Assembly: GCF_943733665.1 (NCBI RefSeq)
Contig: NZ_OX030782.1
Span: forward strand, 1,886,501 to 1,950,500
DNA length: 64,000 bases
Direction of reading: 5' to 3'
DNA from: Aquimarina sp. Aq107
GTDB lineage: Bacteria > Bacteroidota > Bacteroidia > Flavobacteriales > Flavobacteriaceae
Part shown: one piece after another, positions 1 to 64,000 of the stretch
How the letters are laid out: each line of letters begins with the position of its first letter
Position numbering within the stretch: the stretch's first letter is position 1
Notes under the pieces: generated by a model
Databases searched by the model: none
Seen by the model: only the letters and a program-made list of their open reading frames with translations
What the model was told of the DNA's origin: nothing
Made by a program: the position numbers and the translations under genes

Positions 1-1
1 A

Positions 2-754
2 AAACAGTTGTTTACGACATACCACCTTCATGAAAAAATCTCTCGATATAAACAATCTTTAAATATCGCTTACAGTGATATCATACATAATATGAAGCCT
101 ACGGATAGTATATCTAGATACCTATCTCATAAATATCCTCAATACACTACATACTTTTATTATTTAGATAAGATTGATCAGGCGTATTATGAATTATTGT
201 TTGAGCGGTATCCAAATTCATTACATTATTTAATAGAAGGCAATAATGAATTAGAAAAAGAAGCCGTAAGCAGGTTAATTAATATCCAAACACAGGAGCT
301 AAGTAACCCTTGGTTACATACTAATAAGGTGGTAGAGGAAAAGCTAAGTAATCAAATGAATGCACATTTTAGTGTAGCAAAAGATACTACAAGCATTTAT
401 AAAATTAAGAAGAATGATCAAAAGTTATTGCTGATGGTAAAAACAGCAATGATTTCCCAAAACGATTCTGAGGCTGCAAAAAAAGCATACTTAGATGCAC
501 TAACGGTAGCGGCAGAAAGTATAAAAGATACATTTGTAAAAGACATTTATGTATATGTAGAGGTAGTAGATCCAGAAACACTTTTTACCGATGTATGGAT
601 AAAAACACCAATACAGACAGATCTGGCTGTGGATTACCCTAGCGCGTTATCAAGTATCCTTTCTGGTTTTTATAATGTAGATGCATATAAATATTATATC
701 AAAGGATCCTTTAATATATTAGAAGCTTGGTATCCTAAAGTAGATAAACCTTAA
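2..754 (+). CDS. Hypothetical protein, truncated at the window edge
   Basis: The reading frame is open to the left edge, so the true start probably lies upstream; the first start-like codon inside the window is a TTG at position 8. About 250 residues are visible. I do not recognise the family. The sequence is rich in Tyr, Leu and Lys, has no signal peptide or membrane segment in the visible part, and looks like a soluble mixed alpha/beta protein. The C-terminal half contains a run of hydrophobic strands (around LLLMVKTAM and IYVYVEVVD). It is followed by a cluster of palindromic repeats, so it may be the last gene of its transcript. Function unknown. Confidence 0.6.
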   Translation, partial: KQLFTTYHLHEKISRYKQSLNIAYSDIIHNMKPTDSISRYLSHKYPQYTTYFYYLDKIDQAYYELLFERYPNSLHYLIEGNNELEKEAVSRLINIQTQELSNPWLHTNKVVEEKLSNQMNAHFSVAKDTTSIYKIKKNDQKLLLMVKTAMISQNDSEAAKKAYLDALTVAAESIKDTFVKDIYVYVEVVDPETLFTDVWIKTPIQTDLAVDYPSALSSILSGFYNVDAYKYYIKGSFNILEAWYPKVDKP

Positions 755-776
755 ATATCCTCCATTACATCCGAAC

Positions 777-980
777 CTTGAACATTCCCGAACCCTGAGC
801 GGAGCTGAAGAGTAATTCCCTATAAATCGGGCTTCGAGAGCCTCAGCCCTCGAATACAATCGAACCCTGAGGTAACTCGAAGGGTGAGACTTCGAGAGCC
901 TCAGTCTCCAGTGTTATATTATTCCACAGGGTGAGGCACTCGAACTCTGAGCAGTCACACTGAGCTTGTCGAAATGTGTA
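777..980. repeat. Cluster of short palindromic repeats
   Basis: Several imperfect copies of a motif built from CCCTGAG...TCGAAGGG half-sites lie here in both orientations: around 790-812, 828-856, 860-888, 889-909 and 930-977. The last one resembles CACTGAGCTTGTCGAAATGTG and folds on itself. They are GC-richer than the surroundings. Related units recur inside the 3' end of the neighbouring GIY-YIG gene and at 2981-3080. Dispersed repeats of this type are common in flavobacterial intergenic regions; that statement is from general knowledge, the copies are seen directly. Confidence 0.8.
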
Positions 981-1045
981 TTCATAGGGTAACAATTACT
1001 TCCTTTTTAACACATAATACTATAGATACGGTAACATCATAAAGG

Positions 1046-1402
1046 ATGGCAGGATATATGTACATATTAGAATGTAGTGACGGTAGTTACTATACAGGAA
1101 GTACAAAAGATTTAGATAGGAGATTGCAGCAGCACCAAAATGGAGAAGGAGCTAATCATACAAAAAAACGATTACCTGTTAGGTTATTATACTACGAACA
1201 ATATGATAGGATCGATACGGCATTCTATCGAGAGAAACAAGTACAAGGATGGAGCAGAGCGAAAAAGGAAGCATTAATGAATGGAGATTTGGATACGCTA
1301 CATGATTTAGCTGAATGCACGAACGGAACTCATTTTTCTGTTTTCAAAGTACCAGACTTCGACTCCGCTCAGTCCTCGGATAAGAATACCACTGAACCCT
1401 GA
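1046..1402 (+). CDS. GIY-YIG nuclease family protein (URI/YhbQ-like)
   Basis: A small single-domain GIY-YIG endonuclease homologue. The family core occupies roughly residues 4-85: the GIY-like strand YMYILECSDGSYYTG, the catalytic Arg in LDRRLQQH, and the catalytic Glu in FYREKQVQGWSR. The usual length is about 80-100 residues; here the protein has 118 because the reading frame continues into a palindromic repeat, which encodes the last ~15 residues and even supplies the stop codon. The tail is therefore probably not functional sequence. The gene is preceded by a repeat cluster, ends in another repeat copy and is closed by a very strong terminator. The family is thought to act on DNA, but the substrate of these small proteins is not established. 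Confidence 0.9.
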   Translation: MAGYMYILECSDGSYYTGSTKDLDRRLQQHQNGEGANHTKKRLPVRLLYYEQYDRIDTAFYREKQVQGWSRAKKEALMNGDLDTLHDLAECTNGTHFSVFKVPDFDSAQSSDKNTTEP

Positions 1403-1418
1403 GTGCAGCCGAAGGGTT
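1355..1418. repeat. Inverted pair of palindromic repeat units at the GIY-YIG 3' end
   Basis: CTTCGACTCCGCTCAG (1358 onwards) is followed by CCCTGAGTGCAGCCGAAGGG (1397-1416), which is an imperfect inverted copy. The two arms could fold into a hairpin in the mRNA. The TGA stop of the nuclease gene (1400-1402) lies within the second arm. Same repeat type as 777-980 and 2981-3080. Confidence 0.75.
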
Positions 1419-1423
1419 AGTAC

Positions 1424-1461
1424 AACACCCCCAATAGTTGGACGCAACTATTGGGGGTGTT
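1424..1461 (+). terminator. Rho-independent terminator after the GIY-YIG gene
   Basis: A perfect 17-bp stem (1424-1440 with 1445-1461), loop GACG, leads directly into a T run (TTTTTTGTCTTTTTG). It sits between the plus-strand nuclease gene and the convergent minus-strand gene; the T tract is on the plus-strand side. Confidence 0.9.
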
Positions 1462-1488
1462 TTTTGTCTTTTTGTTTGTTGTAAAATA

Positions 1489-2790
1489 TTATTGATTCAC
1501 ATAATTACCAAATGGGATACCGATGCTAAACCCTAGCGCGTGAGTACTTTCACCACTTAAAGTTTTTTCATGGATTTCTCTCCATTGTAATTCTACACTA
1601 ATAGCAGAATCATCGTTTTTGCCTTTTAGGTAAAATGGAATTCCTATTTTCCAAGTTGATGCTTCATATTCTCCAAATGAATAATCAAAAGAAGCACTTA
1701 ACCCAACAGGGAAATCACGATAAAAGTAAACAAAATCACCTTTAAGATTATGGGTAATGAAAGAATCAAATTCACCAATATACTTGTTTTGTGTACTTAA
1801 TTCTACTGGTGTAGTAGGGGTATTGCTAGGTAAAGAGGTAAATGTTCTTTCTTTAAGAATATTTGCTGCTATAGAGTTGTTCATAAAACCATTATAAAAA
1901 GCGGTAAGTTGCATCGTTCCTATACGCATTGATTTACGATAATAACTGAATGAACCTTCTAATGATAAGGGATAAAAGCTTTTAGTTTCTGAACTAGGAG
2001 ACGATTCTTCTTTAAAAACTTCATATTCTGTGGTACTTATTGGCATATAAACTCTTGCTGACCACCATGTTTTTCTCAAAGTTTTTATATACTTTCCTTT
2101 AGTAATAGTTTCAGCTTCTTCAATTAATGTTTCATTATAAGCATTTTTTACAGCAGCTGTATAAGCATTATTATATTCATCCTCTGTATCGATAGTAGGA
2201 TCAAGGGATTTTTTCTTTTTAATAGCCAAATCTGTTTCTTTCTGAGATTCTTTATATTTATCATATTTATATGCTAATGCTTGATCAAGCAAGTACTGGT
2301 CTCTAAACTTTTTTATTTTTGCTTTATCCGTATACCCAATGTTTCCGCGAAAAAGTTGAGTGAATTTCACAAAAACGCCAATGTCATTTTGTATTTCACT
2401 ATCTACGGAGAGACTAGAGAAATTGTCTTCTATGTCTGCCTGGATTCCCATACTCCATATATACCTTACATAGTCAGTCCCACTAGTCGTTTTACTATTT
2501 GGATTAATAGAATATCCCAACGTTAGTCTATTGTTTTCTTCTTCTAAGGTAGCAAACGCTGCTCGCGTAGATAAATCGGAAGCTTCCGTCAATAGTTTGT
2601 TGATTTCTCTATTAAAAACAATGTTTAATGCCTTATAATGTATGAATTTCTCTTCATTATATGATTTGTCTTGATATAGTTGTTTTACATCCGTTTTAAA
2701 TTTCTCTTTTTCATCCTTATCAGACAATTGAGCATGAAGGTTAGCGATTGTTAATAATAAAAAAGAAAAGAAAGTAATTATTCGGCCCAT
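1489..2790 (-). CDS. Exported protein of unknown function
   Basis: 433 residues. The N-terminus MGRIITFFSFLLLTIANLHAQ is a clear Sec signal peptide with cleavage after AxA. Residues ~22-90 are charged and helical; a Lys/Glu-rich helical stretch lies around residues 170-235. The last ~200 residues alternate polar and hydrophobic residues (for example KGDFVYFYRDFPVGLSASFD and ELQWREIHEK), which suggests antiparallel beta strands, possibly an outer-membrane barrel or a barrel-like periplasmic domain. I do not recognise a named family. The ATG at 2790 is directly before the signal peptide. It is transcribed alone, convergent with the GIY-YIG gene. Confidence 0.7.
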   Translation of the reverse strand: MGRIITFFSFLLLTIANLHAQLSDKDEKEKFKTDVKQLYQDKSYNEEKFIHYKALNIVFNREINKLLTEASDLSTRAAFATLEEENNRLTLGYSINPNSKTTSGTDYVRYIWSMGIQADIEDNFSSLSVDSEIQNDIGVFVKFTQLFRGNIGYTDKAKIKKFRDQYLLDQALAYKYDKYKESQKETDLAIKKKKSLDPTIDTEDEYNNAYTAAVKNAYNETLIEEAETITKGKYIKTLRKTWWSARVYMPISTTEYEVFKEESSPSSETKSFYPLSLEGSFSYYRKSMRIGTMQLTAFYNGFMNNSIAANILKERTFTSLPSNTPTTPVELSTQNKYIGEFDSFITHNLKGDFVYFYRDFPVGLSASFDYSFGEYEASTWKIGIPFYLKGKNDDSAISVELQWREIHEKTLSGESTHALGFSIGIPFGNYVNQ

Positions 2791-2980
2791 TTTATAAAGT
2801 TTTTAGTTCATTCAAAAATAAATGAAATAGACCTGATCTAACATACCCACTAATAGGTATATTTAAAATTCGTTATGCTTAATGTAAAGTGAGTCTTCGA
2901 AGACCTCTAGTTTTATATTACCTAAAACTAAAGTGGGTGAAACTTTCGGACTCTAGTTATTTTCGATCACTTAACACTTT
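2791..2980. other. Gene-free AT-rich stretch before the repeat cluster
   Basis: No gene is seen. The stretch holds a short imperfect inverted region around 2905-2935 (CCTCTAGTTTTATATTACCTAAAACTAAAG, i.e. CTAGTTTTA against TAAAACTA) of unknown meaning. The upstream region of the exported-protein gene (start 2790) lies here, but no convincing TAnnTTTG box was found. Confidence 0.4.
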
Positions 2981-3080
2981 CTAACCCTGAGCGTAGTCGA
3001 AGGTTGATTACTGCCAGGCTCCGGCTCCGCGGCTGCTGAGTTTACCGAAGTACAGCCCTCGGATGTTCGAAGGTTGAAGG
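2981..3080. repeat. GC-rich palindromic repeat cluster
   Basis: It begins with ACCCTGAGCGTAGTCGAAGG, the same repeat type as at 777-980. A markedly GC-rich block follows (GGCTCCGGCTCCGCGGCTGC around 3018-3037), then CCGAAGTACAGCCCTCGGAT. The string CCTCGGAT is shared with the repeat at the GIY-YIG 3' end (1374-1381), so these look like members of one composite element family. Confidence 0.75.
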
Positions 3081-3099
3081 ATCCAATAACAAACAAAAA

Positions 3100-3135
3100 A
3101 AGTCGAAGCTTATAACACACAGTAAGCTTCGACTT
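3100..3135 (-). terminator. Rho-independent terminator of the first cyclase gene
   Basis: A perfect 13-bp stem (AAGTCGAAGCTTA at 3100-3112, TAAGCTTCGACTT at 3123-3135). On the minus strand it is followed by TTTTTTTGTTTG. It lies 30 bp past the stop of the minus-strand cyclase gene. Confidence 0.85.
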
Positions 3136-3164
3136 GCTCGGATTTTCCCCAAAACCTTCGCTAT

Positions 3165-4247
3165 TTATACCCTCGCTATGGTATGAATGTTTACTTCTTC
3201 TTGCTTGCCTTTTAATAATACACTTCCTAAAAATTGACAAGTTAGATTGGCATTAATTTTTAGATCTCGGATTAGTTTTTCAGAGATTAATAATGGTACT
3301 TTATAAGTATTACATTGTCCTTGTATACGGGCAGAAGTATTGATAACATCTCCGTGATAGGCGATCTCTTTTTTTACAATACCCACTTCGGTTACCATGA
3401 GTTTACCACCGTGTAATCCAGCTTTAAACTCAGGTACAACTCCGTACTTTTTTAGATAATATGCTGCTTTTGCATGCTTGCGCTGTTGGAATGCAAAGAA
3501 CAAGTTTACACAATTATTATCTGCTAATCCTCTTTTATAAGGCCAGCTTAGTACTACTTCATCTCCCACGTATTGATAGATTTCGGCATTGTGTTTAGGA
3601 ACCACTTTATTTAGATCATAAAAACAATCTTGTATCAATTGGCTATATTTAAAATGACCTAATTTTTCTGCAATAGTGGTAGAGTCCTTTAGATCAAGAA
3701 ACATAAAGATTCGTTTCTCTTCTTGTGGATTTTTATATTTTCCTAATAGCATTTTTATAAAAACTCCTTTTCCGAATTTTTCATTAGCTATTTTGATAAA
3801 AGAGAAGACAAAAGAGGATAAAACAATATACAGAATAACCGCCCAAAACGATTTATTAAAACAACACCAACCTGTATGTTGACCAGCGTGTGTACCTGTA
3901 AGTGTTGCGAAAATATCTGTAATCACCATAAATACAGTAAGCGTAACTATAAAATGCAATAATGTTCTTAAAATGATATCCTTAGTAAGTGATATTCTAT
4001 TATTTGTATAGGCATCAAAAGTAAAGTCCACCGTAGCGTATAATACACCTATTATGATACCGATATTAATGAGTTTCACAAAATAATAAAGTGTTCCCAG
4101 TGTACCTTCATAGTTTTTGATCACTGCAAGACCTTCTTCTGAATCAATTCCATAATATCTAAATATCGAATATAGTACCATAGCTATTGCCCAAAAAAGT
4201 ACAGACTGCTTCAGAAGCTGCGAGTATTGTTTTAATGTATGATTCAT
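3165..4247 (-). CDS. Membrane-anchored class III adenylate/guanylate cyclase-like protein (copy 1)
   Basis: 360 residues. Four membrane segments occupy about residues 12-160 and a class III nucleotide cyclase domain fills ~180-360. Both metal-binding aspartates are present (FLDLKDST and YVGDEV), as are the transition-state Asn and Arg (VINTSARIQ). The residue that normally is Lys and reads adenine is Gln (IYQYVGDE), and the second specificity position before the conserved Gly is Ala (AYHGD). Nucleotide specificity is therefore not predictable from the motifs. The neighbouring gene upstream is a close paralogue. Predicted role: production of a cyclic nucleotide or a related signal at the inner face of the cytoplasmic membrane; no receiver or sensor domain is visible besides the membrane part. 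Confidence 0.85.
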   Translation of the reverse strand: MNHTLKQYSQLLKQSVLFWAIAMVLYSIFRYYGIDSEEGLAVIKNYEGTLGTLYYFVKLINIGIIIGVLYATVDFTFDAYTNNRISLTKDIILRTLLHFIVTLTVFMVITDIFATLTGTHAGQHTGWCCFNKSFWAVILYIVLSSFVFSFIKIANEKFGKGVFIKMLLGKYKNPQEEKRIFMFLDLKDSTTIAEKLGHFKYSQLIQDCFYDLNKVVPKHNAEIYQYVGDEVVLSWPYKRGLADNNCVNLFFAFQQRKHAKAAYYLKKYGVVPEFKAGLHGGKLMVTEVGIVKKEIAYHGDVINTSARIQGQCNTYKVPLLISEKLIRDLKINANLTCQFLGSVLLKGKQEEVNIHTIARV

Positions 4248-4377
4248 AACTGGTATCGTTTATGTGATTTCTGTTTTCTATACCTAAAACACATACGTAC
4301 GAATTCACCCTACCTTTTTTTAAAATATTAAAATAAAAAAGATATTAAATGTTTTTAGAACACTTGTTGTTAAGTAC

Positions 4378-5472
4378 TTAAGTGGTTTGCAAACTTTTGT
4401 CAATCGTGTGGATATTGACTTCTTTTTGTTTCCCTTTTAATAGAACACTGCCTAAGAATGTAGTAGATAAACCAGAATTAATAGTTAGATCTTTTAATAA
4501 CTCTTCAGAAATAAGAAGCTTCACTTTATGATTATTACATTCTGCCTGGATCCGAGCTGATGTATTAATTACATCCCCATGATAGGCTATTTCTTTTTTG
4601 ATAACTCCTACTTCTGTAACCATGAGTTTACCACCATGCAACCCGGCTTTAAATTCTGGAATTACGCCATACTTTTCTTGATAATAATTGGCTTTGTTTT
4701 GTTTTTTAAGTTGAAAAGCAAAAAATAAGGAGACACAGTTATTATTAGCCAAACCTTTTTTATATGGCCAACTTAGTACCGCTTCGTCTCCAACATATTG
4801 ATAAATTTCTGCATCATATTTGGGAACTACGGTATTAAGATCATAAAAACAGTCTTGTATAAACTGACTGTATTTAAAATGTCCTAACTTTTCTGCGATG
4901 GTCGTAGAATCTTTAAGGTCCAGAAACATAAAAATGCGTTTCTCTTCTTGTGGGTTTTTATATTTACCGAGAAGCATTTTTATGAAAACACCTCTTCCAA
5001 ACTTTTCTGCAGCTATTTTTATAAATGAAAAAACAAAAGAAACCATTACTATATAAAGAATAGTAGCCCAGAAAGATTTGTTTTCTTTCCACCAACCTCT
5101 ATCAGTATCTAAATTAAGATTATAGATTTCAGAAAAGATATCCATAATTATAGTAAAGATGATAACTGTAGTAATAAAGTAAAATAAGGTTCTAACAATT
5201 AGGTTATATACCAGTGATATTTTATTAGAAGTATATTTATCAAAAAGTAAATCAATGGTAGCGTATACGATTCCGATTAACATTCCAATACTAGAAAAAC
5301 CCATTAGTGCACGTATAGTACCAGTATACCCTCGATATTCCTGAATCATATAGATACCTTCTTCTTCATCAATTCCATAATATCTAAATATAGAAAAGAA
5401 CCCCATGGCTAATGACCAAAAGAGTACAGACTGCCACAATAAACGCAGGTATTTTTTAATACTTCTTTTCAT
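4378..5472 (-). CDS. Membrane-anchored class III adenylate/guanylate cyclase-like protein (copy 2)
   Basis: 364 residues from the ATG at 5472, chosen because its N-terminus (MKRSIKKYLRLLWQSVLFW) aligns end to end with the neighbouring paralogue; the frame can be extended to a TTG at 5508, which is less likely. Same layout as copy 1: four membrane segments, then a cyclase domain with FLDLKDST, YVGDEA and VINTSARIQ. The same Gln replaces the adenine-specifying Lys. Long stretches of the linker and catalytic domain are identical to copy 1, while the membrane parts differ more, which suggests duplication followed by divergence of the sensing half. About 130 bp separate the two genes. Confidence 0.85.
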   Translation of the reverse strand: MKRSIKKYLRLLWQSVLFWSLAMGFFSIFRYYGIDEEEGIYMIQEYRGYTGTIRALMGFSSIGMLIGIVYATIDLLFDKYTSNKISLVYNLIVRTLFYFITTVIIFTIIMDIFSEIYNLNLDTDRGWWKENKSFWATILYIVMVSFVFSFIKIAAEKFGRGVFIKMLLGKYKNPQEEKRIFMFLDLKDSTTIAEKLGHFKYSQFIQDCFYDLNTVVPKYDAEIYQYVGDEAVLSWPYKKGLANNNCVSLFFAFQLKKQNKANYYQEKYGVIPEFKAGLHGGKLMVTEVGVIKKEIAYHGDVINTSARIQAECNNHKVKLLISEELLKDLTINSGLSTTFLGSVLLKGKQKEVNIHTIDKSLQTT

Positions 5473-5602
5473 GTACGATACAAATGATATTAGAGAATAC
5501 TCTAACAAAAATAACTAAATCTTATAAGGTGTCCTAAAGCTATAAAAGAGTGGGTAATCAGAATCATTAATTGTGGAAAATAATGTGGTAAAAATACCCA
5601 AC

Positions 5603-5619
5603 TGTGTAAGAAATACACA
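5603..5619. promoter_or_regulatory. Short inverted repeat, possible operator
   Basis: TGTGTA AGAAA TACACA forms a perfect 6-bp inverted repeat in the region between the divergent cyclase and glycosyltransferase genes. Its position about 100 bp before the glycosyltransferase start would suit a regulator site. No other support. Confidence 0.25.
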
Positions 5620-5717
5620 CTTTTGTTTTTTGGCATGTTTCTTAAATCATTGGAATTCAGTAGTGTTTGTAATTGGTATCAATTTTGGTTTTCCAGAGTG
5701 GTAACAAAAAAGACATT

Positions 5718-7163
5718 ATGGAGATATCAAGAACAATAGAAATGACAGAAACACCGATAGTAGGAAACTCATTCGGTAATCGAATGAAGAATATGGTGAT
5801 AAATGGATCTTCTTCATTTGTGTTGCTAATCACTTTTTTATTATTATTTGGTGCTGCATCATTATTTTATTTTTTACAACCTTATTTCGAACAAATTCGT
5901 TTAGAGAGAATGAATACTGTTTGGGGAATTAGTTTAATGATTGCGGGTATTTCATTGCTTTTGATTAAAGTAAGCTTTCTAGTTTATATATTATATCTAT
6001 ATCTACGTTATCAAACGACTGATACATTATCTGATAAAGAATTACCATTATGTACTGTAATTGTTCCTGCATATAATGAAGGAGAATTGGTGTATAAAAC
6101 ACTTCATAGTTTAGCTAAAAGTGATTATCCAATCGAGAAGTTACAGATTATTTCTATTGATGATGGGAGCCAGGATGACACTTGGGATTGGATGAAAAAA
6201 GCAAAAAATGAATTAGGAAATAGAGTTTCTATATACCAGCAACCAGAGAACAGAGGAAAAAGACATGCATTGTACAGAGGGTTCAATTTAGGAATGGGAG
6301 ATGTTTTTATTACAGTTGATAGTGATTCTATTGTAAAAGAGGATACGCTGCGTGTAATGGCTTCGCCTTTTGTTACTAATGAATCTTGCGGGGCAGTAGC
6401 TGGTAATGTAAAAGTATTAAATAGCGACAAAGCGTTAATCCCAAGAATGCTTAATGTAAGCTTTGCATTTAGTTTTGAGTTTATACGTTCTGCGCAGAGT
6501 GCTATAGGATCTGTATTGTGTACTCCAGGAGCTTTATCTGCGTATCGCAGAGAAGCAGTTATGAACTGTAGAGCAGAATGGATTACTCAGACTTTTATGG
6601 GACAAGTCTCTAAAATAGGAGAAGATCGAGCAATGACTAATATGATTCTTAAACAAGGATATAATGTATTGTTTCAGAGAAAAGCATATGTGTATACGAA
6701 CACTCCAGAACGTTATAAGAATTTATATAAAATGTTTATTCGATGGGAGCGTAGTAATATTAGAGAGAATATTGCTATGAGTAAATTTGCCTTTAGTAAT
6801 TTTAGAGAAGGATCAAAAGCTGGTACCAGAGTTTTATTATTAAACCAGTGGTTAAAAATGGTAATGGCGTATCCTGCGACTTTGTTAATGGTGTTTTTTA
6901 TAGCTACGTATCCAGTTTTATTTTTTAGTTCTACACTAGTAAGTATTCTAATATTTTCGAGTATTCAAGCATTCTTTTATGCTAAAAAACATAGTCTATC
7001 AGAATCTTTATGGGCGTATCCATATAGTTTATTCTATGCATTTACTTTGTTCTGGATTACACCATATGCTATAGCAACTGCCGGAAGAGGTGGATGGCTT
7101 ACTCGTGACTTATCTAAGAAAGAATTAGAAAAACAACAACAGATAGTTCCTGCGGCTTCTTAA
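5718..7163 (+). CDS. Family 2 glycosyltransferase, membrane-bound polysaccharide synthase type
   Basis: 481 residues from the ATG at 5718; an in-frame TTG lies 45 bases upstream but the extra residues look non-coding. Two membrane segments come first (about 37-60 and 68-100), then a GT2 catalytic domain opening with VIVPAYNEGE, with the UDP-sugar motif DDGSQDDT, the DxD-like DSDS, and the acceptor-base motif GEDRAMT. The C-terminus has three to four more membrane segments. This arrangement matches NodC/hyaluronan/poly-N-acetylglucosamine synthases, which join sugar transfer to export. The usual QxxRW is changed to MFIRW, with Met in place of Gln. It probably makes an extracellular polysaccharide; the sugar cannot be told. 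It is transcribed alone and ends before a terminator at 7364-7397. Confidence 0.88.
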   Translation: MEISRTIEMTETPIVGNSFGNRMKNMVINGSSSFVLLITFLLLFGAASLFYFLQPYFEQIRLERMNTVWGISLMIAGISLLLIKVSFLVYILYLYLRYQTTDTLSDKELPLCTVIVPAYNEGELVYKTLHSLAKSDYPIEKLQIISIDDGSQDDTWDWMKKAKNELGNRVSIYQQPENRGKRHALYRGFNLGMGDVFITVDSDSIVKEDTLRVMASPFVTNESCGAVAGNVKVLNSDKALIPRMLNVSFAFSFEFIRSAQSAIGSVLCTPGALSAYRREAVMNCRAEWITQTFMGQVSKIGEDRAMTNMILKQGYNVLFQRKAYVYTNTPERYKNLYKMFIRWERSNIRENIAMSKFAFSNFREGSKAGTRVLLLNQWLKMVMAYPATLLMVFFIATYPVLFFSSTLVSILIFSSIQAFFYAKKHSLSESLWAYPYSLFYAFTLFWITPYAIATAGRGGWLTRDLSKKELEKQQQIVPAAS

Positions 7164-7523
7164 CAATATTAATTACCCATTTTATTTCAATTGACCAACC
7201 ATTTTATTTCCATCAAGGGTCTGAGAGTTTTAACCCAAAGAAATTTACAGACCCTGAGGAGATATATTAGGTATAGGATTGAATGGATTATTAGAAAAGT
7301 AACTACATAAACTCAACTACACTTTTTTTGCTTATCAATTTAAACTGTGATAACCAACCTACAAAAAGCTCCTCTTCCCCCATTTAGAGGAGCTTTTGCT
7401 ATTTAAAATATTTATATGTCTTTTTTTCAGGGTTTACAATATCCTTGTTTTCAGGGGTAGTTATTGTATCTATGATGTTTACTTTTACATCAATAAATCA
7501 AAAGAAAAATAAGGTAGTAGAGT
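7164..7523. other. 360-bp gene-free region between the glycosyltransferase and YwqK-repeat genes
   Basis: It holds a 12-bp direct repeat CCATTTTATTTC (about 7178 and 7199), an inverted repeat GGGTCTG/CAGACCC (7217-7223 and 7248-7254) with a 24-nt loop, the terminator at 7364-7397, and a further AT-rich stretch that should carry the promoter of the next gene. I do not see a clear TAnnTTTG box or a small gene. Confidence 0.4.
7364..7397 (+). terminator. Rho-independent terminator
   Basis: A 12-bp perfect stem AAAAGCTCCTCT / AGAGGAGCTTTT with a 10-nt loop. It lies 200 bp after the glycosyltransferase stop and about 125 bp before the next gene. Confidence 0.75.
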
Positions 7524-10076
7524 ATGAGTATTGGTAAGAAGAATATTGTATTGGTTAGCATTATTTATGTAGTCTTATGTACTATAGGTTTTAAGGCTTT
7601 TGGACAGAATGATACAATTTGGTATGATAAAAATTGGAAGCTATCCATTAAAGATGATGCCGCTTTTTATCGTCCGCCTGTTTCTAAGAAAGGAGAACTA
7701 TATCTGGTACGGGATTACTATATAAATGGCTCTTTGCAAATGGAAGGTACATCCTCTAATCCTGCAAAGGATTTTTGGGAAGGTGTGGTAACTTGGTACG
7801 ATACAAACGGAAAAGTAATACAATCTTTTACTTATGAAAATAACCGTTTAGAAGGTGATTTCATTACTTATTACAAAGATAAAAAGCTTATTGCTCAATA
7901 CAAGAATGGACGTTTTGTTTCTGGAGAAGCAAATTTTAATAATGGAACTTCACAAACCTATATCGTACAGCGTGATAGTATTATGAAAGAAGTTATCTAT
8001 GATACCGATATAAATGGCGTTAGGTACGAATATTTTAAAAAAAACACAGGAACCTATGTAGATGCCTATGAAACTAAATTCTATGACAATGAAGGCAAGT
8101 ATATAGGAACTTCTACAAGAGATAAGACAACTGGAAGTTATGAAGGAATATTTGTTACTTATTATAGAAGTCCATTTAGAGTAAAAGAAGTTAGAGATTA
8201 TAAATACAAAAATGGTAGGGTAATGGCTACGTATTATCCTAATGGTGTACTAAGGAATCGTTTTATAGAAGAACCGAAACAAAAAATAGAATATTTTGAT
8301 AAACAGGGAAATCTATTAAATAGTGTAGGAATTGAAAACCCTAATAAAAGCTGGAGTTTTATAAATGGAAAACGTATGCAGTTTTATTCGAATTACATTC
8401 CAGAAGAAATGCATCTTATAGAATATATAGAAGAATTCAATGAGGTAGGTGATGTGGTCTATATGGAACGTTTTCATAAAAATCAGAAGATAAAGGCGAA
8501 GATTTATTTCGAGAATAAAAATAAAAAGGAAGAGATTAATTATGATGAGCAAGGAAAACAATCCAGTAGGCTTAATTATAAAGAGTATAAACCATATCAA
8601 GGGACATTAATAGAAAAAGGTAGATCTGTTATATATGACCAAGGAGTTTTAGTAAAAGAGACTAATTATTATCCAGATACAAATGTTCCGTTCAGTATTT
8701 TTCAGAATAGTAAAGCTACTTTTTATGATAAAAATGGATTAGAATTGGGGCATGTGACGTCTAACTCTGATGAATATATGAGTGAAGAAGATGGGACTCG
8801 ATATAGAATTGATTATAAAGGAAGAATTAATTATGTATCTAAATATTCGGATGGGAATAAAACTTCTGAAAAGATATATCGATACTTTGATAAGGATACT
8901 AGTAAGGTTGGAATCATAGAATATTTTTATGATGGTTATAAAACGTTAAAGGAAGTAACGTTTTATCACGATACACAAAAAAAACGTTCTGTATTACTTT
9001 ATAAAAAAGGAAGCAAAGCAAAGGAAATCTTCTATGATCCATCAGGTAATGAGATAGCTACTTATGATCATCAATTAAAGCAAGGAATCTTGTATAAGTA
9101 TTTTAGCAATACAGATGTGGTAGAGGAATATAAGGAGATGGATAATGGTACATTAGTAAAAAGTAAAAAATATAAGAAACGCTACATGTCTAATGCTAGT
9201 AAAGAATATGAATATGTATTAATAGAAGATATAGATATAAATACAAAAGCAGTTTTTTATAAAGAAAGTGGAGAAGTGATTGCAGAGCTGTTATTTAAAG
9301 ATAAAAAACCATACGAAGGAGTTGCCTACAACCATGCTAATAATTCTTATTTGAACTATAAAAATGCCAAAAAGAATGGAGTGTATAAACGAATGAATTA
9401 TTCCAATAAATTAATAGAAGAAGGGTATTATATAAATGATAAAAAAGAAGGAGCTTTTGTTAATTACGATTATAATGGAAATAAACAAATCGTAAAGAAT
9501 TATACAAATGATATGTTAGAAGGAGAAACTATTTATTATGATACCGAAGGTAACCTTATAAGTAAGTTGATATATAAAAATGACCTTCCATATCAAGGAA
9601 AAGAAGTACATAGAGGTGAAGAGGTGTGGTATGAAAATGGTGCTATTGTTAAAAAAGAAAAAACAACCGAAAGACAAGTAATAGTTACCAATTACATTTC
9701 TGAAAATAATCAAAATGTAGTGGTGTACAGTGCTAATAGAAAAAATAAAGAGTATACATATGCGATAAAGGATTATAAATTAGATGGTAAAGTCATTAGG
9801 TATGACCTTAATGATAATGTACTTCATACAGCTATCTTTGATAATGGAGTGATGAAATCAGGAGAGATTTTGATTAAAGAAAACTCTTATAATTTGCGCA
9901 TATATGAAAAGATATTTATGAAGTTGGATCAAGATGTTTTATCAATAAAATGTTTTGATAAAGAAAAGAATATTGTGTTAGAAATTACGGAAAAAGCTAA
10001 TAGTTATAAAGAATTCCCCAATGCGGTCAAACTAGGGTTAAACCTCGGCTATCTGGGGCCAAATGTTCTTTTTTAG
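7524..10076 (+). CDS. Exported YwqK-type (MORN-like) repeat protein
   Basis: 850 residues. A signal peptide ends near residue 28 (CTIGFKAFGQ). The rest is a long series of tyrosine-rich repeats of the form xxYYxxGxlxxExxYKNGxxxG, for example EGDFITYYKDKKLIAQYKNG, NKLIEEGYYINDKKEGAFVN and YDTEGNLISKLIYKNDLPYQ. Database annotation usually labels such repeats as the antitoxin component YwqK, but in Bacteroidota they are widespread exported repeat proteins with no demonstrated antitoxin role. The repeats probably form a long beta-sheet solenoid in the periplasm or on the surface. The next two plus-strand genes are also exported and may be functionally linked. No C-terminal sorting domain for type IX secretion is evident. 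Confidence 0.8.
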   Translation: MSIGKKNIVLVSIIYVVLCTIGFKAFGQNDTIWYDKNWKLSIKDDAAFYRPPVSKKGELYLVRDYYINGSLQMEGTSSNPAKDFWEGVVTWYDTNGKVIQSFTYENNRLEGDFITYYKDKKLIAQYKNGRFVSGEANFNNGTSQTYIVQRDSIMKEVIYDTDINGVRYEYFKKNTGTYVDAYETKFYDNEGKYIGTSTRDKTTGSYEGIFVTYYRSPFRVKEVRDYKYKNGRVMATYYPNGVLRNRFIEEPKQKIEYFDKQGNLLNSVGIENPNKSWSFINGKRMQFYSNYIPEEMHLIEYIEEFNEVGDVVYMERFHKNQKIKAKIYFENKNKKEEINYDEQGKQSSRLNYKEYKPYQGTLIEKGRSVIYDQGVLVKETNYYPDTNVPFSIFQNSKATFYDKNGLELGHVTSNSDEYMSEEDGTRYRIDYKGRINYVSKYSDGNKTSEKIYRYFDKDTSKVGIIEYFYDGYKTLKEVTFYHDTQKKRSVLLYKKGSKAKEIFYDPSGNEIATYDHQLKQGILYKYFSNTDVVEEYKEMDNGTLVKSKKYKKRYMSNASKEYEYVLIEDIDINTKAVFYKESGEVIAELLFKDKKPYEGVAYNHANNSYLNYKNAKKNGVYKRMNYSNKLIEEGYYINDKKEGAFVNYDYNGNKQIVKNYTNDMLEGETIYYDTEGNLISKLIYKNDLPYQGKEVHRGEEVWYENGAIVKKEKTTERQVIVTNYISENNQNVVVYSANRKNKEYTYAIKDYKLDGKVIRYDLNDNVLHTAIFDNGVMKSGEILIKENSYNLRIYEKIFMKLDQDVLSIKCFDKEKNIVLEITEKANSYKEFPNAVKLGLNLGYLGPNVLF

Positions 10077-10147
10077 TACAAAAACAGAATAGATTTTTTA
10101 TAAAGTAATTGTAGTATATTACCAGCCAATAGAATTTAGACCACAGA

Positions 10148-11200
10148 ATGAATTTAAAAGTACTACTAGTTTTCCTAATGATTTCTATAGTTGCATTAGG
10201 ACAGAAAAAGGAATGCGATCAGTTTAGAGAAGGTTATTTTAAAATTGAAGATTCCATAACGGGAGTTTCTTTACTCCATAGATTCGGAAATAAACAAAAA
10301 GAGTATAATTCTATTTCTAAAATGAAGCTCGAACTTTCTGTAGAGTGGTCAGCGTGTGGTTATAAGTTAACATTAGATAAAATAGTAGACAATCCTTATG
10401 ATATCGATGTGGATACACCATTTTCTATTGATGTCGCAATGTTAGAAACTACAGAAAACTCATATCTTCAAAAGAGTACATCTCCATTTTCTGATATGGT
10501 CATACAGACTAGTGTGCAACGTATTACCGAAGAAGAATATCATGAAATTTTAGCACAACAAAAAAAGATCGATAGGAGTCTTAGTATTGATGATCCCACT
10601 TTTAAAAAAGAAGTAGCCGAAAGTATGTGCAATTGCTTTTCAGAAGAGGATAAGACAAATATTGATCAAAGCTTTTTTGCCAATTGTGTTGCTAAAAGTA
10701 TATTAAATCATCAAGAACAATTAATCTCGATAGCATTACAAGATACTACAGGAACTGATCCGGAGATTTTAGGAAGACGTCTTGGAGAAGAACTTGTACT
10801 AACTGTACAAAAAGATTTAATTTATGATTGTGATGAGTATTTTAATTTTTTAGACGGAATAAAAAAAGAAGGTGAGAACAAGAGGTTTGCAAAGGCAAAT
10901 CAAAAAATAACGGATTCTCTTTCTTATTTAATTGAAGATAATCAAGAATTATCATTGTATAGGAGTAGAGCCGAAAATTATCTAGGGCTTAGAGATTATG
11001 AAAATGCTGAAAAGGATATAGACGCATGTTTTGTTTTTGATCCTACCGATATACAGGCTAAAATGTTGTATGCATTGGTTTTAGAAGGGAAAGAAGAATA
11101 TGAGAAGGCTGCTGATCAGTATATGGAGATTTCTGAAATAACGGGTAATAAATTTTTACCTATTATCGCAGAATTAACTAAAAGAAAGGCTAAAATGTAA
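10148..11200 (+). CDS. Exported protein with C-terminal TPR repeats
   Basis: 350 residues with a signal peptide (MNLKVLLVFLMISIVALGQ). The middle contains a Cys-bearing segment (ESMCNCFSEEDK and FANCVAKSI) of a type found in other exported flavobacterial proteins; pairs of Cys could form disulfides in the periplasm. The last ~90 residues hold two tetratricopeptide repeats (SRAENYLGLRDYENAEKDID, then LYALVLEGKEEYEKAADQYM). It starts 71 bp after the YwqK-repeat gene with no terminator between, so co-transcription is likely. TPRs suggest a protein-binding role; no specific function can be given. Confidence 0.75.
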   Translation: MNLKVLLVFLMISIVALGQKKECDQFREGYFKIEDSITGVSLLHRFGNKQKEYNSISKMKLELSVEWSACGYKLTLDKIVDNPYDIDVDTPFSIDVAMLETTENSYLQKSTSPFSDMVIQTSVQRITEEEYHEILAQQKKIDRSLSIDDPTFKKEVAESMCNCFSEEDKTNIDQSFFANCVAKSILNHQEQLISIALQDTTGTDPEILGRRLGEELVLTVQKDLIYDCDEYFNFLDGIKKEGENKRFAKANQKITDSLSYLIEDNQELSLYRSRAENYLGLRDYENAEKDIDACFVFDPTDIQAKMLYALVLEGKEEYEKAADQYMEISEITGNKFLPIIAELTKRKAKM

Positions 11201-11299
11201 TTGTTTTTTCATCCATTGATTAAACATAAATTTCAGATATAGAGTGATTTGACTACAAATAGTATATTTGTAATACCAACTAAAACCAATCACTTTTTT

Positions 11300-12037
11300 A
11301 TGAAAAATTACATACTCTTAGTTCTAGTTTTATGCTCTATGACTATAAAGGCACAACTAGAAGACTGCTCTGATTGTGCTACAATTGCGTATGCATCAAA
11401 AGACATATCCAAAAATAGTTTGTATCAATTACAACTATTACGAAATGAGATTTTTGCTAGACATCAATATATTTTTAAAGATGAACGTTTGTTAGAACAT
11501 TTTCAGGAATATTTGTGGTACCAACCAGATTATAATAATCCTGCCGAAATTACTTTAAATGATATAGAAAATACCAACATAGCTCTTTTTAAGGCAGCAG
11601 AAAACCGAATTAAGAAAAAACGACAAAGACTGTTTGCAGAATTAAATGAGTTAAAAAGAGTACTCAGACAAAAAGATACTATTACTATTAATATGTTTTT
11701 GGATGATGGTTTATCGGATGGAGCGAACAAAGAAGGAGCTATAGATGAGTTGAATGCTATTTTTTCTAAAATAAACTTAAAAGATGTTAACTGGTATAGA
11801 GATACTGCTATATACAGTGTATCGACAGATAATGGATTTTTAATAAGTAAAACAGAATTACTTATAGATGGTAACAAAGTTACGCTTAGTAGAGGTGATC
11901 TGGAACATTCAGAAATAATGAAAAAGCCATTTAAATATGGAAGCGATTATTACTCGGAAAGTGAATATAGTTCCCTCTGGGTATTTACATTTGATGGTCA
12001 AAAATTAAGATTGGTAGAACATCTTGTTGCTGGATAA
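11300..12037 (+). CDS. Exported YARHG-domain protein
   Basis: 245 residues from the ATG at 11300, directly before a signal peptide (MKNYILLVLVLCSMTIKAQ); an upstream in-frame TTG is rejected. Residues ~45-80 match the YARHG domain: LRNEIFARHQYIFKDERLLE followed by YLWYQPDYNN, with the usual G of ARHG replaced by Q. The domain is extracellular in bacteria and its biochemical role is unknown. The C-terminal part (ELLIDGNKVTLSRGD) is mixed beta and unrecognised. A TATATTTG box at 11263-11270, about 30 bp upstream, suggests its own promoter, although it follows the TPR gene by only 99 bp. Confidence 0.8.
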   Translation: MKNYILLVLVLCSMTIKAQLEDCSDCATIAYASKDISKNSLYQLQLLRNEIFARHQYIFKDERLLEHFQEYLWYQPDYNNPAEITLNDIENTNIALFKAAENRIKKKRQRLFAELNELKRVLRQKDTITINMFLDDGLSDGANKEGAIDELNAIFSKINLKDVNWYRDTAIYSVSTDNGFLISKTELLIDGNKVTLSRGDLEHSEIMKKPFKYGSDYYSESEYSSLWVFTFDGQKLRLVEHLVAG

Positions 12038-12076
12038 ACATATAAGAAATAGAGCGCTACAGTCTTTATATAGAAG

Positions 12077-12101
12077 GATAAAATTAATACGATTTTATCC
12101 G
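12077..12101. terminator. Weak hairpin between convergent genes
   Basis: GGATAAAAT / ATTTTATCC (9-bp stem, 7-nt loop) lies between the YARHG gene and the response regulator gene, which converge. No T run follows on either strand, so its strength as a terminator is doubtful. Confidence 0.35.
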
Positions 12102-12818
12102 TTAGAGTTGATGATTGTCAATAGTCTCAAAAAATGATTTTCTGTACGTATTTCCAATAGGGAGTTCTGTATTCTGGATCCAAATCGTATCATTATTTAT
12201 TTTATCAATACGCTTGATAGAAATGATGTATGATTTATGGATTTGTATAAAATTAGATGATGGTAGTGTTTCCTTAAAATGTTTTAATGTGTTATAAGTA
12301 ATGATTTGTTGGTCTTGTAGATGGATAGCAATGTAGTTTTTTAAACTTTCTATATATATAATATCTTGTAAAAATACCTTGGCATACTTATTCTTTCCGT
12401 CGGTTTTAAAAAAGAAAAATTCATCATTATTAGTTTGATTAACTATAGTATCCGAATTATTTGTAGCTTTTATCTTGGAGACCGCGGTATAAAAGCGTTC
12501 AAACTCAATAGGCTTAAGTAAATAATCTAAAGCGGCAACTTCATAACTATCCAAAGCGAATTGGGGATAAGCAGTAGAGAAAATAATTTTGGTTCTTTTA
12601 TTGATAATTTTTGATAATTGAATTCCAGTAATTTCTGGCATTTGTATATCCAGAAAAACTAGATCTACAGATACACCTTCTAAATATTTTAATCCCTCTA
12701 ATGGATTTGTAAACGTATCTTTTACCTCTAAAAAAGATACCTTACCACAATATTTCTCTAACAACCTAATCGCTGCTGGTTCATCGTCAATAATTACACA
12801 AGTAAATTGGTCTTTCAT
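12102..12818 (-). CDS. LytTR-family response regulator
   Basis: 238 residues. An N-terminal receiver domain (about 5-120) has the acidic pair at D11-D12, the phospho-acceptor Asp57 in VFLDIQMPEITG, and the conserved Lys in YLLKPIEF. A C-terminal LytTR DNA-binding domain (about 140-235) includes DIIYIESLKNYIAIH and FIQIHKSYIISIKRI. It acts as the transcription factor of a two-component pair with the histidine kinase gene just upstream (18 bp apart, same strand). Targets cannot be read from this window; the neighbouring exported proteins are possible but unproven. Confidence 0.93.
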   Translation of the reverse strand: MKDQFTCVIIDDEPAAIRLLEKYCGKVSFLEVKDTFTNPLEGLKYLEGVSVDLVFLDIQMPEITGIQLSKIINKRTKIIFSTAYPQFALDSYEVAALDYLLKPIEFERFYTAVSKIKATNNSDTIVNQTNNDEFFFFKTDGKNKYAKVFLQDIIYIESLKNYIAIHLQDQQIITYNTLKHFKETLPSSNFIQIHKSYIISIKRIDKINNDTIWIQNTELPIGNTYRKSFFETIDNHQL

Positions 12819-12836
12819 TAATAAGTTGTTATACGT

Positions 12837-13877
12837 TTAGAGTTCAAGTTGCAGGTATGCCTCAAACTGGTTTTCAGTTTTTTGATGTTCTAAAATAAAA
12901 CTATCCTTATAGATAACCTCTAATCTTTGTTTAATATTTTTAGTACCTATGCCTTGTTCCGTATATGTATCAGAAGTATTAATGTAGTTTTTCGTTTTTA
13001 ACTCTAACGTATGATCGCTGATCACTAATGTAATATTAGCCGGGCGGTTTTTGTCATTGATGATTCCATGCTTACATACATTTTCTATAAAATGTATTAG
13101 GATAAGAGATGGAATTTTTTGATTATGTACAAAACCATCTATATGCAATTGCACATGGAAATTATCCTCATACCTGCGTTTAAAGAAATATAAATAATCT
13201 TCAATAAAGGTTATTTCTTTATTTATAGAAGTGAAATCTTCGTTTGTTTCATAGGTAACATATCTCAATAATTTAGATAGTTTTAAAATATCACTGGCCG
13301 TTTTAGGTTTGTCTTCATATAGTTCTTCATAAAAGTTATTTAAGGTATTAAATAAAAAATGAGGACTTATCTGTGATTTAAGTACAGAGAGTTTTGCTTT
13401 TTCTTGCTCGATTTGTAATTGATGTATTTCTTCTTTGTTTTCATTGTATCTAAAAAATAAACACACAACAGCACTAACCAAACAGACTCTTAAGGTATAA
13501 TAAAAAGAATCCCAAGCGTAGTTGCTAATAAGTTCTGACATAGGAACATTAAAAAAGTAATTATGTCTGCCTGTGATATTATATAAGATGATTTCTTCTA
13601 AAAAGAAACGCAGGCCTGCAAATAATAAAATCATCCCTATGAATGCTAAGAAGTATTGAAGGTATTTTTTCTTAAATAGAAATTTAGGAACACTATATAT
13701 ATAATTTATAATATACACTGTTAATAGTGATATAGTAAATGTGGTTTTAAATAAAAATAAAGTAAAGCTCGAAGAAAAAACATCTTTATCAAAAATGATA
13801 TAATCTCCAAGTACATCTAGGATAATTATTGCCAATACAATTAATAGGTTGTATAGAAACTCTTTTTTAGTATTCAT
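12837..13877 (-). CDS. LytS/YpdA-type sensor histidine kinase
   Basis: 346 residues. Four membrane segments lie in about residues 8-142. A short coiled coil (about 146-168) connects to the His_kinase domain with the phospho-acceptor His173 in ISPHFLFNTLNNF. An ATP-binding domain follows, with the N box IHFIENVCKHG and the G box GIGTKNIKQRLEVIY. There is no extracellular sensor domain, as is normal for this family, so the signal is probably sensed in or near the membrane. A TACTTTTG box (13889-13882, minus strand) lies so close to the ATG that the transcript would be nearly leaderless. Confidence 0.93.
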   Translation of the reverse strand: MNTKKEFLYNLLIVLAIIILDVLGDYIIFDKDVFSSSFTLFLFKTTFTISLLTVYIINYIYSVPKFLFKKKYLQYFLAFIGMILLFAGLRFFLEEIILYNITGRHNYFFNVPMSELISNYAWDSFYYTLRVCLVSAVVCLFFRYNENKEEIHQLQIEQEKAKLSVLKSQISPHFLFNTLNNFYEELYEDKPKTASDILKLSKLLRYVTYETNEDFTSINKEITFIEDYLYFFKRRYEDNFHVQLHIDGFVHNQKIPSLILIHFIENVCKHGIINDKNRPANITLVISDHTLELKTKNYINTSDTYTEQGIGTKNIKQRLEVIYKDSFILEHQKTENQFEAYLQLEL

Positions 13878-13881
13878 ACTC

Positions 13882-13889
13882 CAAAAGTA
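13882..13889 (-). promoter_or_regulatory. Candidate -7 promoter box of the kinase/regulator operon
   Basis: TACTTTTG on the minus strand matches TAnnTTTG, five bases before the kinase ATG. A TTG -33 candidate is present 24 bp further upstream (13914-13916), slightly long spacing. If used, the mRNA would start at or next to the start codon. Confidence 0.45.
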
Positions 13890-14084
13890 GTTTTAAATAC
13901 GATTCCTTTTATTCAATTAGTATGAACAATTCTTTTTATAGGATGAACTATAGTTTTTGTTATACAAAAACCTATGTTTTATAATATGTAAGGTTTATAA
14001 AATAATAAAAGGTGTTCGTGTAAAATTCCTATTGCACCAGCGTTAAGGCCGTAACATTGTATTGAATTTAATAAATCATATATA

Positions 14085-14954
14085 ATGAAATACAGTCTAT
14101 TATTACTTATCAGCATTAGCATCACTTTATTTACTACTAAAATGGCAGCTCAGGAAATCTCTAAGGAGAATGAAGGAATTCTTAAACCATATGAAAGTTA
14201 TTATCCAAAACAGAAAACGAAAGTGCTAGTTGTAGGTACATTCCATTTTTCATACCCAGGTCTGGATTATACCAAAACCAATGATGATGATAAAATTGAT
14301 GTGCTAAAAGAACCTAAAAAGTCAGAGGTAGAAGAGTTAGTGGCTTATATCAAAAGGTTTAAACCTACAAAAGTTGCCATAGAGGCAAAACCAGATTGGG
14401 GGATGGATAAAAAATACGAAGAGTATAAAGCGGGGAAACATAGAGATGTAAGAAACGAGAGTTACCAACTAGGAATGCGAATTGCAAATGATTTTAAGTT
14501 AGCCAAGATTTATTCTGTGGATGCTACTACGTTTAGCTCAGAATTAGAAAAGAAATACCCTAAAATGATGAAAGAATTGACGGAAGGGTATGATTTTCAA
14601 TCTGATGATCCTTTTACGAAAATGACGCAGAAATCCTTCAATGAGTCCACTAAGTTTCCTTCTAAAGTAAAAATCCTTGATTTTTTCAAATATATGAATA
14701 CAGTAGAAGGACATAGACATAATTATGGCTCTTATCTTGTGGGCGATTTTAAACTTGATAACAATCGAGGAGCCGATTTTTTATCCATATGGTGGTATAA
14801 TAGGAACTTAAGAATATTTAGAAAAATACAACAGATAGAGCAAACAAAAGAAGATAGAATATTACTCATCGTAGGAAACGGACATGCCTCTGTATTAAGG
14901 CATTTATTCGAGTATTCACCAGAGTATGATTTTATAGAATTTAGTAATCTGTAG
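14085..14954 (+). CDS. DUF5694 family exported protein
   Basis: 289 residues with a signal peptide ending near residue 22 (TTKMAAQ). The conserved core starts with TKVLVVGTFHFSYPGLD and contains KPTKVAIEAKPDW and, near the C-terminus, RILLIVGNGHASVLRHLFE. The GTFHF and GNGHA motifs with conserved His and the Glu in AIEAK recall the TraB/ChaN-like erythromycin-esterase fold families and may mark a metal or catalytic site; this is inference, as the family has no assigned function. Ends before a strong bidirectional terminator. Confidence 0.75.
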   Translation: MKYSLLLLISISITLFTTKMAAQEISKENEGILKPYESYYPKQKTKVLVVGTFHFSYPGLDYTKTNDDDKIDVLKEPKKSEVEELVAYIKRFKPTKVAIEAKPDWGMDKKYEEYKAGKHRDVRNESYQLGMRIANDFKLAKIYSVDATTFSSELEKKYPKMMKELTEGYDFQSDDPFTKMTQKSFNESTKFPSKVKILDFFKYMNTVEGHRHNYGSYLVGDFKLDNNRGADFLSIWWYNRNLRIFRKIQQIEQTKEDRILLIVGNGHASVLRHLFEYSPEYDFIEFSNL

Positions 14955-14980
14955 TTTTTATATGAAGACACTAAATACTA

Positions 14981-15027
14981 ATAAAACAAAAATATCGAGC
15001 GTTACAAGCTCGATATTTTTGTTTTAT
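14981..15027. terminator. Bidirectional rho-independent terminator
   Basis: A perfect 20-bp stem (14981-15000 with 15008-15027), loop GTTACAA, with A-rich and T-rich arms, between the convergent DUF5694 and desaturase genes. It can serve both strands. Confidence 0.9.
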
Positions 15028-15059
15028 TTGAGTGTGTTTTAAAGCTACTAACTTTATTG

Positions 15060-15812
15060 TCAATTATTGTTCGTCGTTACTGCACTCTTCTTTAATTTAA
15101 TAATGCCTAACGTATTTAATAACAGCATTATATAATAAGTAGGATCTATTTCATGCCATCGTACACCACCAAAGTTAGCTCTACCACTATATTTATGATG
15201 GTTATTATGATAACCCTCTCCCATCATTAAGAAATCAATTGGGAGTAAGTTTTTAGAGGTATTATCCACTTTAAAATTAGTATACCCAACAATATGACCA
15301 AACCAATTAATAATAACTCCGTGTATAGGTGCCATAAAGAATGCTATTGGAAGAAATAACCAGTGCCACCAAGCGGTAGCAAAAAAATAAAAGAACACAG
15401 TATATCCCAATCCCCAAGCAATTCTAGAAAAATTAGAACTAGCAAACGTATCAAATGATTTCCATTGAGGAGTGTTTTTGGTGAATTTTGCATCTAAAGA
15501 AATTCGCTCATTATTGATATCCTGATATATATTTTTAGTTCGCCACATCATACTAAACATATTACTATCATACTTTGGAGAATGTGGATCTTTTTCGGTA
15601 TCCACAAATGCGTGATGCATACGATGCATGACACCATAACCATATGCACTTAGATAATTAGATCCCTGACATACCCAAGTTAGAAAAAAACACATTTTTT
15701 CTGTAAAATTAGACATGGTAAATGTTTGGTGTGCTGCGTATCTATGTAAAAAGAAACTTTGAAAAAATAAACCTGTATACCATAATACAAGCATAAAAAT
15801 AAGAATAGCCAT
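15060..15812 (-). CDS. Membrane fatty acid desaturase (acyl-CoA delta-9 type)
   Basis: 250 residues. All three histidine boxes of di-iron membrane desaturases are present: HRYAAH (23-28), HRMHH (63-67) and HNNHH (202-206). About four membrane segments lie around them. The order and spacing fit the stearoyl-CoA/acyl-lipid delta-9 desaturases that introduce a double bond into saturated acyl chains and so control membrane fluidity, often in the cold. The protein is shorter than the ~300+ residues of eukaryotic members but normal for Bacteroidota. It is monocistronic. A TACTTTTG box on the minus strand (15886-15879) lies 67 bp upstream of the ATG. Confidence 0.92.
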   Translation of the reverse strand: MAILIFMLVLWYTGLFFQSFFLHRYAAHQTFTMSNFTEKMCFFLTWVCQGSNYLSAYGYGVMHRMHHAFVDTEKDPHSPKYDSNMFSMMWRTKNIYQDINNERISLDAKFTKNTPQWKSFDTFASSNFSRIAWGLGYTVFFYFFATAWWHWLFLPIAFFMAPIHGVIINWFGHIVGYTNFKVDNTSKNLLPIDFLMMGEGYHNNHHKYSGRANFGGVRWHEIDPTYYIMLLLNTLGIIKLKKSAVTTNNN

Positions 15813-15878
15813 TTTTAATTTAGAGTTGAGTTTGTAATCATTTATGATCCACCATTATCTGGTTTAGTGAGATGGGTG

Positions 15879-15886
15879 CAAAAGTA
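15879..15886 (-). promoter_or_regulatory. Candidate -7 promoter box of the desaturase gene
   Basis: TACTTTTG on the minus strand matches the Bacteroidota TAnnTTTG box. No TTG was found at the right -33 spacing. It would give a 5' leader of about 60 nt. Confidence 0.4.
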
Positions 15887-16016
15887 CATATACTTATAAG
15901 ATGTATTTAGCTATATGTTGGTTTATTTTTAGGGAAAACTAAAATTGATTCTTAAAAGCCGTGGTTTGGTATTTTAATTAGGTAATTATAATCGATTGAT
16001 CGTTAGTACAAATAAT

Positions 16017-16043
16017 AAACCAGATCCCATAAGAACCTGGTTT
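16017..16043 (-). terminator. Weak terminator-like hairpin after the small lipoprotein gene
   Basis: AAACCAG / CTGGTTT with a 13-nt loop, 20 bp past the stop of the minus-strand lipoprotein gene; on the minus strand the stem runs into TTTATTATTTG. Confidence 0.4.
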
Positions 16044-16062
16044 AATTGTATAATCAATTGTT

Positions 16063-16578
16063 TTATCTATATACAGAATACTGTATAACACAAGAATTGT
16101 TTTGTCTGTCATTACACTCAAAATAGATGATATCAGCATCTACAAAAGCAGCTCCTCCAGAACCAACAATTTGTGACACTTGAGCTTGTAAATCGTCTTG
16201 ATAATGATCAAGGTTAATATCGCTGTCACCATCAACGTAATATACCATACTTCTAAAGTACGTATTTACTACATTAGATGGAGGCCAGTTTCTCGTATAC
16301 GTAGTGCACTCACGTACATATCTTTCGAATTCTGAAGAAGCATTATCAGAACACCCTTCATCGCCACTTAATGTGCAATTTGCTTTTTCGATATTTATAG
16401 GGATTTTACTTAATTCTTCAGCAGTTGCTACACGTTGTTCTTCTGTACCAACAAGATCAAAGATAGCAGTTCTGTCTACAGATTCCGCCGATTCATTAAG
16501 ATCTGTACCGTCGCTACAAGAAACGATTGTCAATGTTAGAAATAATACGCCCAATAATGATTTAAAAAGTGATTTCAT
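16063..16578 (-). CDS. Small lipoprotein of unknown function
   Basis: 171 residues from the ATG at 16578, chosen because it starts a lipoprotein signal peptide (MKSLFKSLLGVLFLTLTIVS with the lipobox Cys following); a longer frame to 16620 would bury it. Mature part: an acidic linker, then a Cys-containing domain (CTLSGDEGCSDN, YVRECTTYTRN, IIYFECNDRQNNSCVIQYS). Six Cys after the lipobox suggest disulfides outside the cytoplasm. I do not recognise the family. It is monocistronic; no promoter box was identified. Confidence 0.7.
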   Translation of the reverse strand: MKSLFKSLLGVLFLTLTIVSCSDGTDLNESAESVDRTAIFDLVGTEEQRVATAEELSKIPINIEKANCTLSGDEGCSDNASSEFERYVRECTTYTRNWPPSNVVNTYFRSMVYYVDGDSDINLDHYQDDLQAQVSQIVGSGGAAFVDADIIYFECNDRQNNSCVIQYSVYR

Positions 16579-16879
16579 TGTAATATATTTAAGGTTAAAA
16601 GTTGAAATAAAAGTAAACAACAGTACCTAAAAAATATGATTATTACTTTTTAAGAAATCGTAAATAATACGATGTGTTTTTAGGGGAATTTTTAACTTTT
16701 TTTAATGTTTAGTTAAGGTGCAAATAACATAAAGCATAATAACAGCAGGAAACAGTGATATTCTTGTTTTACATATTGATTATTAGTATGTTGTGTTTTT
16801 AAGAAATAATCATTTTGAAGTTTATCAAGTATCGTATTAAGATTCTTCTTAGATTTGATATTCAACCAAAAACCAATAT
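16579..16879. other. 301-bp divergent intergenic region
   Basis: It separates the minus-strand lipoprotein gene from the plus-strand oxidoreductase gene. It is very AT-rich. A TAGATTTG sequence at 16850-16857 matches the -7 box and would start transcription about 16 bp before the oxidoreductase ATG, but there is no TTG at suitable spacing. Nothing else is seen. Confidence 0.4.
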
Positions 16880-18466
16880 ATGATTCAGTCCTATAAACAA
16901 CGTCCTAAATTAGAAGATAAGTATGATGCTATTATTATAGGATCTGGTATGGGAAGTTTAACAGTAGGAGCTATTTTGGCTAAAGAGGGTAAAAAGGTTC
17001 TTATTTTAGAACGTCATTATACGGCTGGTGGTTTTACACATATATTTAAACGCAAAGGATATGAGTGGGATGTAGGTATTCATTATATTGGAGGAGTACA
17101 GCAAGAGAATAGCCCTATTAGAAAGTTGTTTGATTATGTTTCTGATCGTAAATTAGCATGGGCCGATATGGGAGAAGTATATGATCGTATTATTATTGGC
17201 GATAGATCGTATGATTTTGTAAAAGGTGTTGAGAATTTTAGAAATAAAATACTAAGTTATTTCCCAGATGAAGAAAATGCAATTGATACTTATATTGATT
17301 TAGTTTTTAAATCAAATAAGGCAATGGGAGCCTTTTACAAAGAAAAAGTACTGCCTGGCTTTTTACGCTTTTTGATTGGAGGTTTCCTAAAAAGACCATA
17401 CTTGAAATATGCAGATCAAACCACATATCAAGTATTAAGTAAGCTTACTAAAAATGAAGAATTAATTAAAGTACTGTCTGCTCAATATGGTGATTATGGA
17501 TTGCCTCCAAAACAAAGTAGCTTTGCAATGCATGCTTCTGTTGCTAGACATTATTTTGGAGGAGGTAATTTTCCGGTTGGAGGTTCCTCTAAAATAGTGG
17601 AAACAATAGATCCTGTAATAGAATCTTCTTTAGGAACTATTCTGATTAATGCTGAGGTAGATGAAGTGATTATTGAGAATAATAGGGCAAAAGGAGTAAG
17701 AATGATAGATGGTAAGGAGTTTTATGCGGATACAATTATTAGCGGTACTGGAGTTTTTAATACTTTCGAAAAATTAATTCCTACCTCTATTAGTACCAAG
17801 TTAGGACTATTAGAACAATTACAGAAAGTTACACCTTCGGTATCTCACGCTTGTTTATATATGGGTTTTAAGAGTTCTCCCAAAGAATTAGAATTACCAA
17901 AGACTAATTTTTGGATATATCCAAATGATGGAGATCACGATACGTGCGTAGATCGTTACCTAAAAGATGAAACAGCTCCTTTTCCAGTAGTTTATGTTTC
18001 ATTTCCTTCTGCTAAAGATCCCGATTGGTCCAATAGATATCCTGGACGTAGCACGATTGATATTATAACTTTGGTACCATATGAAACTGTTTCGCAATGG
18101 AAAGATACCAGATGGATGAAACGAGGAGAGGATTATGAAACTTGGAAAGAACAGATATCTCAGCGTTTAATGAAGGAACTTTTTAAACAACTTCCACATT
18201 TAGAAGGACAGGTAGATCATTACGAACTTTCTACACCTTTAAGTACACAACATTTTGTGAATTATAAAAATGGAGAAATCTATGGAATTGATCATACACC
18301 TGATCGTTTTCGTCAGAAGTTTTTACAACCCAGAACACCTATCAAAGGATTATATCTAACAGGGCAGGATATTGTTACAGCTGGTGTTGGTGGTGCTTTA
18401 TTTGCAGGAGTTGTTACGGCATCTGCAGTTACAGGTATAAATTTTAAGAATAAGATTTTTGTGTAG
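16880..18466 (+). CDS. FAD-dependent oxidoreductase of the phytoene desaturase/retinol saturase family
   Basis: 528 residues. The N-terminal dinucleotide-binding motif is DAIIIGSGMGSLTVGAILA, followed by the conserved LILERHYTAGGFTHIFKRKG and the family signature EWDVGIHYIGG. The C-terminus has the FAD-contact segment GLYLTGQDIVTAGVGGALFA. These features match the CrtI/RetSat group, and the HYIGG region is closest to all-trans-retinol 13,14-reductase-like proteins rather than to classic phytoene desaturases. It probably reduces or isomerises a polyene or related lipid; the substrate is unknown and no carotenoid genes are near. A remnant of another flavoprotein gene starts at its 3' end. Confidence 0.85.
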   Translation: MIQSYKQRPKLEDKYDAIIIGSGMGSLTVGAILAKEGKKVLILERHYTAGGFTHIFKRKGYEWDVGIHYIGGVQQENSPIRKLFDYVSDRKLAWADMGEVYDRIIIGDRSYDFVKGVENFRNKILSYFPDEENAIDTYIDLVFKSNKAMGAFYKEKVLPGFLRFLIGGFLKRPYLKYADQTTYQVLSKLTKNEELIKVLSAQYGDYGLPPKQSSFAMHASVARHYFGGGNFPVGGSSKIVETIDPVIESSLGTILINAEVDEVIIENNRAKGVRMIDGKEFYADTIISGTGVFNTFEKLIPTSISTKLGLLEQLQKVTPSVSHACLYMGFKSSPKELELPKTNFWIYPNDGDHDTCVDRYLKDETAPFPVVYVSFPSAKDPDWSNRYPGRSTIDIITLVPYETVSQWKDTRWMKRGEDYETWKEQISQRLMKELFKQLPHLEGQVDHYELSTPLSTQHFVNYKNGEIYGIDHTPDRFRQKFLQPRTPIKGLYLTGQDIVTAGVGGALFAGVVTASAVTGINFKNKIFV

Positions 18467-18654
18467 GTAGACATGCTGCCACAGAATTAATTCATTTTGG
18501 CATGCAATTAGTTCAAGGAAATATGACATTAAATCATGTGATATCCACGGTTTTCAATTACCCCACGTTAGATGATTTATATAAATATGCTAGTTATAAT
18601 GGTTTAGGAAATATAGCAGGTGAAAAATTAAAAACTGCTGTAGAGAAGATATAA
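18463..18654 (+). pseudogene. Remnant of a soluble NAD(P)+ transhydrogenase (SthA-like) C-terminus
   Basis: Translating from 18463 gives about 63 residues ending in a stop at 18652-18654, without a proper start. The text includes HAATELIHFGMQLVQG, then VFNYPTLDDLYKYASYNGLG. This matches the C-terminal dimerisation domain of Si-specific pyridine nucleotide transhydrogenase (the family has xATELIHIGQ and FNYPTLAEAYKVAALDGL). No FAD- or NAD-binding part is present: in this frame the previous codon run hits a stop at 18451-18453, inside the preceding gene. So this is the 3' end of a deleted gene, overlapping the tail of the oxidoreductase gene by 4 bases. A frameshift-free last 190 bp suggests the deletion is not very old. 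Confidence 0.75.
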
Positions 18655-18922
18655 TCATATGCTTTTTTAGATGTAACTACTAATAATCTTATTTTTTATA
18701 GGATTTTTTCAGCAACTTCAATAATTATGTAGGATAAAAACATCCTGTTTAATTATTCAATATTGTTGTTCTTTTAACTCGTATAAGTACATTATGATCA
18801 ACAAAAACTGACTTACAAGGGTAACAAATCACTCTTCTATGATACATACATAAACTATGAGTCATATTTCTTTACATAAAAAGAGTTATGTCTTTAGTTC
18901 TAACAATAACTAAGTAACCATT

Positions 18923-19591
18923 ATGACAAGAGAAGAACATTTGGCATTTTGTAAAAAATGTACCAACAGAGAAATGGATCTTAAACAGGGTTTAGTATGT
19001 TCACTTACTAAAGAAAAGGCAAACTTTATAAATGATTGCCGTAATTTTAATTTAGATCCTACATATCAGGAACGATTTGATGATACAGAAGAATTACATA
19101 ATAATGTGGTAAAAAGTATTATAACCGATGACATTTTAAAAAAAATGAAATCAGAGCAAAACTACTCGTTAGCAGTCATCTCGGGTATTATTGTTGGAAT
19201 TATTGGTGCTTTATTATGGGGAGTAATAACATTGGCAACTGGATATCAAATAGGTTATATGGCACTAGCTATTGGCGCCGGTGTAGGTTTATCAATGAGG
19301 TATACAGGGAAAGGTGTTGATCAGATTTTTGGAATTACTGGAGCTGTTATTGCTGTTTTGAGTTGTTTTGCAGGTAATTTTTTTAGTATTATCGGTGCTA
19401 TTGCTAATTTAGAAAGTCTTGGATATTTAGAAACTCTTATATCTTTTGATTACTCGCTATTGGTACCCATGATGAAAGAAACTTTCAGTATCATGGATAT
19501 TTTGTTTTATGGTATTGCTGGTTTTGAAGGTTATAAATTTGCTTTTCGAGCTTTTACGGAGAAAGAACTGGAAGATTTTAAAAACAAATAG
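18923..19591 (+). CDS. Membrane protein with N-terminal four-Cys motif
   Basis: 222 residues. The N-terminus has four Cys (C10, C13, C26, C39, as CKKC...VCSLT...DCRNF), a spacing that could bind one zinc ion. From about residue 80 there are four membrane segments (SLAVISGIIVGIIGALLWGV, then GYMALAIGAGVGLSM, then ITGAVIAVLSCFAGNFFSII, and a last weaker one). The Cys motif is known to me from several membrane proteins of Bacteroidota with no assigned function. It stands alone; 270 bp upstream hold no further gene after the transhydrogenase remnant. Confidence 0.7.
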   Translation: MTREEHLAFCKKCTNREMDLKQGLVCSLTKEKANFINDCRNFNLDPTYQERFDDTEELHNNVVKSIITDDILKKMKSEQNYSLAVISGIIVGIIGALLWGVITLATGYQIGYMALAIGAGVGLSMRYTGKGVDQIFGITGAVIAVLSCFAGNFFSIIGAIANLESLGYLETLISFDYSLLVPMMKETFSIMDILFYGIAGFEGYKFAFRAFTEKELEDFKNK

Positions 19592-19680
19592 TTTTTGTTA
19601 ATATTTATACATTAAATAAATATGGATTGGCATCTTAATTAGTTGAAAAAGTTTCGATTATATAATCGAAATTGGAAATA

Positions 19681-19710
19681 TTGTCTTTTTTACGAGATGA
19701 ATTAATTTTG
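19681..19710 (+). promoter_or_regulatory. Promoter of the small lipoprotein gene
   Basis: TTG (19681-19683), 19 bp, TAATTTTG (19703-19710): full match to the Bacteroidota housekeeping promoter TTG-N17-23-TAnnTTTG. The start of transcription would be near 19717, about 20 bp before the ATG at 19738. Confidence 0.7.
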
Positions 19711-19737
19711 ATGTAATTATAAGAATTGTACTTTATA

Positions 19738-20307
19738 ATGAATAACATATGTAAACTTGTTATTATATCAACGATTGTTGTATCCTGCACCAGAAATGAT
19801 GAAGCAGAACGAATAGCTTTATTTGCTTGTTTGGAAAAAGGAGAAACTATTTCTAAACTAATTAGTTCTTCTAAAGTGAAAAAAATAAGTAAGGCTTTTA
19901 CTAATACACCTAATATAGACTATTTAGTAGAAATTATGGATGAAGAAGTGATGAAGCATGAAAGTTATATACTTAATGGTCCTAATATTTTTTATAACCC
20001 ATATGGGGATGAATATATTTATACTATTTATGCAAGTAAATGGATCGATAATGGCACAGATTGGGGATTGAATGATTATCTTTTTGTTATACAATTGGCA
20101 TTTAAATATGATGAAGATTCTAAAAAGATTTCTGTAGAAAATAGTAGAATCCTTAAAGATCATATAGGTTTTAAGAAATGGTGGTATTCATTTATGAGAT
20201 CCTATAATGAAAAAGGTTGCCGAAGAAATCTATGGGCAGAAACATATAATCTAATTCCGCCACCACCACCGCCTCCTACGATAGAAGACTGGATTTCTGT
20301 AAGATAA
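19738..20307 (+). CDS. Putative lipoprotein of unknown function
   Basis: 189 residues from the ATG at 19738, which opens a lipoprotein signal (MNNICKLVIISTIVVSC, lipobox Cys17); a TTG four codons upstream is rejected. The mature part has no recognisable domain; it contains ISKLISSSKVKKISKAF and an aromatic-rich segment (YTIYASKWIDNGTDWGLNDY). A run of seven prolines (PPPPPPP) precedes the last nine residues, an unusual low-complexity end. It has its own promoter at 19681-19710. Function unknown. Confidence 0.65.
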   Translation: MNNICKLVIISTIVVSCTRNDEAERIALFACLEKGETISKLISSSKVKKISKAFTNTPNIDYLVEIMDEEVMKHESYILNGPNIFYNPYGDEYIYTIYASKWIDNGTDWGLNDYLFVIQLAFKYDEDSKKISVENSRILKDHIGFKKWWYSFMRSYNEKGCRRNLWAETYNLIPPPPPPPTIEDWISVR

Positions 20308-20380
20308 TTGTTATTAGTTCATTGAATTGTATTAATTCTTAATTGGTTAGTATATACAAATCAAGATAGTCTAAGATAAT

Positions 20381-21346
20381 TTAATCATTTAGGCCCCAGT
20401 TATAATCTAGGTATTTTATTTCTGCATTGGGATCTACTTTTGTTGTAGAAAAGTTATTTATAAACGGGATTATACCTTTTTTGAAATCCACTTTATACCA
20501 TTCAAATATTTTACTTATTTCGATGGTTTTTTCTGAAATTTTGTTTTTTGTAGAATCGGTAATCCAGTTTTTGGAAAGTGTATTTAGTTGCGAATTTAAT
20601 TTAGAAGGAAGAAAAGCACCTTTCATTAACTTAGGACAAGAAATAGCAGCACAATTAAATGCTACGTGTAATCTAGGTTCATTAAAATTAGGACGTACAA
20701 TAGAGTTTTCTATTTGATTTAGAGAATAGGTGTTATTTCCAGATTCTATAAATTTTTTGTCCCATGGTTTACCATTGTTTATATCTTTAATACTTTTTAC
20801 CGGATAATTATTGGCTATTAAATGAATTGTAGCAGCGTTATATAAGTTAAACCAATATGCTAATTTTTCATTTTTTGTCCAATCTTTTGTTGGAGGAGTA
20901 TTCTTAAGATGTGCTAGATAATTGTCTATTTTGGATATATCGGATTTAAAAGCATTATAATTTACTTTACCCAAAGGAGATACGTGTTTTTTTGTTAATT
21001 GATCCCAAGCCGTATGATCAGGTTTTTTCTGTTCAATAACTTCTATTTTAATCTCTTTTTTTTCTTCTTTATCACCTGCATTGGTTTCTTTCACTATCTC
21101 TTTGTCTTTAGATACTTTTACAGCGGTTTCCGGTTCTATTAATCCATTGGCCTCAATAACAGAGTCCTTTATTTCTTTAACTTCTCTTTTTTCATCAGTA
21201 ACAGTGGTATGATCCGAAGTATTTTTGACATGAGTGGTATCTATAGATGTAGAACTTTCAGATTGAATATTAAATTTTTCTTCTTTTTTGTTAGAAGTAC
21301 ATCCGAGAATAAAAAAAATAGCTAATACAATGGATATTTTTTGCAT
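20381..21346 (-). CDS. DUF547 domain lipoprotein
   Basis: About 321 residues. The chosen start opens a lipoprotein signal (MQKISIVLAIFFILGC); an ATG 12 codons upstream is also in frame. After the lipobox comes a ~90-residue Ser/Thr/Glu/Lys-rich linker without structure. The DUF547 domain fills the C-terminal ~200 residues with its typical parts: KVNYNAFKSD, KLAYWFNLYNAATIHLI, and VAFNCAAISCPKLMKGAF. Function of DUF547 is not established; a thiol-protease-like role has been proposed for related folds, and the conserved Cys, His and Asn here would allow that. It lies 50 bp (14 bp from the upstream ATG) after the minus-strand lipoprotein gene upstream and is probably co-transcribed with it. Confidence 0.8.
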   Translation of the reverse strand: MQKISIVLAIFFILGCTSNKKEEKFNIQSESSTSIDTTHVKNTSDHTTVTDEKREVKEIKDSVIEANGLIEPETAVKVSKDKEIVKETNAGDKEEKKEIKIEVIEQKKPDHTAWDQLTKKHVSPLGKVNYNAFKSDISKIDNYLAHLKNTPPTKDWTKNEKLAYWFNLYNAATIHLIANNYPVKSIKDINNGKPWDKKFIESGNNTYSLNQIENSIVRPNFNEPRLHVAFNCAAISCPKLMKGAFLPSKLNSQLNTLSKNWITDSTKNKISEKTIEISKIFEWYKVDFKKGIIPFINNFSTTKVDPNAEIKYLDYNWGLND

Positions 21347-21396
21347 AATGTTTTTAGTTTTAATGCTAGAAGATTGGGTCATATTAAGATAGATAA

Positions 21397-21990
21397 TTAT
21401 TTTTTACAATCTACAGAAATTTGTATTCCATTTAATTTATTCCATATGGAATGATCAATTTCTTTTGGAGATATTCTAAAGATTACTAGATGTTTATTGA
21501 GATTGTTACAAGGGATGTAGTTCGCTATTATATTTAAAGTAACTTCTTTTTTAGTTGTAAAAGCATCATAAGTAATTACTTGACCAGCATAAGATACATT
21601 ATCGATTTTCTCAAAAAATGCTTTAGTTTTTTTGATTTTTGAAGAAGTATCAGAAGAAGAAGTGGTATTTCCCAGCATAAGTCCATTAAAATAATCTTCT
21701 AATTGAGATTCTAAAATAGTACTAGATAATGCCGGGCTTTCATCTAAATACCAAAGAAAAGCATAAGAAAAGTAATCTTCAGCACCTTCTTTACCCCAAC
21801 CAGGAGCAAATCGAACATATTCCGTACCTTTATAGTCAAGTGACGGAGCAAACGATAATGGAAACTCGATGGTTTCTTTTCTCCAATTATCGGGAGCTAA
21901 TAAATAATTCGTAGCAGAATCTTCTTTTTTACAACCAAAGAATAATAAATTAATAATGATAAAAAATGGTATGGTTTTTGGATTTATCAT
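21397..21990 (-). CDS. Lipoprotein of unknown function
   Basis: 197 residues. The signal peptide MINPKTIPFFIIINLLFFGC ends with a lipobox Cys20. The mature domain begins with a Trp-rich segment (LLAPDNWRKETIEFPLSFAP, then VRFAPGWGKEGAEDYFSYAF), a pattern I associate with unnamed small lipoproteins of Bacteroidota. Probably first gene of a two-gene unit with the DUF547 lipoprotein downstream. Function unknown. Confidence 0.65.
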   Translation of the reverse strand: MINPKTIPFFIIINLLFFGCKKEDSATNYLLAPDNWRKETIEFPLSFAPSLDYKGTEYVRFAPGWGKEGAEDYFSYAFLWYLDESPALSSTILESQLEDYFNGLMLGNTTSSSDTSSKIKKTKAFFEKIDNVSYAGQVITYDAFTTKKEVTLNIIANYIPCNNLNKHLVIFRISPKEIDHSIWNKLNGIQISVDCKK

Positions 21991-22026
21991 AAGGAAATGT
22001 TTATTTTAAGACAATATAGATACTAA

Positions 22027-22059
22027 TTGTAAAATTATATATTGTTTTTTATAAATTTG
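22027..22059 (+). promoter_or_regulatory. Promoter of the M28-like gene
   Basis: TTG (22027-22029), 22 bp, TAAATTTG (22052-22059). Both boxes and spacing fit the Bacteroidota consensus. Transcription would start near 22066, giving a leader of about 33 nt. Confidence 0.65.
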
Positions 22060-22098
22060 TTAGAAGGAAAGGAAAAATAAGAATACAAAAATTTTAAA

Positions 22099-22983
22099 AT
22101 GAAATTATATAGGTTTAGAACATTACTATTATTGATTTTTTGCGTTCAGATTTCAGTAGCTCAATCATTGACTGATCAAGAAGAAGCAGAAATTATTAAT
22201 ATCCAGAAGGATATTGTTGGTAAACTAACTGGGCATATTCCTATTAAAGGAAAGAGGAAATTATCTAGTAGAGCCAGTAATTCGGAAAGAAAAATTACAG
22301 CCGATTATTTGTTTAATTACCTTAAAGATTTAGGAATTAAAGCAAAACGAAATAATTACAACGTTCAGGATAAGAAAGGGAATCAATATAATGGCTCTAA
22401 TATATATGCCGAGATTCCAGCTACGAATGGAAGCGATGAATATATAGTTTTAGGAGCTCATTATGATACAGCAGAAGGAAGTCCTGGAGCAGTTCATAAT
22501 GCTACAGGAGTTGCACTAACTTTATATGTAACAGAAAAAATAACCAAATTAGCCAATCGAAATATTAATTTTATGATTGTATTTTTTGACCAACAGGAAA
22601 CTAATATGATTGGATGTAGAATGTTTGTTAAAAAACTACAAGACGATAAATACAATGTAAATTCTATGCATCGCGTGGATTATGTAGGATGGGATAATGA
22701 CGAAGATAGAGCGATCGAATTGTTAGCATCTAACATAAGTCTAGAATCAGCATATCGATTAGAATCCGGTGTGCCTGTTTTTAAAAGAAGAGTATCAACT
22801 CCAGAGACTCGAGTATTTTCTACTTTAGGATATGATACAATAACAATAACTGCAGAGTTAATGAATGGAGATAATTCTCCATATGTACACCAGTCCGAAG
22901 ATAAATATACTACTGTGAATTTTAAATACTTAGCATCTACTTCTTATATAGTTTCTAAAGTAATGAAATCACTTTCTAAATAA
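22099..22983 (+). CDS. M28-family metallopeptidase homologue, probably catalytically altered
   Basis: 294 residues with a signal peptide (cleavage after ISVAQ, residue ~22). The M28 aminopeptidase fold is recognisable from GAHYDTAEGSPGA through VDYVGWDND to VHQSEDKY. Of the five zinc ligands, His121, Glu167, Asp194 and His264 are present, but the bridging Asp of the usual GADDNASG is replaced by His133 (PGAVHNATG). The general-base Glu of the EE pair is Gln166 (FFDQQETNM). Either the protein is a pseudo-enzyme that binds substrate or metal without cleaving, or it uses a different mechanism. It is located in the periplasm or outside. It converges on thrC with a shared terminator. Confidence 0.8.
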   Translation: MKLYRFRTLLLLIFCVQISVAQSLTDQEEAEIINIQKDIVGKLTGHIPIKGKRKLSSRASNSERKITADYLFNYLKDLGIKAKRNNYNVQDKKGNQYNGSNIYAEIPATNGSDEYIVLGAHYDTAEGSPGAVHNATGVALTLYVTEKITKLANRNINFMIVFFDQQETNMIGCRMFVKKLQDDKYNVNSMHRVDYVGWDNDEDRAIELLASNISLESAYRLESGVPVFKRRVSTPETRVFSTLGYDTITITAELMNGDNSPYVHQSEDKYTTVNFKYLASTSYIVSKVMKSLSK

Positions 22984-23009
22984 ATTTAGACATAAATAAA
23001 AATATTCTA

Positions 23010-23045
23010 AAAAGAGTTTCTTCTTAACTAAGAAGAAACTCTTTT
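23010..23045. terminator. Bidirectional terminator between the M28-like gene and thrC
   Basis: A 16-bp stem (23010-23025 with 23030-23045), loop AACT. It overlaps the last codons and stop of thrC. On the minus strand the stem is followed by TTAGAATATTTTTATTT, which closes the thr operon. Confidence 0.85.
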
Positions 23046-24313
23046 AGTTTGTTATAATCATTGGTTTTAATGCTAACTTTTTCTTTGTTCATTACTTTTT
23101 GAATCTGCGGAGGAATTGATATTTTAGTATCTAAAGTTTCTTCGACAATATCCAAGAATTTAACAGGATGAGCGGTTTCTAAAAATACTCCGTATTCATT
23201 TTCTTTTAAATTATACTCTTTTAATCCAAGATAACCGACTGCTCCGTGAGGATCTGCTATATATTTTGTCTCTTGATAAACTTCTTTCATAGCCTGTTTT
23301 GTACTCTGATCATTAAAACTATAAGCAGAAAAGCTACTTTTTAAAGATTCGAAGTTATTATCGAATAATTGTTGAATTCTAATAAAATTACTTGGATTAC
23401 CTACATCCATAGCATTAGATATAGTTGCTTTAGAAGGTTTTGGATCATAATCTTTCGTATTCATATATCTAACAACAGTATCATTTACATTGGTAGCAGC
23501 TACAAAATGCTTGACAGGAAGTCCTAATTTATGAGCTACAATCCCGGCACAAATATTTCCGAAATTACCACTTGGAACAGAAAATACAATATCTTTTCCT
23601 TTACTTTTCAATTGTTTATAAGCAAAAACGAAATAGAATAATTGTGGTAACCATCTTGCGATATTGATAGAATTGGCAGAGGTTAATTGTTTATGATCTG
23701 TAATACTTTTATCTAGAAATGCTTTTTTTACCATATCCTGACAATCATCAAATACGCCATCTACTTCTAGCGCTGTTATATTTTGTCCAAGTGTTGTTAA
23801 TTGTCTTTCTTGTATATCACTAACTTTACCAGAAGGGTATAAAATAACCACATCTACACCTTTTACTCCAAGAAAACCTTGTGCTACTGCACCTCCAGTA
23901 TCGCCAGATGTAGCTACTAATACGGTAACTTTATTATCATTGTTTCTATTAAAATATTCTAGACAACGTGCCATAAATCGAGCACCTACATCTTTAAAAG
24001 CCATTGTAGGCCCATGGAAAAGCTCTAACGTACCTATATTTTCTTTGATATCAATTACAGGAAAATCAAAACTGAGTACATCTTTTAGAATATCTTTTAA
24101 TTCTGTATCAGGAATCTCATCACCCACGAATTGTTTAATAGTTTGAAAACCAATTTCTATGGTGTCTAAATTTTCAATAGTATCAAAAAAAGATGAAGGT
24201 AAAGGAGTTATATTTTCAGGAAAATATAGACCTTTATCTGGAGCTAATCCTTTTATAACTGCTTCAGAAAAAGGTACTTTAGGAGCGTTATTATGTAAAC
24301 TATAATATTGCAT
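23024..24313 (-). CDS. thrC: Threonine synthase
   Basis: 429 residues. A PLP enzyme that converts O-phosphohomoserine to threonine, the last step of the pathway. The N-terminal signature MQYYSLHNNAPKVPFSEAVI, the PLP lysine K107 in TMAFKDVGARFMAR, the SGDTGGAVAQGF phosphate loop and SVPSGNFGNICAG are all seen. Length and layout match the bacterial ThrC type with a domain of about 430 residues. Last gene of thrA-thrB-ridA-thrC; 19 bp separate it from ridA. Confidence 0.97.
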   Translation of the reverse strand: MQYYSLHNNAPKVPFSEAVIKGLAPDKGLYFPENITPLPSSFFDTIENLDTIEIGFQTIKQFVGDEIPDTELKDILKDVLSFDFPVIDIKENIGTLELFHGPTMAFKDVGARFMARCLEYFNRNNDNKVTVLVATSGDTGGAVAQGFLGVKGVDVVILYPSGKVSDIQERQLTTLGQNITALEVDGVFDDCQDMVKKAFLDKSITDHKQLTSANSINIARWLPQLFYFVFAYKQLKSKGKDIVFSVPSGNFGNICAGIVAHKLGLPVKHFVAATNVNDTVVRYMNTKDYDPKPSKATISNAMDVGNPSNFIRIQQLFDNNFESLKSSFSAYSFNDQSTKQAMKEVYQETKYIADPHGAVGYLGLKEYNLKENEYGVFLETAHPVKFLDIVEETLDTKISIPPQIQKVMNKEKVSIKTNDYNKLKEFLLS

Positions 24314-24332
24314 TTTTAATCTAGTTTTAGTA

Positions 24333-24698
24333 TTATGAAACTATAGCAGAGAATTCAATCTCTACTAAAATATTGGGATCAATTAGTTTAGAAACTTCTA
24401 CCATGGATGTTACAGGTTTTATTTTGCCAAAGTATTCTCCATGAGCTTTACCAATTTCTTCCCATTTGCTAATGTCTGTACAGTATATTCTCGTTCTAAT
24501 TATTTGATTTAAATTAGCATTGAATTCTTTTAGTACATTCTTTACAGACTCAATAATAGCTTTAGTTTGCTCATATTCGTTTTCTCCAGGAGCTGTTGTT
24601 CCCGATACTTCGATAGTATTACCAATTTTAATGGCTCTTGAATATCCTACAATATCTTCCCAAGGAGAACCTGTTGCTATTTTTTTAATTTCTTGCAT
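24333..24698 (-). CDS. ridA: RidA-family protein (enamine/imine deaminase)
   Basis: 121 residues, normal for the Rid (YjgF/YER057c/UK114) family. Conserved features are the substrate-anchoring Arg in IIRTRIYCTDI, the GEYFG segment, and the closing VEIEFSAIV. Canonical RidA hydrolyses reactive enamine intermediates such as 2-aminocrotonate, released when threonine dehydratase acts on threonine. Its place inside the threonine operon, one base after thrB, makes a role in handling threonine-derived intermediates likely; this is inference. It could also belong to another Rid subgroup, since I cannot place it exactly without comparison. Confidence 0.85.
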   Translation of the reverse strand: MQEIKKIATGSPWEDIVGYSRAIKIGNTIEVSGTTAPGENEYEQTKAIIESVKNVLKEFNANLNQIIRTRIYCTDISKWEEIGKAHGEYFGKIKPVTSMVEVSKLIDPNILVEIEFSAIVS

Positions 24699-24699
24699 A

Positions 24700-25623
24700 T
24701 CAATTAATTATTTTAACTCCTTGACTATTGATTTTAGAAATATGAATATCAAAGTCAAGTCCTGTTTTTGTATACACTTTATGTATTGCGTTTCCTACGT
24801 TTTTAGCGGTGGTCATACTTTTGCTTAAAGCAAATATTGAAGGTCCAGAACCTGAAATTCCACATCCTAAGGCACCTTCTGCAATGGCTGCTTTTTTAAC
24901 GTTTTCAAATTCCGGAATTAGAATCGATCGCATAGGTTCAATGATCACATCTTCTAAACTACGACCTATTAGATCATAATCCTCGGTAAAAAGGCCAGAT
25001 ATAAAACCTCCAACGTTACCCCATTGATGTATTGCTTGCTTTAATGTTACATTTTGCTTTATAACGGATCGTGCATCCGAAGTTTTTACTTCAATTTGAG
25101 GATGAATAACAGTCATCACTAAATCATCAGGCGTGTGTAATTTGATCACATCCAATGGGGCATAACTTCGCACTAAAGTAAATCCACCTAATAGGGCAGG
25201 AGCAACATTATCTGCATGGGCATTTCCACTTGCAAGTTTTTCTCCTTCCATTGCGAATTCGACTAATTTATGAGGAGAAAAAGGATGATCCAATAGATGA
25301 TTTACAGCCCAAACAGCTCCTGCACTACTAGCAGCACTACTGCCTATACCACTTCCTGCTTTGATTTTCTTGTAAATTTCAATATCTACTCCAATTTCAT
25401 TTTTATAATTCGCTAATAAAGCCTCTACAGCAACACCAGCTACATTTTTTTTAGTATCTAAAGGGAGGTCAGCACCCTCGATTTTTGTAATTCTTACACC
25501 TGGATTGGGTGTAAGTGATATGATCATTTCATCTCCTACAGTATCTAAACAGCAACCTAGTACATCAAATCCACAAGAAAGATTCGCTACGGTAGCTGGA
25601 GCAAAGATCTTTATACTTTTCAT
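24700..25623 (-). CDS. thrB: Homoserine kinase
   Basis: 307 residues of the GHMP kinase superfamily. The N-terminal motif FAPATVANLSCGFDVLGCC and the ATP loop GSGIGSSAASSAGAVWAV are both clear, and GCGISGSGPSIFALS near the C-terminus is the third GHMP motif. It phosphorylates homoserine with ATP to O-phosphohomoserine, the ThrC substrate. The gene follows thrA by 14 bp and precedes ridA by one base, so it is firmly within the operon. Confidence 0.97.
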   Translation of the reverse strand: MKSIKIFAPATVANLSCGFDVLGCCLDTVGDEMIISLTPNPGVRITKIEGADLPLDTKKNVAGVAVEALLANYKNEIGVDIEIYKKIKAGSGIGSSAASSAGAVWAVNHLLDHPFSPHKLVEFAMEGEKLASGNAHADNVAPALLGGFTLVRSYAPLDVIKLHTPDDLVMTVIHPQIEVKTSDARSVIKQNVTLKQAIHQWGNVGGFISGLFTEDYDLIGRSLEDVIIEPMRSILIPEFENVKKAAIAEGALGCGISGSGPSIFALSKSMTTAKNVGNAIHKVYTKTGLDFDIHISKINSQGVKIIN

Positions 25624-25637
25624 TTTAACATTGAGAT

Positions 25638-28082
25638 TTACTTTTTACCAATTCTTATAATGTCAGCAAATATACCAGATGCTGTTACTTCTGCACCAGC
25701 TCCAGCTCCTTTTACAATAAGAGGTTGTTCTGGATAGCGGTCTGTATAAAAAAGAACAATATTATCGCTTCCTTCTAAATTGTAGAACGGATGATCAGCA
25801 GGAATGTGTTGTAAACCTACTTTTGCTTTACCATTCTCATATTGAGCAACATACTTCAATCTACATTCTTTTTTGTTAGCTTCCTCTAGAATTTTAGCAA
25901 AATGAGCTTCGTTCTTTTTTAAGGATTCGAAAAAATCATCAACAGTTGGAGTATCCAAACTTTGTTGTGGTAAAAAAGCATCTTTTTCGATATCCTCTAG
26001 TTCCATGATTTGACCACTTTCTCTAGCCAGAATTAGAATTTTTCTAGCGACATCAACACCACTTAAATCAATTTTTGGATCTGGTTCGGTGTACCCTTCT
26101 TCCTGTGCTTGTTTTACAACATCATAAAAATTAGTATCTTCATTATAATTGTTAAATACAAAATTTAAACTACCCGATAACACTGCTTGTATTTTATGGA
26201 CATTATCACCTGACGCAATCAGATTGTTCAAGGTATCTATGATAGGTAAACCAGCACCTACATTAGTTTCATAAAGAAAAGAAGCGCTAAATTTTCGCGA
26301 AAGCTCTTTTAACTCAGAATAGTTAGCATATTCATCAGCACAAGCAATTTTATTGCAGGTTACAACCGCCATACTTTCTGATAAATAGTGCTTATATACT
26401 TTGGCAATATCTGGATTCGCGGTATTATCTACAAAAATCGAATTACGGATATTCATTGCTTTAGCAGTCTCAAAGAATTTTTCTGAATTCGCTTTTTCTC
26501 CACTAGCTAATTTATCTTCCCAAGAACTTAATTTAATTCCTTGTTCATCAAAAGCCATAGTTCTTGAATTAGAAATTCCCACTACACGTATCTTTAAGCG
26601 TAATTTATCATTTAAGTAACTTTTTTGCTGTTCTAATTGTGATAACAGCTTACTACCTACATTACCTACACCTGTGATAAATAAATTAAGTTGTTTTGTT
26701 TTTACTTCGAAAAAACGTTCGTGTAAAATATTTAGGGCTTTTTTGATATCTTTTTTTCCAATTACAACAGAAATATTTTTTTCAGAAGCTCCTTGAGCTA
26801 TTGCTCTAATATTTACATTGTTTTTACCTAAAGTGCTAAACATCTTACCACTTAAACCTTGATGGTGATACATATTATCACCAACTAAAGCAACGATAGC
26901 AGCGTCATTTTCAATTTTTACAGGATCTACTTTATGCTTTGTAATTTCAAACTCGAAAGCAGAATCTAAAACTGTTTTAGCTTTTTCTGCATCAACAGCT
27001 TCTACAGCTAAGCAGATAGAATGTTCAGAAGAAGCTTGAGTAATTAAGATTACATTGATATTTTCTAAAAATAAAGCTTCGAACAAACGTTTTGAAAACC
27101 CTGGAATACCAACCATTCCACTTCCTTCTAAGGATATTACAGAAATATTATCAATATGACTAATACCGGTAACTGGTTTTGGTCTATTAGTTACTTCTCT
27201 AGTAATTAAAGTACCTTGATCTTCAGGTTCAAAAGTATTTTTGATAACAATCGGAATGTTTTTATCTAAAACAGGATGAATTGTTGGAGGATAAATAACT
27301 TTAGCTCCAAAATGAGACAATTCCATCGCTTCCTGATAAGAAATGTGTGATACAGGTTTTGCTTGTTTTACTAATTTAGGGTTGGCAGTGTACATTCCAC
27401 TTACATCTGTCCAAATTTGTAATTTGTCAGCTTGTATACCAGATGCTAAAATTGCTGCTGTAAAATCTGATCCGCCTCTTCCTAAAGTTGTAGGTTCTCC
27501 AGCTGATGTTCTTGCTACAAAACCTGGAAATAGACTGATCTGATGTTTGTTATCCTCGGCGTATCGTTTTATTCTAAAATTAGTTTCTTCATAATCAATA
27601 GTAACTTTCGAAGCTTCTGTTGTAATAATATAATCTCTAGAATCTTTTAAAACGATGTCTAATCCTTTTACTTTGGCAGCTTCAGAAATTATAAAAGAGG
27701 ATAACATTTCTCCAAAACTAGCAATTACAGATTCGGTTTTAGGAGATAACTCACTTAGAAGATATACTCCTTCACAAAGGGATTCTAGTTTATTTAACTC
27801 TGATTTGACTTTGCTGATTATAGAGCTTTGCGAAACCACCGGGATTAATTCCTTGATAGCTTCGAGATGCCTACTTTCTATAATTGTTAGCGTATTTTTA
27901 TATTTTTCGTTGTTAGAAGAAGCTTCTTTACCAGCCTGTATTAATAGATCTGTAATTCCGCCAAGGGCAGAAACAACCACATAAAGAGGTTTGTTTACAG
28001 ACTGTTTTTCGATGATTTCTATTACTTTTTCTATAGTAGCTGCATTTGCAACTGAGGAACCTCCAAATTTTAGAACGTTCAT
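25638..28082 (-). CDS. thrA: Bifunctional aspartokinase / homoserine dehydrogenase
   Basis: 814 residues, the usual length for this fusion. Aspartokinase part: residues 1-~285 beginning KFGGSSVANAATIEKV, with FVARTSAGEPTTLGRGGSDF. Two regulatory ACT domains lie at ~300-455. Homoserine dehydrogenase part from ~465: Rossmann motif FITGVGNVGSKLL, catalytic region YTEPDPKIDLSGVDVARKIL. It performs the first and third reactions of the aspartate pathway towards threonine; in enteric bacteria the enzyme is inhibited by threonine through the ACT domains. First structural gene of the operon, preceded by a leader peptide gene and a strong promoter. Confidence 0.97.
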   Translation of the reverse strand: MNVLKFGGSSVANAATIEKVIEIIEKQSVNKPLYVVVSALGGITDLLIQAGKEASSNNEKYKNTLTIIESRHLEAIKELIPVVSQSSIISKVKSELNKLESLCEGVYLLSELSPKTESVIASFGEMLSSFIISEAAKVKGLDIVLKDSRDYIITTEASKVTIDYEETNFRIKRYAEDNKHQISLFPGFVARTSAGEPTTLGRGGSDFTAAILASGIQADKLQIWTDVSGMYTANPKLVKQAKPVSHISYQEAMELSHFGAKVIYPPTIHPVLDKNIPIVIKNTFEPEDQGTLITREVTNRPKPVTGISHIDNISVISLEGSGMVGIPGFSKRLFEALFLENINVILITQASSEHSICLAVEAVDAEKAKTVLDSAFEFEITKHKVDPVKIENDAAIVALVGDNMYHHQGLSGKMFSTLGKNNVNIRAIAQGASEKNISVVIGKKDIKKALNILHERFFEVKTKQLNLFITGVGNVGSKLLSQLEQQKSYLNDKLRLKIRVVGISNSRTMAFDEQGIKLSSWEDKLASGEKANSEKFFETAKAMNIRNSIFVDNTANPDIAKVYKHYLSESMAVVTCNKIACADEYANYSELKELSRKFSASFLYETNVGAGLPIIDTLNNLIASGDNVHKIQAVLSGSLNFVFNNYNEDTNFYDVVKQAQEEGYTEPDPKIDLSGVDVARKILILARESGQIMELEDIEKDAFLPQQSLDTPTVDDFFESLKKNEAHFAKILEEANKKECRLKYVAQYENGKAKVGLQHIPADHPFYNLEGSDNIVLFYTDRYPEQPLIVKGAGAGAEVTASGIFADIIRIGKK

Positions 28083-28125
28083 AATATATTTTTTATAATG
28101 ATGTATTTGATAAAGCTTTTCGTTC

Positions 28126-28146
28126 GTTTATTTACTTAAAATAAAC
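28126..28146 (-). other. AT-rich stem-loop between the thr leader and thrA
   Basis: GTTTATTT / AAATAAAC, an 8-bp perfect inverted repeat with a 5-nt loop, 32-64 bp after the leader stop. On the minus strand it is followed by GAACGAAAAGC rather than a T run, so it does not look like an intrinsic terminator. It might take part in alternative folding of the leader mRNA. Confidence 0.35.
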
Positions 28147-28177
28147 TAACTACTTAATTTCTATGATATATAAATGA

Positions 28178-28291
28178 TTAACCCCTAAGGGTAATAATAA
28201 TAGTAGAAGTACGTGTAAATGAAGTGTAGGCGAAAGCCGCTGTTGTTCCTAACGCGAAAAGTAAAACCGAGATTGAAACCGTACTAAACAT
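28178..28291 (-). CDS. Threonine operon leader peptide (thrL-like)
   Basis: A 37-codon frame with ATG at 28291 and TAA at 28178-28180, 95 bp before thrA. The peptide begins MFSTVSISVLLFALGTTAA and ends FTRTSTIIITLRG. The last 15 residues hold four Thr and three consecutive Ile, the amino acids whose charged tRNAs report the pathway's end products, just as in enteric thrL. The ATG is about 16 nt past the predicted transcription start of a perfect promoter (28314-28342), so it is the first translated frame of the thr mRNA. The N-terminal half is hydrophobic and signal-like. A weak AT-rich stem-loop (28126-28146) lies between leader and thrA, but no intrinsic terminator is seen, so the control mechanism is not clear. 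Confidence 0.75.
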   Translation of the reverse strand: MFSTVSISVLLFALGTTAAFAYTSFTRTSTIIITLRG

Positions 28292-28313
28292 TAGTTTGAT
28301 TTATATTTAAGTT

Positions 28314-28342
28314 CAAATGTATAATTTTTTACTTTTGAACAA
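28314..28342 (-). promoter_or_regulatory. Promoter of the threonine operon
   Basis: On the minus strand TTG (28342-28340), 18 bp, TACATTTG (28321-28314): full match to the Bacteroidota consensus TTG-N17-23-TAnnTTTG. Transcription would start near 28307. The first reading frame is the leader peptide at 28291. Confidence 0.8.
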
Positions 28343-28486
28343 AATAAAAACGTTAGTAATCATAAACTTTTATTGATACTTTAATTTAAGGCTATATTCG
28401 TTAAAGCATTCTTAAAAAAATCAAATCAAAAAGGATTATCAATGTTTATAACATGTATTAACAAATAATCACTAAAATTTAAACTT

Positions 28487-30022
28487 GTGAAGATATTTTC
28501 CGCTGATCAAATGCGTAAGGCAGACGAAGTAACTATTCAATCTCAAAAGATTACTTCTTTAGAGTTGATGGAAAGAGCTGCTACTCAAATATTCAATGTT
28601 TTACATCAACGATTGCAAGGAGCTCCGATTCCGATTCATGTATTTTGCGGTATTGGAAATAATGGAGGAGATGGTTTAGTGATTTCACGTTTGTTAGTGG
28701 AACATGGATATCACGTAAAGACATATATCGTAAATTTTAGTGATAAAAGATCTGATGGTTTCTTAGTAAATTATGATCGTTTAAAGGGAATAGGAGTAGA
28801 ATGGCCTGTGCAACTAAAGTCCGATGAAGATTTTCCAGAGATCAAGCAACAGGATATGGTAATCGATGCAATTTTTGGGATAGGTTTAAATAGGCCGGTA
28901 GTACCTTGGGTTATTAATTTAATTAAGCATATTAATGCGTCCAGATGTTTTACGTTATCTATAGATGTACCTTCAGGTTTATATGCAGATAAAGGACCAG
29001 ATGATCCAGAAGGTGTTATATATGCTTCTACAACCGTTACTTTTCAATTACCTAAGCTAATATTTTTCTTACCAGAAACTGGACAGTATTCTCAAGACAT
29101 GGAGGTTATTGATATAGGCCTAAGTAGAGAGTTTATATCCCAAACTCCGGGCTTTGCAGAATTAATAGGTAAGAACGAAGTACTTTCTCTATACAGGCCT
29201 CGTCATAAATTTGCTCATAAAGGAGATTATGGACATTGTTTACTTATTGGAGGAAGTTATGGTAAAATAGGTAGTACAGTTTTAGCAACAGAAGCTGCTT
29301 TAAGAATAGGAGCGGGCCTTGCTACTGCATATATTCCAGAATGTGGATATGATATTTTACAGTCTACGGTTCCCGAAGCAATGGTTATTACGGATGAAGA
29401 AGATGATTATATCTCTAAAATAAAGTTTGATATTAAACCATCCGTTATTGGAGTAGGAGTTGGTTTAGGAACTAATGATAAAACGATTGAGGCATTTGGC
29501 GAATTCTTAAAAGAAAATAAAACTCAATTAGTGATTGATGCTGATGGGATTAATATATTAGCTCATAAAACAGATCTATTACAGTATATACCAGCAAAAA
29601 CGGTATTAACTCCACATCCTGGAGAATTAAAACGTTTGATAGGGGATTGGAAAGATGATTTTGATAAGATTAGTAAAGTAAAAGAGTTTACTAAAAAGAA
29701 TGATTGTATTATTGTAGTGAAAGGAGCAAATAGTTTGGTTATTTATCAAGATGATATTTATGTAAATACTTCTGGTAATCCAGGAATGGCTACTGCTGGT
29801 AGCGGAGATGTGTTAACTGGAATTATAACAGGTTTAATTTCTCAAGGATATGATTCGCTGCACGCAGCAGTATTTGGAGTTTATTTACACGGTAGTGCTG
29901 GAGATATAGCAATTCAACAAACTGGTTATCAGGGTTTACTAGCAAGAGATATTATTTCCCACATAGGAAAATCTTATATAGAATTATTCAAAAAACCACA
30001 ACAAGCACCGCCAGAAGCATAA
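28487..30022 (+). CDS. nnr: Bifunctional NAD(P)H-hydrate epimerase / ADP-dependent NAD(P)H-hydrate dehydratase
   Basis: 511 residues, the normal length of the fused enzyme. The N-terminal YjeF_N epimerase domain (about 1-215) has FCGIGNNGGDGLVISRLL and the SIDVPSGLY loop. The C-terminal dehydratase domain (about 225-500) has LLIGGSYGKIGSTVLATEAA, TPHPGELKRL and the ATP/ADP-site motif GMATAGSGDVLTGIITGLI. It repairs damaged, hydrated NADH and NADPH in the cytoplasm. The start is a GTG at 28487; the alternative ATG (residue 9) would cut conserved N-terminal residues. Divergent from the thr operon, with about 145 bp from the thr promoter. Confidence 0.95.
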   Translation: MKIFSADQMRKADEVTIQSQKITSLELMERAATQIFNVLHQRLQGAPIPIHVFCGIGNNGGDGLVISRLLVEHGYHVKTYIVNFSDKRSDGFLVNYDRLKGIGVEWPVQLKSDEDFPEIKQQDMVIDAIFGIGLNRPVVPWVINLIKHINASRCFTLSIDVPSGLYADKGPDDPEGVIYASTTVTFQLPKLIFFLPETGQYSQDMEVIDIGLSREFISQTPGFAELIGKNEVLSLYRPRHKFAHKGDYGHCLLIGGSYGKIGSTVLATEAALRIGAGLATAYIPECGYDILQSTVPEAMVITDEEDDYISKIKFDIKPSVIGVGVGLGTNDKTIEAFGEFLKENKTQLVIDADGINILAHKTDLLQYIPAKTVLTPHPGELKRLIGDWKDDFDKISKVKEFTKKNDCIIVVKGANSLVIYQDDIYVNTSGNPGMATAGSGDVLTGIITGLISQGYDSLHAAVFGVYLHGSAGDIAIQQTGYQGLLARDIISHIGKSYIELFKKPQQAPPEA

Positions 30023-30138
30023 AATTCTTTAATTCACGTTGAAAAATAACGTTTAAAACGTACAATTTTATCAGCTTTTTGTAGTTAATTTGAATATTGA
30101 TATCCATACTATCAAGAATTAAATTAAAAAAGCAAAAA

Positions 30139-31008
30139 ATGATGAAAAACAAGATGATGGCGATGGCAGCAATCGCCTTAGGATTATTAGGTGTTTCCTG
30201 TTCTAGTGATGACGGACCACCTGTAGCTAATGTTGCTATAGAAACAATTGGATTAGAAAACTTAACAGGAGGTTCTACCTACCAAGGATGGTTGATAGTA
30301 GATGGTCAAGCAGTGCCAACAAGTAGATTTACAAACCCTGCGGGAACTATAAATCTTACAGTATTAGCTTCTGACTTAGCTGATGCTACCGAATTTGTTC
30401 TTACTGTAGAACCAGTAGGTGATACTGATAATGTTCCTTCGGATGCTAAAATTTTGACAGGAAGTTTTAATGGATCTAATACCGCGACACTTAATTTTGC
30501 ACCAGTGGTTGCGGATTTATCTAGTACAGCGGGACAGTTTTTTCTAGCTACTCCAACTGATGACGTAGCTGATAATGATGAATTTGGTGTTTGGTTTATG
30601 GATGGAACATCTGCAGGATTAACATTGCCTACTTTAGCGAGTGGTTGGAAATATGAAGGTTGGGTAGATTTTGGTAATGTAACTGTTTCAACTGGAACAT
30701 TTTCTGATGTAGAAGGAAGAGATGACGCTAATTTCTTTAGTGGTTCAGGAGGAATGATTCCAGATTTTCCTGGTGAAGACTTTCTTGTACTTCCAAGTCA
30801 AATCCCTTTAACTGGTGTAACATTTCCTGCTTCAATAACAAGTAGAAGAGTTTTTATTACTGTAGAGCCTTTTGGAGATAATGATCCAGCACCTTTCTAC
30901 ATTGAACCATTAAGTGGAACTGCGGGTATTACAACAGGTCCTGCAAATCCTGTTACAATGATTTCGGATACTTCTATGCCTTCAGGTAGAGCAACAAGAC
31001 CTAATTAA
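30139..31008 (+). CDS. Lipoprotein with two RskA-like (anti-sigma-K C-terminal) domains
   Basis: 289 residues from the ATG at 30139, which begins a lipoprotein signal ending in LLGVSC. The mature protein contains two related domains (about 28-135 and 140-270). Each has a YxGWxxxxGxxVxTGxF-like opening (STYQGWLIVDGQAVPTSRF; WKYEGWVDFGNVTVSTGTF), then a VEPxGDxDxxP element (TVEPVGDTDNVPSD; TVEPFGDNDPAPF). These match the C-terminal domain of RskA-type anti-sigma factors, but the N-terminal sigma-binding part and membrane helix are absent. So it is not an anti-sigma factor itself; the domain is used extracellularly. Function unknown. A bidirectional terminator follows. Confidence 0.7.
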   Translation: MMKNKMMAMAAIALGLLGVSCSSDDGPPVANVAIETIGLENLTGGSTYQGWLIVDGQAVPTSRFTNPAGTINLTVLASDLADATEFVLTVEPVGDTDNVPSDAKILTGSFNGSNTATLNFAPVVADLSSTAGQFFLATPTDDVADNDEFGVWFMDGTSAGLTLPTLASGWKYEGWVDFGNVTVSTGTFSDVEGRDDANFFSGSGGMIPDFPGEDFLVLPSQIPLTGVTFPASITSRRVFITVEPFGDNDPAPFYIEPLSGTAGITTGPANPVTMISDTSMPSGRATRPN

Positions 31009-31036
31009 ATCTTATTTTAAGATATAACAAGAATAC

Positions 31037-31070
31037 TAAAAAGACTCTCGTTTTTTCGAGAGTCTTTTTA
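31037..31070. terminator. Bidirectional terminator
   Basis: A 14-bp perfect stem TAAAAAGACTCTCG / CGAGAGTCTTTTTA with a T6 loop, between the convergent RskA-like and LRR genes; it overlaps the last codon of the LRR gene. Confidence 0.9.
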
Positions 31071-32015
31071 TTTATAATTCTTTTGTTTGAACGATAGTAA
31101 GAAGAATCCCTTGAAAGTTTCTTTAGCTTTTGTGATCTCTTCTTGAGATAATGGGTTGTTATCCAAAATTAATCCCGCTAATGGATATTTTTCAGTTTCA
31201 TAGGTAGTAGGGATTGATACAATCTCATTATTATTAATGTGTACCATAAGTAAAGATTTCATACTGGAAAAAACACTTGGGAGCTCTTTAAATTTGTTAA
31301 ACCCTGCATGTATTACCCACACATTTTTCATTTCTTTTAATTGATCAGGAAGCGTTTTTAAATCATTATGATCTATATAGAAAAATCGTATTTGATTAAG
31401 TTTACTAATGGTGTTTGGTAGCTTCTTTAGGTTATTATGATCTATCCATAAAGAATACAGATCAGGTAATTTTCCTAAATAAGAATAACTTTCTGCATCG
31501 TCTATTTCATTATATGATAAATTTAGATCTCTTAGTGTATTAATAGCTGTTATATTCTCAGGAATTTTAGTAAGCTGGTTATTTTTTAGGTTTAAAAACT
31601 CAATGGGTAATTCAGAAATTTGCTGTAGTATTTGCGAGAGATCAATGCCTGGATTATTTATTAATGAAATCTGCTTTAGTTTAGGGAATAGTTTAATGGA
31701 TTCAGGAATAGTTTTAATGCCTAAGCTATCTAAAATTAAAACTTCGAGGTTTTTATGAACAGAAAGCAGACGAAGACTACTGTCAATATCTAAGTTCTTG
31801 TTATTACTTAGATTAATCATTCTAAGATCTTTTAATTTGGTAATTGAGTTAGGTAATTCTTTAAGTTTTTGATTGCTTAGGTCTAAACGATGGATTTTTG
31901 AGAACTTCTCTGAATCGATTTCTATATGAGTTTTACTATAAAATGTGGTGTAAGTATTACAGCTACTGCATAGCAATAGAAAACACAGGTGATATAAGAG
32001 TTGTTTTTTAATCAT
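31068..32015 (-). CDS. Leucine-rich-repeat lipoprotein
   Basis: 315 residues from the ATG at 32015, which opens a lipoprotein signal (MIKKQLLYHLCFLLLCSSC); the frame extends 8 codons further to 32039. Residues ~45-290 form about ten leucine-rich repeats of the LxxLxLxxNxLxxLP type (for example LDLSNQKLKELPNSITKLKD, IRFFYIDHNDLKTLPDQLKE). Such solenoids bind proteins or glycans at the cell surface. The start overlaps the end of the upstream barrel-like gene by 8 bases, so translation is probably coupled. Convergent with the RskA-like gene. Confidence 0.85.
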   Translation of the reverse strand: MIKKQLLYHLCFLLLCSSCNTYTTFYSKTHIEIDSEKFSKIHRLDLSNQKLKELPNSITKLKDLRMINLSNNKNLDIDSSLRLLSVHKNLEVLILDSLGIKTIPESIKLFPKLKQISLINNPGIDLSQILQQISELPIEFLNLKNNQLTKIPENITAINTLRDLNLSYNEIDDAESYSYLGKLPDLYSLWIDHNNLKKLPNTISKLNQIRFFYIDHNDLKTLPDQLKEMKNVWVIHAGFNKFKELPSVFSSMKSLLMVHINNNEIVSIPTTYETEKYPLAGLILDNNPLSQEEITKAKETFKGFFLLSFKQKNYK

Positions 32016-32964
32016 CTGTAGTCGTTTTATAAAATACATTTCCGCTTACTTCTATATAGATTTTATCTTTGGTTTCTACTAACCAAGGGAATCTAGGATT
32101 TAGCCCTAAACCATCATGCAGTATGTTTTGTATATATGCTCCTGCTTTTTGGCTATTAATTCCTAGTTTAGAATGTATCGAAAAATCATTTTCTTGATGC
32201 GTTACATATCCGTATAAGTTTCCATAAAAAAGCTCTTTAAATGGAGGTAGTGTAAACCATACGTTTTTACGCCCATCATCAGAGTTTATTTGATTTCTAG
32301 GTGATTGACTATAATCAGGTCTTGGTGTAAATAAATCAATACCAATCCCAAATTTTTGTATTGTTTGCGGATCAATGATTTTAGTAAAACCAATGTCCAA
32401 AGAACCTGTGACACCATAATCGGTCCCTGCTCCCTTAAATAGTCCAATACTAAAATCATTCTGAAAGGCGAAATGGATATTATGATTTGCATTACTAAAT
32501 CGCATAAGAAATGCTCCACGTCTTAGCCCATATGATTTCAAAGATTTAGGAAGATAATCTTTACTAAAACCAAAGCCTAAACCATTAAAACCACCTTTTC
32601 CATTAGGGTTAAATATAAGGGTAGTGTTTAGGTTAGAAATAGATGATCCCAGTAAATTACTGTTTTTACCAATACCAGCTAATGCAAAAAATTCATAAGA
32701 ATATGCGAGTCCAGAATCATTAACAGTGTGTCGTTTTAAGAATTGATAAGAAGCAAAAGATAATCCACTTTCCATAGAAATATCTCCATAGTTTAAAATT
32801 CCAAAACCATAAGCTCCTAGTTTTAACCATTGATTTTGACTGCCAATAGTAATTTCTGCCTTAAGCATGATACCCCCATCTGCACTGAAGCGTTGCGAAT
32901 AGATTAAAGAGCAACTTAAAAATAGGATATAGGTAATGTGTTTTCTTAAGGTATTCAAAATCAT
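32008..32964 (-). CDS. Exported beta-rich protein, possibly polymorphic toxin type 23 / barrel family
   Basis: 318 residues with a signal peptide ending near residue 24 (FLSCSLIYSQ). The mature part is rich in Gly, Phe and Tyr with alternating strands (WLKLGAYGFGILNYGDISME, SYEFFALAGIGKNSNL, HFAFQNDFSIGLFKGAG). Flavobacterial proteins of this look and size are sometimes annotated with a polymorphic toxin type 23 domain; I recall this only loosely and the sequence alone reads as an all-beta exported protein. It lies between xerD-like (one-base gap) and the LRR lipoprotein gene (8-base overlap), so the three form one transcript. Confidence 0.6.
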   Translation of the reverse strand: MILNTLRKHITYILFLSCSLIYSQRFSADGGIMLKAEITIGSQNQWLKLGAYGFGILNYGDISMESGLSFASYQFLKRHTVNDSGLAYSYEFFALAGIGKNSNLLGSSISNLNTTLIFNPNGKGGFNGLGFGFSKDYLPKSLKSYGLRRGAFLMRFSNANHNIHFAFQNDFSIGLFKGAGTDYGVTGSLDIGFTKIIDPQTIQKFGIGIDLFTPRPDYSQSPRNQINSDDGRKNVWFTLPPFKELFYGNLYGYVTHQENDFSIHSKLGINSQKAGAYIQNILHDGLGLNPRFPWLVETKDKIYIEVSGNVFYKTTTDD

Positions 32965-32965
32965 A

Positions 32966-33862
32966 CTATCTTCTTGGATGAAACGTATTAATTACCTCAC
33001 TAAGATGGCTTCTGTCCATATGCATATATATTTCTGTAGTCGTAATACTTTCATGACCTAACATTAATTGAATAGCTCTAAGGTCTGCTCCGTTTTCTAA
33101 TAAATGAGTAGCAAAAGAATGTCTGAAGGTATGTGGACTTATATTTTTATGAATTCCAGCTCTTTCAACAAGTCTTTTTACAATGGTAAAAATCATCGCT
33201 CGTGTAAGTTGTTTTCCTCTTCTGTTTAAAAACAAAGTATCTTCATGTCCATTCTGAATGTTTAGATGAGTTCTTATTTCATCCTTGTAAATATTGATGT
33301 ATTTATGTGTTACATCTCCAATAGGAACAAATCTTTGTTTATCACCTTTACCAGTGATACTAATAAAACCTTCATCAAAGAAAAGATCCGAGAGTTTTAT
33401 ATTGATCAATTCGCTAACTCTTAATCCACAACCATAAAGTGTTTCGATAATGGCTCGATTACGCTCTCCTTCAGCTTTGCTTAAATCTACCTTAGAAATA
33501 ATTAAATCTATTTCTTCTAATGATAAAGTATCGGGTAGTTTTCTTCCAATTTTAGGAGCTTCTATAAGTTCCATTGGATTTGTATCTCTATAATCTTCAA
33601 AAACTAAATAATTAAAAAAACTTTTTAATCCAGATATGATTCGGGCCTGTGATCTAGCATTTACTAGTTTTGCGGTTTCATATATAAATTGTTGTAGTAT
33701 ATCTTTTTTTATGGATAATGGAGTCTTTTGTATATCGTGTGCTTCTAGATATTTGATTAGTCTTTGAATATCAAGATTATAGTTAATGATGGAATTATCA
33801 GAAAGTCCTCTTTCTATTTTTAGATAATGTTCATAGTCTTTTATGGCGTGACTCCATTTCAT
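32966..33862 (-). CDS. xerD: Tyrosine recombinase, XerD type
   Basis: 298 residues, the standard XerC/XerD length. The N-terminal SAM-like DNA-binding domain spans ~1-90 (YEHYLKIERGLSDNSIINYN). The catalytic domain contains all six residues: Arg in YGCGLRVSELIN, Lys in ITGKGDKQRFVPIG, HxxR in HTFRHSFATHLLENG, the second His in LGHESITTTEIY and the Tyr nucleophile in EIYMHMDRSHL. Bacteroidota generally carry one chromosomal XerD that resolves chromosome dimers at dif; this one fits, but a role as a paralogue cannot be excluded. It heads a three-gene unit with two surface proteins, which is unexpected for a housekeeping recombinase. Confidence 0.93.
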   Translation of the reverse strand: MKWSHAIKDYEHYLKIERGLSDNSIINYNLDIQRLIKYLEAHDIQKTPLSIKKDILQQFIYETAKLVNARSQARIISGLKSFFNYLVFEDYRDTNPMELIEAPKIGRKLPDTLSLEEIDLIISKVDLSKAEGERNRAIIETLYGCGLRVSELINIKLSDLFFDEGFISITGKGDKQRFVPIGDVTHKYINIYKDEIRTHLNIQNGHEDTLFLNRRGKQLTRAMIFTIVKRLVERAGIHKNISPHTFRHSFATHLLENGADLRAIQLMLGHESITTTEIYMHMDRSHLSEVINTFHPRR

Positions 33863-33881
33863 TTTTCTAATATAAAAAGAA

Positions 33882-33910
33882 AAACCATCCTGATCTAATC
33901 AGGATGGTTT
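33882..33910 (-). terminator. Rho-independent terminator of an outer-membrane protein gene
   Basis: AAACCATCCTGA / TCAGGATGGTTT, 12-bp stem, 5-nt loop; on the minus strand followed by TCTTTTTATATT. It sits between the stop of the OMP gene (33934) and the start of xerD. Confidence 0.85.
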
Positions 33911-33933
33911 AATAAATTTTTAAAAGTTAGTTT

Positions 33934-34467
33934 TTATAAGTGAATAGCAAATCCAATATTAAGTTGGAATGCATCCGTATAGAAATCATCATTTAAACTT
34001 AAATTATATCTTACTCCAGGCTCAATGCTAACATTGTCTCCAATGAAAAAAGCATACCCACCTTGAATACCAAAGTAAGAAGGATCTTCATCGGCATCGC
34101 TACTGATACCACTGTAATCTATTTGTACAGGTATAGACCCTATAACGTAATATTTAGCACCAATTTTATAACTAAACCTATCAACTGCATCAGCATCAGA
34201 ATTAGCTTTAATTGATCCATATCCTAATCCAGCTTTTAAGGCTAAATTGTCGATAATAAAATATCCACCTTCTAATCCAATATTAAAAATGGATCCTGCA
34301 TCGTCAGAAAAAGTAGTGAATTGTATACCAGTGTTGGCTGTGTGAGCAGCGCCAAAATTAGTATTGGCTTCAATTAGCCATTTTCCTTTAGAAGTTTGCT
34401 CCCCATCCTGAGCATTGGCAAATGTTAAACTGCATACTGCAAGAGCAGTTAGAATTAATTTTTTCAT
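33934..34467 (-). CDS. Outer membrane beta-barrel protein
   Basis: 177 residues from the ATG at 34467, chosen by analogy with the neighbour (MKKLILTA); an ATG two codons earlier is also possible. A signal peptide ends at LTFANAQ. The mature part has alternating strands typical of small eight-stranded barrels: ALKAGLGYGSIKANSDADAV, SYKIGAKYYVIGSIPVQID, SYFGIQGGYAFFIGDNVSIE, and ends in ...LNIGFAIHL. It probably sits in the outer membrane; function unknown. A TACATTTG box on the minus strand (34500-34493) lies just upstream. The paralogue at 34658-35239 suggests a tandem duplication. Confidence 0.85.
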   Translation of the reverse strand: MKKLILTALAVCSLTFANAQDGEQTSKGKWLIEANTNFGAAHTANTGIQFTTFSDDAGSIFNIGLEGGYFIIDNLALKAGLGYGSIKANSDADAVDRFSYKIGAKYYVIGSIPVQIDYSGISSDADEDPSYFGIQGGYAFFIGDNVSIEPGVRYNLSLNDDFYTDAFQLNIGFAIHL

Positions 34468-34492
34468 GATCATTGTTTGTTTAAAGTTGAAA

Positions 34493-34500
34493 CAAATGTA
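34493..34500 (-). promoter_or_regulatory. Candidate -7 promoter box of the OMP gene
   Basis: TACATTTG on the minus strand, 20-26 bp before the start codon, with no TTG at suitable -33 spacing. Confidence 0.4.
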
Positions 34501-34601
34501 TATCAGCTATTCATGAAAAAAATCACTGTTTTCAGGTAGATTTTAAATAAGATTATTCCTGAAAATAGGGGATGAAAAAAGAGTTATTTATTGTTAAAAA
34601 A

Positions 34602-34637
34602 TAAACTCCATCATAATTTCACATATGATGGAGTTTA
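34602..34637 (-). terminator. Rho-independent terminator of the second OMP gene
   Basis: TAAACTCCATCATA / TATGATGGAGTTTA, 14-bp perfect stem, 8-nt loop; on the minus strand followed by TTTTTTAACAA. It lies 20 bp after the stop at 34658. Confidence 0.85.
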
Positions 34638-34657
34638 AAATTTATATATGTTCTATA

Positions 34658-35239
34658 TTAAAACTTGTATACTAAACCTAAGTTGATATCATCTAGATCT
34701 AAACCTACACTTACTGCATTAGTAGAATCAGCACCATCAATATCTGGTTTTGCAGTTGCATATGCTAATGCTCCCCAGAAAGCTTCAAGTGCAAAGTTGT
34801 CACTTAAGAAATAGCTTACACCAGGACCTACATTAAGTCCAAACCCATTTATTTTAAGTTCACCAGTTCCTTGCTCTTGTTTCGAACTAGCATATTCAAA
34901 AGCTACTTCACCGAACACAGAAAATTTACTAGAAGGTGTAAAATAGTAACGTCCAAAGGCTCCCGCATTGAAAGAATTATTTTTTATGTCTTCAGTAAAA
35001 GGAGCTTCTTGTTTACTAGTAGTAAAACCTAGTCTAGCACCAACAGCTATATTTTCTGACACAAAGAAACCTACTCTCGGAGTAAATTCGAATGAGTTAT
35101 TTTTAATGTCTCCTGTAGATGTAGAGTTATAACCAAAAGATCCAGAAACAAAAATATCTCCTTTAGCGAAACCTCCATCTTGTGCGTTGACAAAAGTTAG
35201 TGTGAATACTGCAATTGCAGTTAAAATCAATTTTTTCAT
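34658..35239 (-). CDS. Outer membrane beta-barrel protein
   Basis: 193 residues with signal peptide MKKLILTAIAVFTLTFVNAQ. Barrel strands include FVSGSFGYNSTSTGDIKNNS, FEFTPRVGFFVSENIAVGAR, RYYFTPSSKFSVFGEVAFEY and the closing DINLGLVYKF with the terminal Phe typical for outer-membrane insertion. The signal peptide is nearly the same as that of the adjacent barrel gene, and both have a similar plan, so they probably arose by duplication. Each has its own terminator, so they are separate transcripts. Function unknown. Confidence 0.88.
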   Translation of the reverse strand: MKKLILTAIAVFTLTFVNAQDGGFAKGDIFVSGSFGYNSTSTGDIKNNSFEFTPRVGFFVSENIAVGARLGFTTSKQEAPFTEDIKNNSFNAGAFGRYYFTPSSKFSVFGEVAFEYASSKQEQGTGELKINGFGLNVGPGVSYFLSDNFALEAFWGALAYATAKPDIDGADSTNAVSVGLDLDDINLGLVYKF

Positions 35240-35474
35240 AATGTTTGTTTATTTGTTAATACTCCCATTAGTTACATTGATGATGATTTTGTTACTCAAT
35301 TTTTCTGTTTTTTTTTAATATTTTTTCCTTGTAAAATCTAATATTCTAGCGCTCAGTAATTAATAGATTGTTAAATTTTGAATATTAATTTACTTTCATC
35401 TTCTATAATAGGTTTTATCTAGTTATTGATTGTAGTTTTTTTAGTTACTTACATATGGTTATAAAAAATAAAGC

Positions 35475-35482
35475 TACTTTTG
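35475..35482 (+). promoter_or_regulatory. Candidate -7 promoter box
   Basis: TACTTTTG, 22 bp before the ATG of the barrel gene; no TTG at good -33 spacing. Would drive the barrel-aroQ-Dph6-like unit. Confidence 0.4.
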
Positions 35483-35504
35483 AGTATCAACTTATTATTA
35501 GATT

Positions 35505-36137
35505 ATGAAAAGAAATGTTTTTATTCTCATTGTAATTATTTTTAGTTTCATTTCTGTAAATGCTCAGAAAATTTCTGATGAAGACCCATTATATGCTCGT
35601 GCAGGTTTTAAAGGAGGTGTAAATTATAGTAGTATTCTTGGTGATGCCGATGATACTAGTGGGAGAGTGAGGATACATCTTGGGGCATTGGTTGAATATC
35701 CCATTTCTAGTACATTTTATATTCAAGGAGAATTGTTATATTCGGCACAAGGATATAAGGCAGAAGTAGCTGGACAGGAACAGAAGATTAGCTTAAATTA
35801 TATTTCATTACCTATTGTAACCAAATTCTACGTTACAGAAAAAATTAGTCTAGAAACAGGACCACAATTTTCAATTTTAACGACAGTAGGAAATGATGAT
35901 GTAGCTGATAATGACCCGTTTTTTGATGCTTTCAATGATTTTGATTTTAGCTGGGCAGTGGGCGCAGGTTATAAGCTAGAGAGTGGTTTGTTTTTTCAAC
36001 TTAGATATAATTTAGGATTAACAAACATCAATGATACTGGAGTTATAGATATTACCAATAGAAATTCAGTTGCACAATTATCCGTGGGATATTTGTTTAA
36101 AACTAAAGATAATCGAAGAATCATACGAGAACAATAA
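35505..36137 (+). CDS. Outer membrane beta-barrel protein (PorT-like family)
   Basis: 210 residues with signal peptide MKRNVFILIVIIFSFISVNAQ. The mature part starts ARAGFKGGVNYSSILGD and continues with barrel strands such as YIQGELLYSAQGYKAEVAG, LNYISLPIVTKFYVTEKIS and FFQLRYNLGLTNINDTG. This is the outer-membrane beta-barrel domain family (PorT-like) found in many copies per Bacteroidota genome. A TACTTTTG box at 35475-35482 may be its -7 element. aroQ starts 2 bp after its stop, so it is co-transcribed with aroQ and the Dph6-like gene. Confidence 0.87.
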   Translation: MKRNVFILIVIIFSFISVNAQKISDEDPLYARAGFKGGVNYSSILGDADDTSGRVRIHLGALVEYPISSTFYIQGELLYSAQGYKAEVAGQEQKISLNYISLPIVTKFYVTEKISLETGPQFSILTTVGNDDVADNDPFFDAFNDFDFSWAVGAGYKLESGLFFQLRYNLGLTNINDTGVIDITNRNSVAQLSVGYLFKTKDNRRIIREQ

Positions 36138-36139
36138 GA

Positions 36140-36553
36140 ATGAAACTTTTACTATTAAACGGCCCTAATCTAAATCTTTTAGGCAAAAGAGAACCCGGTA
36201 TATACGGAAGTCAGACTTTTGAAGATTTTTTTTCAGAATTACAAATGAGATTTAAAGATGTTGAATTAGGATATTTTCAATCCAATATTGAAGGAGAGTT
36301 AATTACTAAAATTCAAGAAGCAAATGATACTTTTGATGGTGTTATTCTAAATGCAGGAGCCTATACACATACTTCCATTGGTATTGGTGATGCAATTAAA
36401 GCAGTAGATGTTCCTGTTATTGAGGTACATATTTCCAACACTTTTAGCAGAGAGGAGTTTAGACATCAATCATATATTTCTCCAAATGCAAAAGGTGTTA
36501 TTCTTGGTTTTGGTCTACAGAGTTATGCATTAGCGATCCAAAGTTTTCTATAA
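36140..36553 (+). CDS. aroQ: Type II 3-dehydroquinate dehydratase
   Basis: 137 residues, typical for the small dodecameric type II enzyme. It carries NGPNLNLLGKREPGIYG with the catalytic Tyr and the lid Arg, NAGAYTHTSIGIGDAI, the VEVHISN-like segment VIEVHISNTFSREEF, and the catalytic His in RHQSYISP. It removes water from 3-dehydroquinate to form 3-dehydroshikimate in the shikimate pathway (cytoplasm). It lies between an outer-membrane barrel gene (2 bp) and a PP-loop protein (1 bp). Confidence 0.97.
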   Translation: MKLLLLNGPNLNLLGKREPGIYGSQTFEDFFSELQMRFKDVELGYFQSNIEGELITKIQEANDTFDGVILNAGAYTHTSIGIGDAIKAVDVPVIEVHISNTFSREEFRHQSYISPNAKGVILGFGLQSYALAIQSFL

Positions 36554-36554
36554 G

Positions 36555-37277
36555 ATGTGTAAAGCGTATTTTAATTGGAGTAGTGGAAAGGATTCTTCAC
36601 TGGCATTATATTATACGTTACAACAAAAAGAGTATAATATAACGAAATTAGTTACTACAATTAATGATGATTTTAAAAGAGTATCCATGCATGGATTGAG
36701 AGAGTCTCTTCTCGATGCCCAAGCAGTAAGCCTAAATTTGCCTTTGCATAAAATAAAACTTTCTGCGAATGTTTCTATGGCTTCATACAATGAGGTAATG
36801 AAAGATAATGTGATGAATTTAAAATCAGAAGGATATACACATTGTGTTTTTGGAGATATTTTTTTAGAGGATTTACGGATTTATAGAGAAGATCAACTAA
36901 GGAGTATTGGAATTCAAGGGGTTTTTCCACTTTGGAAAAAAAATACAAAAGAGCTATTATTAGAATTCATTAATCTAGGATTTAAAGCAATCACTGTTTG
37001 TGTAAATGCTAAATATCTTGATGATTCTTTTTGCGGAAGGATACTTGATGAATCATTTTTAAATGATTTACCAGAAAATGTGGATCCTTGTGGGGAAAAT
37101 GGAGAGTTCCATACCTTTGTTTTTGATGGCCCAATTTTTAATAACCCAATACACTTTGAAATAGGAGAGAAGGTATTAAGAAATTATACTCCATCGGTTG
37201 ATGATGATGATAATTGTTTTACTAACGAAGATGATAAAAGCTGGGATACTTCCTTCTGGTATTGTGATTTGATATGA
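36555..37277 (+). CDS. Dph6-related ATP pyrophosphatase (PP-loop superfamily)
   Basis: 240 residues. The N-terminal PP-loop motif is FNWSSGKDSSLALYYTL, the SGGxDS-like signature of N-type ATP pyrophosphatases. FGDIFLEDLRIYREDQLRSI and CGENGEFHTFVFDGP are conserved Dph6/MJ0570-family segments. In eukaryotes and archaea Dph6 makes the amide of diphthamide, but bacteria have no diphthamide, so the bacterial enzyme must act on another substrate; unknown here. It is the last gene of the barrel-aroQ unit. Confidence 0.85.
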   Translation: MCKAYFNWSSGKDSSLALYYTLQQKEYNITKLVTTINDDFKRVSMHGLRESLLDAQAVSLNLPLHKIKLSANVSMASYNEVMKDNVMNLKSEGYTHCVFGDIFLEDLRIYREDQLRSIGIQGVFPLWKKNTKELLLEFINLGFKAITVCVNAKYLDDSFCGRILDESFLNDLPENVDPCGENGEFHTFVFDGPIFNNPIHFEIGEKVLRNYTPSVDDDDNCFTNEDDKSWDTSFWYCDLI

Positions 37278-37323
37278 TTTTAGTCTAAGTAACTAAATAT
37301 ATTTTTCTGTTAATTTTTTTAAG

Positions 37324-37350
37324 TTGAAATGTTAAAATTCATTAATTTTG
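37324..37350 (+). promoter_or_regulatory. Promoter of the M23-like gene
   Basis: TTG (37324-37326), 16 bp, TAATTTTG (37343-37350): good match to the Bacteroidota promoter, spacing one short of the usual minimum. Predicted leader of about 35 nt. Confidence 0.55.
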
Positions 37351-37391
37351 TTCAAAATAAACTGGTTAACCAATTTGTAATTGAATATTAA

Positions 37392-38366
37392 ATGAAAGTA
37401 AAAAATACTATGATGTCGTATATACTCTTTATTGCGGCAATTTTGGGAATACAAGGACAATCCAAAGTTATCAATATAGAGTCAAGAAGAAATAACGACA
37501 AAAGTATAGATATCATTTATGAGAAATCAAAACCTGGTAGTTATACAGTCATGATTGAATTTACAAAACTTGAAAATGCTGATATCACTTCATATGGAGG
37601 TAGATCTTTTAATCAAAAATTTATAGGAACAGTTGATAGTAATAGGGGAATAGTACTAAAATTACGTCGACGAAATCCAGAAGAAGGAATAGCTTATGGG
37701 TATACCACAAGTTATATTAGAGGTAAATATAATCCTAAAGTAAAGAAAGATTTTGTTTATACATTACCCTTTAAAAAAGGAAGTAAGATAAAAGTTAAAG
37801 AAGCTAGTAATCTTTCTACGAAATATTTTGATTCTGAACTTCCTGATAATTGGAAATCCTTTGTTTTTAAAGCAAAAGATAGCGATACTATAGTTGCTGT
37901 ACGAAAAGGGTTAGTAATTGAAGTAAAAGATCAATTTAAATTAGATACATTATCTCATTTTACTTCCAAGAAAAATCAAGTATTAATTGAACATAAAGAT
38001 GGCACTATAGCAATTTATAAAGGTTTTTCAAAAAATGGGGTGTTTGTTAAAGTTGGACAAACGGTATATCCACAAACTACTTTAGGAGTTTTTGATGCAA
38101 AAGGAAATAGAAGTAATAATAATGTTTTACATTTTAATATTTCTTATCTATCCGATATTAAGATTGATAATCAGACTAAGAAAAAATTGAAAGACAAAAA
38201 AAGTAGAAGCACTTACTTAAATCCAAATTTCTTAACTGATGATGGTGTTATGAAATTAGGTGATAAAGAGATGTATACTGTTCAAGTTAATGAAGATGTA
38301 ATGTTCTTTGAATTTACAAGAAGAGAAAAAAAGAAATATAAAAAAGGAGATCTTTTGATCAAATAA
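37392..38366 (+). CDS. Exported degenerate M23 (LytM-like) peptidase-domain protein
   Basis: 324 residues with a signal peptide (MSYILFIAAILGIQGQ region; the ATG at 37392 adds ten residues before it). The domain at ~155-255 follows the LytM pattern: VAVRKGLVIEVKD, then NQVLIEHKDGTIAIYKGFSK, then VFVKVGQTVYPQTTLGVFDA and VLHFNISYL. The zinc-binding HxxxD of active M23 enzymes is missing, and the final HxH is reduced to VLHF with only one His. It is therefore probably a non-catalytic regulator or wall-binding protein. Own promoter, strong terminator after. Confidence 0.75.
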   Translation: MKVKNTMMSYILFIAAILGIQGQSKVINIESRRNNDKSIDIIYEKSKPGSYTVMIEFTKLENADITSYGGRSFNQKFIGTVDSNRGIVLKLRRRNPEEGIAYGYTTSYIRGKYNPKVKKDFVYTLPFKKGSKIKVKEASNLSTKYFDSELPDNWKSFVFKAKDSDTIVAVRKGLVIEVKDQFKLDTLSHFTSKKNQVLIEHKDGTIAIYKGFSKNGVFVKVGQTVYPQTTLGVFDAKGNRSNNNVLHFNISYLSDIKIDNQTKKKLKDKKSRSTYLNPNFLTDDGVMKLGDKEMYTVQVNEDVMFFEFTRREKKKYKKGDLLIK

Positions 38367-38381
38367 ATAGTAAATAAGAAT

Positions 38382-38425
38382 AATTAAAAAGCCTTATGAA
38401 TTTGTATTCATAAGGCTTTTTAATT
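38382..38425. terminator. Bidirectional terminator between the M23-like gene and lpd
   Basis: A perfect 20-bp stem (38382-38401 with 38406-38425), loop TTGT, A-rich and T-rich arms. Serves both convergent genes. Confidence 0.92.
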
Positions 38426-38447
38426 TAATAGTTATATCTCTTATTTA

Positions 38448-39839
38448 TTATAAGTGTATCACTTCGTCATAAGCATCAGCAACTGCTTCCATAACAGCTT
38501 CACTCATCGTTGGATGCGGATGTATTGCTTTTAGTACTTCGTGTCCAGTAGTTTCTAGTTTTCTACCTAATACAGCTTCTGCGATCATATCAGTAACTCC
38601 GGCACCAATCATATGACACCCTAACCACTCACCGTATTTAGCATCAAAAATCACTTTCACAAAACCATCCTTAGTTCCAGCAGCACTTGCTTTACCAGAA
38701 GCAGAGAAAGGAAATTTACCTACTTTGATTTCGTATCCAGCTTCTTTTGCTTGATTTTCAGTCATTCCGACACTAGCGATTTCTGGAGAAGCATACGTAC
38801 ATCCTGGGATATTACCATAATCAATTGCTTCTACATGCATTCCTGCTATTTTTTCTACACAAGTAATACCTTCTGCAGAAGCTACGTGAGCTAGTGCAGG
38901 GCCAGGAACAACATCCCCAATTGCATAAATACCAGGAATATTTGTTTGATACCAGTCATTCACTACAATTTTATCTCTATCTGTAGCAACTCCTATTTCT
39001 TCTAAACCGATATTCTCAATATTGGTTTTGATACCAACAGCTGATAATACGATATCAGCTTCAAGAATTTCTTCTCCTTTTTTAGTTTTTACAGTAGCTT
39101 TTACTCCGTCGCCACTTGTGTCAACACTTTCTACAGAAGAATTTGTCATAACCTTAATGCCAGCTTTTTTAAAGCTTCTTCCAAATTGTTTTGATACTTC
39201 TTCGTCTTCTAATGGTACCAGATTTGGTAAATATTCTACAATGGTTACTTCTGTTCCCATTGCGTTATAAAAATGAGCAAATTCTACACCAATAGCTCCA
39301 GAACCAACTACGATCATTTTCTTTGGTTGAGATTCTAAGGTCATAGCTTCTCTATATCCAATTACTTTTTTACCGTCTTGTGGTAAATTAGGTAACTCTC
39401 TTGATCTTGCACCTGTAGCTACTATAATATGTTTTCCTTCATAATCAGATGCATTTCCATCTTTATCAGTAACGGTTACTTTATTGTTAGCTTTTAATTT
39501 ACCAAAACCTTCAATAACATCAATTTTGTTCTTTTTCATTAGAAACTGAACACCTTTACTCATTCCATCAGCAACACCACGACTTCTTTTTACCACTGCA
39601 TCAAAATCTTTATCGAATTTTTCAACTGTTAAGCCATAATCAGAAGCATGTTTTAGGTAATCAAATACCTGTGCACTTTTTAATAATGCTTTTGTTGGGA
39701 TACATCCCCAATTTAAACATACACCTCCAAGGCTCTCTTTTTCAATAATAGCAGTTTTAAACCCTAATTGAGAAGCTCTAATAGCGGTAACATAACCACC
39801 AGGTCCACTTCCTAATACGATAATATCATATGCGCTCAT
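38448..39839 (-). CDS. lpdA: Dihydrolipoyl dehydrogenase
   Basis: 463 residues. The FAD motif is IIVLGSGPGGYVTAIRASQL, the redox-active disulfide is GGVCLNWGCIPTKAL, the NAD motif is VVGSGAIGVEFAHFYNAMG, and the catalytic His-Glu pair is in IHPHPTMSEAVMEAV. It is the E3 component that reoxidises lipoamide in pyruvate and 2-oxoglutarate dehydrogenase complexes and in glycine cleavage. It is not next to E1/E2 genes here, so it may serve several complexes. Monocistronic. Confidence 0.97.
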   Translation of the reverse strand: MSAYDIIVLGSGPGGYVTAIRASQLGFKTAIIEKESLGGVCLNWGCIPTKALLKSAQVFDYLKHASDYGLTVEKFDKDFDAVVKRSRGVADGMSKGVQFLMKKNKIDVIEGFGKLKANNKVTVTDKDGNASDYEGKHIIVATGARSRELPNLPQDGKKVIGYREAMTLESQPKKMIVVGSGAIGVEFAHFYNAMGTEVTIVEYLPNLVPLEDEEVSKQFGRSFKKAGIKVMTNSSVESVDTSGDGVKATVKTKKGEEILEADIVLSAVGIKTNIENIGLEEIGVATDRDKIVVNDWYQTNIPGIYAIGDVVPGPALAHVASAEGITCVEKIAGMHVEAIDYGNIPGCTYASPEIASVGMTENQAKEAGYEIKVGKFPFSASGKASAAGTKDGFVKVIFDAKYGEWLGCHMIGAGVTDMIAEAVLGRKLETTGHEVLKAIHPHPTMSEAVMEAVADAYDEVIHL

Positions 39840-39944
39840 AAATGTGAATTTTTTGAAGACACGAATTTACGGATAATTCGGTTAATCAAAAAGGGTTTTG
39901 CAGATTCCGTTTTCACAATTATACCCTAATAAAATTCATAAAAA

Positions 39945-39967
39945 AACACTATCATAATGATAGTGTT
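39945..39967 (-). terminator. Rho-independent terminator of the small lipoprotein gene
   Basis: AACACTATCA / TGATAGTGTT, 10-bp stem with a TAA loop; on the minus strand followed by TTTTTTTATGAATTTT. It lies about 65 bp after the stop at 40031. Confidence 0.8.
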
Positions 39968-40030
39968 AATTTTTTTTCAATTTCCTTATCTTTTTAGAAT
40001 AATAAGGAATAATATTTATTTCTTAATTAC

Positions 40031-40513
40031 CTAGAATTCTAGGTTCAATGCTGATTGTACTTCATCTAGATTTGATAAATCAATATCTGTGTTTTCTGCA
40101 AAAGATGCAGGTACCACAACAACTCTAAATGTTTGATTATTCGTTAAGTCTGCTGGTACCAGTTCTGGTGCATTACTCTCTAATAATACATCTACATCAC
40201 CAGAAGTGAAATTAAATCGATATAAAACAGTAATGTCGCCGCCATTACCATCATCTAAGAATATAGTGGCTGTTGGTAAAGGTTCCCAAACATCTAAATT
40301 GTTGTCTACAGCTTCTAATCTATACACTAGTACAACATCTGAATCAAAAATATTTTCATTAAAAAAGAAACGATGCCCGAAATCGTTAGCTTGATTAAAA
40401 TTTGTGGTAAATTCAAAAGTTGTTCCAATGGTATCGAAATCTACGTCATCGTCATTTACGCAAGAAGTGAATACAAGTGTTGATAAAAATAAAAGTGCAA
40501 AAATCTTTTTCAT
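40031..40513 (-). CDS. Small lipoprotein of unknown function
   Basis: 160 residues. Lipoprotein signal MKKIFALLFLSTLVFTSC with lipobox Cys18, followed directly by an acidic stretch (VNDDDVDFD). Acidic residues right after the Cys are compatible with a surface-lipoprotein export signal in Bacteroidota, which is inference. The remaining ~130 residues are beta-rich (VVLVYRLEAVDNNLDVWEPL, FRVVVVPASFAENTDID) without a recognised domain. Monocistronic with its own terminator. Confidence 0.7.
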   Translation of the reverse strand: MKKIFALLFLSTLVFTSCVNDDDVDFDTIGTTFEFTTNFNQANDFGHRFFFNENIFDSDVVLVYRLEAVDNNLDVWEPLPTATIFLDDGNGGDITVLYRFNFTSGDVDVLLESNAPELVPADLTNNQTFRVVVVPASFAENTDIDLSNLDEVQSALNLEF

Positions 40514-40589
40514 AATGTGTAATTATTTGTTGTTTCTGATATGAGAATTATCTATCAATAAGTGTTCCAAAGTGTAAAATTGATAGTCT

Positions 40590-40985
40590 TTATGATTTAT
40601 TGAAATCGATACTTACCGAATTTACACAATATCGCTGACCAGTTTCAGTTGGTCCATCATTAAAAATATGACCTAAATGACTCCCGCAGTTTGCGCATAA
40701 AATTTCCGTTCTAATCATTCCATGAGATGTATCTTTTATATATTCAACACTTCCTTCTATAGATTGATCAAAACTAGGCCATCCACATCCAGAATCAAAT
40801 TTTGATGTACTTATAAATAAAGGAGTATGGCAGGCCATACACTTATAAGTTCCATTTTCAGAATGAATATTGTATTCTCCAGTAAAAGGACGTTCTGTAC
40901 CTTTTTGTCTTAGTACCCTATATTGTTCGTCCGTGAGTTCTTTTTTCCATTCTTCTTCTGTCTTATGAAAAGGATATTTACTCAT
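40590..40985 (-). CDS. msrB: Peptide-methionine (R)-S-oxide reductase, cytoplasmic
   Basis: 131 residues, no signal peptide. MsrB fold with zinc-binding CxxC pairs ([10 protein letters not shown] and [12 protein letters not shown]), the substrate-site segment [12 protein letters not shown], and the catalytic Cys in [10 protein letters not shown]. It reduces methionine-R-sulfoxide in proteins. Together with the upstream lipoprotein MsrB (4-bp gap) it forms a two-gene unit that covers the cytoplasm and the envelope. Confidence 0.96.
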
Positions 40986-40989
40986 TTAT

Positions 40990-41475
40990 TTATCTTTTTT
41001 TTGGTTCAAATACTAAAGCATCTCCATTAATGCAGTGTCTTTTTCCGGTTGTTTCTCTTGGTCCATCATTAAAAACGTGTCCTAAATGTCCACCACAAGT
41101 TGAGCATACTAGTTCAGTTCTTGCATATCCAAGTTTATAATCCGTATCTACATCTACATTTCCTTTTACAGCTCTATCAAAACTAGGCCAACCTGTCCCA
41201 CTATCAAATTTATGTTCACTCTCATACAAAGGTGTTTTGCAGGCCGCGCAATAAAATGTTCCAGCAGCATATACCTTATTTAATGGGCTAGAGAAAGGTC
41301 TTTCTGTTCCAGCTTGTCTAAGAATATAATATTGATCGTTAGTTAAGATTTCTTTCCATTCTTTATTGGTCTTACTTACAGCATATTCTTTCTTTTCTTT
41401 TTTATTGTCTTTTTGAGCAGTACCTGTACAACTTATTGTTAAAATACTGATGCACAGTATTAGAATTTTTTTCAT
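40990..41475 (-). CDS. msrB: Peptide-methionine (R)-S-oxide reductase, lipoprotein form
   Basis: 161 residues from the ATG at 41475 (a TTG three codons before it is less likely). The signal MKKILILCISILTISC is a lipobox, so the enzyme is anchored in the envelope. MsrB features: FYCAACKTPLYESEHKFDSG, GTGWPSFDRAV, LVCSTCGGHLGHVFNDGP and the catalytic Cys in KRHCINGDALVF. It repairs oxidised methionine in periplasmic or outer-membrane proteins. First gene of the pair; the cytoplasmic msrB follows after 4 bases. Confidence 0.95.
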   Translation of the reverse strand: MKKILILCISILTISCTGTAQKDNKKEKKEYAVSKTNKEWKEILTNDQYYILRQAGTERPFSSPLNKVYAAGTFYCAACKTPLYESEHKFDSGTGWPSFDRAVKGNVDVDTDYKLGYARTELVCSTCGGHLGHVFNDGPRETTGKRHCINGDALVFEPKKR

Positions 41476-41539
41476 TTTATTCAAATTAAAGTTCTTGTAT
41501 CTATATAGTCGTTTATAAGGTTAATCAATAACAAAAGAT

Positions 41540-42412
41540 TTATGATTCTGAGATAAATGTCACAATTTCCTTTATTATCGATTTATCTCCAAGAATTTTC
41601 CTATGACCTAATTTTTCGGTTAATATTATTTTTCCATTTTTTAATTTACTTTCAATTTCAATTGCGGAGCTATAATGAACATCTACATCGTTTTTATCAT
41701 GGACTAATAATGTTGGTGTTTCTATACCTTCGGCAGAAATTGCCCCAGAGTAGTTATCCAAGTTCTCACCATAATGTTGATCAAAATATTGTTTCATTAA
41801 TTTGCCGGTTTTATCTCCTAATTGCAAATTTTTGGCAAAATCCTTAGTGATTTTCGTTATACTGTTTGCAGTTCCAATAATAACTAGTTTTTGTAACCCT
41901 AAACCAAATTTAGTTGCTCTTAATAAAGACATTCCTCCCAAAGAATGACCTATAGCAGCATGAAATGGTCCATGAGTTTTTTCTAATTGATAAATAGTTT
42001 CAATGAAGTGAATCATGTTGCTTCTTTTTCCAGGAGATTGTCCATGCGCAGGAGCATCAAAACTTACTGTGCTGTACCCAGTTTTTAGCAGTTGATCGGC
42101 TATCATTGAAAGCTGAGTTCCACTGCCAGACCACCCATGAACCAATAAAATCTTTTTGTCGGATTCTCCATAATTATAAACTATGATTTCTCTGTTTATT
42201 TTTTTTATTGACACATTTTCTTTAATGCTTTGAATGGCCATTGTTTCCTCTCTTTTAGGTCTTTTGTATTTAAAAGGAGTTAGAAATAACCGAGCAGCAA
42301 ACCTTGATGCTAAAAAAGGAGAAATCCAGTTTAATATTTTTCCAGTATATAGAATGGGTTTAGGAATAAGTAAAGCTTGTACTGGTATTAGGTCTTTGTC
42401 AATCTTGGCCAT
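41540..42412 (-). CDS. Alpha/beta hydrolase
   Basis: 290 residues. The oxyanion region is KKILLVHGWSGSGTQ, the nucleophile elbow is AIGHSLGGMSLL with Ser, the acid is probably Asp in VHDKNDVDVHYS, and the His is in EKLGHRKILGD. So a full Ser-Asp-His triad is present. The N-terminal ~60 residues contain a hydrophobic helix (ILNWISPFLASRFAARLFL) that may attach it to the membrane. Substrate unknown; esterase- or lipase-like. Monocistronic. Confidence 0.85.
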   Translation of the reverse strand: MAKIDKDLIPVQALLIPKPILYTGKILNWISPFLASRFAARLFLTPFKYKRPKREETMAIQSIKENVSIKKINREIIVYNYGESDKKILLVHGWSGSGTQLSMIADQLLKTGYSTVSFDAPAHGQSPGKRSNMIHFIETIYQLEKTHGPFHAAIGHSLGGMSLLRATKFGLGLQKLVIIGTANSITKITKDFAKNLQLGDKTGKLMKQYFDQHYGENLDNYSGAISAEGIETPTLLVHDKNDVDVHYSSAIEIESKLKNGKIILTEKLGHRKILGDKSIIKEIVTFISES

Positions 42413-42556
42413 GAACTAATTGTGGATTATATTTTAAAATTATAAAGAACAAAGCAAGTGGTAAGGAATATTATGAATAATTAACATTTTTGAAACTATT
42501 GTGAGACAAAACAAAATATATTTTATAAAATCTTTTATATAAGTATAGAAAGTGTT

Positions 42557-42564
42557 TAATTTTG
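42557..42564 (+). promoter_or_regulatory. Candidate -7 promoter box of the helicase gene
   Basis: TAATTTTG, 25 bp before the helicase ATG; no clear TTG at -33. Confidence 0.4.
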
Positions 42565-42588
42565 TAGCTTATTTTTAATCGAGAGCAA

Positions 42589-44103
42589 ATGCGGGTAAAT
42601 CCCTCTGAAATAGAAAAAAAAGAACAAAAAGTTCTATATGATTATCAGGCCAGAGATATCGATAAGATTTTTGGGCGTTTGCAGGAATTTTCTGGAAATT
42701 ATAATTTACTTTATCAATTACCGACCGGTGGAGGTAAAACGGTAATATTTTCTGAAATTGTTCGGAGATATATTGAAACTACTAAGAAAAAAGTAGTTGT
42801 GCTTACACACCGCATAGAACTGTGTGATCAGACATCTAATATGCTTACAGAATTTAATGTAAAGAATAAAATCATTAATAGTAATGTAAAAAAATTAGAA
42901 GATCAGCACGAATATATGTGTTTTGTAGCGATGGTTGAAACACTCAACAATCGTCTTAATGATGATCAACTGGAGATTGATAATGTGGGTATGGTTATTA
43001 TTGATGAAGCGCATTATAATTCTTTTAGAAAGTTATTTCGCTTTTTTGATACTTGTTTTATTCTAGGTGTTACCGCTACTCCTTTAAGTTCTAATATGAA
43101 ACTCCCAATGAAAGATAATTACAGGGAGTTAATAGTAGGGGATACTATCAATTCTCTAATAGGCAAAGGTTTTTTAGCTAAACCAGTTACTTATACTTAT
43201 GATGTTGGTCTTGGTTCATTAAAAATAGGAATGAATGGTGATTATACGGTCAAATCTTCAGAGGATTTGTATACAAATGCCCTGATGCAAGATAAGTTGC
43301 TAAAAGCATATGAGGAACGAGCAAAAGGTCAAAAAACACTTATTTTTAATAACGGAATCAATACATCCATTCAGGTTCATGATGTTTTTAATAGAGCAGG
43401 ATATCCGATACGACACTTAGATAACACCAATAGTAAGCAAGAAAGAGCAGATATTTTAAGATGGTTTAAATATACGGATGATGCAATCCTTACTTCAGTA
43501 AGTATTTTAACTACTGGTTTTGATGAACCTACGGTAAAAACTATTATTTTAAACCGTGCTACTAAGTCATTAACATTATATTTTCAAATGATAGGTAGAG
43601 GATCTAGAATATTGCCTAAAAAACCAGAATTCTCTATTATTGACATGGGTAATAATACTGCCCGTTTTGGTTTATGGAATGGAGAGATTGATTGGCAAAC
43701 GATATTTAGGTCTCCTGATTTCTATTATGATAGCCTTGTTAGTGATGATGAAATAGAGCGTAATTTTAAGTACGTTATGCCAGAAGAAATAAGAAAAGAA
43801 TTTAATAATTCTGTAGACATAGATTTTGATATTGAAGCTGAATATGCAAATACGAAAAAATATGGTCTACGTAGTAAGAGTGTTTTAGAAAAATCAATAG
43901 AACAACATGCTAAGATGTGTGCAGAAAATAGCGAAGATGTATTTGATGCCAGAATTCTTAGTAAATTGTTAGAACACGATATTGAATATCGCGTACGAAG
44001 ATATTCTTACTGTATTAGTAAAAGCACAAAAAATTATAGAGATTGGTTGCAGGAGGATTATGGAAGGAAATTAAGGTCCAAAATCAATCAGATGTTTTTA
44101 TAA
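42589..44103 (+). CDS. DEAD/DEAH-box superfamily 2 helicase
   Basis: 504 residues. Walker A is QLPTGGGKTVIFSEIV, motif II is IIDEAHYNSF, motif III VTATPLSSN, and motif VI FQMIGRGSRILPK. The layout resembles the SSL2/XPB-like ATP-dependent helicases of bacteria, such as YejH/RadD-type proteins, but the C-terminal ~130 residues after the helicase core (from about residue 375) carry no recognised domain. YejH/RadD acts in DNA double-strand break repair in E. coli; a similar role is a guess. It stands alone and converges on the MDR oxidoreductase gene 6 bp away. Confidence 0.85.
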   Translation: MRVNPSEIEKKEQKVLYDYQARDIDKIFGRLQEFSGNYNLLYQLPTGGGKTVIFSEIVRRYIETTKKKVVVLTHRIELCDQTSNMLTEFNVKNKIINSNVKKLEDQHEYMCFVAMVETLNNRLNDDQLEIDNVGMVIIDEAHYNSFRKLFRFFDTCFILGVTATPLSSNMKLPMKDNYRELIVGDTINSLIGKGFLAKPVTYTYDVGLGSLKIGMNGDYTVKSSEDLYTNALMQDKLLKAYEERAKGQKTLIFNNGINTSIQVHDVFNRAGYPIRHLDNTNSKQERADILRWFKYTDDAILTSVSILTTGFDEPTVKTIILNRATKSLTLYFQMIGRGSRILPKKPEFSIIDMGNNTARFGLWNGEIDWQTIFRSPDFYYDSLVSDDEIERNFKYVMPEEIRKEFNNSVDIDFDIEAEYANTKKYGLRSKSVLEKSIEQHAKMCAENSEDVFDARILSKLLEHDIEYRVRRYSYCISKSTKNYRDWLQEDYGRKLRSKINQMFL

Positions 44104-44109
44104 TAGTAT

Positions 44110-45171
44110 TTAAATTTTTACAATCAGTTTTCCTTTATTTTTACCAAGAAATAGCATATTTAATGCTTCAGGTAGTTTTTCAAACCCTTGTATAATAGTT
44201 TCCTGATATTGTATTAAACCATTTTGTACCCAAGGTGTCATTTCTAGGAGTAATTCTTCCATTCTATTATTATAATCTCTTGCAAGCACTCCTGTAATAG
44301 TTGCTCTTTTGTATAATATTTTATGCAGAAATCTTGGGCCCATTTCTGGTGTATCTAATCCACCTGAGTATTGGGATATTTGTCCACAAATAACTATTCG
44401 AGCATTGATATTAATATGTTCAAAAACAGCATCGGTGATATAACCACCTACATTGTCATAGTATATATCTATTCCTTCAGGTGATACCCGCTTTAATTCT
44501 TGGGACATTTCTTTTGCTGATGAATGATTCTTGTAATTTATTACTTCGTCTACGCCAATCGTTTTTTTGAGAAATTTTGTTTTTTCATCAGATCCTGCGA
44601 TACCGATAACTTTACAACCTTTTATTTTGGCAATTTGTACTACAATTTGTCCGACCGCTCCAGAAGCACCAGAGACAACAATAGTTTCGCCTTTCTTCGG
44701 TAAACCAGCTTCAAGAAGACCAAAATAAGCAATACGAGCAGGCATACCTAAAACACCTAAAGCTGTTGTAACAGAAACATCAATAGGATCTAATAAACGA
44801 AGACTACTAATTTCGGTAATAGCATATTCCTGCCAACCAGTATACGATAATACCCAATCTCCCTTTTTTAAAGAGGAACTATTATCATTAATGGCCACTA
44901 TTTGAGCAACAACCGCTCCGCCTTGAACAGTATTTAATGGATATGGCTCTTCCCAGGTATTATGTTTAGATTGTTGGATCCGCATATATGGATCTATGCT
45001 AAAATATACAGACTTTAGTAAGGCTTTTCCTAGTTTTACATCTGAAATAGAGATTACATTTTCTTCTAATGTATAATGACGTTGATCAACCAGTTTTTCA
45101 GGTCTTTTGGTATAAACCCACTGTTTATTTCGAAATTCGTTCACTTTCTTAAAAGGTGATTTTTTTGACAA
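44110..45171 (-). CDS. NADP-dependent oxidoreductase, zinc-free MDR family (2-alkenal reductase-like)
   Basis: 353 residues. The dinucleotide motif is VSGASGAVGQIVVQIAKIKG, and the family signature region YFSIDPYMRIQQ near residue 75 plus YDNVGGYITDAVFEHININA match the leukotriene B4 12-hydroxydehydrogenase / curcumin reductase group that reduces alpha,beta-unsaturated carbonyls with NADPH. No zinc ligands. The start is a TTG at 45171; no ATG lies before the conserved N-terminus, and the codon is 13 bp after the racemase stop. Last gene of a PhzF-racemase-MDR operon. Confidence 0.88.
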   Translation of the reverse strand: MSKKSPFKKVNEFRNKQWVYTKRPEKLVDQRHYTLEENVISISDVKLGKALLKSVYFSIDPYMRIQQSKHNTWEEPYPLNTVQGGAVVAQIVAINDNSSSLKKGDWVLSYTGWQEYAITEISSLRLLDPIDVSVTTALGVLGMPARIAYFGLLEAGLPKKGETIVVSGASGAVGQIVVQIAKIKGCKVIGIAGSDEKTKFLKKTIGVDEVINYKNHSSAKEMSQELKRVSPEGIDIYYDNVGGYITDAVFEHININARIVICGQISQYSGGLDTPEMGPRFLHKILYKRATITGVLARDYNNRMEELLLEMTPWVQNGLIQYQETIIQGFEKLPEALNMLFLGKNKGKLIVKI

Positions 45172-45184
45172 TTTTTGTTGTTGA

Positions 45185-45877
45185 TTAATTCTTTAATGCA
45201 ATTTCTACAGCTCTTTCTGCATGAATCTTTGTAGTATTGAATATTGGAATATCTACGTCTTCTTGTTTTATTAATAAAGGTATTTCGGTGCAGCCAAGAA
45301 TAACACCTTCTGCTCCTTTGTTTTCTAGATCTTTTATGATACGCTTATATACTTCTCTTGAATTACTTTGAATATTTCCAAGGACTAATTCCTCATAAAT
45401 AACCTTATGTATAAGTTCTCTATCATCGACATCTGGAATTATAACATCAATTCCATATTTTTTATGAATTGTTCTATAAAAATCTCTTTCCATGGTGAAC
45501 TTAGTACCTAAAAGTGCAAGTTTTTGCAATCCTTTGGATTTAATTTTTTTTCCTGTAGCATCCGCAATATGTAGAAAGGGAATCGTTATGTTTTTAACAA
45601 TTTCTTCACTACACAAGTGCATTGTATTAGTACAAAGAATTATTAAATCTGCTCCGGCATTTTCTAGTTGTTTTGCAGATTTGATCATGTATTTAGTTAA
45701 GCCATTCCAGTCATCTTTTCTTTGTAATTTTTCAATTTCTGCAAAATCAACAGAAACCATAATAGATTTTGCAGAATGAAAACCGCCTAGTTCATCCTTT
45801 ATTTTTTTGTTTATCAATTCATAATAAACCGCAGAGGATTCCCAACTCATACCTCCAATTAATCCAATAGTTTTCAT
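45185..45877 (-). CDS. Aspartate/glutamate racemase family protein
   Basis: 230 residues. The N-terminus GLIGGMSWESSAVYYELIN is the family signature. Both catalytic Cys are present: LCTNTMHLCSEEI and VILGCTEIPLLI. This fits the PLP-independent amino-acid racemases of the YgeA/broad-specificity type. The substrate cannot be named. It is in an operon with a PhzF isomerase (13 bp upstream) and an oxidoreductase, which suggests small-metabolite handling. Confidence 0.92.
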   Translation of the reverse strand: MKTIGLIGGMSWESSAVYYELINKKIKDELGGFHSAKSIMVSVDFAEIEKLQRKDDWNGLTKYMIKSAKQLENAGADLIILCTNTMHLCSEEIVKNITIPFLHIADATGKKIKSKGLQKLALLGTKFTMERDFYRTIHKKYGIDVIIPDVDDRELIHKVIYEELVLGNIQSNSREVYKRIIKDLENKGAEGVILGCTEIPLLIKQEDVDIPIFNTTKIHAERAVEIALKN

Positions 45878-45890
45878 AGTTTATCTGTTT

Positions 45891-46676
45891 TTATATTTTT
45901 ATTTCACCAACTAAATAAGGAACTGAATATCCGCTAAGAAAAACACGATCTCCCTCTAATTTACAATCTAACTCACCACCTCTTTTTGATAATTGTTTGG
46001 CTAGTAGTTTTGTTTTACCTAGTTTTTCTGCCCAAAAAGGTACTAAAGCAGAATGTGCGGATCCAGTCACGGGATCTTCTAGAGGGATTTCAGGATTGGC
46101 ATCGAATACTCTAGATACAAAATCCGAATTTTTACCTTCAGTAGTGATTATGGTACATAAATAGGGGAGTCCTTTCAGAAGCTCTAACTTGGGTTCTTCT
46201 GCTAATACTTCATCTTCAGAACCAACAGTGATAATTAGATCTCGTCCCGCAAAAGCTTTTAACGGTTTGGATTGGAAAGCTTCAAATACTTCTTTCGGAA
46301 TATCAATAGGTTGTGGAGGTCGAGAAGGAAAATCTAATGTAATAGACCCGTTATCTTCTCTTTTAGCTTTTAGGATACCACTTTTAGAAGAAAATGCTAC
46401 TTCACTAATTGCAGTGTCAATATAATTAAAAATGACATATGCAGAAGCTAAAGTTGCATGACCACATAAATCGATTTCTGCATAGGGCATAAACCATCTA
46501 ATTTCATAGATATCCTCTTTTTTTACGAAATAACCCGTTTCTGCTAAATTATTTTCAACCGCAATGTTTAACAAAGTTTGGTCATCTAACCAATGAGGTA
46601 AATGACATATAGCCGCTGGATTTCCTCCGAACAGTTTTTGGGTAAAGGCATCAATCTGATATATTGGAATTTTCAT
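45891..46676 (-). CDS. PhzF-family isomerase
   Basis: 261 residues. N-terminus PIYQIDAFTQKLFGGNPAAI with the catalytic Glu in NNLAETGYFVKK; the second half repeats the fold with DPVTGSAHSALVPFWAEKLG. PhzF proteins have the diaminopimelate-epimerase fold; PhzF itself isomerises a phenazine precursor, but most relatives are of unknown substrate. No phenazine genes are near, so phenazine synthesis is not implied. First gene of the three-gene operon. Confidence 0.93.
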   Translation of the reverse strand: MKIPIYQIDAFTQKLFGGNPAAICHLPHWLDDQTLLNIAVENNLAETGYFVKKEDIYEIRWFMPYAEIDLCGHATLASAYVIFNYIDTAISEVAFSSKSGILKAKREDNGSITLDFPSRPPQPIDIPKEVFEAFQSKPLKAFAGRDLIITVGSEDEVLAEEPKLELLKGLPYLCTIITTEGKNSDFVSRVFDANPEIPLEDPVTGSAHSALVPFWAEKLGKTKLLAKQLSKRGGELDCKLEGDRVFLSGYSVPYLVGEIKI

Positions 46677-46762
46677 GGATAGTAGTTTTTAATGGTTTGT
46701 GGAGATCTTATTATAACCGATATAATGTTTTTAATGAGTATGATGTTTATTTTTTTTTACGC

Positions 46763-47359
46763 TTAATATATTTTTAGAATTTGTCCACTATTAGTTGTAT
46801 TCAAAGAGTATTCATATATTTTCACGACATCTTCAATTTCTACGGGAAAATAGCCTGCAAATTTCTTGTCTTTAGGAAAGTCACCTGATATAGCTCCTGG
46901 TGCTACTGTATTTAAACGAATGCCTCTGTTTAATTCTTTTGAAGCTGCATTAACAAAACTATGAATAGCACCATTTACTAAAGATAATGCTACCGCGTTA
47001 GGTTCGTAATGTTCTGCTAAAATACCTGTAGTTAGGGTGATTGAGCCGTGATCATTCATATAGTCTTTTGCTATGTGTACTAAGTTTACTTGTCCCATTA
47101 ATTTACTTTTTATTCCGAGATAATAATCCTCTTCTTTAAGATCATATAGTGATTTCCAGGATGCTGTACCAGCTGCATTTATAACGGCATCTAGTTTAGG
47201 TAATTTTTCGAATAGTTGTCTGATTGATTCTTGATTGGTAATGTCAATGGGATAGGAGGGACTGTTTCTATGTGCACCATATACCTGGTGATGTTCTTGT
47301 AGGGATTCGTAGATAGATTTGCCGATTGTCCCTGTAGATCCTATTATTAATATCTTCAT
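46763..47359 (-). CDS. Short-chain dehydrogenase/reductase without YxxxK
   Basis: 198 residues. NAD(P)-binding motif ILIIGSTGTIGKSIYESL, the NAG-like motif INAAGTASW, and the segment RLNTVAPGAISGDFPKD. The normal catalytic YxxxK is absent: the aligned region reads VALSLVNGAIHSFVNAASKE, with Leu and Asn at the Tyr and Lys positions. A subgroup of ~200-residue bacterial SDRs is like this and its chemistry is unknown. It lies downstream of an ArsR gene, and a 22-bp operator-like palindrome (47365-47386) sits just before its start. Confidence 0.85.
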   Translation of the reverse strand: MKILIIGSTGTIGKSIYESLQEHHQVYGAHRNSPSYPIDITNQESIRQLFEKLPKLDAVINAAGTASWKSLYDLKEEDYYLGIKSKLMGQVNLVHIAKDYMNDHGSITLTTGILAEHYEPNAVALSLVNGAIHSFVNAASKELNRGIRLNTVAPGAISGDFPKDKKFAGYFPVEIEDVVKIYEYSLNTTNSGQILKIY

Positions 47360-47364
47360 AATTA

Positions 47365-47386
47365 TATATTTAATTTTATAAATATG
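47365..47386 (-). promoter_or_regulatory. Putative ArsR operator before the short-chain dehydrogenase
   Basis: TATATTTAATTTTATAAATATG, differing in one base from the perfect palindrome at 47725-47746. It ends 6 bp before the SDR start codon. The same sequence occurring only at these two places in the locus points to binding by the ArsR protein encoded between them. Confidence 0.6.
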
Positions 47387-47400
47387 TTGTTCTAAATTTT

Positions 47401-47712
47401 TTATAAATTATCTTTTATTTCATCAATGTATTGTTGTATAATTTTTTCATTTCTTTTGAAATAAGTCCATTTCCCATGTCTAGTTGGAGTTAATAAACCT
47501 GCTTTATTCATAATAGCCAAGTAGTGAGAAATAGTAGGTTGTGATAAACCTGATTTTTCTTTAATAAATTGACCACATACGCCAAAATCAAAATGACCGA
47601 GTTCTGAATGGGGAGGAAAATTAGATTCAGGATCTTTTAACCAATTCAAAATTTCTAATCTCGTTAAATTAGCTAATGCTTTATTTATTTCTAGTACTTG
47701 TTCCTTATTCAC
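47401..47712 (-). CDS. ArsR-family transcriptional regulator
   Basis: 103 residues, a winged-helix DNA-binding protein. The recognition region is KSGLSQPTISHYLAIMNKAG, followed by the wing TPTRHGKWTYFKRNE. A single Cys in FGVCGQFIKE does not give a standard metal site, so it may respond to a small molecule or redox signal rather than arsenic. The start is a GTG at 47712. A TATATTTG box lies so close (47724-47717) that the transcript would be nearly leaderless. Identical operator-like palindromes lie before this gene and before the co-directional SDR gene, so it probably represses itself and the SDR. Confidence 0.9.
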   Translation of the reverse strand: MNKEQVLEINKALANLTRLEILNWLKDPESNFPPHSELGHFDFGVCGQFIKEKSGLSQPTISHYLAIMNKAGLLTPTRHGKWTYFKRNEKIIQQYIDEIKDNL

Positions 47713-47716
47713 GAAT

Positions 47717-47724
47717 CAAATATA
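47717..47724 (-). promoter_or_regulatory. -7 promoter box of the ArsR gene
   Basis: TATATTTG on the minus strand, directly next to the operator palindrome (47725-47746) and 4 bp before the GTG start. A bound regulator would cover the -33/-7 spacer and block the promoter. Confidence 0.55.
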
Positions 47725-47746
47725 CATATTTAATTTTATAAATATG
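47725..47746 (-). promoter_or_regulatory. Putative ArsR operator before its own gene
   Basis: CATATTTAATTTTATAAATATG: perfect 8-bp inverted repeat (CATATTTA / TAAATATG) with a 6-bp centre. It lies immediately upstream of the -7 box of the ArsR gene, the classic position for autorepression. Confidence 0.65.
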
Positions 47747-47788
47747 TTTTACTTTGTTAAATAATTATCATTTTACAAAGTAATCTAT

Positions 47789-48823
47789 TTATATATTCCT
47801 AATTAATACATTAGTATATCGTTCTAGATTTTTTAATACAATATCACTTCCTTTTACAACTACTTCTAATGGATTATCTCCTTTGTATACTGGGAGTTCT
47901 GTAGTTCCCGAAAACCGTTTGTCTAGACCACGAAGCAAAGAACCACCACCTGTTAAAAATATACCTGTATTATAGATGTCAGCAGATATTTCTGGAGGTA
48001 TATTAGATAAAGTATCTAGTATGTGATTTTCTATCTGTGTTATTGATTTGTCAAGACTTTTAGATATTTCTTTATATGTTATGTACGCTTGCTTAGGTTT
48101 ACCAGTTAAGATATCTCTTCCTTGTATTGGTGTATTTTTAGGAGGTACTTCTAAAGTATCTACAGCAGATCCGATATTAATTTTTATACTTTCAGCAGTA
48201 TTTTCGCCTATATGCAAGTTGTGTTTCTCTCTTATGTACTGTATGATATCATTGTTAAATACATTACCAGCAATTTTTACAGATTTACCGGCAATTATTC
48301 CTCCTAGAGTTATAACAGCTATTTCTGTGGTACCACCTCCAATATCAATTACCATATGACCTTTTGGTTGTAATACATCAATACCAGCTCCTATAGCCGC
48401 TGCCATAGGTTCCGAAATTAGATATATTTTTTTTGCATTTAATCGTCTTGCAGATTCTTTTACTGCTCGCATTTCTACTTTGGTAATCCCACAAGGTATT
48501 GCAATAATCATATTATATGATTTGATAAAAATAGCGCTACTTATATCAGATAATTTCTTTATCAGAATCTTAAGCATTTTTTCTGATAGATCGAAATTAG
48601 CAATAACTCCATTTCTTAAAGGATAACAAGTCTTTATATTTTTATGAATTTTGCCTCGCATTGAACTCGCTTCTTTTCCAACAGCGATTATTTTTCCTGT
48701 AATTTTATTTACTGCTATTACTGAGGGTGCATCTATTGCTATTTTACCTTTATGAGTTATTAATGTGTTAGTTGTACCAAGATCTACGGCTATCTTATTG
48801 GTTAAGAAATCAAAAAAGCCCAT
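47789..48823 (-). CDS. mreB: MreB-like actin homologue, orphan
   Basis: 344 residues, full length. N-terminus KIAVDLGTTNTLITHKGKI is the first phosphate motif; IDIGGGTTEIAVI and GIFLTGGGSLLRGLDK are the second phosphate and adenosine motifs. MreB polymerises under the membrane and directs peptidoglycan synthesis. The usual mreBCD partners are not adjacent on either side, and the residue spacing in VNKITGKIIAVGKEASSMRG is slightly divergent, so this may be a second MreB rather than the main cell-shape gene. Monocistronic. Confidence 0.9.
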   Translation of the reverse strand: MGFFDFLTNKIAVDLGTTNTLITHKGKIAIDAPSVIAVNKITGKIIAVGKEASSMRGKIHKNIKTCYPLRNGVIANFDLSEKMLKILIKKLSDISSAIFIKSYNMIIAIPCGITKVEMRAVKESARRLNAKKIYLISEPMAAAIGAGIDVLQPKGHMVIDIGGGTTEIAVITLGGIIAGKSVKIAGNVFNNDIIQYIREKHNLHIGENTAESIKINIGSAVDTLEVPPKNTPIQGRDILTGKPKQAYITYKEISKSLDKSITQIENHILDTLSNIPPEISADIYNTGIFLTGGGSLLRGLDKRFSGTTELPVYKGDNPLEVVVKGSDIVLKNLERYTNVLIRNI

Positions 48824-49162
48824 GTTTGTGTGTTAAGTTAGTATCGATTAGCATTGTATAAATAAATCATTCGCTACAATGATGTTATACATTTGGGTTG
48901 CTAATTCATTATAACTCTGATATACATATTATATTGTTAGATGTATTTTAAAACACTGATATTCAACCACATGTGTTTTATTGTATTTTGACCTGTACTA
49001 TTAATCAAATAATTTAATATATGATGTACTATGTATATATCTGTACTTATAAAGTTAATATTTGGTTCATTCTTGATGGTCTTATCCGTTTTATTTGATG
49101 TCTTATAAAATTTTTGTCGCTAACTATCGTTTTCCAGATAGTTTCTTTTATTTTTGCTGCTA
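48824..49162. other. 339-bp divergent region between mreB and porQ
   Basis: No gene is seen. TACATTTG at 48888-48895 (plus strand) matches a -7 box but has no TTG at the right spacing and lies 270 bp before porQ. A 7-bp hairpin AACTATC / GATAGTT (49122-49143), followed by TTTCTTTTATTTTTG, lies just before porQ and looks like a weak terminator or leader structure. TATTTTTG (49149-49156) is too close to the porQ start to be certain. Confidence 0.4.
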
Positions 49163-50182
49163 ATGATGCGTAGATATATATTTTTGGTAATCATTTTTTT
49201 TACCACATTAACCTATTCACAGATAGGAGGTAGGTATACTTATCAATTCTTGAATTTGGTTTCTTCGCCAAAACAGGCTGCGCTTGGTGGTAAGTATGTT
49301 ACTGGTTATAATATGGACCCTACTTCGGCGATGCTTAATCCAGCTACGATTAATATCGAAATGGATAATCAATTATCTATAAATTATGTGAATTATATTG
49401 CTGATGTTAATTATGGATCAGTATCATACGCAAAAGCATTCGGAGAAAAACAAAGAGTATTTCATGCTGGAATTACTTATATCAATTATGGTAAGTTTGA
49501 TGGATTTGATGAGTTTGGAAATGAAACTGGTGATTTTGGTGCTGGAGAAGTAGCAATTTCAGTTGGATACGGATATACAATTCCTAATTCAAATTTTCAT
49601 GTTGGTGCGAGTGGTAAATTTATCTCTTCCAAATTAGAAGAATACACTTCTTTAGGAGGCGCGCTGGATTTAGGTTTGATTTATCATAATCCAGAATCAA
49701 AGTTTGATTTTGGTTTTGCGGTTCGTAATCTTGGAACCCAATTTACTACATATGACAATACTAGAGAGGACTTACCTTTATCTGTAGATATGGGAATTGC
49801 TCAAACTCTAAAAAATGTACCTATTAGATGGAATTTTACATTAGAAAATCTTCAGGTTTGGGATGTTGCTTTTAGAAATCCAGCTAGAGATATTACAGAT
49901 CTCGAGGGAAATGTAGAGGCCGATGATCCTAGTTTTGTAAATAATGCGTTACGCCACGTTGTAGTAGGGTTAGAGTTTTTTCCTGAAAGTGGTTTCAATA
50001 TTCGTTTAGGATATAATTTTAGAAGATCAGAAGAATTGAGAATAGAAGATCAAAGGTCTTTTGCTGGACTAAGTGGTGGTTTTTCTTTAAAATTAGGGAA
50101 GTTTAGGTTTGCCTATTCATATGCCCGTTATAATTCGGCGGCTTCGTCCAGTACTTTTGGTGTTAATGTAAATCTTCAATAG
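49163..50182 (+). CDS. porQ: Type IX secretion system protein PorQ
   Basis: 339 residues from the ATG at 49163 (a second ATG follows directly); signal peptide ends LTYSQ. The mature part follows the PorQ pattern: QFLNLVSSPKQAALGGKYVT, NPATINIEMDNQLSINYVNY, then VFHAGITYINYGKFDGFDEF and further barrel strands to the end. PorQ is an outer-membrane protein needed by the type IX system that exports and anchors surface proteins in Bacteroidota. cmk follows with a 1-base overlap, the arrangement common in this phylum. Confidence 0.93.
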   Translation: MMRRYIFLVIIFFTTLTYSQIGGRYTYQFLNLVSSPKQAALGGKYVTGYNMDPTSAMLNPATINIEMDNQLSINYVNYIADVNYGSVSYAKAFGEKQRVFHAGITYINYGKFDGFDEFGNETGDFGAGEVAISVGYGYTIPNSNFHVGASGKFISSKLEEYTSLGGALDLGLIYHNPESKFDFGFAVRNLGTQFTTYDNTREDLPLSVDMGIAQTLKNVPIRWNFTLENLQVWDVAFRNPARDITDLEGNVEADDPSFVNNALRHVVVGLEFFPESGFNIRLGYNFRRSEELRIEDQRSFAGLSGGFSLKLGKFRFAYSYARYNSAASSSTFGVNVNLQ

Positions 50183-50883
50183 TGAATCACAAAATAATAA
50201 TAGCAATAGACGGGTATTCTTCAACTGGTAAAAGTACAGTTGCAAGACAATTAGCAAGGGAATTAGGATATATATATGTTGACACAGGTGCGATGTATCG
50301 CGCTGTTACATTGTATGCTATGAATCAAGGTTATATTGATGAAAATACTTTTGATAAAGATGCCTTGATTCAAAACCTTCATTTGATTAATATCAGGTTC
50401 GAAGTTAGTGCTATTACTGGTTTAGCTGAAGTGTTTTTGAATGATGTTAATGTCGAAAAAGAAATTAGAACACTTAAGGTTTCTAGACAAGTGAGTCCTG
50501 TAGCTGCAATATCTTCTGTTCGAAGAAAGTTAGTTGAGCAACAACAACTAATGGGGAAAAATAGAGGTATTGTAATGGATGGAAGAGATATTGGTACTGT
50601 CGTTTTTCCTAATGCAGAATTAAAGTTATTTATGACTGCTACCTCCAAAGATAGGGCAGAAAGAAGATATAAAGAGCTTATAGAACGCGGAGAAGATGTT
50701 ACTTATGAGGATGTTTTGAAAAATGTAGTTAATAGAGATCATATTGATAGTACAAGAAAAGACTCTCCATTGCGTAAAGCTGAAGATGCAATAGAAATTG
50801 ATAACTCAAATCTTACACTTGTTGAACAGTTTGAGCAAATCCTTACTATTGCTAAAAAAGCAATTGCTAAAGAGAAAAAATAA
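50182..50883 (+). CDS. cmk: Cytidylate kinase
   Basis: 233 residues. P-loop IAIDGYSSTGKSTVARQLA, YVDTGAMYRAVTLYA, GRDIGTVVFPNAELKLFMTA and RDHIDSTRKDSPLRKAED are the family's conserved blocks. It phosphorylates CMP and dCMP with ATP. The start is a GTG whose G is the last base of the porQ stop codon TAG, so the two are translationally coupled. Confidence 0.97.
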   Translation: MNHKIIIAIDGYSSTGKSTVARQLARELGYIYVDTGAMYRAVTLYAMNQGYIDENTFDKDALIQNLHLINIRFEVSAITGLAEVFLNDVNVEKEIRTLKVSRQVSPVAAISSVRRKLVEQQQLMGKNRGIVMDGRDIGTVVFPNAELKLFMTATSKDRAERRYKELIERGEDVTYEDVLKNVVNRDHIDSTRKDSPLRKAEDAIEIDNSNLTLVEQFEQILTIAKKAIAKEKK

Positions 50884-50920
50884 TATCCTTTTCTATGTAA
50901 CTATAAATAAAAAGTAACAA

Positions 50921-51238
50921 TTAGTAAGCGTTAACTTCTCTTAGTTCGTAGAATAACATTTTTCCTTTAGTCCATTCTATCAATTCCTTTGATGTATCTG
51001 CTTTCTTTACTAAAATAACTCTGTTTAAAATAAGAATTTTATCCTTGATCTTATATCTTAACGGTATTGTAGTATCAGAAACTGCATATAAGGGAGTTTC
51101 TTTTATTATTTGATATTCCTTTCCATTATTCAATACAACAGTTTTTTTAGACTCATAAATTATATTAGTTTTGGATAAAACTTGCCCATAGCCAGATATA
51201 GCAACTGCTAGAAAAAATAAAAATAAAATCGACTTCAT
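50921..51238 (-). CDS. Small exported protein of unknown function
   Basis: 105 residues. Signal peptide MKSILFLFFLAVAISGYGQ. The mature ~85 residues are basic and beta-rich (KKTVVLNNGKEYQIIKETPL, KILILNRVILVKKADTSKEL) with no recognised domain. It converges on cmk and is transcribed alone. Function unknown. Confidence 0.65.
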   Translation of the reverse strand: MKSILFLFFLAVAISGYGQVLSKTNIIYESKKTVVLNNGKEYQIIKETPLYAVSDTTIPLRYKIKDKILILNRVILVKKADTSKELIEWTKGKMLFYELREVNAY

Positions 51239-51332
51239 AATTATTCGATAGTTTTAGCGGGGCATTTTTACGGTAAAACCTCAAATTTACACATTTTTTT
51301 ATTCTATGAAAGTATTTTCTTATAAAGACAAA

Positions 51333-51361
51333 AAAAAGACCGCTTCAAAAGCGATCTTTTT
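51333..51361 (-). terminator. Terminator of the LysM gene
   Basis: AAAAAGA-C-CGCT / AGCG-A-TCTTTTT, 11 pairs with one internal mismatch and a 5-nt loop; the minus strand continues with TTTTTTG. 28 bp after the stop at 51390. Confidence 0.7.
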
Positions 51362-51389
51362 AATATATGTGTTATAACGTTTATCTAAT

Positions 51390-51767
51390 CTATAGATTTG
51401 GGATAATTAATTCTTGATCTGGGTGAATTACATCGGGATTCTTTAGAATATGTGTGTTCGCAGCAAAAATTTCTTTGTACTTCATAGGATCCTTGTAGTA
51501 ATGCTTTGCAATTTTACTTAATGATTCACCACTTTTTACAGTATGTCTATGATATACCGAACCATCTGCTACGTCAATGTCAGCTACAATATCAGATGGA
51601 GCTTCGCCACCGATTTCTTTTATTTTATCCCAAAGTTGATTTTTCTCATATTGAGTATTAGCAGTTCCCTTTACTTTAAGAACCCCATTTTCTTCGGATA
51701 CATCACCATTTTGGATATTTAATTCTTGTCCTAAATCCAAAACGTCTTGATATTTTGCTTTAACCAT
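51390..51767 (-). CDS. LysM peptidoglycan-binding domain protein (Kbp/YgaU-like)
   Basis: 125 residues without a signal peptide. Residues ~15-60 look like a BON domain (VLKVKGTANTQYEKNQLWDK) and ~72-124 are a LysM domain (HTVKSGESLSKIAKHYYKDP, ending PDQELIIPNL). This BON-LysM layout is that of E. coli Kbp (YgaU), a soluble potassium-binding protein. A TATATTTG box on the minus strand (51813-51806) lies about 40 bp upstream. The absence of export signal fits a cytoplasmic role. Confidence 0.88.
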   Translation of the reverse strand: MVKAKYQDVLDLGQELNIQNGDVSEENGVLKVKGTANTQYEKNQLWDKIKEIGGEAPSDIVADIDVADGSVYHRHTVKSGESLSKIAKHYYKDPMKYKEIFAANTHILKNPDVIHPDQELIIPNL

Positions 51768-51805
51768 AACTGAGTTGATTTTTTAAATTATTAATTAGAT
51801 TTACT

Positions 51806-51813
51806 CAAATATA
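51806..51813 (-). promoter_or_regulatory. Candidate -7 promoter box of the LysM gene
   Basis: TATATTTG on the minus strand, 38 bp before the start codon; no TTG at suitable -33 distance. Confidence 0.4.
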
Positions 51814-51919
51814 ATAATTTATAAAGTTGATTTTATACTATTTACTCATTAAAAAACATCTTATTATCGATGAAATACATAATTTATCTATATTCGAATA
51901 CTTTTAAATAATTATCAAT

Positions 51920-52708
51920 ATGTTTAGAAAACGATACTATTACCTTATTCAACTACAATATTTAGGTTTTAGATATCATGGGTGGCAAAAGCAGCCTAAT
52001 GTGAATACGCTACAAAGAATGGTAGAACGAACCATTAATTATGTCTTAGAGACAAAGGATTTCAAAGTATTAGCGGCTGGACGAACGGATGCAAAGGTAT
52101 CTGCAAATGAAGCTTATGTAGAATTATTTGTTGATCATAAACCGTTGGTGCTAAAGGATTTTTTTGAGCTATTTAATCAAAACCTACCGCAAGATATCAG
52201 AGGTATAAGTGTACAGGAAACAGATGAGCATTTTAATATTATACAACATCCAAAAATTAAAGAGTATATATACTTGTTTTCCCACGGGAAAAAATTTCAT
52301 CCGTTTAGTGCTCCTTTTATGTATAATATTATAGGAGATTTGGATATTAATAGTATGATGGAGGCAGCAAAACTATTTGAAGGGAGACATAATTTTAGAT
52401 CTTATTGTCATAGACCTAATGCAAATACGATTTTACACGGAGAAATAATACAATGTGAAATTGTAAAAAATGATTTATATACAGCAAATTTTTTTCCAGA
52501 TTCGAGTTATTTGTTTAGAGTAAAAGGAGAGGGTTTTAAAAGAAACCAAATAAGATTAATGATGGGGGTGTTATTAGATTTAGGCAAAGGTAAAGTGGAT
52601 ATAAATTTTATTAAGAAAACATTGAATCCTATGGAAGAAGAAATTACTTTAGAGCACATTGTTCCTGGTTCCGGGTTGATTTTAAATACTGTAAAGCTAA
52701 AAGAATAA
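51920..52708 (+). CDS. TruA-like tRNA pseudouridine synthase, divergent
   Basis: 262 residues, length normal for TruA, which modifies uridines 38-40 of tRNA. The catalytic Asp57 lies in LAAGRTDAKVSANEAYVELF. In standard TruA this motif reads GRTDAGVHA; here Gly is Lys and His is Ser. The other family blocks (LQYLGFRYHGWQKQPNVNTL, FLFRVKGEGFKRNQIRLMMG-like SYLFRVKGEGFKRNQIRLMM) are recognisable. So this may be a TruA paralogue with changed target. It heads an operon with a MOSC protein (4 bp) and an FMO-type oxidoreductase (6 bp). Confidence 0.8.
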   Translation: MFRKRYYYLIQLQYLGFRYHGWQKQPNVNTLQRMVERTINYVLETKDFKVLAAGRTDAKVSANEAYVELFVDHKPLVLKDFFELFNQNLPQDIRGISVQETDEHFNIIQHPKIKEYIYLFSHGKKFHPFSAPFMYNIIGDLDINSMMEAAKLFEGRHNFRSYCHRPNANTILHGEIIQCEIVKNDLYTANFFPDSSYLFRVKGEGFKRNQIRLMMGVLLDLGKGKVDINFIKKTLNPMEEEITLEHIVPGSGLILNTVKLKE

Positions 52709-52712
52709 CTAA

Positions 52713-53360
52713 ATGAAAGTAGTATCTACTAATATTGGAGAAACAAAAACGATTTCTTGGAGAGGAAAAGAAGTTAAAACGGGTATTTATAAATATCCAG
52801 TTGATGAACCTATTTATCTAGATAAAGAAGATGTAAAAGGTGATCACGTGGTAGATCGGCGTGTTCATGGAGGTGTAGATAAGGCTTGTTATTTATATGC
52901 TGCTGAACATTATCCATATTGGAAAGAAAAATACCCTGATCTAGATTGGGATTATGGTATGTTTGGAGAAAACCTTACGATTCTTGGGCTTGATGAACGA
53001 TTGATTAATATTGGAAGTGTTTATACGTTAGGAGAAGCAATGGTACAAGTTTCGCAACCCAGACAACCTTGTTATAAATTGGGTGTGCGTTTCGGGACTC
53101 AAACGGTTTTAAAACAGTTTGTTGCAGCATTGATACCTGGTGTGTATCTTAGAGTTTTAACTCCAGGGATAGTACAAACTGGTGATGTACTTACTCCGCA
53201 TGAAATACATACCGATGGGATATCAATCCAAGATATGTATAAGTTATTTTATGATCAAAATTCGCACGAAACTTTAGCTAAAAAAGCAATAAATGACCCT
53301 TTTGTTACTACTAACAATAAAAAGAATATCCTAAATAGATACGGTAGCTCAATTTCTTAA
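52713..53360 (+). CDS. MOSC domain protein (YiiM-like)
   Basis: 215 residues. The MOSC core runs from about 15 to 165, with VDRRVHGGVDKACYLYAAEH, YGMFGENLTILGLDE, and the conserved Cys in RQPCYKLGVRFG that is expected to bind sulfur or molybdopterin-linked sulfur. YiiM of E. coli detoxifies N-hydroxylated base analogues with molybdenum cofactor. Located between truA-like and FMO genes, all in one transcript. Confidence 0.92.
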   Translation: MKVVSTNIGETKTISWRGKEVKTGIYKYPVDEPIYLDKEDVKGDHVVDRRVHGGVDKACYLYAAEHYPYWKEKYPDLDWDYGMFGENLTILGLDERLINIGSVYTLGEAMVQVSQPRQPCYKLGVRFGTQTVLKQFVAALIPGVYLRVLTPGIVQTGDVLTPHEIHTDGISIQDMYKLFYDQNSHETLAKKAINDPFVTTNNKKNILNRYGSSIS

Positions 53361-53366
53361 CTGATT

Positions 53367-54500
53367 ATGAATGTAAGAGTAATTGAAAACTTGATTATTG
53401 GTGCCGGGCCTGCTGGATTAGCAGTTGCGGGTCGTTTTATTAAACAAAATGTTCCTTTTGAAATAATAGAAAAAACAGATAAAATTGCTTATAGTTGGCA
53501 TCATCACTACGATAGACTTTTATTGCATACAGTAAAAGAACTTTCGTGTTTACCTCATTTAGAGTTCCCTGATGAGTATCCTAGATACGTTCCTAGGGCT
53601 AGGTTAGTGGCATACTATGAGAATTATGCAGAACATTTCAATATAAAACCTCAGTTTAATATAGAAGTACAATCCGTAAAGAAAGAAGATGGATTGTGGC
53701 ATATCACAACTGATGAACAAAATTATCAAGCAAAAAATGTCATTGTCGCTACAGGAATAAATAGAGTTCCTTTTTTACCTGTTTGGCTAGGTCAGGAAAA
53801 ATTTAAAGGTGATATTATCCATAGTAGAAATTATAAAAATGCAATCCCTTTTTTAGGAAAGAAGGTGTTAATCATTGGTATGGGTAATACAGGTGCGGAA
53901 TTAGCACTAGACTTAAGTGAACATAATATTGATGTTAGTATTTCTGTCAGGAGTTCTCTTCTTATTGTACCAAGAGATATTAATGGTCGTTCGGTGCAGC
54001 TAACTGCAAAGAAATTAGAGAGATTACCCTTTGGTTTAGGAAGATGGATTGGAAAACAAGTACGCAAGATTGTTATTGGAGATCTTTCTAAATATGGAAT
54101 TTTATCTTCTAAAAAAGATCCAATTGATCATTTAAAACAAACAGGAAGGACACCTGTTATAGATTTAGGTACTGTTAAACAAATTAAGTCTAAGAAAATC
54201 AAAGTAGTAGGAGATATTGCATCATTTTACCCAAATGGGGTACAATTAATAAATGATACCAAATTAGATTTTGATATTGTTGTGTTAGCGACAGGATATA
54301 GAGCCAAAGTAAAAGATTTTATAGAAAACACTGATGGGCTATTAGATGAATATAATATTCCTAAACAAGTTGTCGCCGATGGTAAGCATAAGGGATTGTT
54401 TTTTGTGGGTTTTGATAATTATAAATTAGGAGGGATATTAGGAACGATTGTAAATGACTCTAAGACGATTGTAGATGATATTCTTTTAAATATTACCTGA
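53367..54500 (+). CDS. Flavin-containing monooxygenase-type NAD(P)/FAD oxidoreductase
   Basis: 377 residues. FAD motif LIIGAGPAGLAVAGRF, the FMO fingerprint FxGxxxHxxxY as FKGDIIHSRNYKN, and NADPH motif VLIIGMGNTGAELALDLSEH. ATGYRAKVKDFI is the C-terminal ATG motif. The family oxygenates soft nucleophiles or acts in YUCCA-like decarboxylation; substrate unknown. Third gene of the truA-like/MOSC/FMO unit. Confidence 0.9.
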   Translation: MNVRVIENLIIGAGPAGLAVAGRFIKQNVPFEIIEKTDKIAYSWHHHYDRLLLHTVKELSCLPHLEFPDEYPRYVPRARLVAYYENYAEHFNIKPQFNIEVQSVKKEDGLWHITTDEQNYQAKNVIVATGINRVPFLPVWLGQEKFKGDIIHSRNYKNAIPFLGKKVLIIGMGNTGAELALDLSEHNIDVSISVRSSLLIVPRDINGRSVQLTAKKLERLPFGLGRWIGKQVRKIVIGDLSKYGILSSKKDPIDHLKQTGRTPVIDLGTVKQIKSKKIKVVGDIASFYPNGVQLINDTKLDFDIVVLATGYRAKVKDFIENTDGLLDEYNIPKQVVADGKHKGLFFVGFDNYKLGGILGTIVNDSKTIVDDILLNIT

Positions 54501-54572
54501 TTTCACTGTTTATGGTGTTTTATATTTTAGATTACAGTAAGAAATTTGCTGTATGCTATTAATCACTAAAAT

Positions 54573-55217
54573 ATGAAACTGAAGTTTTTATTTACAATAC
54601 TATTTTTTATTGGTAAAATGTCTAAAGCTCAAGAAACATTAAAACCGATTATAGATTTTTATGGAGATATTTTAGTATTGGATAATTTTCCAGCAATTTC
54701 TGACGATGGATCGCATTATTTAGTAAAATATAGCCAGTATTCTTGTTGTATATCCACCGAGGAAAAACTACAAAAGATAAGAATAAAGGATGGAAAGATT
54801 TTGGATGAAGTTATTTTATCCCCGGGAAGTGAAACGACTCAATATACGGTTGAAGAACAAAAAAATGTTTATGAAAAGCTCCTAAAAATCTTGAGTAATG
54901 GGGGTTATACAACTTTAAATAGAATTCCGACGTTTAATCAGATTTATGATGAAGATAAGAACACTTTTATTGGATTTAAAATAAAAAAAGAAACTTATAA
55001 AAGTCAAAAAATAGATATCCCAAGACTTTCATCACATGGTTTTTGTTGTAATGGGGGTATCGATATGAAGGAAAACTGTTTGCTATATCAAGCAATAATC
55101 AATGTTTCATTTTCGGATAAACATAATATTCTTTTAATAGAAACAGGTTTAGATCACCTTGCAGATGGCTGTGATCAAGGACCTTTTTATCAAGTGATTC
55201 CTATCTTAAAAAATTAA
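54573..55217 (+). CDS. Exported protein of unknown function
   Basis: 214 residues with signal peptide MKLKFLFTILFFIGKMSKAQ. Several Cys (YSQYSCCISTEEKL, SSHGFCCNGGIDMKENC, LADGCDQGPF) suggest disulfides in the envelope. No domain recognised. Its last 4 bases overlap the end of the convergent recQ gene, so no terminator fits between them. Confidence 0.65.
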   Translation: MKLKFLFTILFFIGKMSKAQETLKPIIDFYGDILVLDNFPAISDDGSHYLVKYSQYSCCISTEEKLQKIRIKDGKILDEVILSPGSETTQYTVEEQKNVYEKLLKILSNGGYTTLNRIPTFNQIYDEDKNTFIGFKIKKETYKSQKIDIPRLSSHGFCCNGGIDMKENCLLYQAIINVSFSDKHNILLIETGLDHLADGCDQGPFYQVIPILKN

Positions 55218-57328
55218 TCGTTTTCTAAAACAGCTAGTGCTAGTTTAATAGTGTTATAATCCATTGCTTGTTCAAAATGCTCAAAATATGGTTTTAAAGT
55301 ATCGGGATTATCCAATGTTTCTTTGGCTTCTTTTACAGATTTAATATCAGCGTTACTAACAAATTGTTTTAAATCAATGTCTTCTCCATCATTAAATAAT
55401 TTCATGATATGAGAAAAAATAGTTGACTGCGCCAATTTTCTTTCTTGAGCGATTTCTTCTATTGATAACCCTTGTTTATATAAATTAAAGGTTTCTTTAT
55501 GAGAGTTACCTTTATTTTTGTTTGATTTTTTCTTCTTCTTTGTTTTTTCTGTAGAAAAGTTAATGATCGTCTTAATGAATTGATATCCATAGTTTTGCAT
55601 TTTCATTTTTCCTACTCCATTTATTTGCATAAACTCATCATCACTCATTGGTCTTACTTTTTCCATTTCTTTTAAAGTCGCATCATTGAATATTTGATAA
55701 GCGGGAATACCAGCTTCTTTGGCAAGACTTAAACGTAATTCGCGTAATTTATCAAATAGCGTATTAGATGAAGCTTTTTTAGTCTGCTCAACATTCTTTT
55801 CTTTGATTTTTTCTAGTTCGATAAGATTCGCAAGACGTACTTTTTCATTTTCAAAAAGAACTTTTTTAGAAAGTTCAGTAAGTTTTAATTTGTTATTTAA
55901 GTGAAAAGCAATTTCCAAATATCCTTGATTTATTAATTGAATGATGTATTGTTGCCAATCTCGCCAAGAAATATCATTTGCTATCCCGTAAGTTTTAAGT
56001 TGCTGATATCCTTTATCCAGTACCACGGCATTCTGGGCACCTCTTAATACATCTATTACAGTTCCTATAGGCTCTTCTTCTTTAATTCTAGCAACAGTAG
56101 ATAAAGCTTTCTGAGCAATGATAGTACCATCAATAAAACTAGGAGGATTATTACATACATCACAATTACCACAATCTTCTTCTATTAATTCTCCAAAATA
56201 ACTAAGTAATATTTTTCTCCTGCAACTTAGCGAATCCGCATATTGCTTCATTCTATCTAATTTTGCCATTTGGACTTCTTGATTCCCAGAAGTAGTTGCA
56301 AATTTTTGTAATTGCACAACATCCGCATAACTATGAAAGAGTAGTGTAGAAGAAGGTAGTCCATCTCTTCCTGCCCGACCAATTTCTTGATAATAACCTT
56401 CAATGTTTTTGGGTAAATTATAATGAATAACCCATCGTACATTGGATTTGTCAATTCCCATCCCAAATGCAATGGTGGCACATACAATTTGGACATTATC
56501 GTTTATAAAACCTTCTTGTACATTGGCTCTTTTTTCGTGCGGAATACCAGCGTGATATGCCTCTGCAATAAACCCTTGACTCTGTAGTTTTTCTGCTAAC
56601 ATTTCTGTGGTTTTTCTACTTAAACAGTAGATAATACCAGAATCAATAGGTTTGTCTTCTAAGAAATTAAGTATCTGTTCAATTCTTTTATTTCCAGGAC
56701 GAACTTCTAGACTTAAATTTTTACGATCAAAAGAAGCTAAGAATTGTTTAGCATTTTTAATATTAAGTTGTTGACAAATATCTTGTCTGGTTGCTTTATC
56801 AGCCGTAGCGGTTAATGCAATCAATGGTGTTTCAGGAAATCGACTTTTTAGATATCCTAATTGCGTATATGCTGGTCTAAAATCATGGCCCCAAGAGGAT
56901 ATACAATGAGCTTCATCAATTGCTATTAAACCTATTTCTATTTGCGATAATAATGAATCCAAGAAATTTAAACTCTCAGGAGCGACATAAAGTAGTTTAA
57001 TCTCCTTATTAAGAATCTTTTGATAAATTTCTTGTTGTTCATTTTCGTTTTGACTACTATTTACAAATACAGCTTCTATTCCATTAGACTTTAGTCCATC
57101 TACCTGATCTTTCATAAGAGCAATCAATGGAGAAATAACTAATGTAATACCAGAAAGAAGTAAAGCAGGTAATTGATAGCAGATAGATTTTCCACCACCA
57201 GTAGGCATAATAACAATGTTATCATGACCATTAAATATAGAATTTACAATGTCTTCTTGTAATGGTCTAAAACTATCATATCCAAAATATTCTTTTAGTG
57301 TACTTAAAATTTGTTTTTGATCTGGCAT
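55214..57328 (-). CDS. recQ: ATP-dependent DNA helicase RecQ
   Basis: 704 residues. Walker A VIMPTGGGKSICYQLPA, DEAH motif AIDEAHCISSWGHDFRPAY, motif VI EIGRAGRDGLPS, and the RecQ zinc site (CRRKILLSYFG, then CGNCDVC). A winged-helix RQC domain and an HRDC domain (DKLRELRLSLAKEAGIPAYQ, then INGVGKMKMQNYG) follow. A Lys-rich linker and a C-terminal helix-turn-helix region (GLSIEEIAQERKLAQSTIFS) extend it beyond E. coli RecQ (about 610 residues), as in other Bacteroidota. It unwinds DNA in recombination and fork repair. Confidence 0.97.
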   Translation of the reverse strand: MPDQKQILSTLKEYFGYDSFRPLQEDIVNSIFNGHDNIVIMPTGGGKSICYQLPALLLSGITLVISPLIALMKDQVDGLKSNGIEAVFVNSSQNENEQQEIYQKILNKEIKLLYVAPESLNFLDSLLSQIEIGLIAIDEAHCISSWGHDFRPAYTQLGYLKSRFPETPLIALTATADKATRQDICQQLNIKNAKQFLASFDRKNLSLEVRPGNKRIEQILNFLEDKPIDSGIIYCLSRKTTEMLAEKLQSQGFIAEAYHAGIPHEKRANVQEGFINDNVQIVCATIAFGMGIDKSNVRWVIHYNLPKNIEGYYQEIGRAGRDGLPSSTLLFHSYADVVQLQKFATTSGNQEVQMAKLDRMKQYADSLSCRRKILLSYFGELIEEDCGNCDVCNNPPSFIDGTIIAQKALSTVARIKEEEPIGTVIDVLRGAQNAVVLDKGYQQLKTYGIANDISWRDWQQYIIQLINQGYLEIAFHLNNKLKLTELSKKVLFENEKVRLANLIELEKIKEKNVEQTKKASSNTLFDKLRELRLSLAKEAGIPAYQIFNDATLKEMEKVRPMSDDEFMQINGVGKMKMQNYGYQFIKTIINFSTEKTKKKKKSNKNKGNSHKETFNLYKQGLSIEEIAQERKLAQSTIFSHIMKLFNDGEDIDLKQFVSNADIKSVKEAKETLDNPDTLKPYFEHFEQAMDYNTIKLALAVLEND

Positions 57329-57458
57329 AAATGCAAAGAAAGGAAAAAAGCTGTCAAAAAATAAATGATATTGTAGAGCTTATTAAAATGTTTATAGTTG
57401 TTGCCTTTTTTTCAAAAGCCAGATGAATAAACATAAAGCTTGACTGCTTTTTGATCCC

Positions 57459-57830
57459 TTAGATATGTTGGTCAATTAAGATTGTATTTCCATCAGGATC
57501 TGTTAATACGATACTTTCTGGACCACTGGTATTTTCGTTTGCTTCTTTTTGTAATTGTATATTTTTGGTTTTGAGATGTTTTTGAATTTCTCTTACGTCT
57601 TCAAAGTTTTCAATTTTACTAGCTTGGTGATCCCATCCTGGATTGAAAGTAATAATATTATTTTCAAACATTCCTTGAAAAAGCCCAATAAGAGTTTTTT
57701 CATTTTTCATTATCAAATAATTATTTTTTATATCACCTGCAAATACTTCGAACCCCAAATTTTCATAAAACTCTTTTGAGACGTTAATATCTTTTACATT
57801 TAGACTTATAGAAAATGTACCTAGTTTCAT
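57459..57830 (-). CDS. VOC-family (glyoxalase/bleomycin-resistance fold) protein
   Basis: 123 residues with the paired beta-alpha-beta-beta-beta modules of the vicinal oxygen chelate fold: FSISLNVKDINVSKEFYENL with LGFEVFAGD, and ending ESIVLTDPDGNTILIDQHI. Metal ligands cannot be set with certainty from sequence. Members act on small molecules or bind drugs; role unknown. Monocistronic. Confidence 0.88.
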   Translation of the reverse strand: MKLGTFSISLNVKDINVSKEFYENLGFEVFAGDIKNNYLIMKNEKTLIGLFQGMFENNIITFNPGWDHQASKIENFEDVREIQKHLKTKNIQLQKEANENTSGPESIVLTDPDGNTILIDQHI

Positions 57831-57923
57831 TTTTATGTTTTTTGTTATGAATCATAAAATTAATGAAATTTCTATATATTAAATTTCATATAATTGAAGC
57901 CATAATATTCGATGTGAGACGAA

Positions 57924-58808
57924 TTATAAAAATAAATCAGAACTTAGATAACGATCTCCACGATCACAGATGATTGCAACAAGAACTCCACTATCTATTG
58001 TTTTTGCTAATTTTAGTGCTGCGGTAACAGATCCACCACTACTCATACCAGAAAAAACACCTTCTTCTTTAGCGAGTCTTTTAGCCATTTCTGTAGCTTC
58101 TTCCTGACTAACTTCAATGACTTGATCTACTTTTGAAGGGTTAAATATTTTTGGTAAATATTCTTTGGGCCATTTTCTTATTCCAGGAATTCTGGATTCA
58201 TCTGTGGGTTGTACACCTACTATCTGAACTTCTTTAGATTGTTCTTTTAGATATGTGGATGTCCCCATAATGGTACCCGTAGTTCCCATAGAAGAAACAA
58301 AATGTGTAATCTTTCCATCAGTATCTTTCCAAATTTCGGGACCAGTAGTTTTATAATGGGCTTTCCAGTTGTCATCATTGGCAAATTGATTTAACATAAC
58401 GTATCCGTCATTGTTTACCTTTGCTTCTGCATAATCACGTGCTCCTTCGATACCAACATCTGTTGATGTTAAGGTCACTTTTGCACCATACGCTTTCATG
58501 GTTTGAACACGTTCTTTGGTAGAATTTTCTGGCATCACAAGTTCAATATCTAAATCAAAAATACCTGCAATCATTGCTAGTGCTATCCCAGTATTTCCGC
58601 TCGTCGCTTCTATTAATTTTGTGTTTTTATCAATATCTCCTCGATCTAAAGCAGACTTTATCATGTTATAAGCTGCACGATCTTTTACACTTCCTCCAGG
58701 ATTATGCCCTTCTAGTTTTAAGTATAATGTTATGTTTGGGTTATCAATTAGGGAAGTAGCTTTTACTAAAGGTGTATTTCCGATGAGATCTAAAATGGTA
58801 TGGGACAT
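57924..58808 (-). CDS. cysM: Cysteine synthase B
   Basis: 294 residues from the ATG at 58808, where MSHTILDLIGNTPLVKATSL begins; the frame extends 25 codons upstream inside cysE but that part is not conserved. PLP lysine K42 in NPGGSVKDRAAYNMI, phosphate loop EATSGNTGIALAM, and C-terminal SGMSSGGSVTAALKLA. It makes cysteine from O-acetylserine and sulfide or thiosulfate. Its ATG overlaps the cysE stop by one base (TAATG), which couples the two. Confidence 0.95.
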   Translation of the reverse strand: MSHTILDLIGNTPLVKATSLIDNPNITLYLKLEGHNPGGSVKDRAAYNMIKSALDRGDIDKNTKLIEATSGNTGIALAMIAGIFDLDIELVMPENSTKERVQTMKAYGAKVTLTSTDVGIEGARDYAEAKVNNDGYVMLNQFANDDNWKAHYKTTGPEIWKDTDGKITHFVSSMGTTGTIMGTSTYLKEQSKEVQIVGVQPTDESRIPGIRKWPKEYLPKIFNPSKVDQVIEVSQEEATEMAKRLAKEEGVFSGMSSGGSVTAALKLAKTIDSGVLVAIICDRGDRYLSSDLFL

Positions 58809-59599
58809 TAAATTACTTTTTTTATCTTGATTTCTGATGTGTTTGATATAATCGAATTTTCTGGGACTGAAGAAGTTATCCAAGCATTACCGCCAATAGT
58901 GCTGTTTGCTCCAATAACAGTAGTGCCACCAAGTATCGTTGCATTCGCATAAATGGTAACATTATCTTCTACTGTTGGATGTCTTTTTACATTGCGAAGC
59001 TTTCTATCCACGTATAAGCCACCTAACGTTACACCTTGATATATTTTTACATTATTCTTTATAATTGCAGTTTCTCCAATAACAATTCCTGTAGCATGAT
59101 CAATAAAAAATGATTCTCCAATTTCTGCTCCAGGATTAATGTCTGTACCAGTTAATCTATGAGAATACTCCGTCATAAGTCTTGGTATAAGTGGTAATCC
59201 GAATTTTAATAATTCGTGGCTTAATCTGTAGATTGCAATCGCATAAAATCCAGGGTACGCAAGATATACTTCTTCTATAGAATTAGCTGCAGGATCACTT
59301 TTTATAAAAGAATCTGCATCTTTATTAAGTTTTTGTAATATTTCAGGGAGCTTTTCTAAATAAGATTGCCATATTTTACAACAAGGTCTTTCAGTTTCCC
59401 AACAGGCAAGATCTACCAACTCTTCAAAGGTTTGTTCCAGTATAGCGATGTTTTTCTCTACTTCTGTATCAGAATCGAATAAAGTATAAAAAAGAAGATT
59501 AGTGAAATACTCTGTTCTCTCCTTAAGTTTTAGCTTTAGATTAGGATTCTTTTTCTGTTTTTCAATCTTAGCTATAATTTGTTCTCTTTCTTTAGTCAT
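58808..59599 (-). CDS. cysE: Serine O-acetyltransferase
   Basis: 263 residues. N-terminal helical domain, then left-handed beta-helix of hexapeptide repeats: HRLTGTDINPGAEIGESFFI, DHATGIVIGETAIIKNNVKI, YQGVTLGGLYVDRKLRNVKR, HPTVEDNVTIYANATILGG. The HATG His-Asp and the GVTLGG loop are the acetyl-CoA/serine site. It makes O-acetylserine for the cysM product encoded just downstream. Together they form the two-step pathway from serine to cysteine. Confidence 0.96.
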   Translation of the reverse strand: MTKEREQIIAKIEKQKKNPNLKLKLKERTEYFTNLLFYTLFDSDTEVEKNIAILEQTFEELVDLACWETERPCCKIWQSYLEKLPEILQKLNKDADSFIKSDPAANSIEEVYLAYPGFYAIAIYRLSHELLKFGLPLIPRLMTEYSHRLTGTDINPGAEIGESFFIDHATGIVIGETAIIKNNVKIYQGVTLGGLYVDRKLRNVKRHPTVEDNVTIYANATILGGTTVIGANSTIGGNAWITSSVPENSIISNTSEIKIKKVI

Positions 59600-59892
59600 A
59601 GTGCCTGTTTTGAAAAGTCTAGTAAATATATAGAATAAAGAAATAGAGAGGTCTTATTTAAATGCAAATACTTACATTTTTACAATAATAATAACAAAGA
59701 ATAGCTAGAATTGATAGTAATACATAAAATTTGGTTAAAAAGATAAGACGGTTTGGTATTCTTTGAAGATGAATTACCTTTATAAAGGTTTACTAAAACG
59801 CTATCTATATTTATTGATTTGTGTAGTCATAGTTAGTGATGCAATGCGTACAGAAAAAAAACTTAATTTATCAAATAACAATAACACAGATT

Positions 59893-60777
59893 ATGAAAAA
59901 ACTCAAAAAGGAAGATATTAAACAAGAGGTGTTCAACTTATATGATGAGTACGCACATAGTAAGATTCAGAGAAGAGAATTTATTGAAAAGTTAGGTATC
60001 TATGCAGTAGGAGGAATTACCGTTCCATCTTTGATGAGTTTTTTGATGCCTAATTACTCGGATAATTTGATAGTTGATAAAAACAACATTCAATTAGATT
60101 CTAATTACATTACATACGATTCGGAAAAAGGTGGAGGAGAAATAAAAGCATTGTTTTCTAAACCTAAGAATGTAAAACAAAAATTAGGAGGAATTGTAGT
60201 AGTGCATGAGAACAGAGGATTAAACCCTTATATAGAAGATACTGCAAGGAGAGCAGCATTGGATGGTTTTATTACCATTGCGCCTGATGCGTTATCTCCG
60301 TTAGGAGGATATCCAGGTAATGATGATGAAGGGAGAAAATTGCAAAGAAAAAGAGATCGAAATGAAATGCTAGAAGATTTTATAGCAGCATATAAATACC
60401 TAAAACAACATGAAGAATGTAATGGTAAAATTGGCGTGGTAGGATTTTGTTTTGGAGGATGGATTTCTAATATGATGGCAGTAAAAATAGCAGATCTATC
60501 TGCTGCTGTACCTTTTTATGGAAGTCAACCTAAAGAGGATATTGATAAAATAGAAGCTCCGTTGATGCTTCAATTTGCCGGCCTCGACAAGCGTGTTAAT
60601 GAAGGTTGGCCTGAATATGAAAAAGCTCTTAAAAAAGAAAATAAAGAATATGAGGCTTTTACTTATCCGGAAGTAAATCATGGTTTTCACAATACAAGTA
60701 CGCCAAGATATGACAAAGAAGCTGCAGAGTTGGCTTGGAGTCGCACGATACAATTTTTTAAGGAAAAGTTAGTATAG
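59893..60777 (+). CDS. Dienelactone hydrolase family protein, probable Tat substrate
   Basis: 294 residues from the ATG at 59893; an earlier ATG at 59836 is less likely. The N-terminal QRREFIEKLGIYAVGGITV has the twin-Arg motif followed by a hydrophobic stretch, so export by the Tat system is probable. The hydrolase has the Cys nucleophile in VGFCFGGWISNMM, Asp in FAGLDKRVNEG and His in EVNHGFHNTS, the usual Cys-Asp-His triad. Dienelactone hydrolase opens lactone rings in aromatic degradation; many homologues act on unknown esters. Monocistronic or first in a run with the next plus-strand genes. Confidence 0.87.
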   Translation: MKKLKKEDIKQEVFNLYDEYAHSKIQRREFIEKLGIYAVGGITVPSLMSFLMPNYSDNLIVDKNNIQLDSNYITYDSEKGGGEIKALFSKPKNVKQKLGGIVVVHENRGLNPYIEDTARRAALDGFITIAPDALSPLGGYPGNDDEGRKLQRKRDRNEMLEDFIAAYKYLKQHEECNGKIGVVGFCFGGWISNMMAVKIADLSAAVPFYGSQPKEDIDKIEAPLMLQFAGLDKRVNEGWPEYEKALKKENKEYEAFTYPEVNHGFHNTSTPRYDKEAAELAWSRTIQFFKEKLV

Positions 60778-60820
60778 CGTACCTCAATACAATAAAAATA
60801 TAATCATTAAATCAAAATAT

Positions 60821-61504
60821 ATGGAGATTAGAATTCCTGAATTGGCATTCGAGTTTTTAAAAGACCTAAAAAAGAACAATCATAGGGATTGGATGCAAGA
60901 ACATAAAAAACGTTATCAATCTAATGAGAAGGATTTGAAAGCATTTTATGCTTCAGTGACGGAAAAGTTAAATGAAGAAGATGAGATAGAGAAAACTAAG
61001 GTGTTTAGAATTAATAGGGATGTGCGTTTTAGTAAAGATAAAACTCCATATAATGTGCATAGAAGCGTTAGCTTTAGTCGGGCAGGAGCACATCGAAGAG
61101 GAGGATATTATTTAAGATTAGAACCTGGTAATTCTCGCATGGCTGGTGGTTTTTTTAGCCCAGAACCTAAAGATTTATTGCGTATTCGAAAAGAGTTCGA
61201 AATGGATGATCAAGAAATTAGAGATATTTTAGATCATTCAGATTTTAAAAAAGCATTTGGAGGTTTTAATACAGGTTATCAAGTAAAAACTGCGCCCAAA
61301 GGATTTAGTAAAGATCACCCATCAATTGATTTGATTAAAAACAAATCATTTTTTGTAGAACACGAATTTACCGATAAAGAGGTGTTTGCAGAAGATTTCT
61401 TAGAAAAACTTATATATCATTATAGGTTGTTAAGACCATATTTTGATTATATGAGTGATGTGTTAACAACAGATTTAAATGGTGTTCCTTTAATAGATGG
61501 ATGA
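60821..61504 (+). CDS. DUF2461 family protein
   Basis: 227 residues. Family features: FLKDLKKNNHRDWMQEHKKR near the N-terminus, then VFRINRDVRFSKDKTPYNVH and GGYYLRLEPGNSRMAGGFFS. These are the conserved blocks of DUF2461/TIGR02453. Function unknown; no signal peptide. It lies 43 bp after the dienelactone hydrolase gene. Confidence 0.9.
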   Translation: MEIRIPELAFEFLKDLKKNNHRDWMQEHKKRYQSNEKDLKAFYASVTEKLNEEDEIEKTKVFRINRDVRFSKDKTPYNVHRSVSFSRAGAHRRGGYYLRLEPGNSRMAGGFFSPEPKDLLRIRKEFEMDDQEIRDILDHSDFKKAFGGFNTGYQVKTAPKGFSKDHPSIDLIKNKSFFVEHEFTDKEVFAEDFLEKLIYHYRLLRPYFDYMSDVLTTDLNGVPLIDG

Positions 61505-61579
61505 TGTAATTTTAGTAGTATTTAATCGACTACCTAACCATAGTTTTTACCACATTTTAATACCAACAAAAAATAAGAT

Positions 61580-62569
61580 ATGAAAAGAATAGCAATAAAT
61601 GGATTCGGAAGAATCGGGAGAGCTGCACTTAAAGTAATCATGGAGGAACCAGGTTTAGAAGTAGTAGCAATTAATGATTTAATGTCAATTGATAATGCCC
61701 GGTATTTACTAAAATACGATAGTGTATATGGTATTTATGATAAAGAAGTACGTATACACGAGGATCATTTACATGTAGATGATCAGAAGATATTATACTT
61801 CAATCAAAGAGACCCTGAACAACTTCCTTGGAAAGAAAACAATATTGATATAGTAATAGAAAGTACAGGTTTCTTTACGAATAGAGAAGATGCAGAAAAA
61901 CATATTAAAGCTGGAGCTACTAATGTTGTGATTTCTGGACCAACAAAAAGTAAAGATACACCAACAGTAGTTCATGGAGTTAATACAGAGGATGGAAAAA
62001 CAGCCATATTTTCTTGTGCTAGTTGTACTACTAATAATATTAGCCCAGTTGTAGAAATCTTAGGACGTACCATTGGAATTAAGAAAGCAATATTAAATAC
62101 AATTCATGCATATACGGCTTCTCAAACTTTGGTTGATTCGCCATCAAAGAAAAACCCCAGGATGGGTAGAGCAGGTGCAGTTAATCTTACACCAACTTCG
62201 ACAGGAGCAGCAATTGCAACAACAAAAGCGTTGCCACAATTCGAAGGTAAATTCGATGGTATAGCTGTTAGAACTCCTGTACCTGTTGGTTCCGTAAGCG
62301 ATGTGACATTTATATCCGAAAGAAACACTACTGCTGAAGAAATTAATGAAATACTTTTAAAAGAAGCTAAAACCGATAGATATCTTAAAGTTTTGGATGT
62401 TACCTATGAACCTATCGTTTCTTCTGATATACAAATGAATCCTTTTGCTTCTACTGTGGATGCATCTATGACAAGAGTAGTAGATGGTGATTTGGTTAAA
62501 ATTATGATCTGGTATGATAATGAGTGGGGTTTTACCAATCAAATGATTAGACAAATTTTAGAACTATAA
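61580..62569 (+). CDS. gap: Glyceraldehyde-3-phosphate dehydrogenase
   Basis: 329 residues. NAD motif AINGFGRIGRAALKVI with Asp33 (INDL) after the second strand, which favours NAD+. Catalytic Cys149 in SCASCTTNNISP (usually SNASCTTN). The phosphate-binding TPTSTGAAIATTKALPQFEG and the Arg in VRTPVPVGSVSD are present. The segment HAYTASQTLVDSPSKKNPRM is like the gap type common in proteobacteria and Bacteroidota. It oxidises glyceraldehyde 3-phosphate in glycolysis. Other gap genes may exist elsewhere in the genome. Confidence 0.96.
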   Translation: MKRIAINGFGRIGRAALKVIMEEPGLEVVAINDLMSIDNARYLLKYDSVYGIYDKEVRIHEDHLHVDDQKILYFNQRDPEQLPWKENNIDIVIESTGFFTNREDAEKHIKAGATNVVISGPTKSKDTPTVVHGVNTEDGKTAIFSCASCTTNNISPVVEILGRTIGIKKAILNTIHAYTASQTLVDSPSKKNPRMGRAGAVNLTPTSTGAAIATTKALPQFEGKFDGIAVRTPVPVGSVSDVTFISERNTTAEEINEILLKEAKTDRYLKVLDVTYEPIVSSDIQMNPFASTVDASMTRVVDGDLVKIMIWYDNEWGFTNQMIRQILEL

Positions 62570-62709
62570 TACGTTATGGAACAAAGTATATCCAAAATCT
62601 TATGGTTTTGTTTGTAATAATTTTAACATAAACTAAGCTTTCGTATTATATTTTTGAGAATTCAATATCAAAAACTACTGATTATTAAGAATAAATACGA
62701 AGCTTTAGC

Positions 62710-64000
62710 ATGAGATTTTGGATTACTGTACTTTTATTTAGTTTAGGACATCAAGTTTTTTCCCAAAAAAATACTACCGAAAAAAGGTCTTTTATTGTTG
62801 GTACCACTTCAGAAAGTATAACAATTGATGGTAAGTTAGATGAAGCTATCTGGACAAAGTTAGAGCCTGCTAAAAATTTTACACAGTATTTCCCAAATGA
62901 TTCTTTACCAGCTGCTGCGCAAACAGAAATATACATGTGTACAGACAAGAAAAATTTGTACATAGGAATTAAATGTTATGCTGCAGGAAATGATTGGGTA
63001 ATAGAATCCTTGCGTAGGGACTATCGTGCAGGAGGAAATGATAATATCACTTTACTATTCGATACTTTTGATGATCAAACCAATGCATTCTATTTTGGAA
63101 TTAATCCAGAAGGTGTTCTAAGAGAAGGAACTATAAGTAATGGAGGAAATGTTTTTCAGGATTTTTCTACTTCTTGGGACAATAAGTGGAGAGGGAATGC
63201 CAAAAAGTATGATGGCTATTACACGGCAGAACTAGAGATTCCTTTTAGCACTTTTAGATATCCAACGCCGTCTAAGAAATGGGGATTTACTTCTTATCGA
63301 TTTGACACACAGTCTAATGAAATAAGTACGTACCCAGGAACACCGCGAAATCAAGTTGTTTTCACGTTAGCATATCCCGCAGAGATGATTTGGGAAGAAG
63401 ATCTAGTCACTAAAAGTAGTGCGGTTTCTTTGATCCCATTTGTTTCTACAGGGATCAATAAGAACTATGAGGATAATCTACCAACGGATCAAATTTTTGA
63501 AGTAGGAGGTGATGCTAAAATTGCATTAACACCTGGTTTGAATTTAGATTTAACCGTAAATCCCGATTTTTCTCAGGTCGAAGTTGATGAACAAATAACC
63601 AACCTAGATCGTTTTGAAATTTTTTTTCCAGAACGAAGGCAATTTTTTCTTGAAAATGCTGATCTTTTTGGACAGTTTGGTTTTTCTAATATTAATCCAT
63701 TTTTCTCTAGACGTATTGGAGCAGGAGAAGATGTAGTTAATGAAGAATTGGTTCAGAATAGAATTTATGGAGGTCTTCGTATAAGTGGGAAGTTAGATCC
63801 GAAGACCAGAGTCGGTTTGCTAAACATGCAAACAGCTTCTAGTAAGTCGCAAGGAATTCCAGGAACAAATTTTGGTGTTGGAGTTATACAAAGAAAGATC
63901 GGAGTACGTTCTAATATTGGAATTATTGGTGTAAACAAACAAACTGTAAATTTTGACGAAAATCTAGATACCTTAGATATAAATCGGTATAATAGAATGA
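62710..64000 (+). CDS. DUF5916 / CBM9-like exported protein, incomplete at window end
   Basis: The frame opens with ATG at 62710 (signal peptide MRFWITVLLFSLGHQVFSQ) and stays open to the window end, at least 430 residues. N-terminal family 9 carbohydrate-binding-like domain: ITIDGKLDEAIWTKLEPAKN, then YIGIKCYAAGNDWVIES, then DNITLLFDTFDDQTNAFYFG. After it the DUF5916 part follows: NPDFSQVEVDEQITNLDRFE, then FFPERRQFFLENADLF. Proteins of this family are large (about 800 residues), periplasmic or outer-membrane linked, function unknown. The last visible codon is ATG at 63997-63999. Confidence 0.88.
   Translation, partial: MRFWITVLLFSLGHQVFSQKNTTEKRSFIVGTTSESITIDGKLDEAIWTKLEPAKNFTQYFPNDSLPAAAQTEIYMCTDKKNLYIGIKCYAAGNDWVIESLRRDYRAGGNDNITLLFDTFDDQTNAFYFGINPEGVLREGTISNGGNVFQDFSTSWDNKWRGNAKKYDGYYTAELEIPFSTFRYPTPSKKWGFTSYRFDTQSNEISTYPGTPRNQVVFTLAYPAEMIWEEDLVTKSSAVSLIPFVSTGINKNYEDNLPTDQIFEVGGDAKIALTPGLNLDLTVNPDFSQVEVDEQITNLDRFEIFFPERRQFFLENADLFGQFGFSNINPFFSRRIGAGEDVVNEELVQNRIYGGLRISGKLDPKTRVGLLNMQTASSKSQGIPGTNFGVGVIQRKIGVRSNIGIIGVNKQTVNFDENLDTLDINRYNRM

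Follow-up and report, generated by a model that had tools for sequence, protein, structure and literature searches.

A probable threonine leader peptide upstream of thrA in Aquimarina and related Bacteroidota, with a conserved hairpin at its stop codon and no intrinsic terminator found

A short open reading frame rich in threonine and isoleucine codons, located just upstream of thrA in Aquimarina sp. Aq107, is conserved in most relatives of the same family, and is best regarded as the leader peptide gene of the thr operon. The frame resides on the reverse strand of the window, as we call the whole stretch of 64,000 nucleotides analysed in this work. Leaving the output step aside, it is very probable, on comparative evidence, that threonine is sensed by a ribosome moving along the Thr codons. 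The complete scheme, an attenuator lacking an intrinsic terminator in which a hairpin at the stop codon (P1) and Rho provide the output, is proposed tentatively, at a little under an even chance. The features involved are the following.

28314-28342, reverse strand: match to a promoter of the Bacteroidota type (TTG at 28342-28340, 18 nt, TACATTTG at 28321-28314; read from the sequence)
28178-28291, reverse strand: ORF of the thr leader peptide, MFSTVSISVLLFALGTTAAFAYTSFTRTSTIIITLRG (37 codons plus TAA; kept in relatives, shuffle-controlled)
28208-28285, reverse strand: P0 helix, 5' arm AGTACG at 28285-28280, 3' arm CGTACT at 28213-28208 (minimum free energy fold)
28190-28216, reverse strand: putative regulatory run of Thr/Ile codons, ACA CGT ACT TCT ACT ATT ATT ATT ACC (read from the sequence)
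28181-28192, reverse strand: P1 hairpin, ACCC-TTAG-GGGT, which holds the last Thr codon and ends beside the stop codon (sequence, fold and comparison)
28160-28173, reverse strand: element in register with P1, here TTATATATCATAGA (weight matrix site in L003, whose sequence is identical; majority pattern ATATHWYCNNYNG)
28083-28180, reverse strand: stretch from P1 and the leader stop to the thrA start (G-depleted from P1 to thrA in relatives)
28122-28150, reverse strand: P2 hairpin, AT-rich and without T run (11 pairs around one mismatch in the fold)
25638-28082, reverse strand: thrA, bifunctional aspartokinase/homoserine dehydrogenase (Pfam AA_kinase, ACT, Homoserine_dh)
24700-25623, reverse strand: thrB-like homoserine kinase (GHMP kinase domains; named by position)
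24333-24698, reverse strand: RidA-like protein, between thrB and thrC (PF01042)
23024-24313, reverse strand: thrC, threonine synthase (PF14821, PF00291)

The 37-codon frame and the promoter singled out by an earlier note on this DNA are both present as described. The promoter match lies 22 nt before the ORF start, and the leader stop is separated by 95 nt from the ATG of thrA at 28082, the spacing which had been reported. Of 133 curated relatives, 94 have a sequence fitting TAnnTTTG 5' of the leader, against 12 of 133 mononucleotide shuffles (TAnnTTTG alone); in 87 of the 133 it is accompanied by an upstream TTG or TTT box. According to Pfam, the gene order is thrA-thrB-ridA-like-thrC, and among named relatives the best is A. 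latercula (97% identity in ThrA). RidA enzymes remove the reactive intermediates that threonine dehydratase produces, and a RidA-like gene is, given this role, a sensible partner in a thr operon. A divergent gene encoding a YjeF_N/Carb_kinase protein (NAD(P)H-hydrate repair; 28487-30022, forward strand) has its upstream region in common with the thr leader.

Conservation of the leader among relatives

Regions upstream of thrA were collected from 80 named contigs and from a search of 149 genomes of the same family, each standing for one genus, and further regions were added. The family set includes 110 loci, and leaves out G103, G062 and G067, which have near full-length ThrA matches, along with genomes whose ThrA matches are partial or weaker. 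The earlier note had suggested looking for the small frame in related genomes. A leader defined by a strict rule (CCC-N3-8-GGG 50-240 nt 5' of thrA, surrounded by at least two Thr and at least four Thr/Ile codons, within an open frame provided with a start) was found in 84 of the 110 family loci; on ten shuffled sets the same rule identified none of 110 nine times, and one of 110 once. Among the 26 remaining loci there are, by eye, cases in which thrA follows other coding DNA, and two thr leaders which bear a terminator (L186 and L188). Three loci (L144, L171 and L180) look positive, yet fail the strict rule. At L153, L157, L161, L176 and L178 a leader was not found, and thrA directly follows coding DNA, by eye presumably the end of a threonine dehydratase-like gene, in a different operon order. 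In one of the region sets gene starts were placed at the last in-frame ATG, which misplaces some of them, as at L314 (genome G127; the leader was seen there as L140). When all sets were pooled, and 2 loci without upstream DNA left out, a score combining P1 and Thr/Ile codons exceeded the 99th percentile of dinucleotide shuffles in 133 of 190 regions.

A curated set of 150 loci was reduced to 133 by removal of near-duplicates at 90%, the figure being the same as above by coincidence. Members of this set were admitted only with CCC or TCCGC within the P1 arm or next to it, and their reading frame was chosen by Thr/Ile content; within these terms, the leaders have a median length of 33 residues, of which 20.5% are Thr and 13.4% Ile, the values for ThrA itself being 4.8% and 9.1%. 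Composition is thus in keeping with the analogy to E. coli thrL proposed earlier. The frequency of Thr is 0.35-0.56 at codons -6 to -3, 0.38-0.39 at codons -2 and -1, and 0.80 at codon 0, the one containing the first base of P1. Comparable Thr/Ile-rich leaders were also found in Chitinophagaceae and other Bacteroidota.

The N-terminal half of the Aquimarina peptide is hydrophobic, and this had led to the suggestion that membrane targeting of the nascent chain takes part in control. The mean Kyte-Doolittle value of the first 18 residues is 1.69 in this leader versus 0.26 over the 133, and an 18-residue window above 1.6 occurs in 20% of them. Hydrophobicity is therefore a trait of the genus and not of the leaders in general, and membrane targeting is for this reason unsupported. 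The leader ORF begins with 37 nt (28291-28255, reverse strand) that are identical in 9 of 13 sequences of the Aquimarina group; conservation of the N-terminal DNA within the genus may be due in part to the helix AGTACG/CGTACT, though the P0 arm explains only part of the identical stretch.

The hairpin at the stop codon and the element in register with it

The CCC (or TCC) triplet of P1 is found in a single reading phase in 133 of 133 leaders, the frame having been chosen by Thr/Ile content. The stop codon is located beyond P1 (64 leaders), in contact with the loop (46) or within the 3' arm (23). The arms occur in several compensatory forms (ACCC/GGGT, ACCCC/GGGGT, ACAACCC/GGGTTGT, CAATCCGC/GCGGATTG and TCCGC/GCGGA). 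Because the curated set required CCC or TCCGC, the CG content of the inner pairs is partly there by construction. For the same reason the freest evidence comes from three more distant genomes (L324, L326 and L333), found by reading, in which the arms are exchanged (ACGGG/CCCGT) and the stop codon is still in the loop. Within Aquimarina, the four pairs of P1 are invariant in 12 sequences, and one cell departs in 13.

A second conserved sequence was found downstream by fitting a weight matrix to the 45 nt which follow P1. One site was forced on each sequence, and the matrix therefore cannot reveal the absence of the element from any of them; yet the sites carry 9.1-9.2 bits each versus 5.0-5.2 in five shuffled sets. 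The element starts 2-12 nt after P1 in 128 of 133 leaders. Its distance has a standard deviation of 2.3 nt when measured to the centre of P1 and of 7.0 nt when measured to the stop codon (129 of 133; 4 with sites further down were left out), which ties the element to the hairpin rather than to the point at which translation ends.

A covariance model of P1 and the element (R1) was built from 32 sequences, excluding the present one and including two of the same genus. In the genome of Aq107 the model has a single match at E ≤ 1, and this is at the thr locus (E 7.5e-5). In 60 genomes of the family, searched with stricter filters, matches at E ≤ 1 were found in 38 and none in 22; 23 of the 24 matches at E ≤ 0.01 are at thrA, 12 of them belonging to training sequences and 11 not. 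The remaining one (G018:C2:511289, E 0.006) lies, by eye, 5' of the gene for ribosomal protein S12, and was taken as a chance match. In a class-wide search, a P1 hairpin exactly as in the window (ACCCTTAGGGGT) was observed at L336, in a Met/Thr-rich leader-like ORF (...TVMFMCTMTLRG, by eye) about 230 nt before thrA, in RNA lacking the excess of C over G described below.

That the frame is a chance ORF devoid of function is suggested by its short length, and by nothing else. Conservation in the family far beyond shuffled sets, the number of upstream regions over the 99th percentile, the single match of R1 in its own genome, and the Thr/Ile-rich content of 133 leaders together with the constant phase of P1 make this scarcely credible, and on comparative grounds we take it as refuted by conservation, short of experiment. 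Alternatively, P1 and the element may be a site recognised by a protein or by RNA polymerase, as in antitermination by NusG paralogues or of the put type, licensed by the stalled ribosome. Conservation of the element beyond structure, and its occurrence with P1 at one site of the genome at E ≤ 1, would fit this view; the placement of the Thr codons does not, since a stalled ribosome would block P1 rather than allow it to form, and we hold the recognition site to be improbable.

Terminators, RNA composition and other pairings

Terminator-like sites were not found at 28000-28450 in the window. The terminator rule identified 3 of the 133 thr leaders (L025, L035 and L172), and in all three the stem is P1. 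When applied to other leaders found in the same family, the rule identified 11 of 13 his, 9 of 9 phe and 14 of 16 trp leaders. The leaders of his, phe, ilv and trp operons had been flagged in 13, 9, 13 and 16 cases, respectively, among 30 loci each; the script left the gene start unplaced for many loci, and absence of a leader from the others is therefore not claimed. The 13 flagged ilv leaders (4 with a terminator) include spurious ORFs, and their rate was not used. The genome of Aq107 hosts leaders of these four kinds.

L194: His leader, MKNILLHHHHSYISAQAW, with a terminator by the rule
L265: Ile/Val leader, MKIQIQNIIIVNIISIVVIISSG, with a terminator by the rule
L374, reverse strand 437-499: Trp leader, MKIILTNTWWWSSYNENVVR, followed, by reading, by a GC stem with a T run
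L377, reverse strand 471-548: Phe leader, MSNLFTWNRFYFFFFYFKSKIGIAM, followed, by reading, by a GC stem with a T run

In this genome, the his, ilv, trp and phe operons thus appear to follow the textbook design, and threonine a different one. Thr leaders bearing terminators do exist in the phylum, in the same family (L186 and L188) and, by reading, in other families (L329 and L334). Both thr designs thus coexist in Bacteroidota, so that one could follow where the terminator was gained or lost. Rfam, whose families include the proteobacterial Thr leader and the T-box, gave no match at gathering scores in the window, and none up to E 1 for 28000-28400.

The same sensing could be coupled to another output, P1 and the AU-rich element being themselves the off signal, as a hairpin-dependent pause or a weak intrinsic terminator which has no pure U tract and acts without Rho. 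The element is in register with P1, an AU-rich tract follows the hairpin, and at three loci the stem of P1 passes the terminator rule. But 130 of 133 leaders lack a stem plus T run passing the rule, while most his, trp and phe leaders found in the family do have such T runs, and depletion of G all the way to thrA is left unexplained. An output of this kind is possible, though unlikely.

The RNA between P1 and thrA has indeed a peculiar composition. Frequencies of C and G are 0.180 and 0.082 in the 133 relatives, against 0.158 and 0.152 in 170 control regions located upstream of other ORFs from the 80 named loci, of which 5.9% are as poor in G. The difference between C and G is 0.098 in thr and 0.006 in the 170 control regions (p 5e-30). 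The bias is absent upstream of hisG, pheA, ilvD and trpE, where values range from -0.05 to +0.02 (15, 14, 15 and 29 regions, respectively). In the terminator-bearing leaders of the family, L186 and L188, G exceeds C (0.167 and 0.205 against 0.077, terminator included), and C and G are near balance in two distant thr leaders with terminators. C exceeds G in 6 of 7 leaders of the P1 type picked from the class-wide search, L336 being the exception. RNA rich in C and poor in G is the typical look of Rho loading sites. Spaced YC dimers (the rut pattern) were found in 3 of 133 thr and 0 of 115 control regions, too rarely to speak for or against Rho loading. The RNA-binding domain of Rho is encoded in the genome of Aq107, and in 143 of 149 genomes of the family (125 of the 125 good ones); its presence does not discriminate between the designs, because G059 and G076, which have terminator-bearing thr leaders, have Rho too. 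Depletion of G could also result from selection for unstructured RNA on other grounds. Rho, coupled translation and mRNA decay, named earlier as alternatives to the classic switch, are still live, and the excess of C over G lends indirect support to Rho.

The AT-rich stem-loop placed earlier at 28126-28146 is real and is not followed by a T run, but is larger than had been stated, extending from 28150 to 28122. In an alignment of 12 Aquimarina sequences, both sides have changed in 4 of the 12 pairs of P2. The covariation score of P1 and P2 together is 0.116 in these sequences, P1 being invariant, versus at most 0.059 in slid versions, and was attained by none of 500 shuffles; further pair types over P1 and P2 are not unusual (131 of 500 shuffles). 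Stems are enriched in the P2 region of relatives, 37% of 133 reaching p ≤ 0.05 versus 9% in a control region. Support for the P0 helix in Aquimarina is weak to moderate: both sides have changed in 2 of 6 pairs in 13 sequences of the Aquimarina group, and the score of P0 and P1 was attained by 24 of 500 shuffles. P0 was rejected as a general feature, as helices 5' of the Thr run are only modestly enriched (26% of 133 at p ≤ 0.05 versus 9% in the control region; 20% versus about 9% expected in a further test).

The predicted fold of the whole leader is no better than those of shuffles (z -0.47). Over 133 loci, contiguous duplexes between the Thr run and downstream RNA are at the level of chance (median p 0.47), and those between the 3' arm of P1 and downstream RNA below it (median p 0.70). 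A long-range pairing between the ORF start and RNA past P1 (ACGGAC/GTCCGT) was noticed at L085, L095, L110 and L125, and was set aside as restricted to few related loci; over the 133 loci the median p is 0.37, with 9.8% at p ≤ 0.05. Switching between Thr codons and P2 (ATTACAAC/GTTGTAAT), seen at some loci, was likewise discarded as not general.

The earlier judgement that the classic switch between terminator and antiterminator does not fit this leader is borne out by these data, neither a terminator nor competing pairings above chance having been found. A thrL-type switch in which P2, or a hairpin not seen here, is the terminator would agree with the presence of a leader with cognate codons, and with the terminator-bearing thr leaders known elsewhere in the phylum. 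Yet P2 is not followed by a T run, pairing of the Thr run is at chance and that of the P1 3' arm depleted, and the classical switch is disfavoured to the point of being very improbable.

Control might also be exerted after transcription, with the stalled ribosome guarding the 5' end from RNases, or altering access to the thrA start, in a switch of decay or translation. Lack of a terminator and the presence of P2 between leader and thrA would be compatible with this output. A comparable case is the uORF toiL, in which ribosome stalling unmasks the next gene (PMC12121999). Pairing between the leader and the thrA start region is, however, no more frequent than in shuffles (median p 0.55), and the distance from P1 to thrA varies from about 60 to 180 nt, some gene starts being possibly misplaced. 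A post-transcriptional output is unlikely.

A possible mechanism and known systems

In the scheme preferred here, the ORF would encode a threonine (and isoleucine) leader peptide, and its translation would control transcription into thrABC. When charged tRNA-Thr is short, the ribosome would stall on the Thr codons abutting P1, and cover both the 5' arm of the hairpin and the C-rich RNA of the codons; P1 would not form, and RNA polymerase would continue into thrA. With ample threonine, the ribosome would reach the stop codon, inside or just behind P1, and depart; P1 would then form, and RNA polymerase would be delayed at the element, located at a nearly fixed distance from the hairpin. Rho would load on the freed, G-poor RNA of the Thr codons and of the interval before thrA, and terminate transcription. 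Stalling is expected to block P1 because the Thr codons run right up to and into it, and formation of P1 should therefore correspond to the off state. P1 and the element look like a hairpin-assisted pause, and joint action of hairpin and polymerase would predict the observed spacing of the element to P1 rather than to the stop codon. The G-poor RNA may be the landing site of Rho. Timing would matter, since a ribosome that has arrived at the stop codon would likewise occupy P1. Translation of the ORF, stalling, the delay imposed on RNA polymerase by P1, the action of Rho and the direction of the effect are all steps that we infer. Against the model speak the four invariant pairs of P1 in Aquimarina, the unremarkable fold of the whole leader, and L336, where C does not exceed G. 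The Thr codons (ACN, C-rich and nearly free of G) might serve both as sensor and as loading site of Rho in several Bacteroidota lineages, an idea less likely than not. If true, a single run of codons would be sensor, antiterminator and rut at once, and the stalled ribosome would at the same time hide the site and block the hairpin which holds the polymerase.

Few RNA-based switches for amino acids have been described in Bacteroidota, a major phylum, which would here gain a conserved and directly testable one. The thr leader departs from the textbook terminator design, which the other four leaders of the genome keep, and attenuation with and without a terminator can naturally be compared side by side within one cell. 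The leader also provides a route to ask whether Rho and pausing of RNA polymerase act in the control of amino-acid synthesis in these bacteria. Leader, P1 and element may further be used as a marker to annotate regions 5' of thrA, where Rfam gave no match.

Leader peptides have been hinted at in this phylum. For Flavobacterium psychrophilum, PMC9723704 mentions “strong clues” for leader peptide attenuation 5' of amino-acid biosynthesis operons, and structured 5' elements at genes that include pheA and hisG; its main text makes no mention of thrA. The earlier note had called the thr leader overlooked, which holds for thrA in that main text, but not for attenuation by leaders in Flavobacterium, already suggested there in general terms. 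Short ORFs resembling leader peptides have been described within long 5' UTRs of Bacteroides thetaiotaomicron (PMC7366714), and words beginning with Bacteroid- or Flavobacteri- are absent from the main text of PMC2965389. No paper on a thr leader in Bacteroidota was found among the matches listed from open-licence PMC texts, and an earlier mention elsewhere is possible.

Several known systems resemble the one described in this work. In E. coli, thrL is a short ORF located just 5' of thrA, with many Thr and Ile codons, and the ribosome is the sensor. The same arrangement and the same sensor are proposed here; unlike in E. coli, an intrinsic terminator and general competing hairpins were not found, and the leader has, in their place, the P1 hairpin by its stop codon, an element spaced to that hairpin, and G-poor RNA. 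Attenuation dependent on Rho is known for E. coli tnaC, where the ribosome stalls at the stop codon of the leader through free Trp and the nascent peptide. The two systems have in common a leader peptide, the lack of an intrinsic terminator, a role proposed for Rho and a ribosome shielding RNA near the leader; in contrast to tnaC, stalling would here take place at hungry Thr codons, and a conserved hairpin lies over or beside the stop. Rho-dependent attenuation at tnaC is cited in PMC1262725, which describes cys leaders of Mycobacterium. These have cognate codon runs near the stop and no terminator, as the thr leader does, and their authors suggest a role for Rho, while rating the Rho prediction as rather weak because its motifs are not conserved. 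A difference is that no conserved hairpin which might be a terminator is reported for the cys leaders. A further comparison is offered by the his, trp, phe and ilv leaders of the same family and genome, which share with the thr leader the runs of cognate codons; most of those found, unlike the thr leader, have GC stems with T runs.
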